From Phorcus lineatus (lineage: Eukaryota; Mollusca; Gastropoda; Trochida; Trochidae), in contig OV121086.1 in assembly GCA_921293015.1 (NCBI GenBank), positions 39,121,194 to 39,185,193 on the forward strand: a stretch of DNA of 64,000 bases, read 5' to 3'. Shown here in pieces: positions 1-64,000 of this stretch (the stretch's first letter is position 1; each line of letters opens with the position of its first letter). The notes below the pieces were generated by a model. That model was not told the DNA's origin, searched no databases, and saw only the letters and a program-made list of their open reading frames with translations. Made by a program: the position numbers and the translations under genes.

Positions 1-99
1 TGAGAGTAGTGTTGTTTTAAAACTTATTCCTTAGTGTTCCATGACACTTATAAAGGCATAAGTGCTATTAATGCCCTTCAAAGATATAACTGCTTATGT

Positions 100-3000
100 C
101 TACAGAGCGAGGTCAATAGTGACCCCTTCGGACTTCAAAGTAAATTTCTCTTCTTGGATGACAAGGCCATCCTTAATCACTGAAAGAGAATAATAACCCT
201 TAAAACCACGTATACGAGTGGTTCCGGTTTTAAGAGGAAGCGTAACGTCTGTCTGCCATTCTCGTTTTACCAGTTCTTGCCATCGCAAGCCAGCAGCATT
301 CGGCTGAAAAAAGAAAATAATTACGATGTCATCGTTGTTCTGTTATGAACAACTAGTAACACACAAGTGAAAGACTAAGGAAACTAATTGTGGGCCTATA
401 GCAAGACGATATTTGAAACTCAATACAGAATTGTATTGGTTCATACCTGGTTCAACAAAGGATGAGGATTTACAAGAGAATTTAGAGAAATCATATATAA
501 TTTTTGTGTGTCTACCAATCAAAACGTGTCAGTGGAGCGTTAAGTCAGCCGTTGACCATGCATGACAAAGTGTCACTACTATTGCTAAGTCATTGCATTG
601 TGCCTTCGTGTTAACATTGTTAATATGACTGACCTGGACACACCTACATATTTGCGTGACCTCAGTGGTTAAATTCATGAGAACTAAGCACAGTAACAAC
701 ACTATTGATGTCGCAGTGGGAGAGGGGTTTGGGGTGTTGGTAAAAAGCCGTTGGTACATTAACAGTGAGTGAATCCCTTCCATGAAGAAGGCTTCAATCA
801 TTACACAATTATGACCTACCAATGCAATATTTTGGTAATACAGGGGAATCGTAGTATTCGTTCTGGAAAAGGACCAAACGTATGTGCCACCAACTATCAG
901 AAAAAATATGCTGACAAGAAAATTGCTTTATAAAGTTATTTGCCCAAAAGGGAACATCGGTTTGAATTTAGCTTGGTAGAGAAGTGTAATATTTTTATTA
1001 TCCCTTTAAAACGTACCTTGGCACTCAGACCAGCGGTGAGGGCAGCATGTGGTGATGATGAGTCGATATCTGAGACACATCCGTATATAAATCCCTCAAC
1101 CGATGGATGGCTGAAGAATACCCTCATGACGTCATCCAATATGGCCGCCTTCAGGTCGTCGTCGCTTGCGTCAACGCAAAACTCGGTTATCCAGAGAGGT
1201 AACCCGACAGACGCTAGCTCTTCCAGACGAAACTAAAATATTGAAAAACTGACATAAGTCTTTACTTTTCCAGTTGAAAGTTGCGATTTGAATATATAAG
1301 ATAAACAGAATAAATAGCATAACGCTTTTTAAGGTTAAGTGAGAGTATTATGATTATGGCGGTATAAAATATTATCACATCTAGTGAACAAAAACCCTAC
1401 TTAGATAACTTTAAAGCAATTTTCATACTTTGTGATTATGGCTATTAGCACTGAATTTACATAAATAAATATTCAACTTCTTCATTCTATGGGGTCTATT
1501 TAATATCAGGCAACATTGAAATTAAGTGCGATTCCCTTTCCATCATTTTTGAATTTTCTCATTTTCCGCCTCTAAAATACCACTCAAACTGTAGTCATTT
1601 GTGTTGCTGTTTACTAATATACTAATTATTAACTCTGAACAACCTTAATTAGAGTGAGGTCGACAGCCTGGTTTAAGTGTCCTTTTATTCCAAGTCCATG
1701 TATGGAAACTGAGTCTGTGTCCTTATAAAGTTGTCCCAGGCTACGGTAGGCCTACAAACATCAATCAGTAGATGTAAACCTAATAATAAGTTCTTGAAAT
1801 AAATAAGTATGTATAATTTATTAAGAATTGAATGAAAATGAAAGAGAAGACTGTAATCAGGGTTTTTTGAGTTTGTAATATTTTTGTATATGTATTCTTA
1901 CCAAGGTATATATATTGATAACATATTGAAGCATGAGTATTGACAGCTCAACTCAATTGACTACCCTTGTCTAACAACTAAATTTTTTTTCTATCATGTT
2001 TCTCACTGATATCGCTTCAAATTCGTTTTTCATTTGCTAAACATTTTGATTTAACTCATATAAGTCATTTGTTATTCCCTTTAAACAGAAAACCGTAAAA
2101 ATCACCTTGTTGAATTTCACCTTTTAGATGTACCGCGCTCTAGAGTTAAAAACTGTGGGATTCTTTAACAATACAACTATTCTCATATCCTTTTACACCC
2201 AATTAATGTTTGTATTTTATCATATGGACACACATTTCACATGAAAGGCGCTTCATCAATTACTGGCATCTACTAATATAAGGGTTTAATTCAAACCTGC
2301 GTCATATATCCACTGCTTACAACGTCATAATCGTTCAGAAAGAGTTTCAAGTCAGGATTTTGCGCTGTTACCCATCTGAATATATCCATAGTCACATTTG
2401 TTCTGCCTGTCTTCTCTTCAAATAGGTGCGAGTGCAAAGTTTCACTATTCGTATCCCAGAAAGCAATCCTTGAAACCAAAATTGAACAATATATTTATCA
2501 ATAATATTTTCACGCTTTCTTTTAATTCAGTTTTAGGATGATAGCGGTTGTTTGTTAAAGTTTAACATAAGAAATGCCCCAGAGGCAATCTAAAAGGTGT
2601 TATGTGAAGATAACGTTTTGGTAAAAATTAACTCAGAGTTAGAGTACTACAAATTTTGATACTAAGGATGTTATCGCTGATACGTTATTAAATATTTAGA
2701 TTCTCATGATCACGGTTACAGTTTTTGTTTGAATTAGTCCAATCTATAATTCAAAATTATTATATTCTTTTGAATAAAATAGACACAACTGTAAAGAATT
2801 GTATATGTAACTTGATTTTTAAAAATCAGTTTTATGTAGCTATACGTTAATTCTCATCAAAATCTCACGTAATCTAATCTTGTTAAAACGTTGACATTTA
2901 CATTCCTAATCAAATTGTCAACAAACCTATTGTCTGTTATTGCCATGATGTCGACTACACGTTTCTCCATAGCTTCTATCAAAGCTTCATTTCGTAAGGA

Positions 3001-4671
3001 GTTGACCCATAACGGTGATCGTTTCTTATCTTCCGAAAACAAACTGAGGCCAAACACTTTAATACTGAAACAGAAAATATATATCATTAAGTATTAAATT
3101 AAAAGTAATAAAAGTTATATCTGCATTTTCGAGGTCATAATCTTGACAAATATGAATGCCATAGTTACGAATACACATGCATACTTACCCAGAATCATCT
3201 AGCACATCCAGGAGTTCTCTAACTTTGTCGTAATTGAGACTTCCCTAAAACATATACATGAATAATCAAAACCCAAACTACAGTTTGATAGTAGACATTC
3301 ATAAAGCTCTAATCTGTACCAAACAATGAAGGCAGTAACAAAACTTTTAGCTGTTACTTGGGAGTATGAACAGTATATCTAGGCTTAATTTCATGACGAA
3401 GTTTTACTCGATGAAATATTAGAAACATTTGCTTCTCTTATTACTCAGGTCTATATATGATGTATCAAGCAAACTAAAAATAAAATAATCTATATTACTC
3501 CATATTACACGCCGCCTCGTACAAAAAACAAACACATCCAAAACCACACACCAACACATGGCCATGTGGCGTGTTGACACTAGCTACACGATCTTTTGGG
3601 ACAAACGTTTGACTCTTTCACGGAGAGACGAGATCTAAGAGACTTAAGAGAGTCTTTTTAATAAACTTTTTAATAGTAACTTGCTGTCAGCTGGATTGGT
3701 TCTGCGAATGTTTTCAGCAGAGCAGTTGAAGATGACAGGAGTTCCAGTATACTTCTAGTCTAGTCAAAATGATGTTCCAAAAGAATGGCAGCACAGAATT
3801 AAAAATACTCAAAATACAGCTCGTTATACATACAAGAGATTTCCTACTGATGACATAACCGCATTTGTCATTGAGATGCACCAAGGACATAAGTGAAAAG
3901 TTTAAAAAGGTCCAAACTGATTAATAATTTAGATTATTATGAATTCGAAATGCACAAATATCGACGGTAAGGGGGATACAACCCTTTTTGTTTGATTCAT
4001 GTATGCTAATGCACGTTAATAAAACTTTTTAAGTTTGAAGCCGGCATTTGTGATTTGTTATCTAAACCGTTAGTCCTCTTCTCTAGCCCCATTTTTTATT
4101 GTCGTTTTTTTAATTACACGGTGGCCCCTGTTGTTCGCGATCAGGATGTTCAGGTAAATCAACAGACGCTTTTTTCACGATGGACCCAAAAACTTAAAAC
4201 CATTAACCTCGTTAATGGACACGAAGATGGAATAGTTTAGAAATTGAAGTTAAGGAAACATATCTCACTCCATTTGTTCTAGGCAGAACCTGGCACTTTT
4301 CGAATGTCACACCAAAATTGATCTTCTTGATTGGGAACACGTAAATGCATTTTGCAAATCTGCTAAAGACATCTTGGCGAGCATGTAAAACATATTTCCG
4401 AAATTACTGTGTAACAACCAACGGCAGCCTTAATTGGCAGTGGTGCCTTAGTGCCATGGAGATGATTATTAGAATTCGACATAACTTTGTTTGAAAAAAT
4501 AATGACATTTACCTGTTTTGGTTCATTTTCCACCCACTGCAGATCGCTTACCAACGTTGCCCACTCAAAGTTGTCATAAAAGAAATCTTGGTATGCCTGA
4601 TATTTGCTGTCTGATATCATGTTGAAGTCTGTTGCTCCACCAAAAGCAAACTGACTTGTTTCTTGGTGAAT
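100..4671 (-). other. Exons 6-12 of the GH10 gene: catalytic barrel
   Basis: Order of recognisable GH10 blocks: QFAFGGATDF and FEWATLVSDLQWVENEPKQG (exons 6-7), VFGLSLFSED (exon 8, the usual RGHxLxW block), AFWDTNSETL (exon 9, acid/base E348), LFLNDYDVV (exon 9), GLGIKGHL (exon 10, the usual GxQSH block), LPLWITEF (exon 11, nucleophile E449), SHPSVEGFIYGCVSD (exon 11, the usual LWGFWD block), PNAAGLRWQELV (exon 12). Exon 10 contains no ATG-started ORF and was found from its acceptor (TTTGTAG), its phase and its protein motif. The barrel is full length with no stop or frameshift, so this is not a broken gene even though its active site is unusual. Confidence 0.85.
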
Positions 4672-7600
4672 CTAGTAATTAAACAATCAGTTACCAATTG
4701 TTGAGTAAACAGTAATACAAATATCCCATGAGAATAACACTCTCTGAAATCACCGAAACTTACATCGTACATTAGGACAGCCTTCAATGGAGTTAATCAT
4801 CATAAAACTTTCGAATTTTAGATTTAAATTTGTTGACAAGTTTTATACTGAAGATTACTGGGAGTATCTATAATTACTTCAAATGTTAAAATCAAATGGG
4901 ATAGGATACTTCAGCTATTATTTATCAATTAAGTGGTCAAGTAGCTACAAGTTTGATAAATTTTGGAATCGGTATCTCTTTATATACTTATTAGGATAGC
5001 ATTGGGTTGACAGGAAAAAGGATACCCGACTGTTTTAACGTCCATCCAACTACCGACCAGGTTTTACCCGATCATTAATTTGGAGTCGATTGATTTGATG
5101 CAACCAACCTGGCTGCATTATGTTCTACCAGGAGTGCCAGAATTACCAGAATGGTTCTATAGTATATACAGTATGTATATTGATGGTGAAAGTCATTGTT
5201 TTACCTTAACCGTGACTCCTTCTGGATCCCCGGAAGCTACACTGCAAAATGTGATAAACGATTACTCAATTCACATATATCTGACGGGAATTTTGATAAA
5301 TTTGGATTGAATTAGCTTTTCCATAATTTTTAAGACTCTATTTTGATAAGAAGTTATATATTAAGGAATGTGACATGACATGGCGTCATTTATAATTAAC
5401 ATAAATAGATTAGGACGACCCAATAGAGAATCAAGTAATTAGAAGTTATAGCCAAGGAGAGGATGGATTTAAACTGGATACAATTATGTTCACTAAATAA
5501 AAATAGTTAATACGACGTAATCTCATCTAATTATTTTGTGTGAACCTTTCCAAATACTCCGCTGAATTGTTTTCAAGATCATAAATAGTAAATCTTTATA
5601 TACATGTATGATGATAAAAAATCCAGACATTTCGTCAAGAGAAGCAAGCATAATTTGACTTCAACAAAGGTTATATATAATGAATACCAGCCTCCTTGAT
5701 TTATCATATATCACTTTAACCTGTTGCAAATACTTACTGATGTAAAAGTAATGTAGACATATAGCCCAATGTATGAAAAGAGAATAGACTTGAAACTACA
5801 CAGTATAAAAAGGAGGATATTTACGCAGGTTTCAGCAAGATCTGGCTCAGAGACGTTTATCCTCACGTAGTATTCTCACACGATCGACACTGTCACTTAC
5901 AGAATGTCTGCCAGTGATTAACGATGTCATACTAACTAGCCTTATAGACTCGTGAATGATTAAGTATCAAACTGCCTTTGATGCCAACTCATTAACTGGA
6001 TTTCATGAAATATACATATAGTTCGTTTGTATCAAATATGGATACTTTTTATCAGATGCTTTTGTCTGTACCAAATAGGTCTGTTTGAAACCAAAATCGA
6101 ATGATAAGGTTAAAACCGTAGGATGTATTGTTCCCTCAATATGAATACTTTACTTGATATGAATGTCCGCCTTGCGGATTCGGTCTATCTCCCTGTTAGC
6201 CGCCTGTGCCCAGTTCCAGGGAAGAGGGGTCAGCTCTCTGAGGTCAGTTGTGTCCAGTAGGTAATTGACCTCTTCACTATCTACCAGGATGTACACTCGA
6301 ATGACGTCGTATCCTGTTGATAGCATGAAAAGAAACAAATGTCTATTATTTTTTGGTACTATGAATCTCCTCAGGTGAAGATACGAGTACATTTATATAG
6401 TGTTTATTTTTTTGAACGAGATATGTTAAGCATTTTTATATAATATAGCAAAAACAAGAAGTGTCTTGTTGTCCCTTTTATTTACAGAACATATAACAAA
6501 CAATATACAAACCTCCTTCGAATATTAATGTAAAATATACGACAATGAATGTTGGTCGTTCTTTTAGTGTTTTTCTTAAAAATAAAATTCCACCATTATT
6601 ATCAGATTCTTTTCTTATCTTCAATATTTAATGTCAAACAAGAAATTACAATTTCAAAAATGATTTTACACATGCTTAAAATGGCCTTCAATATCTACAT
6701 GTACATGTATCATAATGGTATGTTGTTACAGACAACATATTTCCTTTAGCGGATATCAATCCCTTAATTCCCTGAAATCTAATATATATTATAAAATGGA
6801 AATCGAGTTTACTGTACAAATCTGACATGCAAAACGATATCAAAGATATAATGTTATCAAAGAACTGATTGGTGGTGGAGATTTTCATTGAAACGATTAA
6901 TGATTATAAATATGTATTTGGTCTTTCAAGATGATTTTTTGGTCTTTCAATTCATGTTGGCATTTATGTTAAATGACGAGCACCAATGGTCGAATAAAAA
7001 GTCAGTTACAGAATGCCTCTTCAAACGTTTTCTACGTCGGTCGGGAATCAAAACTTCCGTCTTCCAAACAAATAGCAAATAACTTACCAATTAGAATACT
7101 AGTTAGCATCTCACCTAAATGAACGGTGAAATCAGCGCCTATTCTCTGCCATATATGTGGCTGCATGAAACGAGTTGTGCCTTCTTTGGAATAGGTTGTG
7201 TGACCTTCAAAAACATTATGATATATATAGAAAGTAAAATCTAAGTATATCTAAACTCTAGAAAAACCCTTAATAAGACTCTTTACTGTGCATTTATCAT
7301 TCTAATTGTTATATCGTGATTTTTCCAAACATTTAATGGTCCATATGCAATGAATGTATGCTAAATATGCAACTAAGAAAAGCAAAGGATGCATCACATG
7401 GTTAATTGATATGTTTTTTTTATACATGTGCAGTTTTAAACGGAAGCATATTTCCCTTTCAGTTGAATCATACATTTGAGAACCTGAATGATTCTTATTG
7501 CTTACCATTTTTTGTTTTCTGGTACTTCAGCATTACGGTCACTTCGGCTGTTGCTTTACCGATTGGCGTATTCAAAAGCTTGATATACGCAGAGAACGCG

Positions 7601-8226
7601 TAGTTTTTACCCTCCTCCAAGGGGACATCTTGACCAAGTCCAGAATATTTGTTCACTCTAAGAAATGAAGTGGCTAATTATTGTTAAATGACTTGCATCT
7701 GATAGCTGAATGCAAGTGTTGTTATTGGCGAAATACTTCTTCTCTTTTCACTGAAGTCACAGATTCATGTACTGAATATCATACAAGTCTCTTTTCCGAA
7801 ACATGTTAGATAACGAAGCGGTTGACAAATTCTTAGTAACCAAGCACTATGCCTACATCTAGATTTACACAGATTTCTGAGCTGCGTTTTTGATAGTACA
7901 CACTGTTTTGATGTATCTCTTACGGGTGTACTTTCAATAATGCCGAGATAAGACTTTAATTAATTAATACAACAAGTATTAGGAACAATTCTTTAACTTT
8001 ACCTGTGAGTTACGAGGGCACTATAGGTTCCAGTGTGGCGATCTGTACTTAGTGACACTTCGGAGTTTGAAGCATAAATATCCCATTTGTTCCATCCTTT
8101 CTGGTTTGAGAAAGTGTCCTCTTCTAGACCGCTGTTGGTAAGCAGATTGCCGTGGCAGCTGCATTTCACTTGACCAACCAGCAGAAACAGCAGCAGTAGA
8201 AACGTTACCATGAACATTCTGGACAT
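100..8226 (-). CDS. GH10 (xylanase-like) secreted protein with N-terminal carbohydrate-binding module, 12 exons
   Basis: Spliced gene read from high to low coordinates. Exons: 8226-8003, 7657-7506, 7204-7115, 6313-6154, 5861-5825, 4671-4513, 3244-3189, 3064-2927, 2468-2297, 1751-1644, 1232-1017, 303-100 (stop TAG at 102-100). All introns are GT-AG, all phases agree, and the total is 1716 nt, or 571 aa. Residues 1-22 form a signal peptide (hydrophobic run LLLLFLLVG). A CBM4/9-like domain follows (about 25-185), then a linker and a GH10 barrel (about 222-525), then a C-terminal beta segment after the NAAGLRWQELV motif. Known family role: retaining endo-1,4-beta-xylanase or cellulase acting on plant or algal polysaccharide, secreted from gut tissue in molluscs. 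Both catalytic Glu are present (E348, E449), but many subsite residues are changed, so activity is doubtful. The architecture is clear; intron 4 has a weak acceptor and exon 3 has two possible donors. Confidence 0.9.
6154..8226 (-). other. Exons 1-4 of the GH10 gene: signal peptide and CBM4/9-like module
   Basis: Exon 1 starts at the ATG at 8226-8224 and carries the signal peptide, then the NLLTNSGLEEDTF and GWNKW segments typical of the start of a CBM4/9 module preceding an animal GH10 domain. Exon 2 gives the beta strands around LEEGKNYAFSAYIKLL. Exon 3 gives WQRIGADFTVHLG. Exon 4 gives VIRVYILV and NYLLDTTDLREL, the closing strands and the usual entry into the GH10 domain (ANREIDRIRKADIHIK). 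Exon 3 has two good donors 27 nt apart and in phase (GT at 7114-7113 or at 7087-7086). The shorter form gives the loop length I expect between ADF and VIRVYI, so it is used in the model. Confidence 0.8.
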
Positions 8227-8612
8227 TCAAACTTCTTAATGAAAGAAATCAAACGTTGCATTTATTTACCAAAATGGGGGACCATTAAAATAAGAGCATT
8301 TTCATTAGCCAGTATGTTTTGAATAGTGTTTATCATGTTATATGAGGCATTTAGAAATGAAAGTTCAAGATTAATTGAAGACACCATTTTTACCACTTGA
8401 TCTCATTACTATTGACAGATGTCTGCTCTTGAACAGAGTTTTAAAAAAGCAATTCAATCGTCAGATGATTTCTCACTTTGGTCGGGTTCCCCATTCATAT
8501 AAGTTACAATTGAAATGATTAACTCAGAATTCTTAACGTATGTCATAAATTCAAAATGATGATGAGTCTTTGAATTAAATGTTTATCATATACTAAATTG
8601 AACAGCATTTAA

Positions 8613-9751
8613 ATGTTTCACTTTATCAAATGTACGACATGGCAGTTATCAGAATGCAAGATAAAGTATTGGCAACACAATGAAGAAAGCAGTTTAACAT
8701 TGACAATACTCAATAAAGCAACTGAAGAAATAATGCAATCTAATTATTCTGATAAAATCTACAATAAATTTCATAAAATTATGACCAGTAAACATTCCTT
8801 TACAGAAAAATACATACCTTCCAGAGATATACTGAAAAGATTTTTAAGCATGAAGCTTAGACCCAGCAGTTACAAAATGACCTTCTTAAGTGTGACAACA
8901 ACCCTCTACTTCATCAACTTTGTTGAAAGCTTTACAACCATGTGTCCGCAAAAATTCAATATATTCACAAGTAAGAGGAAATTGATTTGGGTGACAAAGA
9001 ACGTGGTTATAAATTTAAAGTCTGCTCCAGAAAACTCAAAGAATAGTAACTGAAATGATTATTTGTTTGCGACACTGACAAACAGTGTGCTTAAAGATAG
9101 ACACTTGAGGTAAAAAAATAAAACGTGGTTGTATGTTGGCATCTATTGAAGAAAAAGGAAACAATTTTGCTGCTGGTATTGATTTGTCACGAAGAAAAGT
9201 ATACGAAACGAGATAGCCCTATGTATAACATTTGTCTAATTTGGTACGTCATGCCAGAATGTATTTAACGTTGTTGAGATAGTTCAAACGCTGAAATATT
9301 TGTTTCACTAATGTTTCAAAATCCTTAAATACTAAGCCACGATTGTCACGATTCAAATGGTAACACATCCTTTGAAGCATGGGTTTGCGCAGATAGAAAT
9401 CGTAGGGGATCTACTGAGCGCGACGCACCTTTATAATCGTAGAAACATATTAAACATGTTTGTATCGATTCTGACTAACACTATTACAGGCATGTCTATG
9501 AACATAAGCTGTATAACGTTTTGAATCTACCACGCTGTTACGACCTATTAAGTTCTCATGATTTTGAAAGACCTTTTATCGCCTTGGTGTTTTGTTCTAA
9601 ATATGTAGTCACCCCAACAGATGACATTCAGTATGATCCAACTGTTCGCAGTATGACACCATCTAATCCTAATTTAAGTGGTAGACAAAGCATGGGAGGG
9701 CAAAAGGGAAATGGCACAGGAAATGGCTTCAAAGTATCACATACTGCATGA
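8613..9751 (+). CDS. Speculative two-exon gene, unrecognised product
   Basis: I do not recognise this. An open frame starting at 8613 runs 119 codons plus one base to a good donor (CACAA then GTAAGAGG, GT at 8971). A pyrimidine-poor acceptor TATGTAG ends at 9608. The next segment, 9609-9751, continues in the matching phase for 46 codons to TGA. The second part is rich in P, S, G, N and Q (around MTPSNPNLSG and GNGTGNGFKV), unlike random AT-rich translation, and resembles a disordered C-terminal tail. The first part is rich in K, S, T, F and I and could be chance. No domain, signal peptide or polyadenylation signal close to the stop was seen. Phase agreement is the main support. Confidence 0.22.
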
Positions 9752-11985
9752 GAACCTGAAAACGATACACAACCCAAAATCAGATACACAGAAGTGGAAA
9801 TAGGAGGTTACTTATTCAGATACTTCTCTCGCAGTTGAATTGATGAGGTGACAAAATACAGAAATAATCTACTTCTTATACCAATCGTGTAACAATGTTA
9901 TTCGCCCTCTTCATTGTCAAGCAAAAGGTACCAGAACTTGACAGGTCGTTATTAAGATCTCAATGTATATGACATGGCAGGAGATCGTATACGGAAATCG
10001 TAATGATCGTAAACGTTTGCTAAAGATCGTCCAATATTCGTACCGAAACTGATAGGATATTAAATCAAAACAATTTGTACTTGATTTAGTCAGAGCGTAT
10101 GGAGGCAACAACAAAAATCGTGATCAAATCGTGGCTTTATGTTAACGTAGCATAAGGACAAAATTTCAGTGTTACTTGCCGAGTGTTGATTTTGGAAAAA
10201 GGGAATCCAAATGCAAAAATATCCTGTTAGGTGCCGTACGATAATCTACAAAATAAGAAAGATTTCAAACATTATCCATAAGGTAGATATGTTCCAATCG
10301 AAACGAATATTGGATTTTATTTGCATGTTAAGTACATCGGAGATAAGGTCAAGCATGTATTATAAAACTTATTTTCTCCTTTTATTATTTACGTCATGTA
10401 CCAAAACTTTCTTTCCATTTGTATTATTGTTGGCAAAAAGTATCCATTCCGGATGGTGTGTGACGTTATTGAAGGAACAATTTGAAGAACATGTGTGACC
10501 AATTAACTGCATCTTCTTGCTTAAACTATATGAAAGTAAAAAACACATCTCTTGCATAATGATAACAGAAATAAAAAAAGTATTTAATTCTCATCTGATT
10601 TACTACCTTCAAATCGCAGGTCACAATGAAATTAATAACTTTGATTTGATTTATTTCACTTTTTGCTGATGTCGCAATCTAATGAAAATTTAACGATCTT
10701 AATTCGATAATCGTTTAAAATTGGATCTAATGTTGCAATGACATGTATAACCTTATGTTAATCAATCAAATCATCTCCGCAAAAACCTTATGGTATTAAC
10801 AGTAATTGATCCAACCGTCTGTCTCACAAAACATATCTGTCATCATTAGATTGTTTGGTTGTCAGATATAAATTCATTGAAAGGCAAAGGGGACGGAAAA
10901 TCTTTAGATCAAGCTAAAAGGCACAGTGATTATAAAGATTTTTTATGGTCGCAGTCAAACCAGAGATTTTATTATTCAACTGAAACTTTTTAATGTACAA
11001 TACTTTATGTATGATGGAAATCAAAATCTTATTTTGTTGGTAAGCATATATACTAAAATGTTTCTTTCTGTCAAATTAGATTTTTCATAGTGAAATTTTA
11101 ATATTTTTAACTGTATTCAATTTTTAAAAAACTGGTTATTTGTAGAACTCTCAAACCAGGATGAGAGCATTATCGATCTAAACGTTGATGCAAATTCTTT
11201 GACAGAATAACTAGAGTTAGACACTTTTACTCTCACTAGATATATAAAGGGCAACCTGACAATGTGGAAGGACTAAATGCATAAGCAATATTTGAACAGA
11301 AGCACATTTATTTGAAAAAAAAATCATTTCTACTTTATCTAATGACACATTTAAGAGATTTCTATTGAGGGTCACTATGTTTGGTTTGCACAGCACATAT
11401 CACTTTTAATTCAACTTTCTATCATTCTGGAAGTTTTGGTCATGTTAGCCAAACTTTGGGAATTATAATGGGAACATAATTTCCAATGGATGAATTCAAG
11501 TTATTTCAGTTTAGTCATTTCGAGGATGATGTTGAATTTCCCCTAGGACTCTTCAATTTTGACGACCATTTTATAACGTTACCACGTTTAAAAGGAATTT
11601 TATTTTTCAAATAACTCCCTGGGTATGTCATTCAAAGCTGTTGAGTGTAACCCATTATGTGTGACACCTCATAAGACTAGCTGCATAGCGTGGTTTACTT
11701 GATAACACTGAAACTTGATCTTAAACATGGTTATTGTTTATTGTCTTGATAAATTCCCTCTGAATGTATTGTTCATATCTATCAAACAGGAATTCAGTTG
11801 ATACAAATTATACCTTATAATGTTTTTGCAAACCCTTCCATTTTGTCATCGTTTCGCTAACGAGGAAAATGAGTAATGCTTCCTGAAGAAGGAGATTTTA
11901 GCGGTGGTTCGGAATCTGACAATTTCTAGGCCTAACTGAAACATGTCCTGTGTGTCAACATGCTTGCAAAAATGTAATGAAAAAC
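9752..11985. other. Intergenic, AT-rich, nothing recognised
   Basis: No ORF with recognisable homology, no RNA gene and no clear repeat was seen on either strand. Short ATG-started frames here (for example 10211-10498) have compositions expected of AT-rich noise. Confidence 0.6.
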
Positions 11986-12190
11986 TCAAATTCAACTCAA
12001 TTCAAGACCATCGAGACCCATCTGTACGAGAATAATAACCCTCAGCAGTTCCAATTAATGCTGCATTAGCATAATTAGTGGATTGTCACTGGTCGATGGA
12101 GTCAGACTTGAGATTTGCCGGTCCTTGTCGTTCGATATCTCAAACATTCCGTTGCAATACACGTGCATCATTACTTCATCATGACTTGGA
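11986..12190. repeat. Dispersed repeat family A, copy 1
   Basis: About 200 bp that aligns by eye to 17262-17455 and, over a shorter core, to 17951-18030. The shared core reads GTTCCAATTAATGCTGC in copies 1 and 2, preceded by GAGACCCATCT. No terminal inverted repeats or coding capacity seen; probably an old interspersed repeat. Confidence 0.65.
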
Positions 12191-12459
12191 AGTTTTTTCT
12201 ATTATTCTATAATTGTTCATTTTGTAAACCTAATTGTGCGTGCAATCGTTCATTATTATGAGTCACGTTTCTTAAAATGAACGTGCAAGAATTTAATTGA
12301 ACAAGATTAGATCGTTAGTTTTCATAATAAGCTGAATAATGTAACAAACATTAATTTGGTATCATTCAGAATGTACGAAATGCAGCTTTGGTTTATTTTT
12401 TATGCATATCCTGGCGTGTGAGCATGTGTTTTTGAGCACTTTCAAATACCCTATTACCT

Positions 12460-12594
<135 letters not shown>

Positions 12595-15500
12595 GCAATA
12601 TTAATGTGATTAAATTCATATGATATGTTTATTTCAAAAAATTATATTCTTAAAATAATTTTGTGAATCCTAGTAGGAGCTCGATGAAAAAGACTAGTCT
12701 TAGTAATGTAGAGACCAATTGGATTTTGTGATAATTTCAATTAGAAAATTAACAAACTAGCTGACATTGACAAACCCAATGCTAGGGTGGGTTTCCTAGC
12801 TGGAGTATTGAGTTTTAGTTGGGTTTTTTAAAGTCAGAGAAGAAAGCCTTATTGTCAAAGACTCAATCATTCCTTCCTCTGAAGTGATAGTTTTAATTAC
12901 TTGTGCAAAGCTGAAGTTGGTAATTTTCTCTTCTTTGATCGCTGACAATACAAGCAAAATCATTCTTGGATAAATCCTTCTAACCGTCTCCTCGTTTCAT
13001 CTTTAAAAAGACATCAATGTTTAAACGTTTTAACCAAAATATTAGTTCTAAGACTTCTCTGTCAGCTGACAATGCTCTGACTTAGACAGTTTCTTTCAAG
13101 ATGATTTAAACTTCAAGAAGTCTGAAAAACGTCAGTAGCTGATAGCATTCATCTGATAATGTGTGTGAATGATTCAACGTTTTTCTTGTCCCTTAGGTAA
13201 AGTCTTTAGGTACAAAGTTAAATGTAAATGATTGAATTGAGCCTCTCAATGTTTTTTTAAAGCTACACCCTGGCGTTTATGAGACTCCACTATGTAAGCA
13301 GTTCTTTTGTGGCTAACAAAACTCAGAGCATATATAACATCAAATACAATAATACACAATTACGTGTTTCTTAAACAATCATATTGTCAAAATTAATCAA
13401 TTGTTTATGTAAAAATGTAACTGCTAATCACCAGCCTGTTCCCTGCAAACCATTTTAGCTGTCGAACATATTAATATTTTCAAGTTGGAGTATGAAAGAG
13501 TCATTTTTCAATACATAACATCTAATAGGGCACAACAAGGTAATTCCCAAAGTTCAACACAATCGTGATTGAATTCTTAATGTCAATAACAGACCGAATG
13601 GATGTTCCATCAGAAAGCCATTTAGGCATAAATTCTAGTTAACGTTATAATTGATAGTAATAGTTTTCCTCTGACCATTTAGCACATGATTTTAGCTAAT
13701 TGTGTTTGTTTAAAGAGGCAGTCATTTTTTCTGTCAGGGAAATGGTTAAATCGTGTAACGCTTCGACAGTAACAAATATAGTCCATTGTCATCTAACGTA
13801 AAAGGTTATTTGTGTCCAATCATGTGATTTAGTATATTTACCAGTCTTTTAATGTTATGCATTAGTTTATGTGCCTGGTATTAGGGCAAACATTGTACGA
13901 CGACATTCGACGATTGAGAGGGCATACTGAAGTTATTGCATCATTTGCTGTAATGACCTTGATGCCTATTTGAATTAAACAAAAAAACATTTCTTAAGAT
14001 TTTATTCATTAAATCATAATTAAATGAGTCAATATTATAACATATTTATAAAAAATAACTTTCTGAGTGTCATTGATATTAACTTGTATGTATTACACAT
14101 AAATACAATACGGCGAAAATGTAGGCAGAGCTAGAAATAAGTGTGATATGTAAATTTCATATCAATTTCTGTAAATTTGTTAAAGGTGTTCAGGAGTATC
14201 ACTAAATGTGGAAGAAAGTTCAGTATGAGTGTTGATTATCATGTTAGATGTGGTTTGTCTATTGATCATTACTCAAATGAGAGTTGAAGTCAGAAGTTGC
14301 TTTGGTACTGTTGGTAGCAGCCTTTGGGGTTTGCAGATACATTTTTTCCTTCACATGAAAATAGTTTTGGTCATATTTGGCTCGTCCAAGACATTAGCAA
14401 TGTGGAATACTTTTACCCTTATTGTTCAGTTAACTTAAATGAATTTACTCAGGGCTGATAAAAGCAGTGTGTGACATGTTCAATCTTCCATGTTCCATAT
14501 CTTTATATGTATCTTTGCTTTTTCTTACATGTTACTTGTTAGCAAGTATTCGAGAACAAAGAGTCTAACCTTTGGTTAATGTGTCTGTCACGGTGGATTT
14601 ATGCAAGCTCCTATTAGCAAGTCTTGTCTATAAGTGAGCTGACCCCTGAGCAAGTTAGTCCGGAGAGATGACAGTAGGCAAGTAACAGTCTGCCATCATT
14701 TTCATAAGGCGTTAAAAGAAATTGAAACAATGAAGCTTTTTGGTAATGCCTCAAAGAAGAATTTTTTTTCTAATTATAGTTAAATTTACCTTGACAGTCA
14801 CATCACTGTTAATCAGCATACATCAATGAGCTCGTATGTTGTGGTTATGCAGGATATTGCAGGATAAATACCATCCCAAAACACTTAAGTATGATGACCA
14901 AATATTAATTGTACATGTTGTTGACCATTATCATTAATATGAAGTCCGCATATTCTCAACGATACTCCTATAATGTCACTATGACAGTTATATTTTGCTT
15001 ATTAATATCAATAGAGTGTATGGATTCACTTCTACTTTTGGAAGTGATGTTTCTAGTTTTCTAGTTATATAGTTCCCGTGCTGCAAATTTACTATTCCTC
15101 ACAAAGGGTTCAATACTATCGAAGGTTTTTGGTGCCTGTTAACCATTCCGGTTTTTCTTTTGACGTTTGATAAAAAGAATTATCATGCATACATGTTTAG
15201 ATGTATACAACAACATTTGGTCTTATTTGGTCCCGTTCCTACAATCTATATTGAATCTCCAGCTTGTGGAGACCAAATAACACTAGATAATAGGGTGATA
15301 ATGATACTTTTGTAACTAAAATTGACAAGTACACATTGATATCACATATTCCACCTTTTTTGGAAATTCATAATTTCTTCACATATCTAATCATCCATTG
15401 CATTAAAAATTATGTACCAAAATAAGGTTCATTCATGTGAAAAATGAAAATGAATTAGTTTACAAAGATTTTATGAAATTACATTTACCTTTTGCTGTGG

Positions 15501-16953
15501 TTTTTCCCCCAATCATTTCATTGGATGAAAGAAAACTCTTGATCTTAGGTACATTCATGTGAACAATATAAACTTTTCATGTATCATTTGGATTAAAAAA
15601 CCCAATGCTTTACAGACAACCCTTCCAACGTTCAAAGTCCTTTGACTGTGGGAGTGTCATGTCATATTAATCCCTCGACACAGTGCGGAGGAAGATGACA
15701 GCTCGTCTTTAGTTCTTTTAAAAAGATACTGGCTGCTCTGTGCTCATTTATGTGAACAAATTGCTTTTCATTTAGGGTGTGAATGTCATCTCCATATTGA
15801 CGTAACAAAGGAAGTGAGTGTTTTCCTCTGGTTATATTGTGGTGTTTCCTCGCAGACAAACCTTTTCATTTCATTTCATGTTGGATTTAGGAAATGTTTA
15901 ATTTCAGGTCCAAGTCAATGAAGTGATCTTACTTGCTTTAAATGATTCTGTACGCGTGTGGTTTTTAAAACGTATTTTTGTTGTTGTTATTCTAAAATTG
16001 ATTTACAAACAATTGATTCCATGAAAGACTCAATCAATCAAGATATGCCATTCATGATTTCAAAAACTTTTAAAGGTCCAATATACTGTGAGCCAGTCCA
16101 TGGTCACCATTTGGATCCGGAGCCCCTGATGGTATGATTTCTTTTCACACTCTGACTTCAGACTTTCAGGACACAACCTATCAGGACTCACTCACGTCAT
16201 AATCACTTTAAGCCTCTTCTTCAAGTTTGACCGGAAGATGGATGCAGGTCCTGACAGAGGTATTCCTTCTGTAGCACTTCCTAGTGATAATCTTCTTTAT
16301 GAACTGAAAACTAGAGGTGCTGACTAATAGTTTCTAAATTTGAAGATAACTTTCGATTAAGGATAGGGCTAAATAGACAACAGAGCCTGCTAGATAGAAG
16401 CTGATGGCAATCTCTGAATAACAAGAAATTATATTTCTCTTAATTCGGTATGAACATGATTGAGATCATGATAGGTGATGACGTCAGCTGATGATGATGT
16501 TAAGCTTTACTGAAGACTCTTCCATTTTAATAACTCTTCTTTATTGCATAAGAAATGAAAAATTTAAATGAATTTTTAAAAACTGATTTCCTGGGTACAT
16601 TTTTCATATCCGGTGATTAAAACCAAGGTTTTTTTTTACTTTTATGCGTCAGTAGAGTAAAGTAAGCAAAATGATGTGGTTCATTTTGGTCTACTTCTTT
16701 TTTGTTCATCTAAAAAATTGTAAGTGTTCTCACAATATGACTATGTTTAAAATTCAATTTAATTTGAATTATTGTTTTCCAAATTTGAATAGTTTTTTAT
16801 TTAATAATAATTTTTGAAATTGGGTTTTAGAAGTTGGCAGTGAAGCAAGACAATAACTTTTTATGGATGTACAACTTCTTTTTTGTCACAAAAGCTCTCT
16901 TTCGGGGTAGAACATTGTACCGTTTTCATGCTTTTATAAATTATCCTTGTCTT

Positions 16954-16956
<3 letters not shown>
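12595..16956. other. Intergenic, AT-rich, one richer patch at 16.08-16.27 kb
   Basis: Mostly featureless. The patch from about 16080 to 16270 has higher GC and can be read as short exon-like segments on either strand: plus 16077-16134, ending before GTATGA, and minus about 16271-16191, ending AC then GTGAGT. Neither matches a family I know. Confidence 0.4.

Positions 16957-17013
<57 letters not shown>
16957..17013. repeat. (TA)n microsatellite
   Basis: Uninterrupted TA dinucleotide run of about 57 bp. Confidence 0.98.
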
Positions 17014-17020
<7 letters not shown>

Positions 17021-17261
17021 TTATCATAATGGAATTTGATTAATGATAATTAAGTTTACCAATAAAAGGTATATGAACGGATACGATACAAATTATTATC
17101 ACCACGAATTCATCATAAATATCGAAAAAAATAACTTTTGCTTCATTAAGAATGGAACTGTATCTTGAAACAAGTTTAAGGCCTGAACCAAATATTGCCC
17201 TCCATGGATTTATGCTTACAAGTACAACCTTAAAGTTTTGATGTAAAAAAACAACTACAGT

Positions 17262-17455
17262 CTAACTTAACTCAACATGGAGACCCATCTAGATGACTAA
17301 TAATCAACCTCAACAGTTCCAATTAATGCTGCAATTGCATAGTAAGTGGTTTGCCACCGAACGAGGAAGTCAGATTTTAGGTTTATCGGTACGTGGTGTT
17401 AGATGTTACTGACCTTCAGTTGGAAGACACATTATCATTACTTCAAGATGTGATG
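17262..17455. repeat. Dispersed repeat family A, copy 2
   Basis: Same orientation as copy 1 (11986-12190). Matching blocks include GAGACCCATCT, GTTCCAATTAATGCTGC, a GTCAGA-containing stretch and ATTACTTCA near the right end, in the same order and at similar spacing. Confidence 0.65.
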
Positions 17456-17950
17456 CGTGTTTTGTCTTATCATGTAAATATAAGAGTCTGGTCTCATCCT
17501 GTTTTGACCTCGTTCAGAATATATGACATGACAGGCAGATGCAGACATTTCCAATAATGCAATCTTGCAAAACTGAAAAACTTTACCATTATCGGTAAAG
17601 GAAACCCCATTCATTACAAAGAATGGAATTCGAAAGGTATCCAATCATCAGTAAATACGAGAATATCAGTCTTATAGAACAAAGAAAGAATAGGGTTATT
17701 AAAGCATGTTAAAGCATTATTAAGAGTGTAATATCTTACTTTGATTGTTGTACTCCAGAAAGCTGCGAACTCAAAAACAGTGTTGCTCATAGTACTTCAC
17801 CTTGTCTAACACAAAAATCATCCTATCAACAAATGGTGAACGCAGTGTGGCAATGTATGAAAATGCATATTCATTTTAGGGATGAATGATAGTGTTTTCA
17901 GCAAACTTGTGCATTTAATTATGAGGATAAAATCAAGCCAATCTTTATGC

Positions 17951-18030
17951 AGTCACATCTGGATGTGAGTGAATTCTCCTCCAAAATTCCATGTAATGCG
18001 GCATTAGCACGGAGAGTCAGTGAGCACGTC
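17951..18030. repeat. Dispersed repeat family A, partial copy 3
   Basis: Shorter, more diverged match to the core of copies 1 and 2: a CACATCTGGATG block, then a TTCCATGTAATGCGGCATTAGC block in the position of TTCCAATTAATGCTGCATTAGC, then a GTCAGTG-containing segment. Confidence 0.45.
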
Positions 18031-19538
18031 TTTTTCCTTCAAATAACTATATCTATCCTAAACATTTTTGTCAAGGTTTCATGATCATTCTAAATTGTTG
18101 GACCTCCTTTGCGAAGTAGCTAGTCAAGTACCTTAATTTTTCATGCAAATTAGTTTTGTTTTTCTCGTTTTAAACAATTACAAGTTATTGTGTAGATAAT
18201 ATATCTGAAACTAAACAGTAGCTTGGGTAGCTTCCAAAACACTGACAATAACCCCTTGTCTTATATTTGTTTAAAAACCTGTTTCTGATTTTCTTTCATT
18301 GAAACGTGACCTACACAGTGACTCGATGAGGAAGTATTATGTCATCTCAAATATATCTTCATGCAAAATGATTAGGCGTGTCAACCATGGTGCCTAGGTG
18401 TGAATTTTGTTAGTCCTTAATATTACATATCAAGGGTATGCTTGTCTTGTTTGTAAAAAAGATATTGAATTTATCAAAAATCAAAGTCTTTCGTCCACTT
18501 ATATTTTGTTTTTTAAAAATAACAAACATTGTTTTATGCAAATTGATTAGATGTCTACATTAGGTGTGCATTTTTGGTTGATATTCGAAGAAATATATCA
18601 AAATTCAAAGTCTTTTATGCATTCCTATTTTGTTTAAAATAAACTAAGAATAAATATAATGTTGAATAACTAAACCAACAATTGGGAACTGAGTCACATT
18701 TGCAGTTTCAGCTACAGTTCATTTGTCGTTATTATCTTACACTCTTTGAACTTTTCGGTTCATTCTATTCAGTTTGTAAAACAAATTGCTCATTGTCTGA
18801 CAGAGTATAAGGTTATATCCCCAGGGAACTGTCTCTGCAGGATGTTGCCTTCTGACGTGTTCAAAATAGAATGGCAACTCTTGGGAGCAGCAATATGCTA
18901 GAAGAGTTATGATTGAAATAAGGATATTAGATAACCACGATTTCTACCATGTACACTAACTTGATTCTTTAATCAAAGTTTATCCAAAGAACAACTGAGA
19001 AGTTTATTTTCGGTATGGCTTCAGAAGGACATTCTTAATTCGAACGATTTCCCCTTGAAAATATATAAATAAATGTACATATAAAATGAAAGTAAATGTA
19101 TTTATCATTGTTTAGAGTTTTATTTTGTTTATTTCGATTGTAGTCATTTCTGACAATAATTCAGTTAATCCCCACAAGTGCTATTTATACGGAAAAAATT
19201 ATGGACGAACTGACACAGAGACGGACACAGTGATGCCTATATACCACGCTGTACACAAATTTTTGCATTCATTGACAATTTGCATTCTGTCAATAGTTTG
19301 AAGTTTTATATCAGTACCATGTTATTGAAAGTGAAGTATTTCTTTTAAACAGTACTAAATTTTCTAATGCTAACAATTATCCCTTTGATATTTTTATTTT
19401 TGTAAATTAGATAACACTTCCTTTATTTCTGCAATGTCTGATTGATAAGAAAAATGGTAAAGAAAGATAAAGCAGACCAAGATGAAAGAGGAACGTTAGC
19501 AAACCAAAAGTCCTGTCTAAAAGTACCACTACCGGAAC
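18031..19538. other. Intergenic, nothing recognised
   Basis: AT-rich sequence without convincing coding potential or structured repeats on either strand. Confidence 0.6.
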
Positions 19539-19765
19539 TCCAGGGACTAATACACAAGTTTCTTTATGACCTCAATATCACGATGTTATGCACACCCTCC
19601 ATGGCATGTAATTTTTAGCCAAGAAAGAACAAAGAGGAGGCATCAAACTGAATTAAAGATGGCATAGACGCGTTGTCATCTTCCTGTGCACAGTGTTAAG
19701 GGAGGTATTTTCCTTTACAACCACGTAATGACATTATGCCCTGACTGTTGAGGGACTTTAAACGC
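19539..19765. repeat. Dispersed repeat family B, copy 1
   Basis: About 227 bp matching 26678-26885 in the same orientation. Shared blocks in order: CCAGGGACTRATACACAAGTTT, AATATCACGATGTTATGCACA, ACARAGAGGA, and a right end with TGACTGTNNAGGNACTTNAAA. No protein-coding signal. Confidence 0.7.
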
Positions 19766-19963
19766 GTCTAGGATGTTTTAAAAGGCTTATTTCCTTTACT
19801 TCCGATGCAGTTTGGACGACTGAAATCAATACAGCCATTTTGAGAAATGAGCCAGTCTCCCTACTCATCCCAGTAGTATGATTCACTTATCAACGTCAAT
19901 TCTTTATACATATATACATTCTTTTCTTTTTGTCACATTATAAGAATGATCAACAAGATGTCA

Positions 19964-20067
19964 GGAATTACGGTTTATCTGTCCTGAGTGGATTATTGTT
20001 ATAAATTCCGAGGTTCAGCGATGAATTTATCACAATAATTTACGAGGGATAGATTAACCGTAATTCC
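19964..20067. mobile_element. Foldback MITE-like element F1, copy 1 (about 104 bp, nearly palindromic)
   Basis: Ends GGAATTACGGTTTATC and GATTAACCGTAATTCC are inverted copies, and the pairing continues through most of the element (ATTATTG/CAATAAT, ATAAATTCC/GAATTTATC). A second copy lies at 44623-44725 in the opposite orientation. It has no coding capacity. No clear target-site duplication could be read, so the superfamily is unknown. Confidence 0.75.
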
Positions 20068-23000
20068 GAGCTTCGAGTTGGTTTTTCCTTTTCTTACCCA
20101 AGTCAAATCTAAGAATATTTACGGTACTTTTGGAAAAACCTTTCTTGAAGGAGAGTTGCAAGTGAACTCAGCCATTGTATTCATACGCGATCAACAACGC
20201 CATGTTATGTCGCAGTTAAATGTAGTCTATGCATTTCATAACATGTTTGTGGATCATATGTTAAGAAAGACAATCCTAAATGACAGCAATAGTAAAACAA
20301 ACCACATATAAAATATTTTACGTTTAATAATATTCCATACGAAATAAAAAACAGTGTTTGCCACATGTATGCTGTACGAATGAATAGAAATACATGTAGT
20401 TCTGTCAGCCAATAAGTTCTTTTTTAGAAAAGCATTAATTCCCATGAACATTATGAAAGCTTTAATACCCGACATATTTGTGCCCGCTTGGGTAGGAAAA
20501 ATTGGTACAATTAACTTTGTTCTGTATAAGTACTTCATTTACATAAGATATACATCTCGAAAACGTGCTTGGAAAAACCCCCATGGTACATGAATTACAA
20601 TTCATATAGAGCATAATGAAAATGGTTTATATTATAAGATTTTGATAAAGAAAACCCATAAGAATGCGTATGACTGAATGATTTAAACTTTGCATATTTA
20701 GCGTAATTTAATTTCATCAACTTTCATCAACGATGAGTTCTAGCCAGAAAGATTGTCGTTTCAAAAATCCTAAATGTGTAAGATTTGAAAAGATTACAAA
20801 TGTTTGCATCAGAATTTAATCAATGTATCTATATTCCAAGTTTATCTCATTAAAATGCGTCCTTTGAAGTGATAGAAGCGCTGTTTGAAATTTTCTTATT
20901 TTTTCAAATTTTCCCCATTAAATATATTTTGAGCCAAAAGCATTATCATCAGAGGGTCAAACATCTATTGACTCTTGACCCGAGAACCCAATTATCTGTT
21001 GTCGTAAACGACAGTATCAAGAATTAAGTAAAAACAATCGGCTACTTTATCAAGGATACCTTTTAATCATTTAAGCTAAGGCCGTTGATTTATGTATCTT
21101 AACCAAACATGTGACGTTCGTTTCAGAACTGCTTCTTTTGATTCAATGAGATTGCCTTGCAACGTGTACCATTTTCTCGTTTTGTGAGATCGCTTTAAAT
21201 ACCTTAAAACGTGCTACTGCTCCTTTAAGTACCTGAACAATTTATATGTTTGGAAATTGATAATTCAACTGCAGCGGACGCACCAGATTTAATTCATTAC
21301 ATATGGACAAATGCTCAACTAGCCTTACAGATAAACTCCATTGACTATTAACTTCCTTATGATGAAGCCTTATTGATTTCTGTGCAGTCTGTGTTTAACT
21401 TGACGGTATTTATCATATTTCTTCGTTCATCAACACATCGATTAAAAACTGATGCAAGGTATTGATAAGGATATCACAGTACAAAATTTCTGCATGGGCT
21501 GCAAGTTCGATTCCATTTATTCATTTGAATTCGCTTTGGCAAGAAACTTTACAAATGGATCATATCTCCACTGCATTTAATGTAAAAGCCGCCAGTGCAG
21601 AAGAGGTGTCAGATATCTTTCCCTTGGGACGAAAGTTATCTCCCTTTGGTGTAAAATTTGGGAATTTTTTTTCTTTTCTGAAAGTTGATTTGTTTGATGT
21701 TTAAAGTTTGAAGTGTGGCCAGTGAGAAAATCCATCCAGCATTAACAATATGTTTTCTTTTTCTAACAAAAATCGATATCAAAGTATGATTTCGGTAACC
21801 AAAGTGTTATGGAACCCAATTTGAATTGCATTTTTTATATCAGCTGTTTCGAATATGACCAGTGTTTTCTACTGTTCAAAACATTCAAATGGAAATGCTA
21901 TTCCTTAAACGAAATTACAGCAAGTGATCAATCCTGTATTTTTGTTTTGACTGCGAGGAAATGCGATGCGCATATCAATTTGCAGTTATTTTAATAAAAA
22001 CCTCTGAAAGAAAACAAGAATATATCTACATAATATGAATATCAACACTTTTAATAAGGGTATGAGAAATACTCATATTTTTACATTTTCTACAACCTCG
22101 GTATCCTTAGACTCCTCACTTTATCCCCCCTCGAACTTGTCATCTCGAAAAACTTATTAACATTATGTGCGGTTGAACTGAATAAGCCAATGAAACTGCT
22201 TGGTCGATTGGACTCTCAAAAGATGTATTAGAAGATGCTTTAGTCCTACTTTGAGGAAACTAGGTTCATGTTAAAAGGCTATTTAGGAAGGGACTTTCCT
22301 TTAACGTTCAAAAATCAAAGTTCCTGAGCATACATTCTAGTGGTGATTGTGATGAGTGGCACAAACATGATAACCCACAAAATCAAATTAGAGTCAAATT
22401 TCTACTTTGATCAACTAATTTTTGTCTTTTACGATACTTTAATCCTTATTATTTTGAGGAGTTACTACTGTCAGTGAAGAATACGTTGTAGTGATTCCTA
22501 TATGAAAATGTGGTCAATTTTCTTAAGAAGTGTTTGAACACAACTGGCGATTTTTTTGGTTTTTACAAGGATGTTTCTTGAGTCTTACGTGAAAGTACAT
22601 ATCAAGCATTGGGTGATAAATGTCTCCAATTTAAGTATGAGTAACCAAGATTTGAATTTTTCTCTCTATATGTATTTGCAAAAATTCAACACGTTACATT
22701 AGAAATCAGATGATCAATCAGATGAGGTCAATAACGGCCCTTTAAACAACTTTCGCATTTATTAAAGTATGTTAAACTAATGAAGTTCAAAATGCCAAAG
22801 TAATTGATTTTTGGCAAGAGAGATATATTCGAAAGTATAAAACTGTTTATGTAATGACAGACTGTTGACATTAAAACCAAGAGGCAGGGAGGTGCTTGTT
22901 ATGACATCCAAAAATACTGGAGTACATTCTTAATAAATTCACTACATCCAATTTTATACGTTTCGTGGACATTTCAACAGTTTTAACGATTGATACACCA

Positions 23001-23555
23001 GTAAGGAATGCCTTCAAATAATGACAGGCGAAATGAACTGAATATACATGTACTTAAATAGAAGGTTTAGAAACTGCGAGTACTACTTGAAAAAGATGTT
23101 GTATAGCTTTAATAAATTGACTCAAATTTGATTCATTTAAATGTAATCGTTCTCACAAACAATAACTGTCATGTCATACTTGATATCATTTCAAAGTGAT
23201 GAAACCTCACGTTTTTTTCTAATAAATGCAATTTGCGACACATTTATTTACGACAATTTAACGTAGTCAGCTACAAATTAGGAATAAATATGGAATGCTT
23301 TTGTGTGTCTTTTAAAGTTCATTTGTTTTCTTCATGTACCAATATTGTGCAGATAAAGCAAAAATGGCTGACAGCAAACATATTCAGTGTGGAATTTCGT
23401 AGCACACCTCACCAAACAACCAATTGGTCTTAGATGTCTGGATAAATGTTAATATTGCGTAAATGAAACATTCACTTTGCTTGCATATAACTAATAACGT
23501 ATTAACCATACTACATGACATGCATGATTTGTAAATCATGTGCAGTAAATAATGG
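20068..23555. other. Intergenic, nothing recognised
   Basis: A 77-codon plus-strand frame (20078-20311) starts just after the F1 element. It looks mildly protein-like but has no recognisable family or splice context. The rest is AT-rich with short noise frames only. Confidence 0.45.
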
Positions 23556-23835
23556 TGAGGTGAGGTGATATGGGGTTAAACGCTGCTTTTAAGAGTATTT
23601 CACTTATATGGTGGCTGCTAATATTATTGCAGGGAGAACAACACCTTTGAGGCTATGCATTACGGTGAAACCTGCGAGCATCGGCACTGACATTCAGTGT
23701 AGCATTGCACCCAAACCTTACTGCGTGTAGAACAGTTCTCTACTACAGACAAAGTTGCGGAGTCCGTGGCGGGATTCGAACCACGGACCTTTTGATCCGA
23801 AGCCGAACGCGCTAACCACTGCGCTATCCGCCCCC
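23556..23835 (-). mobile_element. tRNA-derived SINE, about 280 bp
   Basis: Read on the minus strand, the head starts GGGGGCGGATAGCGCAGTGG and contains a perfect RNA polymerase III A box (TAGCGCAGTGG) and B box (GGTTCGAATCC). The anticodon loop CTTCGGA points to tRNA-Arg(TCG) ancestry, but the anticodon and T stems are mispaired, so this is not a working tRNA gene. The body continues to a 3' end that, on the plus strand, reads GGTGAGGTGAGGTGATATGG followed by GGTTAAACGCTGCTTTTAAG. This resembles an abundant gastropod SINE 3' domain with a short GGTGA-type tail repeat. The false peptide QWLARSASDQKVRGSNP on this strand is a familiar by-product of such elements. Confidence 0.85.
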
Positions 23836-25000
23836 AGTTAATAACGAGTGACGCTTGAGAAAGGTGAACCTGCAAAGGACTAATGAAATAAGGAAAACCT
23901 TCTTTTGAAACAAGCGAATGGAATCAATTTATTTCCTCTTAATTTTGGAAATTGTTTAAAATCTATACGTAAATTTACATGAATAGTTTAGAAATAATAC
24001 GAAGTTAAAGGTAAAAAGATAACATGTAATACTACTACATTACTATAACACCCTACAATTATGCACTTACATGATTTCCTAAAATCCCCAGAAAGGTAAA
24101 AGGATGTTGTCATGAGCTTCAATAAAGTATTCACTTTTCACTAATAGTTTAATTCTTCATGTGAGGACACCTACTAGGAATGCACATTCATATAAGGGAC
24201 ACATAGTATATACTAGTTCTAAAAGTATACATTTGATTTTAATTTTATGATGTATCAACTCATTGCGACAACAAACTCTTCGAATTTGCATGCCGTTTAA
24301 ATTATGAACACATATCTAATTGATATATGAATTCACACTGCCAAATATAATACAAAATTATGTAGGTAATATGAACCTACACCCTATGAGTCAGGTTACA
24401 TTGTCTGCACTGACGTGTTGCAGAGACATCCAAAACATAACATAGTAACAAAGCTAACAGTCAAGGTATCCGCTGGGGATACTTTTCATATAGATTTTTT
24501 ATCAGGGCCGAGAAACTGGTTAAGGTTATAAGTCAAGGTAATCTGAGTTTATTCCTTGTTCATTCCACTTATACGTGTCACATTCCCGAGGGGTTATATT
24601 TTATAGAGGAGACTTCAACAGAAACAGGAAAGAAAACTTTTGATCTGAAGGAATTTGGACAATCAAGCTCATTTTGCTTAGTATTGGTCCCCGCTCTCTA
24701 CCAGACATTGAGGTATCCTTAATCAACAGTTTTGTTTGCATTTTGAGTATAATCGATTCCCCGAAGAACCTTACTGTTGGTTCGCACTGTATATCAATAG
24801 ATTATATATAGGGAAAGGCACACAAGAGGAAAGTCAAACAAGAATTATAACTATAAAAATAGTCTTTCAAATGATGAAGATCAGTAAAAAATAAATAACC
24901 TTAAGATTGATATTGACTGGAAGAAGACTTATTTTCAGTTATCATTTTTGATAGACAAAAGGGTGTTATCCATATTCATTTTTGGTAAGTTTTTAGACAA
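23836..25000. other. Intergenic, one exon-like segment
   Basis: An open plus-strand segment, 24607-24712, follows a pyrimidine-rich acceptor (TTATATTTTATAG) and ends TTGAG before GTATCC. It encodes 34 complete residues with no recognised family. Otherwise nothing was seen. Confidence 0.3.
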
Positions 25001-25090
25001 TTATTATTATTATTATCATCATCATCATCATCATCATCATTATTATTATTATTATTATTATAATTATTATTATTATTATTATTATTATTA
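25001..25090. repeat. (TTA)n/(TCA)n compound microsatellite
   Basis: Trinucleotide run TTA, then TCA, then TTA again. On the minus strand it gives a false Asn/Asp homopolymer frame. Confidence 0.97.
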
Positions 25091-25379
25091 GTGCTACAAA
25101 CTAAAGTAGCTTTAGTATTTATTACTGTAAAAATGAAACGCTGTTTGATTGAATTCATTTGCAATCTATTTAAATCCGAATAGAAATAGACGAAAAGGTT
25201 TGGTTACAAATGTGAGCAACGATTTTTCATCTAGAAATAGAAGAAGAGTTGTGATTATGAGGGTTAGAGTTGTTTTAAGGTCAAATGAATAAAACAGATA
25301 GTAGTTGTTACTGAAGTAGAATATGAACTTTTTTAGAATTATGATGTTGTCTGATAATGTGTTGTATATAGTTAGTTTT

Positions 25380-25870
25380 CAAGCTCCTTGTTTATTCTCT
25401 ACAATTGGTTTGTATGGCAATTCTCTTAATTTCAAGATGGTAAAAACTTTGACAGATTTGTTTTGCCTGGTGTCGATCAGAGTTTCAAACAAGTGATTCA
25501 GTCAGAAATGTTGAATGCTATTCAAATAATATAATATTTCTTACTGAATGAATGAAAAAATAAAGCGCATGATGCATGGACGTCTAAAACATGCTATCTG
25601 TCATAGAATTTATCATGCATGTAGACGATGGTTATATAACACTGCATTAGTGATTGTCATCTTATGATTGATTTAATATTGACAGTGCAAGAATTTCAGA
25701 TTTGTTCTCTCATTCAATTACAGGGAAAGAGTCATGTTTAACATTCCTTTCTGTATGAACACCATTAGGAACAGATATGTGAAAACATTTGGACTTCTTC
25801 CAAATAATCTTCAAGAATTTATATTTATAACTGCTGTGGCACCAGAAATGGTGTAAGCGGCTCCAAGACG
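25380..25870. repeat. Dispersed repeat family C, copy 1, with decayed coding trace
   Basis: Aligns to about 33590-33850 and, in parts, to 35330-35760. Shared blocks: AACAAGTGATTCA near the left, AYRCTATCTGTCATARAATT, and TATTGACAGTGCAAG. Plus-strand translations of the copies also resemble each other: VIQSEMLNAIQ here versus VIHPELPKAIFQ at 33.6 kb, and IRNRYVKTFGLLPNNLQ here versus IRSRQIMYSFYFPEDLK at 35.6 kb. This suggests decay of a once protein-coding mobile element of unknown class. Confidence 0.5.
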
Positions 25871-26391
25871 TGGATAAGTCAGATATTTGCTTGAATGTCT
25901 CTGTTACTGACTTCAGAGATTGCTTATTCCAACCATGGACATAAGTTCTTATAAAGTAAAAACTTACACAAAATTTACAACAAACATTCTTCGTTCAAAG
26001 TTATTATCTGAACCTATTTTTGTCAAACTAAATATGTAATGTTGAGTTTTTCATAGTGGTCTGTTTTTTTGTGTACTTTAGCAGTAATCAGTTTAGTCTG
26101 TTACAGTTGTCTCTCTTGGTCGACCATGTGCGATTTTGTATGTGCGAAATGTGTGCGATAATGAAGATTTTCCAAGCTACAGGACCCTATGTTGCACCAC
26201 AATGTTTCAGGTAAGAAGTAAATATGGTAGAAATTGTAAACAACGTAAATATTGTTAGTAATACGATTGAACAGTACGTTATGTACGATTTGACTGGTTT
26301 TCGAGATGCCTCCGGTCTTGAACTTGATGTGAACTGTACATACACCATGTGCGAATTTGGAATACAAAATAAATTTCATGTTGTTCTTTGA

Positions 26392-26562
26392 ATGGAGGAG
26401 GCTTGGAAACGCTACACAATTGAAATAACTGTGGTTTTGATAACATGGAAAATAGAAGCTTTCGTCATTTTATTCAAAATTTTCTGTGGTATGATTGTTT
26501 TCGCGTCTATGTCAGTTGCCTATGCCTGTGCATTGACAGTTAGATTTCTATCATATTCATAA
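26392..26562 (+). CDS. Small ORF, 56 aa, two hydrophobic segments
   Basis: ATG at 26392, TAA at 26560-26562. The peptide begins MEEAWKRYTIEITVVLITW and has hydrophobic stretches around ITVVLIT and FKIFCGMIVFASMSVAYACALTV. No family recognised and no promoter or splice support. Could be chance in AT-rich DNA. Confidence 0.15.
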   Translation: MEEAWKRYTIEITVVLITWKIEAFVILFKIFCGMIVFASMSVAYACALTVRFLSYS

Positions 26563-26677
26563 AAGTTCGAGAAAAAAAATGATAAAGAGGCGGATTCAAA
26601 GGATTTAAAAAGAGAGGCTCATATTTATCTGAAACCAAACTAAATCCCTTCATGACAAGTTATCAAACAAATAGAGA

Positions 26678-26885
26678 CCAGGGACTGATACACAAGTTTC
26701 GTTGTGGCGTCATAGAACACCCAAAGATCACTAAATGCTAAAACAAAAGTTCCTTTAATGTTAATATCACGATGTTATGCACAACATTGATGACATGAGA
26801 TCTGTTCCCATGAAGGAACACAGAGGAATGTTATCAAACTTGCAATCATGTAATAACCTTGACTGTAAAGGCACTTAAAAGAAAG
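26678..26885. repeat. Dispersed repeat family B, copy 2
   Basis: Direct-orientation partner of 19539-19765, with the same ordered blocks (CCAGGGACTGATACACAAG, AATATCACGATGTTATGCACA). A short insertion near 26710-26750 is absent from copy 1. Confidence 0.7.
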
Positions 26886-28005
26886 CCAAAATTGATCTTC
26901 ACCAGCTTGATTAGGCCTTCTGTAGTTTTAGTTTTGGATCCGACATGTGCGAGTCTTCATTATATGGGACATATAGATGTCTATCGTACAGATGGTCTTG
27001 TGAAAACCACACTATTTAGATGTTATATATTTCTCTTTACTTTTGACTTTCCTATTAATCTGAACTACAAGAGATGGTTTATGAATGACAATACATAATC
27101 CATTCAGAAGCATAATCCTATGGTTATAAATATTGCAAAGCGCTCAATTAACCTTTTATACACCAGGTGTCGATCTTTCTAGAATTAAGAATCGATTTAA
27201 TTGAAGAAAGGTTTTGGCCATTGCATAAGATGGCATACGATTGCTTTAAGGTGCAATGGATTTTCACTTTCAAATTCAAAATTATTCGTTTCTTTTTTGC
27301 AATGTTACGATGCCTCAACGACATGGTGAATTACATGATATTTGCACTAGGATTTACAGATATGTGAACAATATTTTGGTATGCAGCTGTACTTTAAAAA
27401 GTAGCGTACTTTCATGCATCAATGCACGTGCAGTATTTCACTATTTATAGTCCTAGCATACTAACGGTTGACGTCTCCACAGCAATCGTTATATATGGAA
27501 AGCATAGGTATGATATACAAAAACATCGAGAGAAGGTTGGGAAATTATCAGGTTTCGGCGTATGTAGGAATCAGACAGTTCGCTAACAATATGCGGATCT
27601 GAATTAGAACTAAATGAATAATTTCATTCTGATATTTGCGTTGCTTCAATTGTGCTGAACAGTATTCAGAAGGACTTTTATCTCAACATAACATAACGTC
27701 GCATACGCTGGTTGAGTGAAATTAAGCAATTCATTTAGGGTAATTTTCGGAATTAGAAACTCGTAATCAGATTATTTTAAACAGAAAAAATTGATTTTAA
27801 TGCGATATTGAATGTCTTAAACACTGCTGTTCATAGTACTTTGTAATATGGAATTTGACATATTCGAAGCTCAATATTCGATATGAAACATCAATCAATA
27901 AATCTGCTAGTAGCAACTTTATGAAACTTTAACAAAACTTACTTTTTTTCTGGAAATTGGCATTTTTTGCCTTCTTATTTCTTAAACAATATTTCAAGTC
28001 AACAG

Positions 28006-28526
28006 ATAGAATCAATCAAATGGCGTCGAATAATCCCACTGTCATATGGTAAAACAAGTAACTAAAATGTATTTCAGGTACTTGTCTAACCAGGAGGACA
28101 AAACCCCGACAATTATCACGTTTTCACTAATTTTAGTTAATTATTTATCTCTTCAGCAATCTTAAACATATTTGATTTTTGCTGGTCTCGCAATGAGATC
28201 TGATAACTAATTTTTCCATGGAAAACAGACTTGGTCAAATCGTATTCACTTTGCAGGAACTATTATTGATGGATCAATTCGTTTTTTTTCGCTAGATGTA
28301 AAAGACGTTCCGTATATTTATGACGTTTATTATGACTTTGATACGTGCCAAAATTACTACAGTTACCAATGTTACAAGAATGTTGACCAACTAGCGTGTT
28401 CTAGCAAAAGTAAGTCGTTCAGGCAAAAGGACGTAAAGACTTTTATTTAAAGGCAGTATTCTGTGCGAGTAAATTTCTAATTAAAATGTATACTTTTCAG
28501 GTGCAGGCAATTCCGTGTTGAAATAA
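28006..28526 (+). CDS. Candidate 3' exons of an unrecognised gene (extracellular-type peptide)
   Basis: Three plus-strand segments join in phase with canonical splice sites. 28006-28048: acceptor TTTCAAGTCAACAG, donor TATG then GTAAAA. 28257-28409: acceptor TCACTTTGCAG, donor AAAA then GTAAGT. 28501-28526: acceptor TATACTTTTCAG, ending TAA. The middle exon is symmetric (phase 1-1). It encodes GTIIDGSIRFF, a Tyr/Asp-rich stretch, then three cysteines in CQNYYSYQCYKNVDQLAC, which suggests a secreted or extracellular domain. A possible AATAAA signal lies at 28848-28853. Upstream exons were not found and no family was recognised, so this remains a hypothesis. Confidence 0.3.
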
Positions 28527-31500
28527 CGCATTTGATATTGAGACTTCAGTGTCCCTTTAACATCCCTCAGATTAAACGAAATATCATGAACCTTTCTTTG
28601 AAATGAAAGTTATCTCTCTTGGGGGTTTCTACTGTTTTCGTTTTTGATCACTCCTAAGTTATATTTCCTTGCTTTAACATGTATTTCTTTTCTGCTGAAA
28701 ATCCTAAATCAAATATTATTTAGTTGATTAAAATTTTGAGGAACCAGACTGTGATAAATATTTCACAGTAGCATTTGATAATCGAATGTTTAAAATACGA
28801 GCAGCTTAATATTGACCGAAATATCTGTTAAGTATTACACATTTTGAAATAAAGAAAATATTGTAAAAGTGTGGCAAATAATAAAATGATTTTTGAAAAG
28901 AATAACCAATCATGTGATGGTGCTAATTCATGACAAAATTCATTTTATATTTCTATGCTGCTCCTTAGGCGAAGAGTTTTTTTCTGCAGTACTCGTAACA
29001 GGCTGAAGTGATGTGAAAATAGATTAAGTTTGTTTATAGAACCTACTCTCAGACAAACACGAACAAGTGTATGACACGGGATTGACATCAATGCTTATGT
29101 AGAAGATAGTATAAGAGTGTTCATGAGATACTATGTTTACCACACGAGTGCCTAAATATTAGTATTTCCCGAGCGAGACATAGTGTGTCATTGTCAGGAA
29201 TATCATATTCTGTTTATTACCGGAAAGTCCTGGAAACAATTAAAATATTTAAAATCAACATCCAAGTATTGACGGATTTTCCGCCTTCCGCGCATTTGGC
29301 CGCAACGTCATAGAGGAACAGTGACGTCAAAGCATTGTTACAATATATAAAAGTGATATTTTGCCCTAGGGCATCGTATGGAAAATATGAACCCCGATAT
29401 GATTGCCCTCGCTAGTAATACATATACTCTTCTTCATACCGATGCATATGACACGATCGAGGTGAAGGACAGATTGGCACATGCATGTACATGCATTATA
29501 TATAAACAAGGATTAAAATTACAACTAGATACTTGAAGAAGATAAGTTTATTCATTTAATATCTTTCGTCTCATTACATCTGTGTCTTCCTATTTTAGCA
29601 AGTTGTAACTACAAGTGAGTGAGCAAAATACTTTTTGACAGATATTTCCTTTCTAGTGTCAGTAGGCCATTTTTTAATCCATTTAACTCTCGATTGTTTT
29701 TTAATAAAAGCTTTTAGTTCGGGGAAAACTCGAATATTAATATAGTTCATGTCTACAAACAACTTTTAAAAGATCGGAAAATATGATCAACTTCAGAAAG
29801 AAAATCGAATAGGCCAAAAAATTTATGTTTTACAGGACACAGTCGCTAAATATATTGTGATGCAGACTCCCGTTGGCTTCATAAAATAAGATATTCAAGA
29901 GTGAACTTCCTTATATACCACTCAGGCGATAATATATTTCTGTAAATATCAAATTCGATATGTCGAGGTACAAATTACATCTGCATTAATGAGTCTGGCC
30001 ATTCATCATGAATAATTCAACATCTCGCAAAAACTTACAAATTCGATATATTGGTAGACAGTTTGCATCACGACGACATATGCAAATTGTGTTCGTAAAT
30101 TTATCCACAAAAGTTAAAAAAAACTTACTTCTAAATCAGATCTTCACTCAAAGAATTATATGAATATTTCAACATTATTAATGGCTGGATAGTGTTGAGA
30201 AGACGATTTAATAGTTGTTGCATAATACTTTATGCACAATAATAGTTGTTATCCCCTCAATACCTGGGGTTATCGCTTATCATTTAGAGGAATTGTAGTC
30301 ATTACTCTTGCATGGCGAAGTTGTCCTCTAACAAAATGTAATGATGTGTAACGATGGACACAACACTTTGACACAGATCATGTAATTCTTGTACACCTCT
30401 TTAAATCATTAAAAAGTCAAGACATTCTCGACTTTAAATTACCTTCCTAACCTGATGTTGATGGTTCATTTCGTTGTCTTTTAAAGCATACATTATTCTA
30501 CTGAGGATGCCTGGTCCTAAATCAACTGCAATACGTTATCAGTTCATTAGAATAATTTGCAGCGGATCAATCAATCATGCCATTGTTTCTTAATTTCATG
30601 TTAGCGTAAAAGGGCAAAGAATAAGGATTATTTGGAGAACTCAACACCATCCACTTCAAATTAACAGGAGGATCTCGGTTAACAACAGAGAGTCAAGACA
30701 GTCTTTTATTATGTTTAGCTATACGACATCGCCGTTTATCAACCATGATTGTAAGAAGACGGTTATAGATATTCCAATTTCTAGGCAGACGGTTAATAAA
30801 ACATTGATCTAACATACATACATAGCTAGAAGGGGGTTGATCGACTATCTTGACCCTCTCATTTTCAACATATAAATCCGTTTGAACAAATTCGGGACCA
30901 TACAGATCACCTTTGACATAGATATGTGTTTCTGTTTTAAGGAATTGGTAACCAACTGCTTTAGGAAGTACAGTTTTGGAAATTAAAATCCATACGTTGT
31001 AAGTAAAGTGAAATTCAATGGAAAGTTACGAAAATATCAATTTATTGAGAAATATATTCTCTAAAGAACTACACGTATTGCATATTTCTTTCAAAGTTTA
31101 AGTAAAGTAGTAGCCAATAATTCTAATTTGTGAATATTTCAAAGCCTTTAGGCATATATGAGATATATCAAATATGATACAAGCACTCTATAACCCCATG
31201 CCTATTATAATTATTATCTCTATATTGCGTTCTGATAAGCATAGAAATACAAGCACTTTTTTAGAAATGATTGAATAATGTGTGACGCTTACAATCCTCA
31301 TGTGTCAGCGCTGATTTTCGGACATGCATTTGCTTTTTTGGCAGCAATTATATATGTCATGTTCATTTTCATATATTATTTTATTTTCCTCCTAAATAAT
31401 TGACCTTGATCAACTGGGACCATCCATGTCTTCATGTTTCGATACACTTCACTGATATAGCGTAAAGCATCAGAACATTCAACCGTAGATTTACAGGAAT

Positions 31501-33455
31501 AGGCAAATGAAAATTGGGACATCAACTCAACTGACCCAGATACGAGTTAATGTAAAGAGTTCTTTGATGTTCGGATAACTGCAATAAAGATCAGCCCAGG
31601 AATTGTGTCAGGAAATTGAAAGCACCGAGAAACCTTTATTTACGATCATTTACTGATGAAGTCACTGATGCATTTACAACGCTTACATTTACTTGTCTTC
31701 AGTAATGAGGCTTAGTAAGCAAGTGTCGATAACCAACTTTACTAAGTGAACATTGCTGTAACAAAGGGTTTCGACATTAACACTCGACTGTTTCAAAATA
31801 GTAATATCTTTGACTCCTTTTGATCAGGAAATTATTGAAAAGTTTTATGGTTTTACTATCATCATCTTTGGTTTAAACTCATCATAATCTGAAGATTTGA
31901 TACTTTCGATGTCGATTATCATCACCACATAACACTCAATTAAAGATGTAGGTGTTGCACTTGTACACGTTGATGATCATTTTACTAATTTAAACATTTG
32001 AATTCAGGATCAGCTATTCTATGAACAGTGTTATCAGTGATGTTAATACGTGACTGAATAAGGTCTGGATAAATCATAAGATGATATTGTTGGACATTTA
32101 AAAAAATACTTATTTCCATAAATGTTCAACAAGTAAGACCTTTTTAAAAAACCCAATTTAACTGATCAAGCAAATTCATGACAGTGTTTGTGGTCCAAAC
32201 AGTATACTACATATACTTCATATACAATAGTTATTATAAAGATTAATACAGAGGTTTCTTTATTGAAAAGCTCAGAACGATTACGTAGTGGACCAAAGGC
32301 AAAGGTTAGATCTTTCAAAGTACAACCTCAGTGTCACATCCTAAAAAAAGCTTTACTTTTAATTAATGATCATGGAATGCAACTGCTGTGTATAAGATTT
32401 GGTATCAAATGAGTTGCCAAATTAATTTTTTGTATCTGCATGAAAATTCAAGATATTGAATTTTTCGGTATTTATTGAATATTTATCTAAAAAGTGTCAA
32501 ACCTTTCATATATGTATTACATCTTCCTAGATTGTTTGAAATAGCGTGTTTGTGAAAAATATGTAATAAGTGTCATTTCCATTGCATTCGCCTGAAGCAA
32601 TGAATTAATGGATTAAGCCGGCGATGCATAAATGCTTACATAAATTGATATTAAAGATAAAACACCAGTGACATTGAGTAATACCACGTTTCCATAGAAA
32701 CGTTAACAATCCATGTGAAATATACAAATATCATGCTGCTTCAATTTTGCAAAGTTATGATAAAATGAAAAGTGGCAGTGCGGGAATTAAACAATAATTT
32801 TTTATGGTGAATTTATCAGTAAATTGTGAATTGCTGTGAAATTGGCTAAAAGACTTATCTGGCAGTAATTACGGATCAGACACCATTTCAAGATTGATGG
32901 TTGAAAATAGCTCTAAGTCGTACAAGAGGAAAGAAAATTAACAACAAGATAAGTTGAAGAAGGTACATCAGTCATATGGTTCAAATACTGATCTCACACT
33001 ATGGTTTCAACACAAGAATGTATGCAGCCATAAAAAAAGAATTTCAACAAAGGCAATAAATGTCTGCTCTCTTCTGATATAAATATTCATGATAAATTTA
33101 CCTCTGTTAGTTCTCTTGTCGGATGTAAATGAGTAAAAACCTTGAAACCACTGGTCCAGCTTCGAATTACTGACTGATGCGTGAATAACATGAATGGCGC
33201 AGTATGGAAAGTTCAATATTTGATGTAATGTTTGTGTTGTCCCGTTTTTGTGTTCATATATTTTATTACGATTAGTATAAGTGACATTTCATTTCATCAA
33301 GCGAACTTAAAGAGAATGAGGTTTATTTAGAATATGAATCGTTTACCTGAAGTAAAATCACATCAATGTTTATCGAACAGAAACGTTGTTTAAAAAACCC
33401 AATCCGCTTTCAAGGATTGCTCTTGAAATTTATTTTTCACCTTATCTTATGTCCT
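28527..33455. other. Intergenic, nothing recognised
   Basis: About 4.9 kb. A short imperfect hairpin near 29368-29409 (AGGGCATCGTAT versus ATATGATTGCCCT) and weakly protein-like noise are all that stand out. Confidence 0.55.
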
Positions 33456-34110
33456 CTACAGTGTTCGTAAAACGTCTTTTCTATCAGGTGATTTTAAAAG
33501 ATCTGGATGGAATGATATAGAATGTTTTAATGATAAGCAATACATGTTCACATATCGATCTCTTAAAACTAGAATTAAGTCAGGGGCTTTGTTTGATGCT
33601 TCCATTTTCGTTACCGTATTGCCATACAAGTCTCCAACAAAGTGATTCACCCAGAGTTGCCAAAAGCTATTTTTCAAATAAATTGTGATTGCATGAGAAA
33701 AATAATAAAGTCTTCTTGCAAAGACGTCTCACACATGTTATCTGTCATAAAATTGATATTGCATGTGAAATCTGATAATGCATTAATGCATCAGCGTCTG
33801 CCATATTATGATTGAATGAATATTGACAGTGGAAGTATTTAAGATTTTTCAATATTGCATCATTCATATAATGTCTGTGATTGACGATACTGTAGTGATC
33901 TGTGCTCTGTTTTCAGTTTGTGTTACTGTCACGTATCGGGTTTAAATGCCTCGCCATTGGCAAACATAGAGGGTATATATCGCTTAAAGAATAGTTTCTC
34001 AATCTCAAGAATAAGATGAAATATTGTATTCAACCAGTTGGAACTGTGGCAGGGTCTTTTCTTGTGTAATTCTATGTTTATCCTATCCAAACTAATAGTT
34101 TTTGTCAACA
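33456..34110. repeat. Dispersed repeat family C, copy 2
   Basis: Left part matches 25380-25720 through AACAAAGTGATTCA, TTATCTGTCATAAAATT and TATTGACAGTGGAAG; the TGCATCAGCGTYTG block also matches 35.4 kb. Overlapping short frames on both strands are decayed and give no recognisable domain. Confidence 0.5.
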
Positions 34111-34649
34111 ATCAGATAAAATTTTCTTGACTCAGAGTATTTTCAAATTTTGACACTGTTTCATGCAGCCGGTTTCTTTCAAATGGTTTTTCAATAGCAA
34201 GATTTCACAAACGTTTACCGGTTTTCTTGGAAACAAAACTTAGAATTTCATTTCCAGGGCAGAACAAGATTTCTGCATTGAATAGCATTTCAGTAACTGA
34301 AATTAATATAATATTCTACTTAGGTGATCAATTAGCTATTCAAACTCTAGGACAAACATATCCAATTACTATTAGTAATTCCAAAGGTTTAACTGGATAC
34401 ATCATTTGTTGATGGCATTTGTTCAATAATGTCTCAACATGGTTTTACGTCATATCAAATCAGGAGCAGGCATGTTTGTATGAAACATTATTTACATAAC
34501 AATTTTCACAACCATTATGTACTGAAAGAACTGATAATTTAACTTATGTGTGACGGGGGATTAAAGATCTCTTGATTGATTTTGTTTTCATGGCCACTGC
34601 AAACCTTAGAATCATTCAGAATTGAAACTTGCATTGGGACATACATTCT

Positions 34650-35077
34650 CTCCTAACAGAGGTAGCTCCGTCATAAATTCCTATGCAAACCCTGTCTTAA
34701 TTCGAAGGTTTCTTGGTCACGAAATATAGAACGCTGATTGGATGCAATCAAATTTAGTTGTGCAATCAACGACGCCGTTTCAAAAGTTCTCATTCAAATC
34801 GCCTAAGTTATTTCTGTAAGCTTTCCAAAAGCTAAACTTTATTCGAATATGCATCTTGAACTTTGAGTCGTCTTTATAGAACACAAACGCCTCATTTTGC
34901 GACTGTTTCATTGCACAGACCTGTGTGACAACAAATATGTTATTCACGCATTGCTTGTTTTCATTGGCTGAAATCTGACCGGGTAGTTTAAGTTGCAATA
35001 TTGTCCCGCTAGGGAAAACCATCGTATTAAGACATAGCTTGTATAGGAATTTATGAAAGAGCTACCTCTGTCGGGAG
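34650..35077. mobile_element. Terminal-inverted-repeat element F2, copy 1 (about 428 bp)
   Basis: The left end CTCCTAACAGAGGTAGCTC and the inverted right end CTCCCGACAGAGGTAGCTC are followed on both sides by matching TCATAAATTCCTAT and GTCTTAAT blocks, giving inverted repeats of about 60 bp. A shorter relative lies at 48730-48901. The interior has an 80-codon minus-strand frame without recognisable transposase motifs, so the element looks non-autonomous. No target-site duplication was seen. Confidence 0.8.
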
Positions 35078-35299
35078 ATACTGGGGGAGAGAGTCATCGC
35101 GCTATCTCTAAAACTGATCATTAGGTTCTCTTGATATTTATTAGTACGACACAGAGTCTAATCTATTTTGTGAACTTGTTCTTATTTTTCATAATCAATA
35201 TTTTCAGCTTAAGTCAATGATGCCAAATGCACTTGTTCACATTGCATATTACTACTCATATTGCATTTACAATGTTTCAATACAATAGCAGCACGTAAT

Positions 35300-36350
35300 C
35301 CAATAATGTTCATGTTGTGCTAAAGCCCAACAGATGTTTTTCTGACATAAATTGACACTTCGTGTGAAATATAATAATCTAATAGTGCATCAGCGTTTGT
35401 CAGATTTAATGGAATCAATATTGTCAGTGCAGGCATTTTGATAAATGTTCAATTATTCATTTGTCAGCGAGATGAATATCTTCATCAATTATGTGATAAC
35501 TTCTGTGTCTTCTATTTCTTTGCTTCAATGGTTTTGGTTAGAGGAACAATACACTTGGATATAGAGAGAGAAACAGTATTCAAAATGAAAAACATTTTTG
35601 AAAACTGTCACAACTTTCATACATAATATCCGATCTCGTCAAATCATGTACAGTTTTTACTTCCCAGAAGATTTAAAGAAAATTTTGTATCAGAGTGCAA
35701 TTATAATTCAGATGTCTTGTAGAAATCTCTTGCCAAGGATCATGATTGTGTTCAAGTATCATAAAGCTTTGGCATGTTCACATCATCGCTATATATTTTC
35801 ATCTTTGTGTTGTAGGCTTTCTTGGTGTTACCCCTCTCGTAAAATATTAACACTTGAATATCTTCATTCATATAGAATTATTAATGGAACTGCTCAATTC
35901 AAATTATCTTCGATTAAGGTGAAAGCTATACGATACAAGTTGAATAATTGGGAGAGGATCATGGATCTTATGTTGAGAACCTATAGTCCTTCATATTTTA
36001 ACTCTTTGTTATAGTATATAAGAAATTCCTCCACAAGAAAATGACAGTGCATTTTTAATCAGTGATGATAATTGTTGCTCTGTGTTACCCCATGGAAACA
36101 AATTGCAAGGCAGTGTTAGTGTATATAACATCACCATATTGTCTTATTCAAGAAAGCTAAGATGTAGCCTCGTAGAATCTTTTTGGTCGTCAGACATGCC
36201 TATTGATTTTAGTATTAAATCTCACGTACGTCTAGTATTACTCTGTGTTCTTAAGACGAATCTGTTTTTAACTTCCTCGCACATTTTTATTTTTAAATGA
36301 AAAGTTATCTGTCGAAGTATAAGGAATGCATCTTAAACTAAGGCAAAGCA
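35300..36350. repeat. Dispersed repeat family C, copy 3, containing a 138-codon frame
   Basis: 35300-35440 matches the reverse complement of 40770-40910 (AGATGTTTTTCTG, GTCAGTGCAGGCATTTT). 36030-36350 matches 41380-41740 (AAATGACAGTGC, CTCTGTGTT, GGAAACAA). The plus-strand frame 35598-36014 is the largest here. Its start (IRSRQIMYSFYFPEDLK) resembles the frame at 25.76 kb, so it is probably a decayed element-encoded protein. No transposase, reverse transcriptase or nuclease signature was seen. Confidence 0.5.
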
Positions 36351-37559
36351 AATAATTTATAGGATAACAATACATAACAATAATAACGCCCTGGATTACC
36401 TCCTGTCATTGATAGCTTCAGTGGCCGACCCTGGAGGGATCACACCAAAACTAGTACAAGAGCTACACGTACAAAACTTTACAATCACGCATCGACAAAT
36501 AAACATCTGAACTGAATCTGTATTATATACATATGGAATACGCACCTAATGAATAAAAGTCTTGATTGACTTGTATTGATTCAATAGGACAAATCTTTTG
36601 TTTCCAATACGTTATTGTCATTTATTATTTCATCCAAATATAAACAGTTCCTCAACATGTGTATGCTGCTTCTAATACCCTTATATTCATTATTTTCAAC
36701 TAGTTAACAATAGTTCTCACTTTTATAAGTATTTTCCATATAACTTTGTATAACTTTTTATCTAAATTTGGCATGTGAGAGAGTTTATTTTCACAGACAA
36801 GAAAATGCCTTATACAATTTAACAGTATTTGAAGAAGAGATCACCATGTTGAAGAGTTGCAGTAATCGTGACTGACTGTCCACTGGGATCTCAAGTTATT
36901 CTTGAATAATCATTAGGGGAAATCAATGCTTACGCTGCATTAATTGGTATTTTAAAGAAGAATTAATTCCCATCCAGATGTGCCTCAGTTGAGACTGACT
37001 TGATATAAGAATCGTACTCATATGTTTTTTCACAATGCAACTGTGGCCTAACAACCAAATCGATAGTTTGTTGAGGACAGGCCTTAACCATTTGTCCCTA
37101 GATGCAAAATGATGGTGAATTGTGATAAATTGTCGCAAATTGTTTACCAAATTCCCGAGTCGTACGAGAGGATGTCCAATGATTTTCTCTCATCCCAGTG
37201 TTTATTTAGGTTTTAACATCGACAGAATCAAATTGATATAAATCAATTATCAGTGATTTTTAACGTTAGGAACATCACTTTTTAACACGATAACAGAATG
37301 TTATGAGCAATACTATGTGCAAAGTGAAACAAACAGTTTGTGGGATTATAGCCCAACAATTTCTTTTCAAGTCAGAAACAACTCGAGCTGAATCTTAACT
37401 GCAAGCACATTTAACATGGCATTCATATAGAGAGCCAGCAAAATAACGAGTCTGATTGTCTTACCGATGCCGCACAGTGACAAAAAGATGTTTGTAAAAA
37501 ATAGGCTCGATACTGTTATTTCATTGTTAAAAAAATTAACGCAGAATATTTCTTCTCGC
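36351..37559. other. Intergenic, nothing recognised
   Basis: AT-rich; no convincing gene or repeat structure. Confidence 0.55.
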
Positions 37560-40300
37560 AACTGATTTTTGGCATATTGCCATCGTTACAATTGGCGTGT
37601 TTAAACATTATCGTTATCGTTGCCTGAATCTTTAACATCTGTTGTTGATGGTTTTGCTCCTGAAGGACGCACTCTCCATTTTAATGTCCCTTAAGGTAGC
37701 ATGGTGAGATCTTATTGATGAATCATTGTTTCCATTTTTATATTAGCTTTAATATCTGAGGTGTTGAATTTCATCAGCTTTGAAACATCTGCTGAATTTA
37801 AACTCTCTTGAGTTCGACTTTGAGGCAACTATTTTTCTTCGACTTCGTAATGCAGATTATTATTTTCAAAGACTATTAATTCTGATTCGTGATAGTTCCT
37901 TAGGAATTCTCACCCAATTAATGTAATGCAGATTTGAAAGAAAAAACCCCAGTTGCTTAAAAATGATATCGTGAAAGCTGAACACTAGTATTGGTTTGAT
38001 TTTTAGTTTCGAATGAGATCTAATGATACTTAGAGACGAAGCAGAACTTGTACGCTTGTACAGATCAACAGATATTAACATTAGTCGGTGAGAAAGTGGA
38101 GAAGCTACGCCCGGGCTCCATCACATGTTCTGTCAAGATTTTGATCGATGAACAAACTGAGCAATTCATGTTAAAATGCTTATTTGTATATATGAACGCT
38201 ATGATAAAAGCGCTACAGGGAATATGTTTTCTGTTTTAAATCCTACAATATTACTATAGGATAAATCATAAGGAAGCGTATTAGTATCACGGCGAAAAAC
38301 TCATTCATACAACTAGCTAATTCTACAATTGGTTTTGACACTTTATTACAAATCACAGAAAGTTCATGTTGTTGATGAACACGTCGAACAAAAAGGAAAC
38401 AATTTGATCTCCAGTTGTATAGGCAGATTACAATAGTGAAGACGATGAAGTTAATGCATGGAAGTTAACAGATAGATCAAATTTCAACCTTAAATGATAC
38501 TTTTTAAAGATCATTATCAATATAAGTTTGGCCTATTTCAAAACTTTAAATGAAATTGAATACAGAGTTTGAATTTCCACAATGCTTATTTAAGACTATT
38601 AAACTAAAAGTTGCATTATTGTACAAATCCCAATTTTTAGCTCTGCCTTTATTTATTCAATCATTATGTGATTAAAATTCTACTGGAAAATAACATTGTT
38701 ACATATCGCAGGAAATAGTAATTTTAAAAGACGATATACGTTTCCTTTTGCACACTACGACTTTTAATGTAATATGGATTAGGTTATGAGTATAAATGAT
38801 TCATATCTCTGATGATGATAAAGGTTGCATTAGGCAAGTGAAACGGTTGAAACGGTTGAATTTTAAGAATATTTGTTTGAAAATATATATGTTCAGTCTA
38901 TTGTCATGTTAAGTTACATACACAAATGTTCTGGAAATGTTGTTTTAATGTTATTCTTTATATTCTTTAAAGCAAGTTATATCTTCCACTTATATTTCCT
39001 GTATATTCTTTCCGAAGTAGAAAAATAACACCTTGTTCTATGCATTTAGCCAAGAATTTACAACATAGACCATCAATAACATGGACAGATTTACTGTTAC
39101 ATTTGTTACCATTAAGCTTGACAAAATAATGAAATCAATGTGCAAACAATTCACAAATTGAAATTGCTGTCTTTGAAGACACTATAAAACAATTATAGAA
39201 AAAACATATACAAAGATTGAAGTCATCAGCGACTACATCAACCTTAGTAAATGGTTGTAAATGCAAGTGATTTGTGCTTTCAATTTTTTGACACGATCCC
39301 CGATGAGACTTATATTGCAGCGATATGTAGATCAAAGGACACATTCATAAACATTACAAGAAATAATGCCTGAGTCATTTGAGTTAAGATACCAGTTTTC
39401 CCACAGCCAATCATGGTCAGTCGCTTTCATTCCTTTCGGTGGCGATGAAAATGATTATAAGAACATGATCAGGAATTAGCTGTTTCAAGAGATAACAGAA
39501 TGAACTTAATCAGAAACGTAGGTAACTTTCTTATCTTATAACTATTAACAAAACTAGAGCTCTATTTCTTTGTACAAATGATACCACTGTTGATAACACC
39601 ATCGTTATGTATGTCCGTATAGATTCAATGAAGAAATATACGACTAAAACGTGTCATTTCGAAAAGAAAATTGTTAGCAGCAATTTGTTTTAAAAATAAT
39701 GTGTACAGTTTCTACTGTCTCTAAAATGTAATATATACATGTATATATAAACAGTAGAAACTGCTTATACATGTGAACTATTTTTATAATGTAATATATA
39801 CATGTATGTACAATGTATAGCTTACATATTTTGAACAGTATATGCCTGCGGGCGATCCTTTAATTGACATTATTCAGCCGGATAGACTGTTGAATTATCC
39901 ATTCAGCTCGTCCTATCTAAATGAGTACTTGTAGACGATTTTACCAGTAGGTATCTATATTTGATTGGGTAATTTTACCATTCGTCGTACCGATGATAAC
40001 AGTATTCCATTTTATTTACATTTGAAGTGTCAGGATAGAACCAGGCTACTACATTTTGTAGCAAACTGTTGAAATATTCATGAAAACTTCTAGACATATT
40101 GTATTGATACAAATGTAAATTTGAAATTTGCATAGATCGGTTATCGCAGAAATAGGGCTTAACTTAAAAATATTCTTGAATATATATCTTATTTATGAAA
40201 AATTTGTGTGAATATTTATAAACTGCAAGCGGAGATGTTTATGACTTTTCCACTTTGAAAATTATTCAATATATATTATAAAGTCCTCTTTAAACATTCA
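37560..40300. repeat. Old segmental duplication, left copy
   Basis: Matches 44880-48060 in the same order and orientation. The best block is 37650-37830 versus 44970-45145 (CATCTGTTGTTGA, CTCCTGAAGGAC, AATGTCCCTTAAGGTAGCAT, CTTATTGATGAATCATTGTTT). Weaker anchors follow at 38512 versus 46585, 39240 versus 47500, 39865 versus 47830 and about 40130 versus 47990. No gene is recognisable in either copy. Confidence 0.6.
39706..39763. repeat. Perfect 13-bp hairpin with a palindromic loop
   Basis: CAGTTTCTACTGT (39706-39718) pairs perfectly with ACAGTAGAAACTG (39751-39763). The 32-nt loop contains ATATATACATGTATATAT, itself self-complementary. Part of the loop (AATGTAATATATACATGTAT) is repeated directly at 39789-39808. 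Confidence 0.85.
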
Positions 40301-40769
40301 AACGGTTTCAAAGATTTCAAACATATTCTAACTATTGAATATTGAGCGTAAACTTCAAAACTTTGCCTCCTAAATTTCAACAAAAACAATATGGCATGGC
40401 ATTTTTACTTTTCAAGAAAGAACATGGTACAAACAATTCATTCTCTGTGTAGCAGTTTACAACTGAAACTGACAACCTAGCTCGCCAGAAATGAATTGAA
40501 ATATGTTACTTGTTCTATGATTTTTATATCATAGTTTTGTTGTTAAAATCTTTAATGAATGTAAATGTCGTTAACATATTTGTTATTATCTTTGCATATC
40601 ATGAGTCATTTCCTAGGTATAAATGCCACCTTCGAATGTTGAATAAAAAATGTATGAAATTATTAAAATTTCCATTCTAAGAATTACATATTTTTGTATT
40701 GCTGCCTCTCTCTTGATGCCACCGATATGTTGCACCATGAAAATTAATATAAGCTAACAAATCTAAAAT

Positions 40770-40910
40770 GCCTGCACTGTCAAAATTGATTCCGTCATAA
40801 TGTGGCAACCGTCAATACACTATTACATTATTAGATTTTACACGTATTGTCAATTTTATCGCAGAAAAACATCTGCTGTGCATTTGCACAGCTTGAACAT
40901 TATCGTATCA
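40770..40910 (-). repeat. Dispersed repeat family C, partial inverted copy
   Basis: Reverse complement of 35300-35440. On the minus strand, AGATGTTTTTCTG, AATTGACA and GACAGTGCAGGCATTTTAG appear in the same order as in copy 3. Confidence 0.6.
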
Positions 40911-41379
40911 CATATTTCTATTGAATACATAATGCAATAAGAACTTTCAACATACAACCAGTGCATTTGGCATCGTTGACAAAAACTAAAATGGATGATA
41001 CAGTGATGTTATAAGATCACTAGTCTGCTTGTAATGAAATCTGCATCGACGTTTTATGATAAATAGGCTGTGTAAACTGATATAAAAAAATACAATTAAA
41101 AATCATTTCTTATATAATTTCAAGAAAACAGCTATAACATACCAAAAAATATCAGTAGTTTCGTAATCATCACTGGCTCAAAATGAATACGGTTTTTTTT
41201 TGAAACTATAAAAAGTTACTTCCAGTGGATTAATTCATTCAATTAGTCTAACATTGCAAGTGCAGAAACAGGAAACAGGCTTTAATAGACCATCTTAATT
41301 GCTGTTTTGTCTCTTGATATTTAAGGCGCCAAGTCCTAACATATTGTTTGGAGGAATATTCAACCCTCAACACTCTCAA

Positions 41380-41740
41380 GAGGAAGATGACAGTGTATTG
41401 TGAATTCAGTTAATTCAGATAATTGATGCCCTGTGTTCTTTCAAGGAAACAAGTTGCCTGGCATTGAAGGTGTGCTTAACATCTTGATATTCAAAACTTA
41501 TTTTTATTATATTTATTATATTTTAGACTGTGTTGTTCGTTTGGTAATCATTTTTTTAAAAGACAGCATTGCCTTGTTTATGCTGATCTTCACGCAGTAT
41601 TTCCCTTATTTCTTTCAGCATATATATTGCCTTTCTTCTCTAAAAGCTTCTAGTTGTATTTGTATTTTCCCCATTACATCTACATGACAGATAACTCTGT
41701 CAAGGCGTAAAAAAACCTCACATTTGAATTATCTTAAATA
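41380..41740. repeat. Dispersed repeat family C, partial copy matching 36.03-36.35 kb
   Basis: Ordered matches: AGATGACAGTG, a CCCTGTGTT block, GGAAACAAGTTGC and an ACAGATAACTCTGTC block correspond to positions 36040, 36080, 36096 and 36303. Confidence 0.5.
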
Positions 41741-44458
41741 TAAAAACGCACAGTTACTATTTAATTTCGATTGAGGGTTTCAATAATGTCAAATGATTCT
41801 AATTTTAATTAACATATTATCATTCATATTGTCAAATCAACGAATCATGTTTAGTTTCTTGTGAGCATACTACGTGACTGATAAAAATGAAAAATTAAAT
41901 AAGCCCTGCAGACTCTTATGCAGCCTCAATGCTCGTTTGCCATGCCTTGAAGTTGCTGACACCACGAGCCTCAAAGCGTTAGATTGGCCTTTCGTTTTTG
42001 TTGTTCGATAATGTGTCGACCGCTTCACAACAAGCACAAAGTCAGAGTCGCGTAAAAAGACACGACATGTCAGGATCCTTTAAGCGGAAATACCTTTAAG
42101 CGGAAATACCTTTAAGCCTCGTTTTCGTGTTAAACCGGAAGTTCGGGACGAGCTCTGTTCCTTGCGGCGATTCCGGGTTATGGCGTTCTAATTTGACCTT
42201 GAAAGAATTTTTTCAAACTTGACTTTCTGTGGAGTGTTTCAATAATGAAAGCAAAACTTCTCATCTGAACCTATTGTTATAATTTTCGGTTCTATTTATG
42301 TTCATGATCCGATGTAGCATGTGTAGCTGGATTATGTGTAACAACATCGTTTGTTATTTGTCCCATGTCATTAGTCCTCTTGACTTCACATTTGTCATTG
42401 AAGGTCAAAATCATTATTATGTCTTAACAAGGGCGACATTACCATGCATATGACATATTTTATATCAATATCTTGGTATCAATCTGAACGATCAAGTACA
42501 AGTGTGATATCATGGTGGCCTGATTTAATTCTTTCATCAATGCTCACCTTATTGGTTATGTTATATTCCTCCAGTCCAAATTCTGCAGTCTATTGTCACT
42601 GGAGATGGAACCTCAAACTCAGGTCAGGTACTTCGCATTCTCTACACAAATTGAGTGTACTCTTATAATTTGATTTACTAAGATAATTGAATAAATCAAA
42701 TAAACTTGATTAGTACATGTACGTGGATGATTAAGGCTTACCACATTGTAATGAGATGATCAACGTATACCAGTAACAATAGTATCACTTCTTGAAGTGA
42801 TTCAACTATAAAATTGTTTTCATTAGTGCACCAAGAGAGTTTATTAACCTGATTCAACTGTTTAAACCTAAAGTTGCTATTGTCTCTTTATTGACACGTT
42901 AATACTCCTCGGTGAAGGCACTGCAGTGAATTACCTAGGAAAACTACCACTATATCGCAGGACGTACGACATCACAGAACTGGTGTAGAAGATTCAAATA
43001 TGATTGGATGTCCGATTAACATTCGCGTTAGATATCAAATCATCAACTCGATTGATAAAAATAGTAATGAATGGAAATCAAGTAGCTTCTATATGTATTG
43101 ATATCCGATGCCAAACATTTTACAAACATTTGTAATAACGTTTACAAAGCCCTTCCAGCACTTGCAAAGGCTCTCTCCAAGTATTTCTTTCTAAAGTGAA
43201 ATTAGAGTGTGGAATGACTAACGAAAAAACTCAAAATTTTGAAAACAATTTGTTTTGGCGAAGGAACATCTCGAACCTAAAAACTTAATAGAAATGTTCA
43301 CTTCACCGATACCAATGTACCACGACGGCGTTACTGAGTGAGGAGAGCTCGAACCAAGATTTTAAGGACGCCGTTTTCTTTTTTTTTAGGAAGGCTGAGC
43401 AAACCATCTAAAAAACTGAATATTTGTGACATGTTCGATATAAAAGATAGAGAATAGTCCCTCGATCAGTCGGCTTCTTTCGACGAATAGCCCTCAGGAT
43501 CGGTCCTTCTCCTTTACTTAAAGAATCTGGCACCAGCGTTCTTGCAGGAGAAACTCACAGTTGAAAGAGATTAATTTCCACATAAGTGCAAACATAGTCA
43601 TAAAATAAGCATAATGTCTTGTTTGCCCTTTATAAAAACAATGTTTATTACATTTCATGAGGTAAAAAGGGAAATATGTCACTCCTACTTTTTATGAGTT
43701 AATCATGGTATTCCTTAAGGTGAGACAAACATCCTCTATTTATCTAACGTTTCAATAAATTATTTGAAGAAAGGGGCTTGCTGTAATCATGGAAAGCTGT
43801 CAGCATGAGTTCTCGAAGTGTTCTGAAATGTTTGAATGCTAATGCGTTATTAATAACTTATTTTATGACTATCTTTGCAATTTATGTTGAAATGAGCAGT
43901 AAGTAACTTTGAATCTCGTATAGCATTGGTAACATATAACATCACACTGAATATAAGTTTGAAGATTGATTCAAAAAGTGCTAAAATGTGTTAGGTAGCT
44001 GTAATTTTAATTTTTACCGTAGATGATCAATACTTTAATTTGATGTCGTAAAGAATGTCATTGCTTCACGTTTATGAAGTGGTGGAAGTATGGGCACAAA
44101 CTTTCATTAATAATTTTTACGTTCGTTTGACACAAGGTTAGGTTTGATAGCTTTAGATTCATGCTGTTGGCCAAGTAATTAATTTTCTTACCTTTGAGGC
44201 CACAAATATGCCGGGTATCAAAGTTTCAAATGGTCAAAGTGATTAAATTTTTCTGAAAATTACTCAAGATCTGATCGGCTGCCAGAACTATTTTCATTAA
44301 TTCAGTGTAAACGAGACTTCAAAAGAAACAATGTTTTTATTCAGTATGGGATAACATGATATGTAATCTTAATTTGTGTTTTGGTTACTTATGCATTTTG
44401 TATAAGATTATTCTCCATACATGATCCATAAACACGTTATTAATTGCTGTGACTACTT
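41741..44458. other. Intergenic; small direct repeat at 42076-42118
   Basis: Contains a 16-bp unit CCTTTAAGCGGAAATA repeated twice, with a third partial copy, at about 42076-42118 in a locally GC-richer patch. No gene recognised. Confidence 0.5.
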
Positions 44459-44622
44459 TTGACTGCACGACGGAAGGACATGACACAATCGTTGTTCGTC
44501 GCGCATGAATACGATGACCGAGTTAACTTGCAACTCGCCTTCCCGAAAGTATTTTCAAAAAGTACTTTAACTATTCTGAAATATGAGTTGGGTAAGAAAC
44601 ATAAAAGCCATCTGGAAGCTCC

Positions 44623-44725
44623 GAATTATGGTTTATCTGTCCCTTGTGAATTATTGTGGATAATTCCTCGCCAAAGCTCAGAATTTATAATAATAATCCC
44701 CTTAGAACGGATAAACCGTCATTCC
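44623..44725. mobile_element. Foldback MITE-like element F1, copy 2
   Basis: Opposite orientation to 19964-20067. Ends GAATTATGGTTTATC and GATAAACCGTCATTC are inverted copies, with the same interior landmarks (GAATTATTGTG, GAATTTATAATAATAAT). The 120-codon plus-strand frame spanning 44459-44821 runs through this element and is therefore not taken as a gene. Confidence 0.7.
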
Positions 44726-44879
44726 TTGCGTCCTGTTGATTATGTCCTGTTATATTGTGTCCTGCCTAGGACGTATCGATGCGTAAGAATGACAATATAC
44801 TGTCCTTTTGTACTTTCCTAAGGTAAGATTGAAATAATAGGATCGTTAACGATTAAACTCAAAATCGTTATTTCCTTCT

Positions 44880-47800
44880 TTCAAACGCATTTTGACATGT
44901 TTTCATCGTCACAAATGGTTTGTGAACATAATCGTTAGCATTACCCGAGTCATTGACATCTGTTGTTGACGTTGTTGCTCCTGAAGGACAGAATCTCCAT
45001 ATTAATGTCCCTTAAGGTAGCATCATGTGATCTTATTGATGAATCATTGTTTCAATTTTTGAATTAGCTTTAATATCTGAGGTGTCGTATTTCATGTGCT
45101 TTAAAACATCTGCTGAATTTAAACCCCCTAAAGTCAGATTTTGTTTCAAACGTTTGAAGTGGCTGCGCAATGCACAATATTGTTCTTAAAGATTCAATCT
45201 CATTGGTTGGTGCTCCTGAGAACAATAATCTAATCTTATTTCCATCATGCCGCTTAGAATGAATATAATTTTTTCAGTCTACAAAATTTTGATATCGTAA
45301 GGATCAATTTTAGCATGCGGTGAATTCTTTCTGGAAACCAACTGATATTTTTAAATCTGCGTGTTCTTATACACACAAAAAGGATATACGTTTTTTGTTT
45401 CAAAACATTAAGGAAACAATGGTCGTGCTAATCATACAATCACAAAGCTAAAATCGAAATTGAAAGCAATTAAATATTTCATTTGTAATTCAATTTGGTA
45501 CATAGCATATTAAAATGTTTTTTACGTATGCTATCGTTGTGAATAGATGACCGATATAGTAAAGTAAAGCAAGATTTATTTTAGAAGATCAATTAAGCGA
45601 AGAAACGTAGCGACCATGTTTTGAAAACCATAATATGTATTTGAAACGTTTTGTATCATTTCAGCGAACTACTTGGTAAATTTATGAAGGTTCTTAAGTG
45701 CTCAAAAAGCTACATGACAATGACTTGATATGTATAAATATAGCGGCCTTGAGAGGTTTCGAGTAAAAAGAACCAAAAGGATATTCGCCATTACATTTTA
45801 CCAGAAACATTTTTTCTAAATATTTTCAAATGATATTAACATCATTAAGCAATTTTAATGCATTGGTCATCAAAGAAACAAAAGTTAAAAGCAAATTCGT
45901 AATGCAATTGAAGAACAGTCAAGTTCACTTGAAAATACAAAATAGAACACAACATAATGCAACACCTTGTCACACTAACTGATGTTGTGTAACTAGTTCA
46001 ACAATTGGTAAAGACGTTGCATAATTGATCAAGACAATTCAGGACATGCTTAACGTATTTTGTAATTATATCATGGGGTTCAATATTTAAAGGACGTTTA
46101 TAAAATCCTAATAAGGGAACGAAATCATGCGGAATAACAAAAGCATTCAACCAAAAGGCAAATATCAATTAAAAAATCATTTTTATAAATGACCTGGAGG
46201 ATCACGAAAGTGACCTTCAGTGCTTTATTTAGATATCCTTGTACATAAGATAACAAAACCGGTTAGAATTTGATTCCAACATGTGAAAGATAACATTCGT
46301 ATACTTGAATAACAATAAAACATTATTAGCCTAGCAGAAATGTAAAGATTAATGTTATTCCCTTTTTCAAATATAAGTGAATGATACAATGCAGATACGA
46401 AATTCTTATGGTATTATCACCTTCTGCATATAATAATAAAAGGATACTTGTATCCATGCGTACTGCATACTCATAGTGCCAACATTTAGTTCAAAGAAAG
46501 TTAATGGAAAGCATGTCAGTTTGCAAAGAACTCACAATTATCTAAAGCATTTTTCCTCTTTGGAATGATGTCTGTGTCTAAAATTGTTATCAATGACTCG
46601 GCCTATTTTAAAACATTCGATCAAAGGCTGCTAGAAGCCCGACAAAGTCTAATCAGAATATTCAAAATCTACAGCGCTTTATGAAACTAATCACAAGTTC
46701 CAGCACAATCAGTATTGATTCAATCATTTTGTTGCAAACGCTGATGCAATACCATGTTATGTCCCACATGCCATGACACCCTTTGTCATAACACAAGTGT
46801 TCGGCTATAAAATATTGCTCATACAATATCAATTGAGGATGATCTGTATCACTGACTTAATCCATTTAATGAAGTTAAAGGGTTTGCTCAGGCGAACGGA
46901 ACGATTTCATAACACTGACACCTTTTATATTACGTGCAATAACAATCCACATTGTTTTAATGTATAGCAAAAGAGACCCAGTGCATCTTAAAATATATCT
47001 TTTCCCATATTTACATTACAGATCCACAACTTAAATAAACGGAGAGTTTCTAGGTCCCCTACAGCTTAATGTTCAGATGCACCTCACATATCACCCCTGG
47101 GGCTTTTCTTCAGGAAATGTTGTACTTAATTTTCCGTTCTTGATTCCTATTATGAAACAATAACCAAATGAAACGGTTTGATATGAGAAGACTAAAACAA
47201 GTCTTTTGGTATCACTGAGTTTAAACCAGTCCTTTTCAGCGCATGATTTAGAAAATGATCGATCATTCGACCTAGCTTTTTGATTTGCTTGATTCAAACA
47301 GGGATGGGTAATTTCAGGACAGAGATAATACGACCGAGGATGAATCTGCTGCTTTAACGTTTTAATAGCATTTGACACAATAACGCATACAGTGTGCGAC
47401 ACATTGCCTAATAAATACGGCAACTGCTACAGTATCTTTGAAAACATTTCCTATTCATAAGCTAAACCTTTATGCATAGCTTCGAATTAACTTTGGTAAA
47501 TGGTCATAAATGCAGGTAACGCAGTGCTTCTATTTTTCTAAGCTTTCCCTGGATAGAATTTTATAGCATTGATCTGAAGTTCAAACAACCCTCACATAAA
47601 ATCGTGTCTGGGTTTGTTGCGCTGTTTTTCTCTCTTAGCCTCATGAATTTTCGCCATTCGACTTCTTCTCTTGTAACAGTACAAGAAACAGTACAATGGT
47701 TCATGTAAAATGAGAAGGGTTAACTTGAACCGAATTTAAAGTTGATTTCTGTTAACAAAAAGGAATGATTTAACATGTAACATGTCTATACATGTTTATG

Positions 47801-48060
47801 GTGGTGTTGAGATGCCCTTTTTCGGCATTATTCAGCCGTTTCGGCTTTTGAATTATTCATGAAATAATTTCGTCTCTATAGTTATACTAATGATTTCACA
47901 ATTATGTACTGAGACATGTCTCACGCTATCTACAGAGATATATTGCCAAAGTGATTTCATACAAGTTGAATTTCATGAATACATCTATATAAAAAATCGG
48001 TTTTCAAAAGATGTCTCCACATATGTACTTTTAATCGAATCTTTATGTTAACATAATTTT
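44880..48060. repeat. Old segmental duplication, right copy
   Basis: Partner of 37560-40300. Includes a 110-codon minus-strand frame (47423-47091) of no recognisable family. A fragment near 46690-46770 on the minus strand also resembles repeat family C (GCATCAGCGTTTG, ATTGAATCAATACTG). Confidence 0.6.
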
Positions 48061-48729
48061 GAAACCCTCCATGCTTAATGTATTGCTTATTTTCTATCTG
48101 CATTTAAGCGTGCAACGTTTCTTTAAAGAGAGAGGATTTATTTGACTAAACTACAACACATTGAGTCTTAAACAGATATTTTCGAACAATAACGGTTAAA
48201 TCCCCGTTAAGACACTATTTAAGCACATAGTTACTGTAGCAATAGATCTTAGGATACATAGACAGGCAATCAAAATACATTTAATGTTTAACCTATCGTG
48301 AACATGGACTCTTTTTATAACTCGGTTCTATTTATTTATGCTCTGTCCTGTTTATATTAATCTGTTTTGAAAAAGTCATTGGCAAAGAAATTATATGAAA
48401 CTATTAAAAATAAAATTGATAATTGATAAATATTGACAGTGAACGTCGCATTGAGAGTGATTAAACCCTAAATTTGTGTTTTTCAACTTGTGCTGAACGC
48501 CGAGGTCATTCAACTGTGACGACACTCACCACAATTGACCTTCCTCTTCTTAACACTTACCACTCAAAAGAAAGCCATAAAAGCGTAAATTACCTGTGAA
48601 TAGTGACAAGAACTGCCAGGTATAACAGTCCCGATGAATCGCCGAAGTTCTTGCATTTCATGTGGTATTCGGTTTTTGACAATTCAGACGGGATGGGGAG
48701 ATATATGAGAAGCCCCAAAAAGCCACACT

Positions 48730-48901
48730 CTCCCAACAGAGGTAGCACAAATTCCTATACAACCTGTCTTAATACAAGCGTTTCACGGTGGTTTCTGTTG
48801 CAATTTTCCAGCCTGGGGAACCTGCAGGACGCTCGGGAATAGCTCGTTTTAGAACAGAGGTTGTATAGGGAGTAATGACGGAGCTACCATCTTTTAGGGA
48901 G
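48730..48901. mobile_element. Terminal-inverted-repeat element F2, copy 2 (172 bp)
   Basis: Left end CTCCCAACAGAGGTAGC and inverted right end CTCCCTAAAAGATGGTAGC, followed by AATTCCTATACAACC and ACTCCCTATACAACC. It shares ends with 34650-35077 but has a much shorter, mostly unrelated interior: an internally deleted relative. Confidence 0.75.
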
Positions 48902-50857
48902 AGGACGAAAAGACGAGGAGACGTTAGATTTTCACCGCTTGAGGGCAGATAACCAGACCATCGTCAACACTTTCTCTAGTTGACTAATTAAAAAAACGTA
49001 AATTCTGTTTGTCGATTTTGTATTTTTCTTATACACTGTATGTTATGGATAGGTTGATCAGAGCTATTTCATTGCTCAAGGACACACGACCGATAAACTG
49101 TGAGCCGTGGCTATTGTTATAAGGCAGGAACAGCAGCGTTTAAGCGCGAAATCATTTTAAAGCCAACAAGGCTGTAATAACTCTTTGTCCTTTCAAAACA
49201 GGTTTAGGTCAAACCCAATCTTTCCCTATAAACAAGCTTCGATGCGGGTTAAACATGAATGCTAAAACAGCCATGTGATGACGCCAAAAGGTGTTTCTAA
49301 TTTTCGTGTTGACACGAGATTTTAACATATTTGGTTACATGGTAAAACAATTTACAATATAAAAGATTTTAGAGAGCAAAGTTTCGAAATGGGAGATAGA
49401 AGTTTTTCTTTAAACCCATAGTGACTTGAATATTGACTTGAAGAATCTGTTATTTAAAATACTTTTCCGGTGTTACAGGTTTTTGAAAATTGGTTGATTT
49501 TTAAGGCGGTTTTTGTTTTTACAAAAGGATCATTACAATCAATGATAGGTTTATGTCTTTCCATGAGTTTATCTTGCTAAACGTATTCGCAAAAAACCTT
49601 ACACAGCATGTACAGTAGTAACTCTATGTAATACATTTTAACCGATTTTTACTGCAGATAATGTTTCGATGCCTACTTAAAATGTACGGATGTACCGAAT
49701 ATGTATTACTCTTCGTTGAACTTACAACTCTACATAATTACTTGTCTCAATGTAACGCTTAAACATGTATACTAATTCATTCAAATCGGTGTTTGAAAAA
49801 CTTTTTGCTCTTTTTCATTTTTTTGCTGCGAATGCTCTTATCACTGCACGCTATCCAATCTAAAAGGAAAAATGATATCCCAAAAAACGTTCAGTGCTGT
49901 GAGATTTACATCTTGTAAATGCTTGAAATTCATTAGATACCGCAAAACCTTTTGTCGTAAAAACAATTCTAATCAATGGCTTGGATGCTGCCAAACCAGA
50001 CTAATATACTGAACGCTTTTACGATTTAAAAAGTGGACAAATAACAAGATTTCAAAACCTTCATCATCATCTTCGTTTAAGTTAGGTTTCTAAAATTTAA
50101 TCACTGTTTTAACATATCGATTTTGAGAATCAGAAAAGAAAAGGCAAGATAATGCCTGGAGAAGGTTCATCACAAAACTACTGAGCACGCTATGACCTTA
50201 AATCCTCTAGGAAATCCACTGCCTGAAGGTGATTTGGAAAGAAAACAATAGAAACAAAAATCACACCCAAGGGAGAGAACTTCCCTCCCGAGGGAAGGAA
50301 ACTTGACACCTCTTTTGCTCTGGAGGTTGTTAAATTAAATGCAGTGGAGATCAGATCCATCAATTAAGTTTCTTGCCAGAGTGAATTCATATGAATTTAT
50401 GCGCACAATCCTCCTGCCACGGGAGAAATTATGCTATGGGATACCCTTCTCAATATTTCATAGACCAGCAAAAATAGGATCCCCAAAAGATCGCCGTGTG
50501 GAGAATTAATAAATCAAAACGCCTTTGAGGCATTATTTGATTAATGAAGAAGTACGAGAAATATCCTAATTATTTTCTAATTATAATCTCAATGTCGCCG
50601 TGTTGGTTCAAGTCACACAATATAAACACAGACCGCAAACTAATCAATGTGTTCATCCATGCCTTGCATGGCACTAGGCGTTATTTGTTACCAGGGAAGA
50701 GCATGTACACTTGTATGAGGCTATTATTTAAAGAGCAGGCCCTTTTTAAGAAGAAACTAGACAAATGGAAGTGAAAAGTTATTAAAACTTTTTTTTATCT
50801 CGAAGCTTGCACGATTTAAATTCTTGGACTGACTTGTTGTTCTCCGTACGATACGCA
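48902..50857. other. Intergenic, nothing recognised
   Basis: A near-perfect short palindrome CTTCCCTCCCGAGGGAAG lies near 50281-50298. No gene or longer repeat seen. Confidence 0.55.
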
Positions 50858-51151
50858 ATGCAATGGATTTTTGCGAGACATTTTACAACATATTTATTGG
50901 TTTCTCTTGTGGTATTAATATGCCCATCGGGCTTGCTGACTAAAATGCAGTCTTTTTATTTTGTTATTTGGGAGCCAGTCTTATCAAGTGTTTCGAAACA
51001 CAGGGGTCATAATGAAAGTTTCTTTGAGGGACATTTAGAAGTTGGAAATCAGATAAGAGACGAATATATGGATGACGGCTTCTTTATTCTGAGAATGCGA
51101 CGTTTCGACACAGCTTCTCAACTGTATCGCTCCAAACATAAACTAAAGTAA
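50858..51151 (+). CDS. Possible small secreted-protein ORF (97 aa)
   Basis: The frame is open from an ATG at 50807, but the internal ATG at 50858 gives a better N-terminus: MQWIFARHF, then the hydrophobic run TTYLLVSLVVLICPSG, resembling a signal peptide. The rest is polar and includes GNQIRDEYMDDGFFILRMRRF and ends RSKHKLK. The RMRR site would fit proprotein-convertase cleavage, as in a peptide-hormone precursor, but no known peptide family is recognised. Single-exon frame, no upstream promoter identified, and the stop TAA is not followed by a nearby AATAAA. Chance remains a real alternative. Confidence 0.27.
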   Translation: MQWIFARHFTTYLLVSLVVLICPSGLLTKMQSFYFVIWEPVLSSVSKHRGHNESFFEGHLEVGNQIRDEYMDDGFFILRMRRFDTASQLYRSKHKLK

Positions 51152-51395
51152 TGAATGATATGTAAGCAAATTTGGTGAGTATGTTTATTAAATGTTGGTT
51201 AACAACAAAATATCAACAACGATAAAATCATTTGATTGATGACAAATACAGCCTGATATTACCATCCATGGGTGTGGGTGATGCTTTGTATTGCCAGGTG
51301 TTTATTTGAAAAACTAATGATACATCATATTCATGATTTGTGTTTTATTTGAAATGTGTGTACTTGACCGCAAATATTGTAGTTTAGTCATAACA

Positions 51396-51456
51396 GGTAC
51401 TCATTGGTACTCATTGGTACTCATTGGTACTCATTGGTACTCATTGGTACTCATTG
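51396..51456. repeat. 10-bp tandem repeat (GGTACTCATT)x6
   Basis: Six perfect consecutive copies of GGTACTCATT, without variation. Confidence 0.97.
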
Positions 51457-51974
51457 TTTGTGACCTATTGCTTTACATCCTAGCATGGCAGCCCCAAGTT
51501 GTTCACTACAAAGAGATAGTTTGGTCAACGATTGAAAACATTTCGAGACATTAGACTGTTATTTTGTCTAATACTTGCATTATGAAGTAATTATTGTAAG
51601 TGTTATCAAAACTAACGATAAAGATGTTTTAACCAAAAAAGTAAATGCAAAAAGAACATAAATCGCAAAGACATAACAGAATTACATCTTCACGATCAAC
51701 AAATTATCTTTAGATCGTGTCAACACGCACTTCTTGTTTTTCAAAGATGTCTAAATATTCACAACACTTTTCAGTTAGAGAATTTACAACACGTTCATCC
51801 ATATTCCAACATTGCGTGCAGTTAAGTGAAAGTGCTTACCCTTGCATACGAAAGAGAAAAGTTGAAGAAATATGATTCCTTAGGAATGAAGGTGTCAATT
51901 GATAGAGCTGTGTCGAATGGAAGACAACGAGTAGTTTACACGCAGTTTATTGTTTATATTATTTTATCTTCTAA

Positions 51975-52019
<45 letters not shown>
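51975..52019. repeat. (GAT)n microsatellite
   Basis: About 15 perfect GAT units; the source of false poly-Met and poly-Ile frames. Confidence 0.97.
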
Positions 52020-52020
<1 letters not shown>

Positions 52021-53239
52021 AGTAATGTAATCTTAAGTAATACTCTTTTATCCATGCCAGGCAACAGAAAATGATGATATATATTAGTGGCCAGCAAAGA
52101 ATTGATTGTGTATGTTCTTAAAAGCATGCGAATCACAGTGTGTTGTGCTCTTGCCTTCAATGAGTGAGATAATGGAATCAGCAATGTGTTTAATTTACGA
52201 AAGATTGTGGGGCATGTCAAAAACTTTATTAATCAACCCAAGCATATTACCACAAAATTACCAGAAACGTTAGAGACGCTTGATGTATGGAAAAGTTTCA
52301 GAGATTAATCATAAATCCCGGAAGGCAAACTAATTACTGTCCAATGATCCATTAATCTTGAGCTTATATAGCGTGTAGCATGTTCAAGAAATCATATAAA
52401 TTTTTGTCTTATAGTCTAGAACCTCCTTTATAGGGAAAACAGGAGGCCGTTATTTGCTACATGCAACACCAACTTCTTGAAATAAACCATGTCTTGTCTA
52501 CTAAGAAAACATAAAGGGATATCGTTCAACATTATTCTCTATTACTTTTCTTTGTTATATCATGCTTTACTGGCATTAGTTGTTCTTTGAGAATATTTGA
52601 GTTTTTCTATGGGACTTTCCTATTAAGGGTTATGTTTGAAGTATGGTATCTAATAATTTCTTAATAACATAACATCGACAAACAGAGGTACTGACTTGAA
52701 CTTGAATGGTCAAAGTAAGTGGCCTTTGGTTGACTGATTAATAAAACAACTGTTAATATAAGTAAAATAAAATAACTTACTCTTTCTCGTACGTGTGCAT
52801 CTGTATGCATTCTTCATTTGATTTTAAAAAACACATCTCTCATGCGTATTTCTAAACTACTCTGTTTATTGTGCTTATAAACTGATATTCTAGCATGGAG
52901 GAATGTTAATCATTCAGTTCATTTGATTTAAATCATATAATTTAATACAGAAATGTAATATTCAGTTGAATATAATACACATGTCAGGGACGTCGGTAAA
53001 AGAAAATCTGAAAGTAATGATGTACGTGCTTAATGGCATAGGGACGTCATGGCACAAGAATGAGGATTTTTCTAATCATTTCCGGTCGTGAAAGTGAATG
53101 AAATAAGTGACTTATGCCTCGTTGATTCGAAAGCTTTTTGTCAGCTAAATCGTTTTATATGCTTCATCAATTTGACAGTGTAATGATTTCCTATAAAAAC
53201 TATGACTGATCGTGCTTCATTTAATTGAACTGAAATATG

Positions 53240-53645
53240 GTCTGAACATTATCTGCTTACACACGTAACTTAGTCGTACTTAATGTTACAAAAATAATGC
53301 TAGAAATGTTCATACCACAAAAATACTAATGTCAAGCGTAAAGGATTATACTTTAAGTACTTGATAATCATTAAGTTGTAATTAGATCTTATATAAACTT
53401 ATTTGAACAATACCTGTTTACAAGAGTTAGTCGTACTCAGTTATCTACATAATGATATATCACAAGTGTTTATACCACATAACTGTAATTTGTAACTCAA
53501 TTTTAGATGAAATGATATGAACAAAAACGGTCAGCAGTGCCCAGTGTTCCAAAAGAAGACGCAGAAATGTTTATACCACATAAATAATGTCCAGAAACAT
53601 TAAATTGTACCATGGACATTTGATAATCATTAAACTGTAATTAAG
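53240..53645. repeat. Degenerate direct repeats
   Basis: Three diverged units share GAAATGTTYATACCACA (53310, and 53563 with T), TTGATAATCATTAARYTGTAATTA (about 53361 and 53620), and GTTTATACCACATAA in the middle unit (53467). TTAGTCGTACTYA also occurs twice (53270 and 53428). Probably an old tandem duplication of unit size about 150-250 bp. Confidence 0.6.
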
Positions 53646-56600
53646 CTATTGCTCATGTGATATCTCAACTGGATTGGTTCATGCGTAAGGTCTAATAGAA
53701 AGTTGACATTCGACACCAAGACAGAGATCTGACATTGACAGTTGTATTGATTTCCCGCTCGGGGTGACAGCATCAGTTAATTCCTTGGTGCAATTTGGGC
53801 TCATGGCTCCATCCGAAGTGTCAGAATTTGTTGATGTGCAGACAAAATCAGACGAAAATGTCGATTCTACTTCAGCTTTCCATCTGATAATGTCACGTGG
53901 ATTATTTGGATAAAAGTTGCTTAATTGGAAATTGACCGAGACGTTGCGTTTGAAATAGCAAACTTGTTTGGTGTTGGTATTTTTAACTTAATCGATAAAT
54001 CCATTGTGGTGGTTTAAGAGAGTTTAAAAAAACATTTACATTCTCAATCTAATATTCAAAACTTATTATTTTTTACACTCTTAAAGGATGTTCCTTGACG
54101 TTGCACAGGATATGCGGGTAATATGCAGTTTCTTCAATGCACTAACAAACTTCATAACGTAATAAATAAAAACAGTATACATGCATGTTTATAGACACCG
54201 ATACCGATCATTTTTAGTTAACTTCATAAAGCATTCATTCACAATATTGAATTCGGTGTCAATAAATCCTCATGGATTATTATCTTCAGTACTATCCCAG
54301 TAAATTCATAACACCCATCCACACAGAAAGATGAGTTTCTCATCTTATGAAACAATCTATTAAATTTAGTAGTGAATATACTTTTGTGTTACAACTGGAC
54401 TAGGATGCTCGGGGCGTTCTGCATGTTGTAAGATGTAGAACAATAGATCTTAAAAATTTAGCATATTTTATCAGAGTTTCCCGAATTATTCCATTCCTCT
54501 TTGTTTTATTACTGCTGAGACCAATCACTGCCATGTAAATGCCCTTAGCCGAACGCTAAACATCGAGAGGTTTGCGTTTCAGAGTTACCTGATTTTGAAC
54601 GAAATCAAGGTTTTGACTCAATCAAGTCGTTGGCATAAGATCAGATACATATCTTTTATAGTCGAAAACACTTATGTTGTACCATAGCTAGACTGAACGT
54701 CATACTATCATACCAATTGTGCGTTTTCAGGACAATTTCTCTGGAAGGTTAAATCTCAACAAAAGCATGACCATGGACTATATATGAAAAATACGACTTT
54801 GTCAATGTAGGAACATTGTTCCAAATCTTTCTCTGAGTAAATAAAGTTTGGTGCATTGATGGAAAACTCTGTGGTACTCTTTCAATCTGAAACCTGCGAG
54901 CATCGACTGGAACTGATGAACCATCGGTGATATGGTCATGAATTCAAGTAAGATTTGACCACATAAAATCACGAGCTAAAGAAACGTCACCATTTACATA
55001 CATATTTAAATACATATTTCAATCCACGAGTGATAAATTTAGCTGATAAAGGGTTACATCATATCTTCAGAATTCAAGAAAACTATTTTAAAACTTTTAA
55101 ATCAATATCTGTTCACATTTCTGGAAAAGACGCATTTGCGTTACTAGACGAGAAAGGAGAGTCAAAAAGGGCTTTTTTGACTATCTTTATGGTATTCTAC
55201 ATTGTAAAGTTTATATATGCCGATTAAATTGTAAAAATATTATTTATAATATAAATCATGATCTTCTATCAAAATTGCCAAAAAAGTCGCCCAAAAACAT
55301 CTTTCGAAAACACATTTTAGTACCCTTAGTGTATATGAACACAGAACTAGAAGTATCATAGTCTGATGTATTAACTTGTGAGAACTTCTTAATAATACAT
55401 GTGCCTATAACCGACATTTAGAATCGCCTCTCTCTGGCAGCAGTGTTTTCTATTCTGTTGAGTTTACATGCATGCCGCTTATTTACTGCAGAAAAGTTGC
55501 CAACACTTCAGCAATTCGAAAATGAGATTAAATTTGTTTCACCACATCAATAAAAAAACAACTAACAACGGAGCACAGTATGCAAAATTTAATTGCAAGA
55601 AATGCAAATACAGCATGAGCGCCATAAGGAAGATGTTTATATATAAATGTTGTAACAAAATATTATTTGCGTAATCCAGTCACACACGCACACTCACAAC
55701 ATTCAGTAGCATTCATAGCAACATTAACAGCGTCGGTTCAACATCCAGTCTTTTAAAGGGACAGTATAAACGAGCTTCTTATGGATAGGAATTTCATGGG
55801 TATATTCTTGTGTGTGTCTTTAGCTTGACCCAACGTAATCCTCTGAACATTTTAATATTTAACTGAATGTCATTTTGATGTTCCTTCCACAAAACCTGCC
55901 GTACTATTCCTTTAATCCATCAAACAATATCATAACCATCATTAACCCATTATAACACAATTGATAATTCGGAAACTAGGCAAGTCCAAAGATGAGCTCC
56001 TTTCCAACCATGCCAAGGATGTAAACCTTCAAACCATTTTAATAAAGAGGGACACCATATTTAAACAAAAGTCTTATCTAAAGCTGAATAAAAAGGGCAC
56101 ATTGTTCAATAACCGATACATCAATCTCCCTTTACGAGAGTTGGTAAAATTTTGAAAAATAGCCTCTTGCCAAAGAATAATAATGATTCCATCATTCATG
56201 ACGATAATGAAACGTTTTACCGAAAGTGTAACTTAGCCAGAGCAATAATATTTTCCGAGTCATAAATTATACGTAGAAAAGAAAGGCATCGGTTTGGAGC
56301 GCAACAGTCGAACCTTGGGACACGATGAAAAATTGTTGGACATCACTAACGCGGTTTTCGTCCTGCGCCGGAATTTGATCACAAAACTGTTTTGTTCATT
56401 TATGCTCTTCATCAAGTAACGGATATTCAAATGAGGAATCATTTAAAAGCTTGCCCAAGAAACATCGTTGCACAATCAGACAATAGATATGAAAAAATGC
56501 GCAAGGCCGAACATTGAGAAACAAATCCATGAATAACTTACTATCACATTTGTAATTACAACGGGTTTGAGAGGCGAAAATGAATCACATTTGACAATAT

Positions 56601-57282
56601 ATAAATCACTAATAAGGGATCACACTAAGTAGTGATCATGAGAAGAAATGTTCAATGAGAAAACGTTTCATAATTGTTTTTGTCAAAAACGAATTTATCT
56701 TTGAATGGAAACACAAGTGCTCTCAAAGCCTTTAAAAGCAATATAACAATGGCAAGAAGTTAGTGTGTATTAAAAGGAAGAAGCACGACGTCTCCATTTT
56801 ATATAAAGTATATTTCGTGCTAATGATTTTGCTCTTTTAAAGAGAAACTCCGTATGCTTCTTGGGTCACATATTCAAAATTTTTAATGCTTCCATTTTTA
56901 ACAGTTCAGTAGTTAATAATATAAAGCTAAAAGGTCTCGATTCTGAGCTAAAAAAAAAAGGACAATGACAAGCGTTAAGTTAGTTAGTCAAACAAAATTT
57001 GGCAACTTAACTAAACCTTGTATTAGTTAAAATTTGAGTTTTATAGTGTGTGAAAGGTTATGTAACTAATTCATATAATCAGTACATATGATTTCAGCTT
57101 AGAACTCACATTAGGGTGTTGTTATATTTTCATTGAAAATTACCAATTCTTATATATTTGGCATATGTAGATTAGTAATAGAATGTTTTGGCAATACTTG
57201 GTGTTTTAACATGTATGGTAGGCCAAATTAGATACCACGAAATCACGGAGTGACTCTTTAAATTAGCAATATTTGTTATAAG
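53646..57282. other. Intergenic; orphan SINE fragment at 54888-54905
   Basis: Apart from an 18-nt exact match to the SINE body (TGAAACCTGCGAGCATCG, also at 23666-23683), I see no repeat or gene. Short frames at 55030, 55468 and 55961 are K/N/I-rich and look like noise. Confidence 0.45.
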
Positions 57283-58758
57283 TTATTTTCGATTCCTTGT
57301 TTCAAGTAGAAACTCTTTCTTATCATTAGCATCTACAACAGTTCTGGAATGCTTTCTGATTGGTCCACGTGACAGGATGTAGAGAAGAGGACACAGTGCA
57401 ACCTGGGTATACGTCAACCAGGCAGATAGAGTTACAAATACTGAAGCAATGTTCCCGGTTTTATCAAACATTCGCCAAAACGCAAGCACAATATAGGGGA
57501 ACCACAACGAACAGAAAACACACGTTACCACAAAGAATAATCTGGTCAGATGTTCGTTTTTCACTGTGTGAAGATTAACCACTCTACCAAAGTTTGGTCG
57601 CACCTGCATTCGTAATGGATTTAAAGCCGGGTTGGCGCCAAATCCATTCATCACATTTACCAATGCTTGGCCGTTGGCTCCCGGTCCAAAGAATGTCCAG
57701 TTTGAGCTACGAGCCGGCTGATGCTCAAGTGGTCTCATTTTACGATGTCGTCGTAAAAACGAGAAGACTCGGAAGTAGAGGAAGACGGATACAAAGACAA
57801 TGAGTGAGAAAACTAGCACAAAACCCAAAGTATCATTTGCCTTGTAGTATTTGTGATGAAACGTGCACTGACTCTCATCAGCTATAAACACATATGTCCC
57901 TATTCCCACCACAGGAGGGAAAGACATCGCAAATGCTATAGTCCATCCTACCACAACCACAATAAGATTCACGAGTCCCCGAGATCGTCGTTTATAGATT
58001 TTGGAATACACAATTGAAAAATGTCTGTCTATCGCAATGGCAAGCACTGCTGCAGATGAGCTATATATAAAAAACGAGTTTGCAAAAGCAAAGAGTTTGC
58101 AGGCTGAAGATCCGTACTTCCAAACTGACCCTTGCAAAACAGTCATCAGCACAAGTGGCACACAAAACACAGCTCTGGATAAGTCAGAGACGCACAGACT
58201 CAAAAGATAGTAAAACGGAGGTCGATGAAGATTCCCTTCTTTCACGATTGTATATATGATGAACCCATTGCCTGATACTCCTGACAGTGATATAAGGACA
58301 AGAGACACTGTTTTAAGAAGCAATGCGACTAACGATGCACCTTCCTGGCTATCTGTAGTTGTCACAAACGATATGATTGTCGTCACAGTTGTCATAATGT
58401 CTAGTACTGGCTTGGTCTGATTGTACTCCAAAAGAATAGATTGATTGTTTACGTCCGGAAACGCACTGGTAAAGTAACTGTCCACGGTTGAAGGTAAGTC
58501 AAATAATTGAGTAGATTCACTCAGGTTAGATGGTGAGAGTGTATCTGAAGGCAAGAAATTTGACATATTATATTCCATTGTAGAATTGTCCACCGATATC
58601 GATGCACTTATATTGACAACTTCTGGGTTCCATTCCAACGTGTCATTTGATAAATCCCCATAGTCCAGCAGGTCGTAGTCTGTGGCATTAACAGTCATAT
58701 TGCTACCCCAAGCCATGCTACTCTTAAAAGTATCGCTGAATGCTAGCTTTGTATTCAT
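57283..58758 (-). CDS. SREB-family orphan G-protein-coupled receptor (GPR27/GPR85/GPR173-like)
   Basis: 491 aa in one exon, ATG 58758, TAA 57285-57283; an in-frame TAG lies 12 codons upstream of the ATG. Class A seven-transmembrane receptor of the plasma membrane: TM1 about 145-172 (N164), TM2 181-207 (D192), TM3 217-249, TM4 262-284, TM5 308-333, TM6 404-428 (W419, P421), TM7 434-463. C220 and C298 can form the usual disulfide. SREB signatures: HRPPFYYLLSLCVSDLSRA, GTYVFI with QCTFHHKYYKANDTLGF, RRHRKMRPL and NWTFFGPGANGQA in loop 3. The vertebrate SREB receptors are conserved brain receptors without an agreed ligand. Unusual: the ~145-residue N-terminus with nine N-glycosylation sequons (vertebrate members have short ones), DRH in place of DRY, and CPLLY in place of NPxxY. 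Confidence 0.92.
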   Translation of the reverse strand: MNTKLAFSDTFKSSMAWGSNMTVNATDYDLLDYGDLSNDTLEWNPEVVNISASISVDNSTMEYNMSNFLPSDTLSPSNLSESTQLFDLPSTVDSYFTSAFPDVNNQSILLEYNQTKPVLDIMTTVTTIISFVTTTDSQEGASLVALLLKTVSLVLISLSGVSGNGFIIYTIVKEGNLHRPPFYYLLSLCVSDLSRAVFCVPLVLMTVLQGSVWKYGSSACKLFAFANSFFIYSSSAAVLAIAIDRHFSIVYSKIYKRRSRGLVNLIVVVVGWTIAFAMSFPPVVGIGTYVFIADESQCTFHHKYYKANDTLGFVLVFSLIVFVSVFLYFRVFSFLRRHRKMRPLEHQPARSSNWTFFGPGANGQALVNVMNGFGANPALNPLRMQVRPNFGRVVNLHTVKNEHLTRLFFVVTCVFCSLWFPYIVLAFWRMFDKTGNIASVFVTLSAWLTYTQVALCPLLYILSRGPIRKHSRTVVDANDKKEFLLETRNRK

Positions 58759-60814
58759 TGAGTTAGCAGCGACGGAATGCTTTGATCGCTATTCCTAGGG
58801 GATGTATTGCGAACATTTGACAAACTGGCAGTCATTTTCACAACAAAAGCGTTTGATGGACGTTTTGTACGCTATTTATAACAGCAACAGATGCCTTTCT
58901 CGTCATGTATTAGCATAGAATCCTTCTGAACTTGTTTCACTTAATCCTTAAATCACCATTTCGTTCGTCTGCGACACTGAAGGACTTTTATCATCCGGAA
59001 AAGCACAGTTACTGCGATATCGATCCAAATAATTTGCTGAAGTGTAGCAGAAAATTAATAATAACTTGAAGTCACACTAATCGCGTTAGGTTCTTAACCA
59101 AGCCATCATCTTTCGTGTGCAGATAATCCTTGAGGAATTCATGTCCTGGAGGTGAAGCTAAAAGAAAACAGTTAACGCTGAAGAAACGCTTCAAGGGTTT
59201 AACACGCAGGCTGAAGTCCTTGGGGAAGAAAATCTTACACTTCTACAGCACGAGTAGTTCCTGTATCTAATTCTCCCGGGTATCCTTTCTCGTAGTAGAG
59301 TGGAATAAAAACAATTGACGTAAGCCTCGTTCCACTAAAACACGCCTTCGGTTTTTGCTGAGAGCAGTAGAGTTCGTGTAAAGAGGAAAGACAAGATGAA
59401 TAACAATGCATGGAAACACGCGTCGAGACTTTGCTATGGGCACTAAACTTATCTTTATGTTTTACCCAAAGCAAACATCGAACATAACAACTCTGACACG
59501 GCTGGCTCCTTCACAGCACTGAGACGTGCTTTTGTGTTATGGCACAAAAAAACCTGCCGTTCACACAAGTTGTCCTTCAATTTGAATAGCAAATTGACGT
59601 TATTGATGGAGAGATAACATAATATTCTTCATTATGTTATGGATTCTTTGTCGTATCTGCCCTAAACGAAAGAGGTCTCTATTGTTTACTGTGTGTCGCC
59701 GAAAAAAATCAATAAATAGGGACAGTTTAGCAGCTATGAATAATAACCGTCACCTGATAGAAAAGTAGCTGTGCACGGTGTTACAGCGCTATCAGACATG
59801 TACCGCAAACACGCTATTGACATAGTGTACACCAGCCGACTGTACGGCTAAAATCTGGATATGTTGTCAGGAGAGTATGAGCAGGCTAATGAACGCCATG
59901 AAATATTCAAGACGTAGCTTCTCTATGATGCATGTTATGCGAACTAGGTAATTTGGTCGACCGATGAATGACAGCATGTTGTTTGATACCACTTAAGGGC
60001 ATGTACGTTCAAGTCAAAGCGGAGTCTGATAATTGCAATCATAAATATTTAACCAGCTTTTATGCTTGCAGCATCAAACATAGCAACAGTAAAAGCAAGG
60101 TCCTGTTGGGGAACATCAATGTCCTTAAGCAAGGTCAATCAAACTTGTTTCCCATCTTTTTAATATTGGATTCTAGTTCTTGGGTATTTTCGAAGGCGTA
60201 TATGCAATATTTCGTTATGTTTGTTATAATATACGGCAAACAGGAGTTTGTTATAAGTTGAATTGTTTTTGTCAATGATAATTTGATTCGATGTAGACTG
60301 AAGTCAGTGTCGTTTAAATCTTGCCTTCATTTACTATCCATCCTGCCACAATTTGTTGCCAGAAATTCAGTATATTATTCCGAATTTCTAACCAATGGGA
60401 AATGAAGGCCGTATCATGAACCAAATGTTATCGCTCAATTACAAAGCCAAATACTTCCTTAACTGAAAACACAGTCGTTAAAGTGTTGTTAAAGTGATTT
60501 TAAAGGATGCTTGGGGCTTTAGAATCTGTCCAATATGTTGGAAATCTTCGTCTGAGTGTTTCAACGACTGATTCCGGTCTTAATAACGACTCTCAACTGT
60601 TTACTTGTCCGTGACTTTGTCGTTCATTATTGAAGCGGTGCCAATTCACAAGTCTGCGGTGACACTGAAATATAAAGGGAAAGTCTATTAACAACATGAA
60701 AATAAAGTAGAAAGATGCAGAAAATGATTATTCATTAAAAAATAGGTATACCGTCTTTCAAAATCAAAATCGGTGAAAATATTCTACAAGATGGCTAATT
60801 TGATGACTTGAAAT
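58759..60814. other. Upstream region of the receptor gene, no gene recognised
   Basis: Probably holds the 5' UTR and promoter of the minus-strand receptor, but no TATA box or UTR exon boundary can be fixed. The 79-codon minus-strand frame at 59474-59235 has no recognisable family. Confidence 0.45.
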
Positions 60815-61073
60815 AAATCATCAATGGACATTGTAACGATACATCATCAATGGACATTGTAACCATAAATCATCAATGGACATTGTAACCAAACATCATC
60901 AATGGACATGGTAACCATACATCATCAATGGACATTGTAATCATAAATCATCAATGGACATTGTAACCATAAATCATCAATGGACATTGTAACGATACAT
61001 CATCAATGGACATTGTAACCATAAATCATCAATGGACATTGTAACCATACATTTGTACATCATCAATGGACAT
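60815..61073. repeat. 26-bp minisatellite, about 10 copies
   Basis: Unit CATCAATGGACATTGTAACC plus ATAAAT, with copies starting near 60819, 60844, 60871, 60897, 60922, 60949, 60975, 61001, 61027 and 61061. Spacing is regular at about 26 bp except for the last, which follows an 8-bp insertion. Units differ by a few substitutions (CGATACAT, CATAAAT or CAAACAT at the junction). Confidence 0.95.
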
Positions 61074-61339
61074 ATTACCCAATGTTTGATATAGCAAGAT
61101 TCTGATTTCCTTGATACGATCTACTTTCAAATAGACAATTTCATATTCAGTAAACGGCGTCGTACAATACGAACATTATATATTCACATAACAAACTCCC
61201 AAAAAGTTATTTAGTTGATACTTTCATAAGAAATATGTAACCTTACATCATACAGTTGATACGCGTATTATTAATGTATGATATGTGTATAAATATATCA
61301 GAAATTTATATATATATTGCACAGCTGTGTATAAATGTA

Positions 61340-61465
61340 TCAGCTATGTATAACATTACATGTGCATGATAAAGCTATCTCAATGTATAACATTACATGA
61401 TAAAGCTATTTCAATGTATAACATTACACGATAAAGCTATATCAATGTATATAATTACATTATAC
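61340..61465. repeat. About 31-bp tandem repeat, 4 copies
   Basis: Unit TCAATGTATAACATTACATG followed by ATAAAGCTAT(T). The first copy has a 4-nt insertion and the last is diverged. Confidence 0.85.
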
Positions 61466-63166
61466 AGTTAATAAGTCTATCAGAAATGTATCAGGAATAT
61501 GATGAAAACATCAGAAATGAATATGTCCAGCGTAATAGCGAAATGCATTCGCACATCAAGTATTGGTTTCCATAATTGCATAAAACATCGGCTCGCACAT
61601 GACTGGTTTCACGGTGAAGCCCTATCAATGCTTAATGATTGGCCGACCGTCACGAAGTGCATGAAACATGAGGAATAGATGTCCATATCATGTATCTTCC
61701 GTAACACCGCCAGGAAAGGGCCTGCTGTTAATCAATAGGACAGGCATGCACGACTTAGGCTTGTCATGTTGTTTCAAAATAACTGATTTACTTGGCATTG
61801 CAAAGGGATTATTGATGTGCTTTATCAATATTGTCAGTATGCCAATGTTTGACCTTTAAGAGTTTCAGCATTAATTCCACAACTGTTTAGAGTGATTGAT
61901 AAATTTGCGGATTCACATTCGGTCGCTGTGTTATTGCAGCACATTCTGTTTAAGTCTTAAGTTGAAATACCTGACACTTGTAATTTCAAACTAAATGAGT
62001 ATTTGATGATTTTTTTGAACATGAGGAATAAAAAAAAATTATTTTTTTTTTCTATTTGATAAAAGCAATTTTGTCAAGAGCACCTTACTGAAAATGACTT
62101 AAAGATACCATTGGTGTCCAGCATCCGTTAGGGATGAAAGAAAATGCTTTGGTATATGATTGGGTTTAGGAGAGGTTTGTACTGTTGGAAAAATTTTTGG
62201 TTTTTACTTTATAGGACAGGGCAGAATTTCTGCTACTCTTACAGTGCTTTATCAAGTCTGCATATTTTAAGTTAAAAGAAACTCCTGTATACTAAAAAGA
62301 GATAAACAAAACTTATGGTTCCGTGCTGAAGATATTAAAATACCAAGATTGGTGAGGAATCTGAACGTTTTATTATCATTTTTAATTGCTTTAATCAAAA
62401 TACGTTTTCTTCAACGTAGAATATCTACAGATGAAATAAAAGTAAATGTCAAAACCAACCATCTTGTAAAATCGTACTTTTTCTCTATCAATAATATCAC
62501 ACACCGAAATCGTTATTCCCATAGACGTTACTTCATCAATTTATCATTTGATCGCAGACATTTACATAAAACGAGGTAAAGGAATGGTTGATTACGTCCA
62601 CGACAAATCAAATTAACTTTATCTTTAGTTAATGCAGTGTGCTTAATGTCATTACATTATCTTCGACAATATCCATACTCATACAGGGCCTAGCATAATC
62701 ATGATATTCGTTGAGTGACACTTGTGCACTTACCAAATGATCATTTTTACTTAATGCTCTCATATTCACATATCTCGCAGTACAAACCCATAACTAATAA
62801 AACAATATCGGTATTTACAACACATGAATATTACGCATACAAATTCGTCTTTCAGGCAGGATCGTTCAACAAATACCATTGTTTATTATTGAATGTCTCA
62901 GTAATCATTACTTACGACAGTTGAGAATCATTATATTTATCACGTAAGTGGGATCATTGTTATCATTTACCATATTTCCTTTTCACCCGAGTTTAATTGA
63001 TATTAGATAATTAACATTAGTATTGTTTGAAAAAACATACAAATGAACGTTGCGCTGATTGTTGTTTACATAGTTAGTAGAAAGTATCATATATCCTCAT
63101 GGTTCCTTCCTGATAACGATACATCTTTTTGGACAGCTTTAGCTTGTGATAGTTTTTGCTGAGTTA
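61466..63166. other. Intergenic, nothing recognised
   Basis: AT-rich sequence with an A/T homopolymer patch near 62027-62052; no coding or repeat signal found. Confidence 0.55.
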
Positions 63167-63249
63167 CTTGAAAACACATCTATTTAGTCTACTTTATTAT
63201 ACTTTAGGCCATGAGGCCACTGTACAAATAAATTCTGTTCTGTTCTGTT
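63167..63249 (+). mobile_element. Probable 3' end of a non-LTR retrotransposon (LINE)
   Basis: A GTTACTTGAAAACACATCTA stretch, whose translation resembles the LKTHLF end of CR1/L2-like polymerases, is followed by a GGCCATGAGGCCACTG block and ACAAATAAATTCTGTTCTG, ending in a short (TTCTG) repeat. This is the typical layout of a 5'-truncated LINE with a microsatellite-like tail. No reverse transcriptase domain lies upstream. Confidence 0.5.
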
Positions 63250-64000
63250 AACAAATCATACAGAAAACATCACTTCTAATTTCTTTTTCACTGTTGTATT
63301 GTTACTTTTCTAAAGGAGATATACTGATATTTGGTAAAACAATTGAGATGAACAAATAAACGAGGTACTAATGTTCCTTCATTGGGTTTGTTAATTTCTC
63401 TAATATCCTACCGCAAAAGTGTGTTACGCTCTTGGAATGTCTACGTATACGTCTGATAAGTTGATATAATGTTAAGTTAATAGAAATATTATTTGAGACA
63501 TAAGAAGCAACGATTTAAGAGTTTTCTAGTCGAGTTATCAGTCATAGCTCAGCCTCTTATATTAAATGTTGATTTCAGTTACGACTAATTCATTTTAACT
63601 TTTTTAGAATAAAAAATGCGTCTCTGAGTGTATTTTGAACAAAATCGGTAAAATATTGCACTAAAGCCAAATATCCTTCATTTATGGATTTGTGAACAAA
63701 AAGATTTACTTTTTGTATTCTCACAAATGTAACGGTCCTATATTTGAGTAAGCCGCTTAAATGCGACATTACAAACAATTTACTCATTCTCAGATTTCTT
63801 GACGAGAATTTATTACTTGAGTATAATTTATTTCTTCCACTAAGCCGCTTACATGTTTCAAAGTAAACACACTAGCTGCTCTTCAAATTTATCAGTTAAG
63901 TCATCTGAATGTAATCACCTTATGTCCTGTATTAGCGAAACAGAACCTGAGCAATTGGATCGGGTCGTCTTTGCCTCTAATATACTTGTTTTTAGTTAAA
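63250..64000. other. Intergenic, nothing recognised
   Basis: AT-rich; no coding, RNA or repeat signal supported. Confidence 0.55.

Follow-up and report, generated by a model that had tools for sequence, protein, structure and literature searches.

Can an animal protein that belongs to family GH10 by sequence and keeps both catalytic glutamates still be taken for a xylanase when most of the residues around them have been replaced? The question is raised by a gene at the start of a 64,000-nucleotide stretch of the Phorcus lineatus genome (the window; C11:39121194-39185193), which an earlier note had described as encoding a GH10 protein stripped of most substrate-binding residues. When rebuilt from the DNA, the gene was found to lie on the minus strand (window 8226..100) and to have 12 exons separated by 11 GT-AG introns, with all splice sites canonical, and to encode a product of 571 aa without internal stop (Table 1), which bears out the intact frame and clean splicing reported earlier. 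The span assigned in that note (100-4671) corresponds to exons 6-12 only, exons 1-5 with the signal-like stretch, the CBM4_9 module and the linker being located at 8226-5825.

Table 1. Exons of the window gene, with positions in the window; active-site residues are given as canonical (XlnA/Cex number) to window protein.
Exon	Positions (strand)	Content	Basis
1	8003..8226 (-)	Start codon, signal-peptide-like N-terminus; CBM4_9 begins	PF02018 at 35-164
2	7506..7657 (-)	CBM4_9	Gene model and PF02018
3	7115..7204 (-)	CBM4_9	Gene model and PF02018
4	6154..6313 (-)	CBM4_9 ends; linker (NWAQAANREIDRIRKADI) begins	Alignment with Bacillus xylanase 7d88 extends over the linker
5	5825..5861 (-)	Short exon, linker	Gene model
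6	4513..4671 (-)	GH10 begins; E43/N44/K47 to V262/S263/Q266	Gene model and alignment
7	3189..3244 (-)	GH10	Gene model
8	2927..3064 (-)	GH10; H80/W84 to L299/S303; Arg of RGH to F297	Alignment
9	2297..2468 (-)	GH10; N126 to S347; acid/base E348 and N384-D385-Y386 kept	Alignment
10	1644..1751 (-)	GH10; Q203 to K419; H421 kept	Alignment
11	1017..1232 (-)	GH10; nucleophile E449 kept; D235 to C451; WGFW to G483-C484-V485-S486; W274 to S491	
12	100..303 (-)	C-terminal domain (505-571) and stop codon	Region aligns in 7d88 and paralogues

The window gene model was read from genomic DNA alone, and wrongly joined exons that hide the canonical residues, the fault named beforehand as able to overturn the claim, would be one explanation of the altered motifs. 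We find this barely credible. The 19 residues checked (those of the earlier note except Y482, plus 384-386, 451, 483-486 and 491) each lie inside their exons, at least 16 nt from the edges and with homologous sequence flanking both sides; F297, which is outside this set, is closer to the start of exon 8. A tblastn search of the window with six paralogue proteins revealed no extra GH10-like exon that could restore canonical residues, matches outside the gene having E values of 0.028 or weaker, and the models of two paralogues, C15 and C39_a, obtained with the window protein as query, also comprise 12 exons, most of which match those of the window gene in length or nearly so. Every residue position given earlier (V262, S263, Q266, L299, S303, S347, E348, K419, H421, E449 and Y482) proved correct in the rebuilt model.

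The protein begins with a hydrophobic signal-like stretch, so that secretion is predicted as judged from hydrophobicity only. Profile searches place it in both expected families, with CBM_4_9 (PF02018) matching residues 35-164 at 55.4 bits (cut-off 25.9) and GH10 (PF00331) matching residues 228-487 at 70.1 bits (cut-off 22.1), and the structure 7d88, a Bacillus safensis-type xylanase, aligns to residues 189-562 with an E value of 1.5e-47 and 31% identity.

We then compared the window protein with the GH10 family of its own genome (957.8 Mb, 74 contigs). A profile search, counted exon by exon, yielded at least 15 GH10 matches, in a tandem array on contig C7 and in copies on C1, C15 and C39; the window gene is absent from these matches, so the list is not exhaustive, and other stripped GH10 copies may exist in the same genome. 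Besides the window gene, the genome contains no fewer than 12 GH10 genes or gene parts, which were modelled (C15, seven C7 copies, C39_a, C39_b, C39_c and a partial C1) with a purpose-written spliced protein-to-DNA aligner that, as a control, recovered the window gene exactly. Among these models, C39_c is incomplete on both sides, the acid/base exon is the first that could be located for C1, and the 5' exons are doubtful in several C7 models, most of all in C7_6. Core identity to the window protein is highest for C39_a (152/345, 0.44) and C39_c (122/278, 0.44), followed by C15 (0.38), C39_b (0.37), C7_3 (0.33) and Bacillus safensis (0.30). In the 20 kb of C11 beyond the window start, no GH10 exon was detected at E 0.05; a mosaic resembling the changed motifs, produced by a permissive aligner as a possible tandem neighbour copy on C11, was rejected when sensitive tblastn gave a best E of 1.7. 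Searches beyond the genome returned 62 pattern matches but no relative among viral contigs, and 53 pattern matches at seven loci, all Bacillus, in a genome-contig collection; one of these loci (L007, a fragment) was unused, six (L001-L006) entered a panel of distant GH10s and only L005 the main alignment. Eight of 15 plasmid matches were taken, L010, L011 and L012 for the distant panel only and the split gene L015 for no alignment.

The main alignment set the window protein against 19 rows (12 paralogues or parts, five prokaryotic sequences and two PDB entries). The 12 positions that we take to form the active site follow the numbering of S. lividans XlnA/Cex; a literature search for them found nothing. 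At 11 of them the paralogue consensus reads E43, N44, K47, H80, W84, N126, E127, Q203, H205, E233 and W266, whereas the window protein has V, S, Q, L, S, S, E, K, H, E and G respectively. Both catalytic glutamates (E348 and E449) are thus present, as are H421 and the Asn of LNDY, all four as previously claimed. The Glu, Asn and Lys of subsite -2 are replaced (V262, S263 and Q266), as are His80, Trp84 and Gln203 of subsite -1 and the cleft residues Trp266 and Trp274 (L299, S303, K419, G483 and S491), these being residues that make the sugar contacts of the two subsites in GH10 enzymes. The Asn that directly precedes the acid/base in clan GH-A is S347 in the window protein but Asn in all 19 other rows. 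Across the 12 paralogues or parts the motif residues are canonical with few exceptions, the lone departure from the 11-position consensus being Ser for N44 in C7_1 (the C1 model omits the first five positions).

Some details of the earlier description had to be revised. The subsite tryptophans are indeed lost, but Y482, which had been read as one of their replacements, aligns with the Leu or Phe preceding the first of them; a gapless alignment of 18 residues against 18 sets G483 opposite W266, and S486 opposite the last Trp of the WGFW motif. Likewise, L299 and S303 do replace the His and Trp of the GHxLxWH block, but its final His is not canonical in this subfamily (the residue after W84 is G, D, E or S in the paralogues and E in Bacillus safensis) and so does not count as a loss. 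Two further positions are less strictly kept: that of W274 is Ser in C15 and C7_2 and Ala in C39_b, and that of D235, two residues after the nucleophile, is C451 in the window protein and Thr in C15. Changes missing from the earlier description are C451, the C484/V485/S486 replacements in WGFW and F297 in place of an invariant Arg; no paralogue row of the alignment has Cys at the C451 or C484 position.

Could the window protein nonetheless remain an ordinary xylanase of family GH10, able to cut xylan despite its unusual residues? Its PF00331 score lies above the cut-off, both catalytic Glu are kept, and some variation at these sites is also seen among distant GH10 relatives with a xylanase annotation (Runella is without the Glu-Asn and Lys, and in two haloarchaeal copies the acid/base is His). 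Against this, the 12 paralogues or parts in the genome and Bacillus safensis each differ at two of the compared sites at most, D235 and W274 included. We therefore consider an ordinary xylanase quite unlikely, and the motif losses strongly imply that the window protein is no longer a classical one.

The losses are concentrated in the active site beyond what chance would give. Among 67 columns invariant in 11 paralogues (full-region copies; C1 left out), the window protein keeps three of 10 in the active site and 50 of 57 elsewhere (Fisher p = 3.4e-4), and with seven lineages (C1 and Bacillus included) the counts are 3/11 and 41/49 (p = 5.3e-4); neither the columns nor the rows are independent of one another and the active-site set was assumed, so these p-values serve only as guides. 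The same 3/11 and 41/49 were obtained with nine rows (Streptomyces, 3wub and 1i1w included) and one mismatch allowed. When one lineage was taken at a time, the window protein kept 3/11 active-site and 42/50 other invariants, whereas all six other test lineages retained every active-site invariant: C39_a (11/11 and 49/50), C39_b (11/11 and 49/57), C15 (11/11 and 49/54), C7_3 (11/11 and 49/58), Bacillus (11/11 and 49/57) and the partial C1 (6/6 and 38/38). C7_1, with its Ser for N44, was not among these lineages, the badly modelled C39_b exon was left unmasked, and Vibrio, Halorussus and Runella entered no invariant count, the latter two departing from the motif themselves. Moreover, four of the seven other columns lost in the first count belong to WGFW (484, 485 and 486) or RGH (297), so few losses fall outside the cleft.

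A decaying gene, caught as a young pseudogene before its first stops, would be expected to have a long branch, and in the protein tree the window gene, which groups beside C39_a and C39_c with support 83, does have one (0.88 substitutions per site, where its two sister genes have 0.37 and 0.50). For this tree, Streptomyces, Vibrio and the two PDB rows were left out and the bad C39_b exon was masked; support for deep branches was near 50. A codon model slightly preferred a position just outside all three C39 genes (lnL -6955.7 versus -6957.5). In the placements tried, the window gene falls among canonical genes, which by parsimony assigns the losses to its own branch.

Decay is nevertheless highly improbable. 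The dN/dS estimate that the earlier note had proposed was made with a purpose-written codon model on seven genes (C7_3 alone from the C7 array, one bad C39_b exon masked) and gave an omega of 0.056 on the window branch (0.04-0.06 over set-ups) versus 0.12 elsewhere, a value that is itself soft given the saturation of synonymous sites on these branches. A common omega for the window branch and the others was not rejected (p = 0.21), whereas omega = 1 on the window branch was (2dlnL = 28.1, p = 1e-7), and neutrality was also rejected without the active-site columns (p = 4e-7) and under two alternative placements (p = 9e-7 and 9e-8), making four of four model set-ups (p < 1e-6). In simulations of neutral change, sequences with 8/11 of their residues replaced had acquired 22 stops on average and never fewer than nine in 200 runs, and those with 12% replaced had a mean of four, with no stop in only two of 200 runs. 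Because the window branch includes time before the losses, omega does not date them, and it is the selective-loss test that carries the argument: the active site has been dismantled while the framework and the binding module have been kept, which speaks against decay. The earlier judgement that this is not a dead gene is thus upheld by the intact 12-exon frame, by other invariants kept about as well (42/50) as in four full paralogues (49/58 to 49/50) and by an omega far below 1.

What, then, does the protein do? On the sequence evidence, the stripped GH10 copy probably now has another job, such as sugar binding. Of the alternatives offered in the earlier note (pseudoenzyme, lectin-like protein or enzyme with a new substrate), the data lean towards a secreted, lectin-like, carbohydrate-binding pseudo-hydrolase built on a disarmed hydrolase, to which we give about even odds (roughly 0.5), although the survival of both Glu leaves room for an enzyme with a new substrate. 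The lean comes from the unequal fate of the two domains. The PF00331 score of the window protein (70 bits) is about half of those of C39_a (148) and C15 (151), whereas its CBM_4_9 score (55) exceeds theirs (48 and 39). Measured against C39_a, conservation of the CBM is no lower than that of the GH10 core (identity 0.487 versus 0.423), the sole pair of six in which the CBM is ahead: in the other five, which include those of the window protein with C15 and with C7_3, the order is reversed, and in the three that join canonical paralogues the GH10 lead is 0.12-0.13. Bootstrapping of the CBM minus GH10 difference for the window protein and C39_a gave an interval that includes zero (-0.04 to 0.16), so that the difference is not significant alone and, given also the GH10-led C15 and C7_3 pairs, counts as supporting evidence only.

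Such a protein could have arisen by duplication inside the GH10 family of its own genome, giving a secreted CBM4_9-GH10 protein in which xylanase/cellulase function would have been lost: the sugar-gripping residues of subsites -1 and -2 have been replaced, while the other barrel invariants, the CBM and the C-terminal domain are conserved under purifying selection. The CBM, and perhaps the altered cleft too, would then hold a glycan without cutting it efficiently, and K419, which has replaced a Gln close to the two catalytic glutamates, may pair with the carboxylate of one of them and so silence it.

Running counter to a pseudo-hydrolase is the retention of both Glu, of H421 and of N384-D385-Y386. 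Random survival of three of the 10 invariant active-site positions would include both Glu with P = 8/120 = 0.067, so catalysis may still be selected. With the two glutamates and H421 in place, a serious rival is an enzyme acting on a new substrate, as a hydrolase or a transglycosidase, in which these residues would still do retaining chemistry and subsites -1 and -2 would have been rebuilt for another sugar. Purifying selection on the window branch is consistent with such an enzyme, as is the fact that some replacement residues are not inert (K419, Q266, C451 and C484); the Asn before the acid/base contacts the sugar 2-OH in GH10 enzymes, and its loss would fit a different contact. However, nearly all -1/-2 contacts have gone together, including this Asn and all three cleft tryptophans, and the Asp two residues after the nucleophile has become Cys, so that we regard a new-substrate enzyme as possible at well below even odds. 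More tentatively still, the GH10 barrel might now serve as another kind of catalyst or as a gated sensor of glycans, with a rebuilt pocket for a sugar that no known GH10 accepts; the C451-C484 cysteine pair may then bridge the barrel mouth, with the lysine near the Glu pair and H421.

Among known systems, the GH18 chi-lectins are hydrolase-derived non-enzymes that are secreted and keep the fold and the binding cleft but have lost the catalytic acid. The favoured pseudo-hydrolase resembles them in secretion and fold, and glycan binding would be expected of both, but the window protein has taken the opposite route, keeping both acids and losing cleft residues, so that the loss of the catalytic acid that marks a chi-lectin is not found here. 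No GH10 pseudoenzyme appeared in the excerpts of open-licence literature that our search returned, the matches being bifunctional enzymes and chitinases. The closest comparison comes from the same genome: C39_a (G000:C39:15426241-15418512) resembles the window gene in its 12-exon plan and has CBM4_9, linker, GH10 and C-terminal region in the same order, yet it and the partial C39_c, the two paralogues nearest in core identity, have canonical active-site residues. Similarly, 7d88 has the linker and C-terminal region around the barrel as in the window protein but a canonical active site, and BsXyn10, 89% identical to 7d88, is described as a xylanase active in assay (PMC9221164). Animal GH10 genes reportedly make up one clade, likely inherited vertically (PMC6011409); GH10 is enriched in a mussel digestive gland (PMC5549309), transcribed in that of the shipworm (PMC5840672) and expanded in apple snails (Ampullariidae; PMC13336756). 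These proteins belong to the same family as the window protein but are discussed as biomass-degrading or digestive, with no active-site loss mentioned in the available portions of those reports. Tandem expansion of GH10 is also present in P. lineatus (the C7 array), where 12 canonical genes or parts and one constrained, stripped copy in a single genome allow loss and gain of function to be compared side by side, and where a GH10 label together with both catalytic glutamates is seen to be insufficient to call an animal protein a xylanase.

Alignment of the GH10 paralogues revealed substitutions in two gene copies of the array on contig C7 of the window's own genome, with Ser in place of the subsite −2 Asn in C7_1 and Ser at the W274 position in C7_2. 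Among the plasmid-borne relatives, the haloarchaeal proteins of Halorussus vallis and Halocatena marina both have the acid/base Glu replaced by His in the alignment (WDMHNHP and WDVINHP respectively), and the nucleophile Glu is present in both. At the Haliscomenobacter hydrossis locus, where the first CDS is truncated by the locus edge, the two CDS are perhaps a single GH10 gene broken in two.

Features in the window and at GH10 loci elsewhere (five tandem arrays of the window are given, from 12 rows reported)
Feature	Location	Details
Rhodopsin-class GPCR	window 57286-58788 (-)	single open frame; PF00001, E 2.3e-40
Seven canonical GH10 genes	G000:C7:31704511-31835580 (L031-L044)	tandem array; closely related to each other
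GH10, annotated endo-1,4-beta-xylanase	L008 700-2775	Halorussus vallis plasmid
GH10, annotated endo-1,4-beta-xylanase	L010 1306-2772	Halocatena marina plasmid
Two CDS, both annotated endo-1,4-beta-xylanase	L015 1-1222, 1405-1992	Haliscomenobacter hydrossis plasmid pHALHY03; same strand, adjacent
Tandem array	window 12462-12594	ACT x44
Tandem array	window 25000-25090	ATT x30
Tandem array	window 51396-51456	10-bp unit x6, perfect
Tandem array	window 60813-61049	26-bp unit x9
Tandem array	window 61346-61464	31-bp unit x3

The window also carries an intronless GPCR gene, of 501 aa from stop to stop, whose product has a long N-terminus rich in Asn, Ser and Thr and whose top solved relatives are aminergic receptors, such as dopamine D3 (E 1.6e-17).
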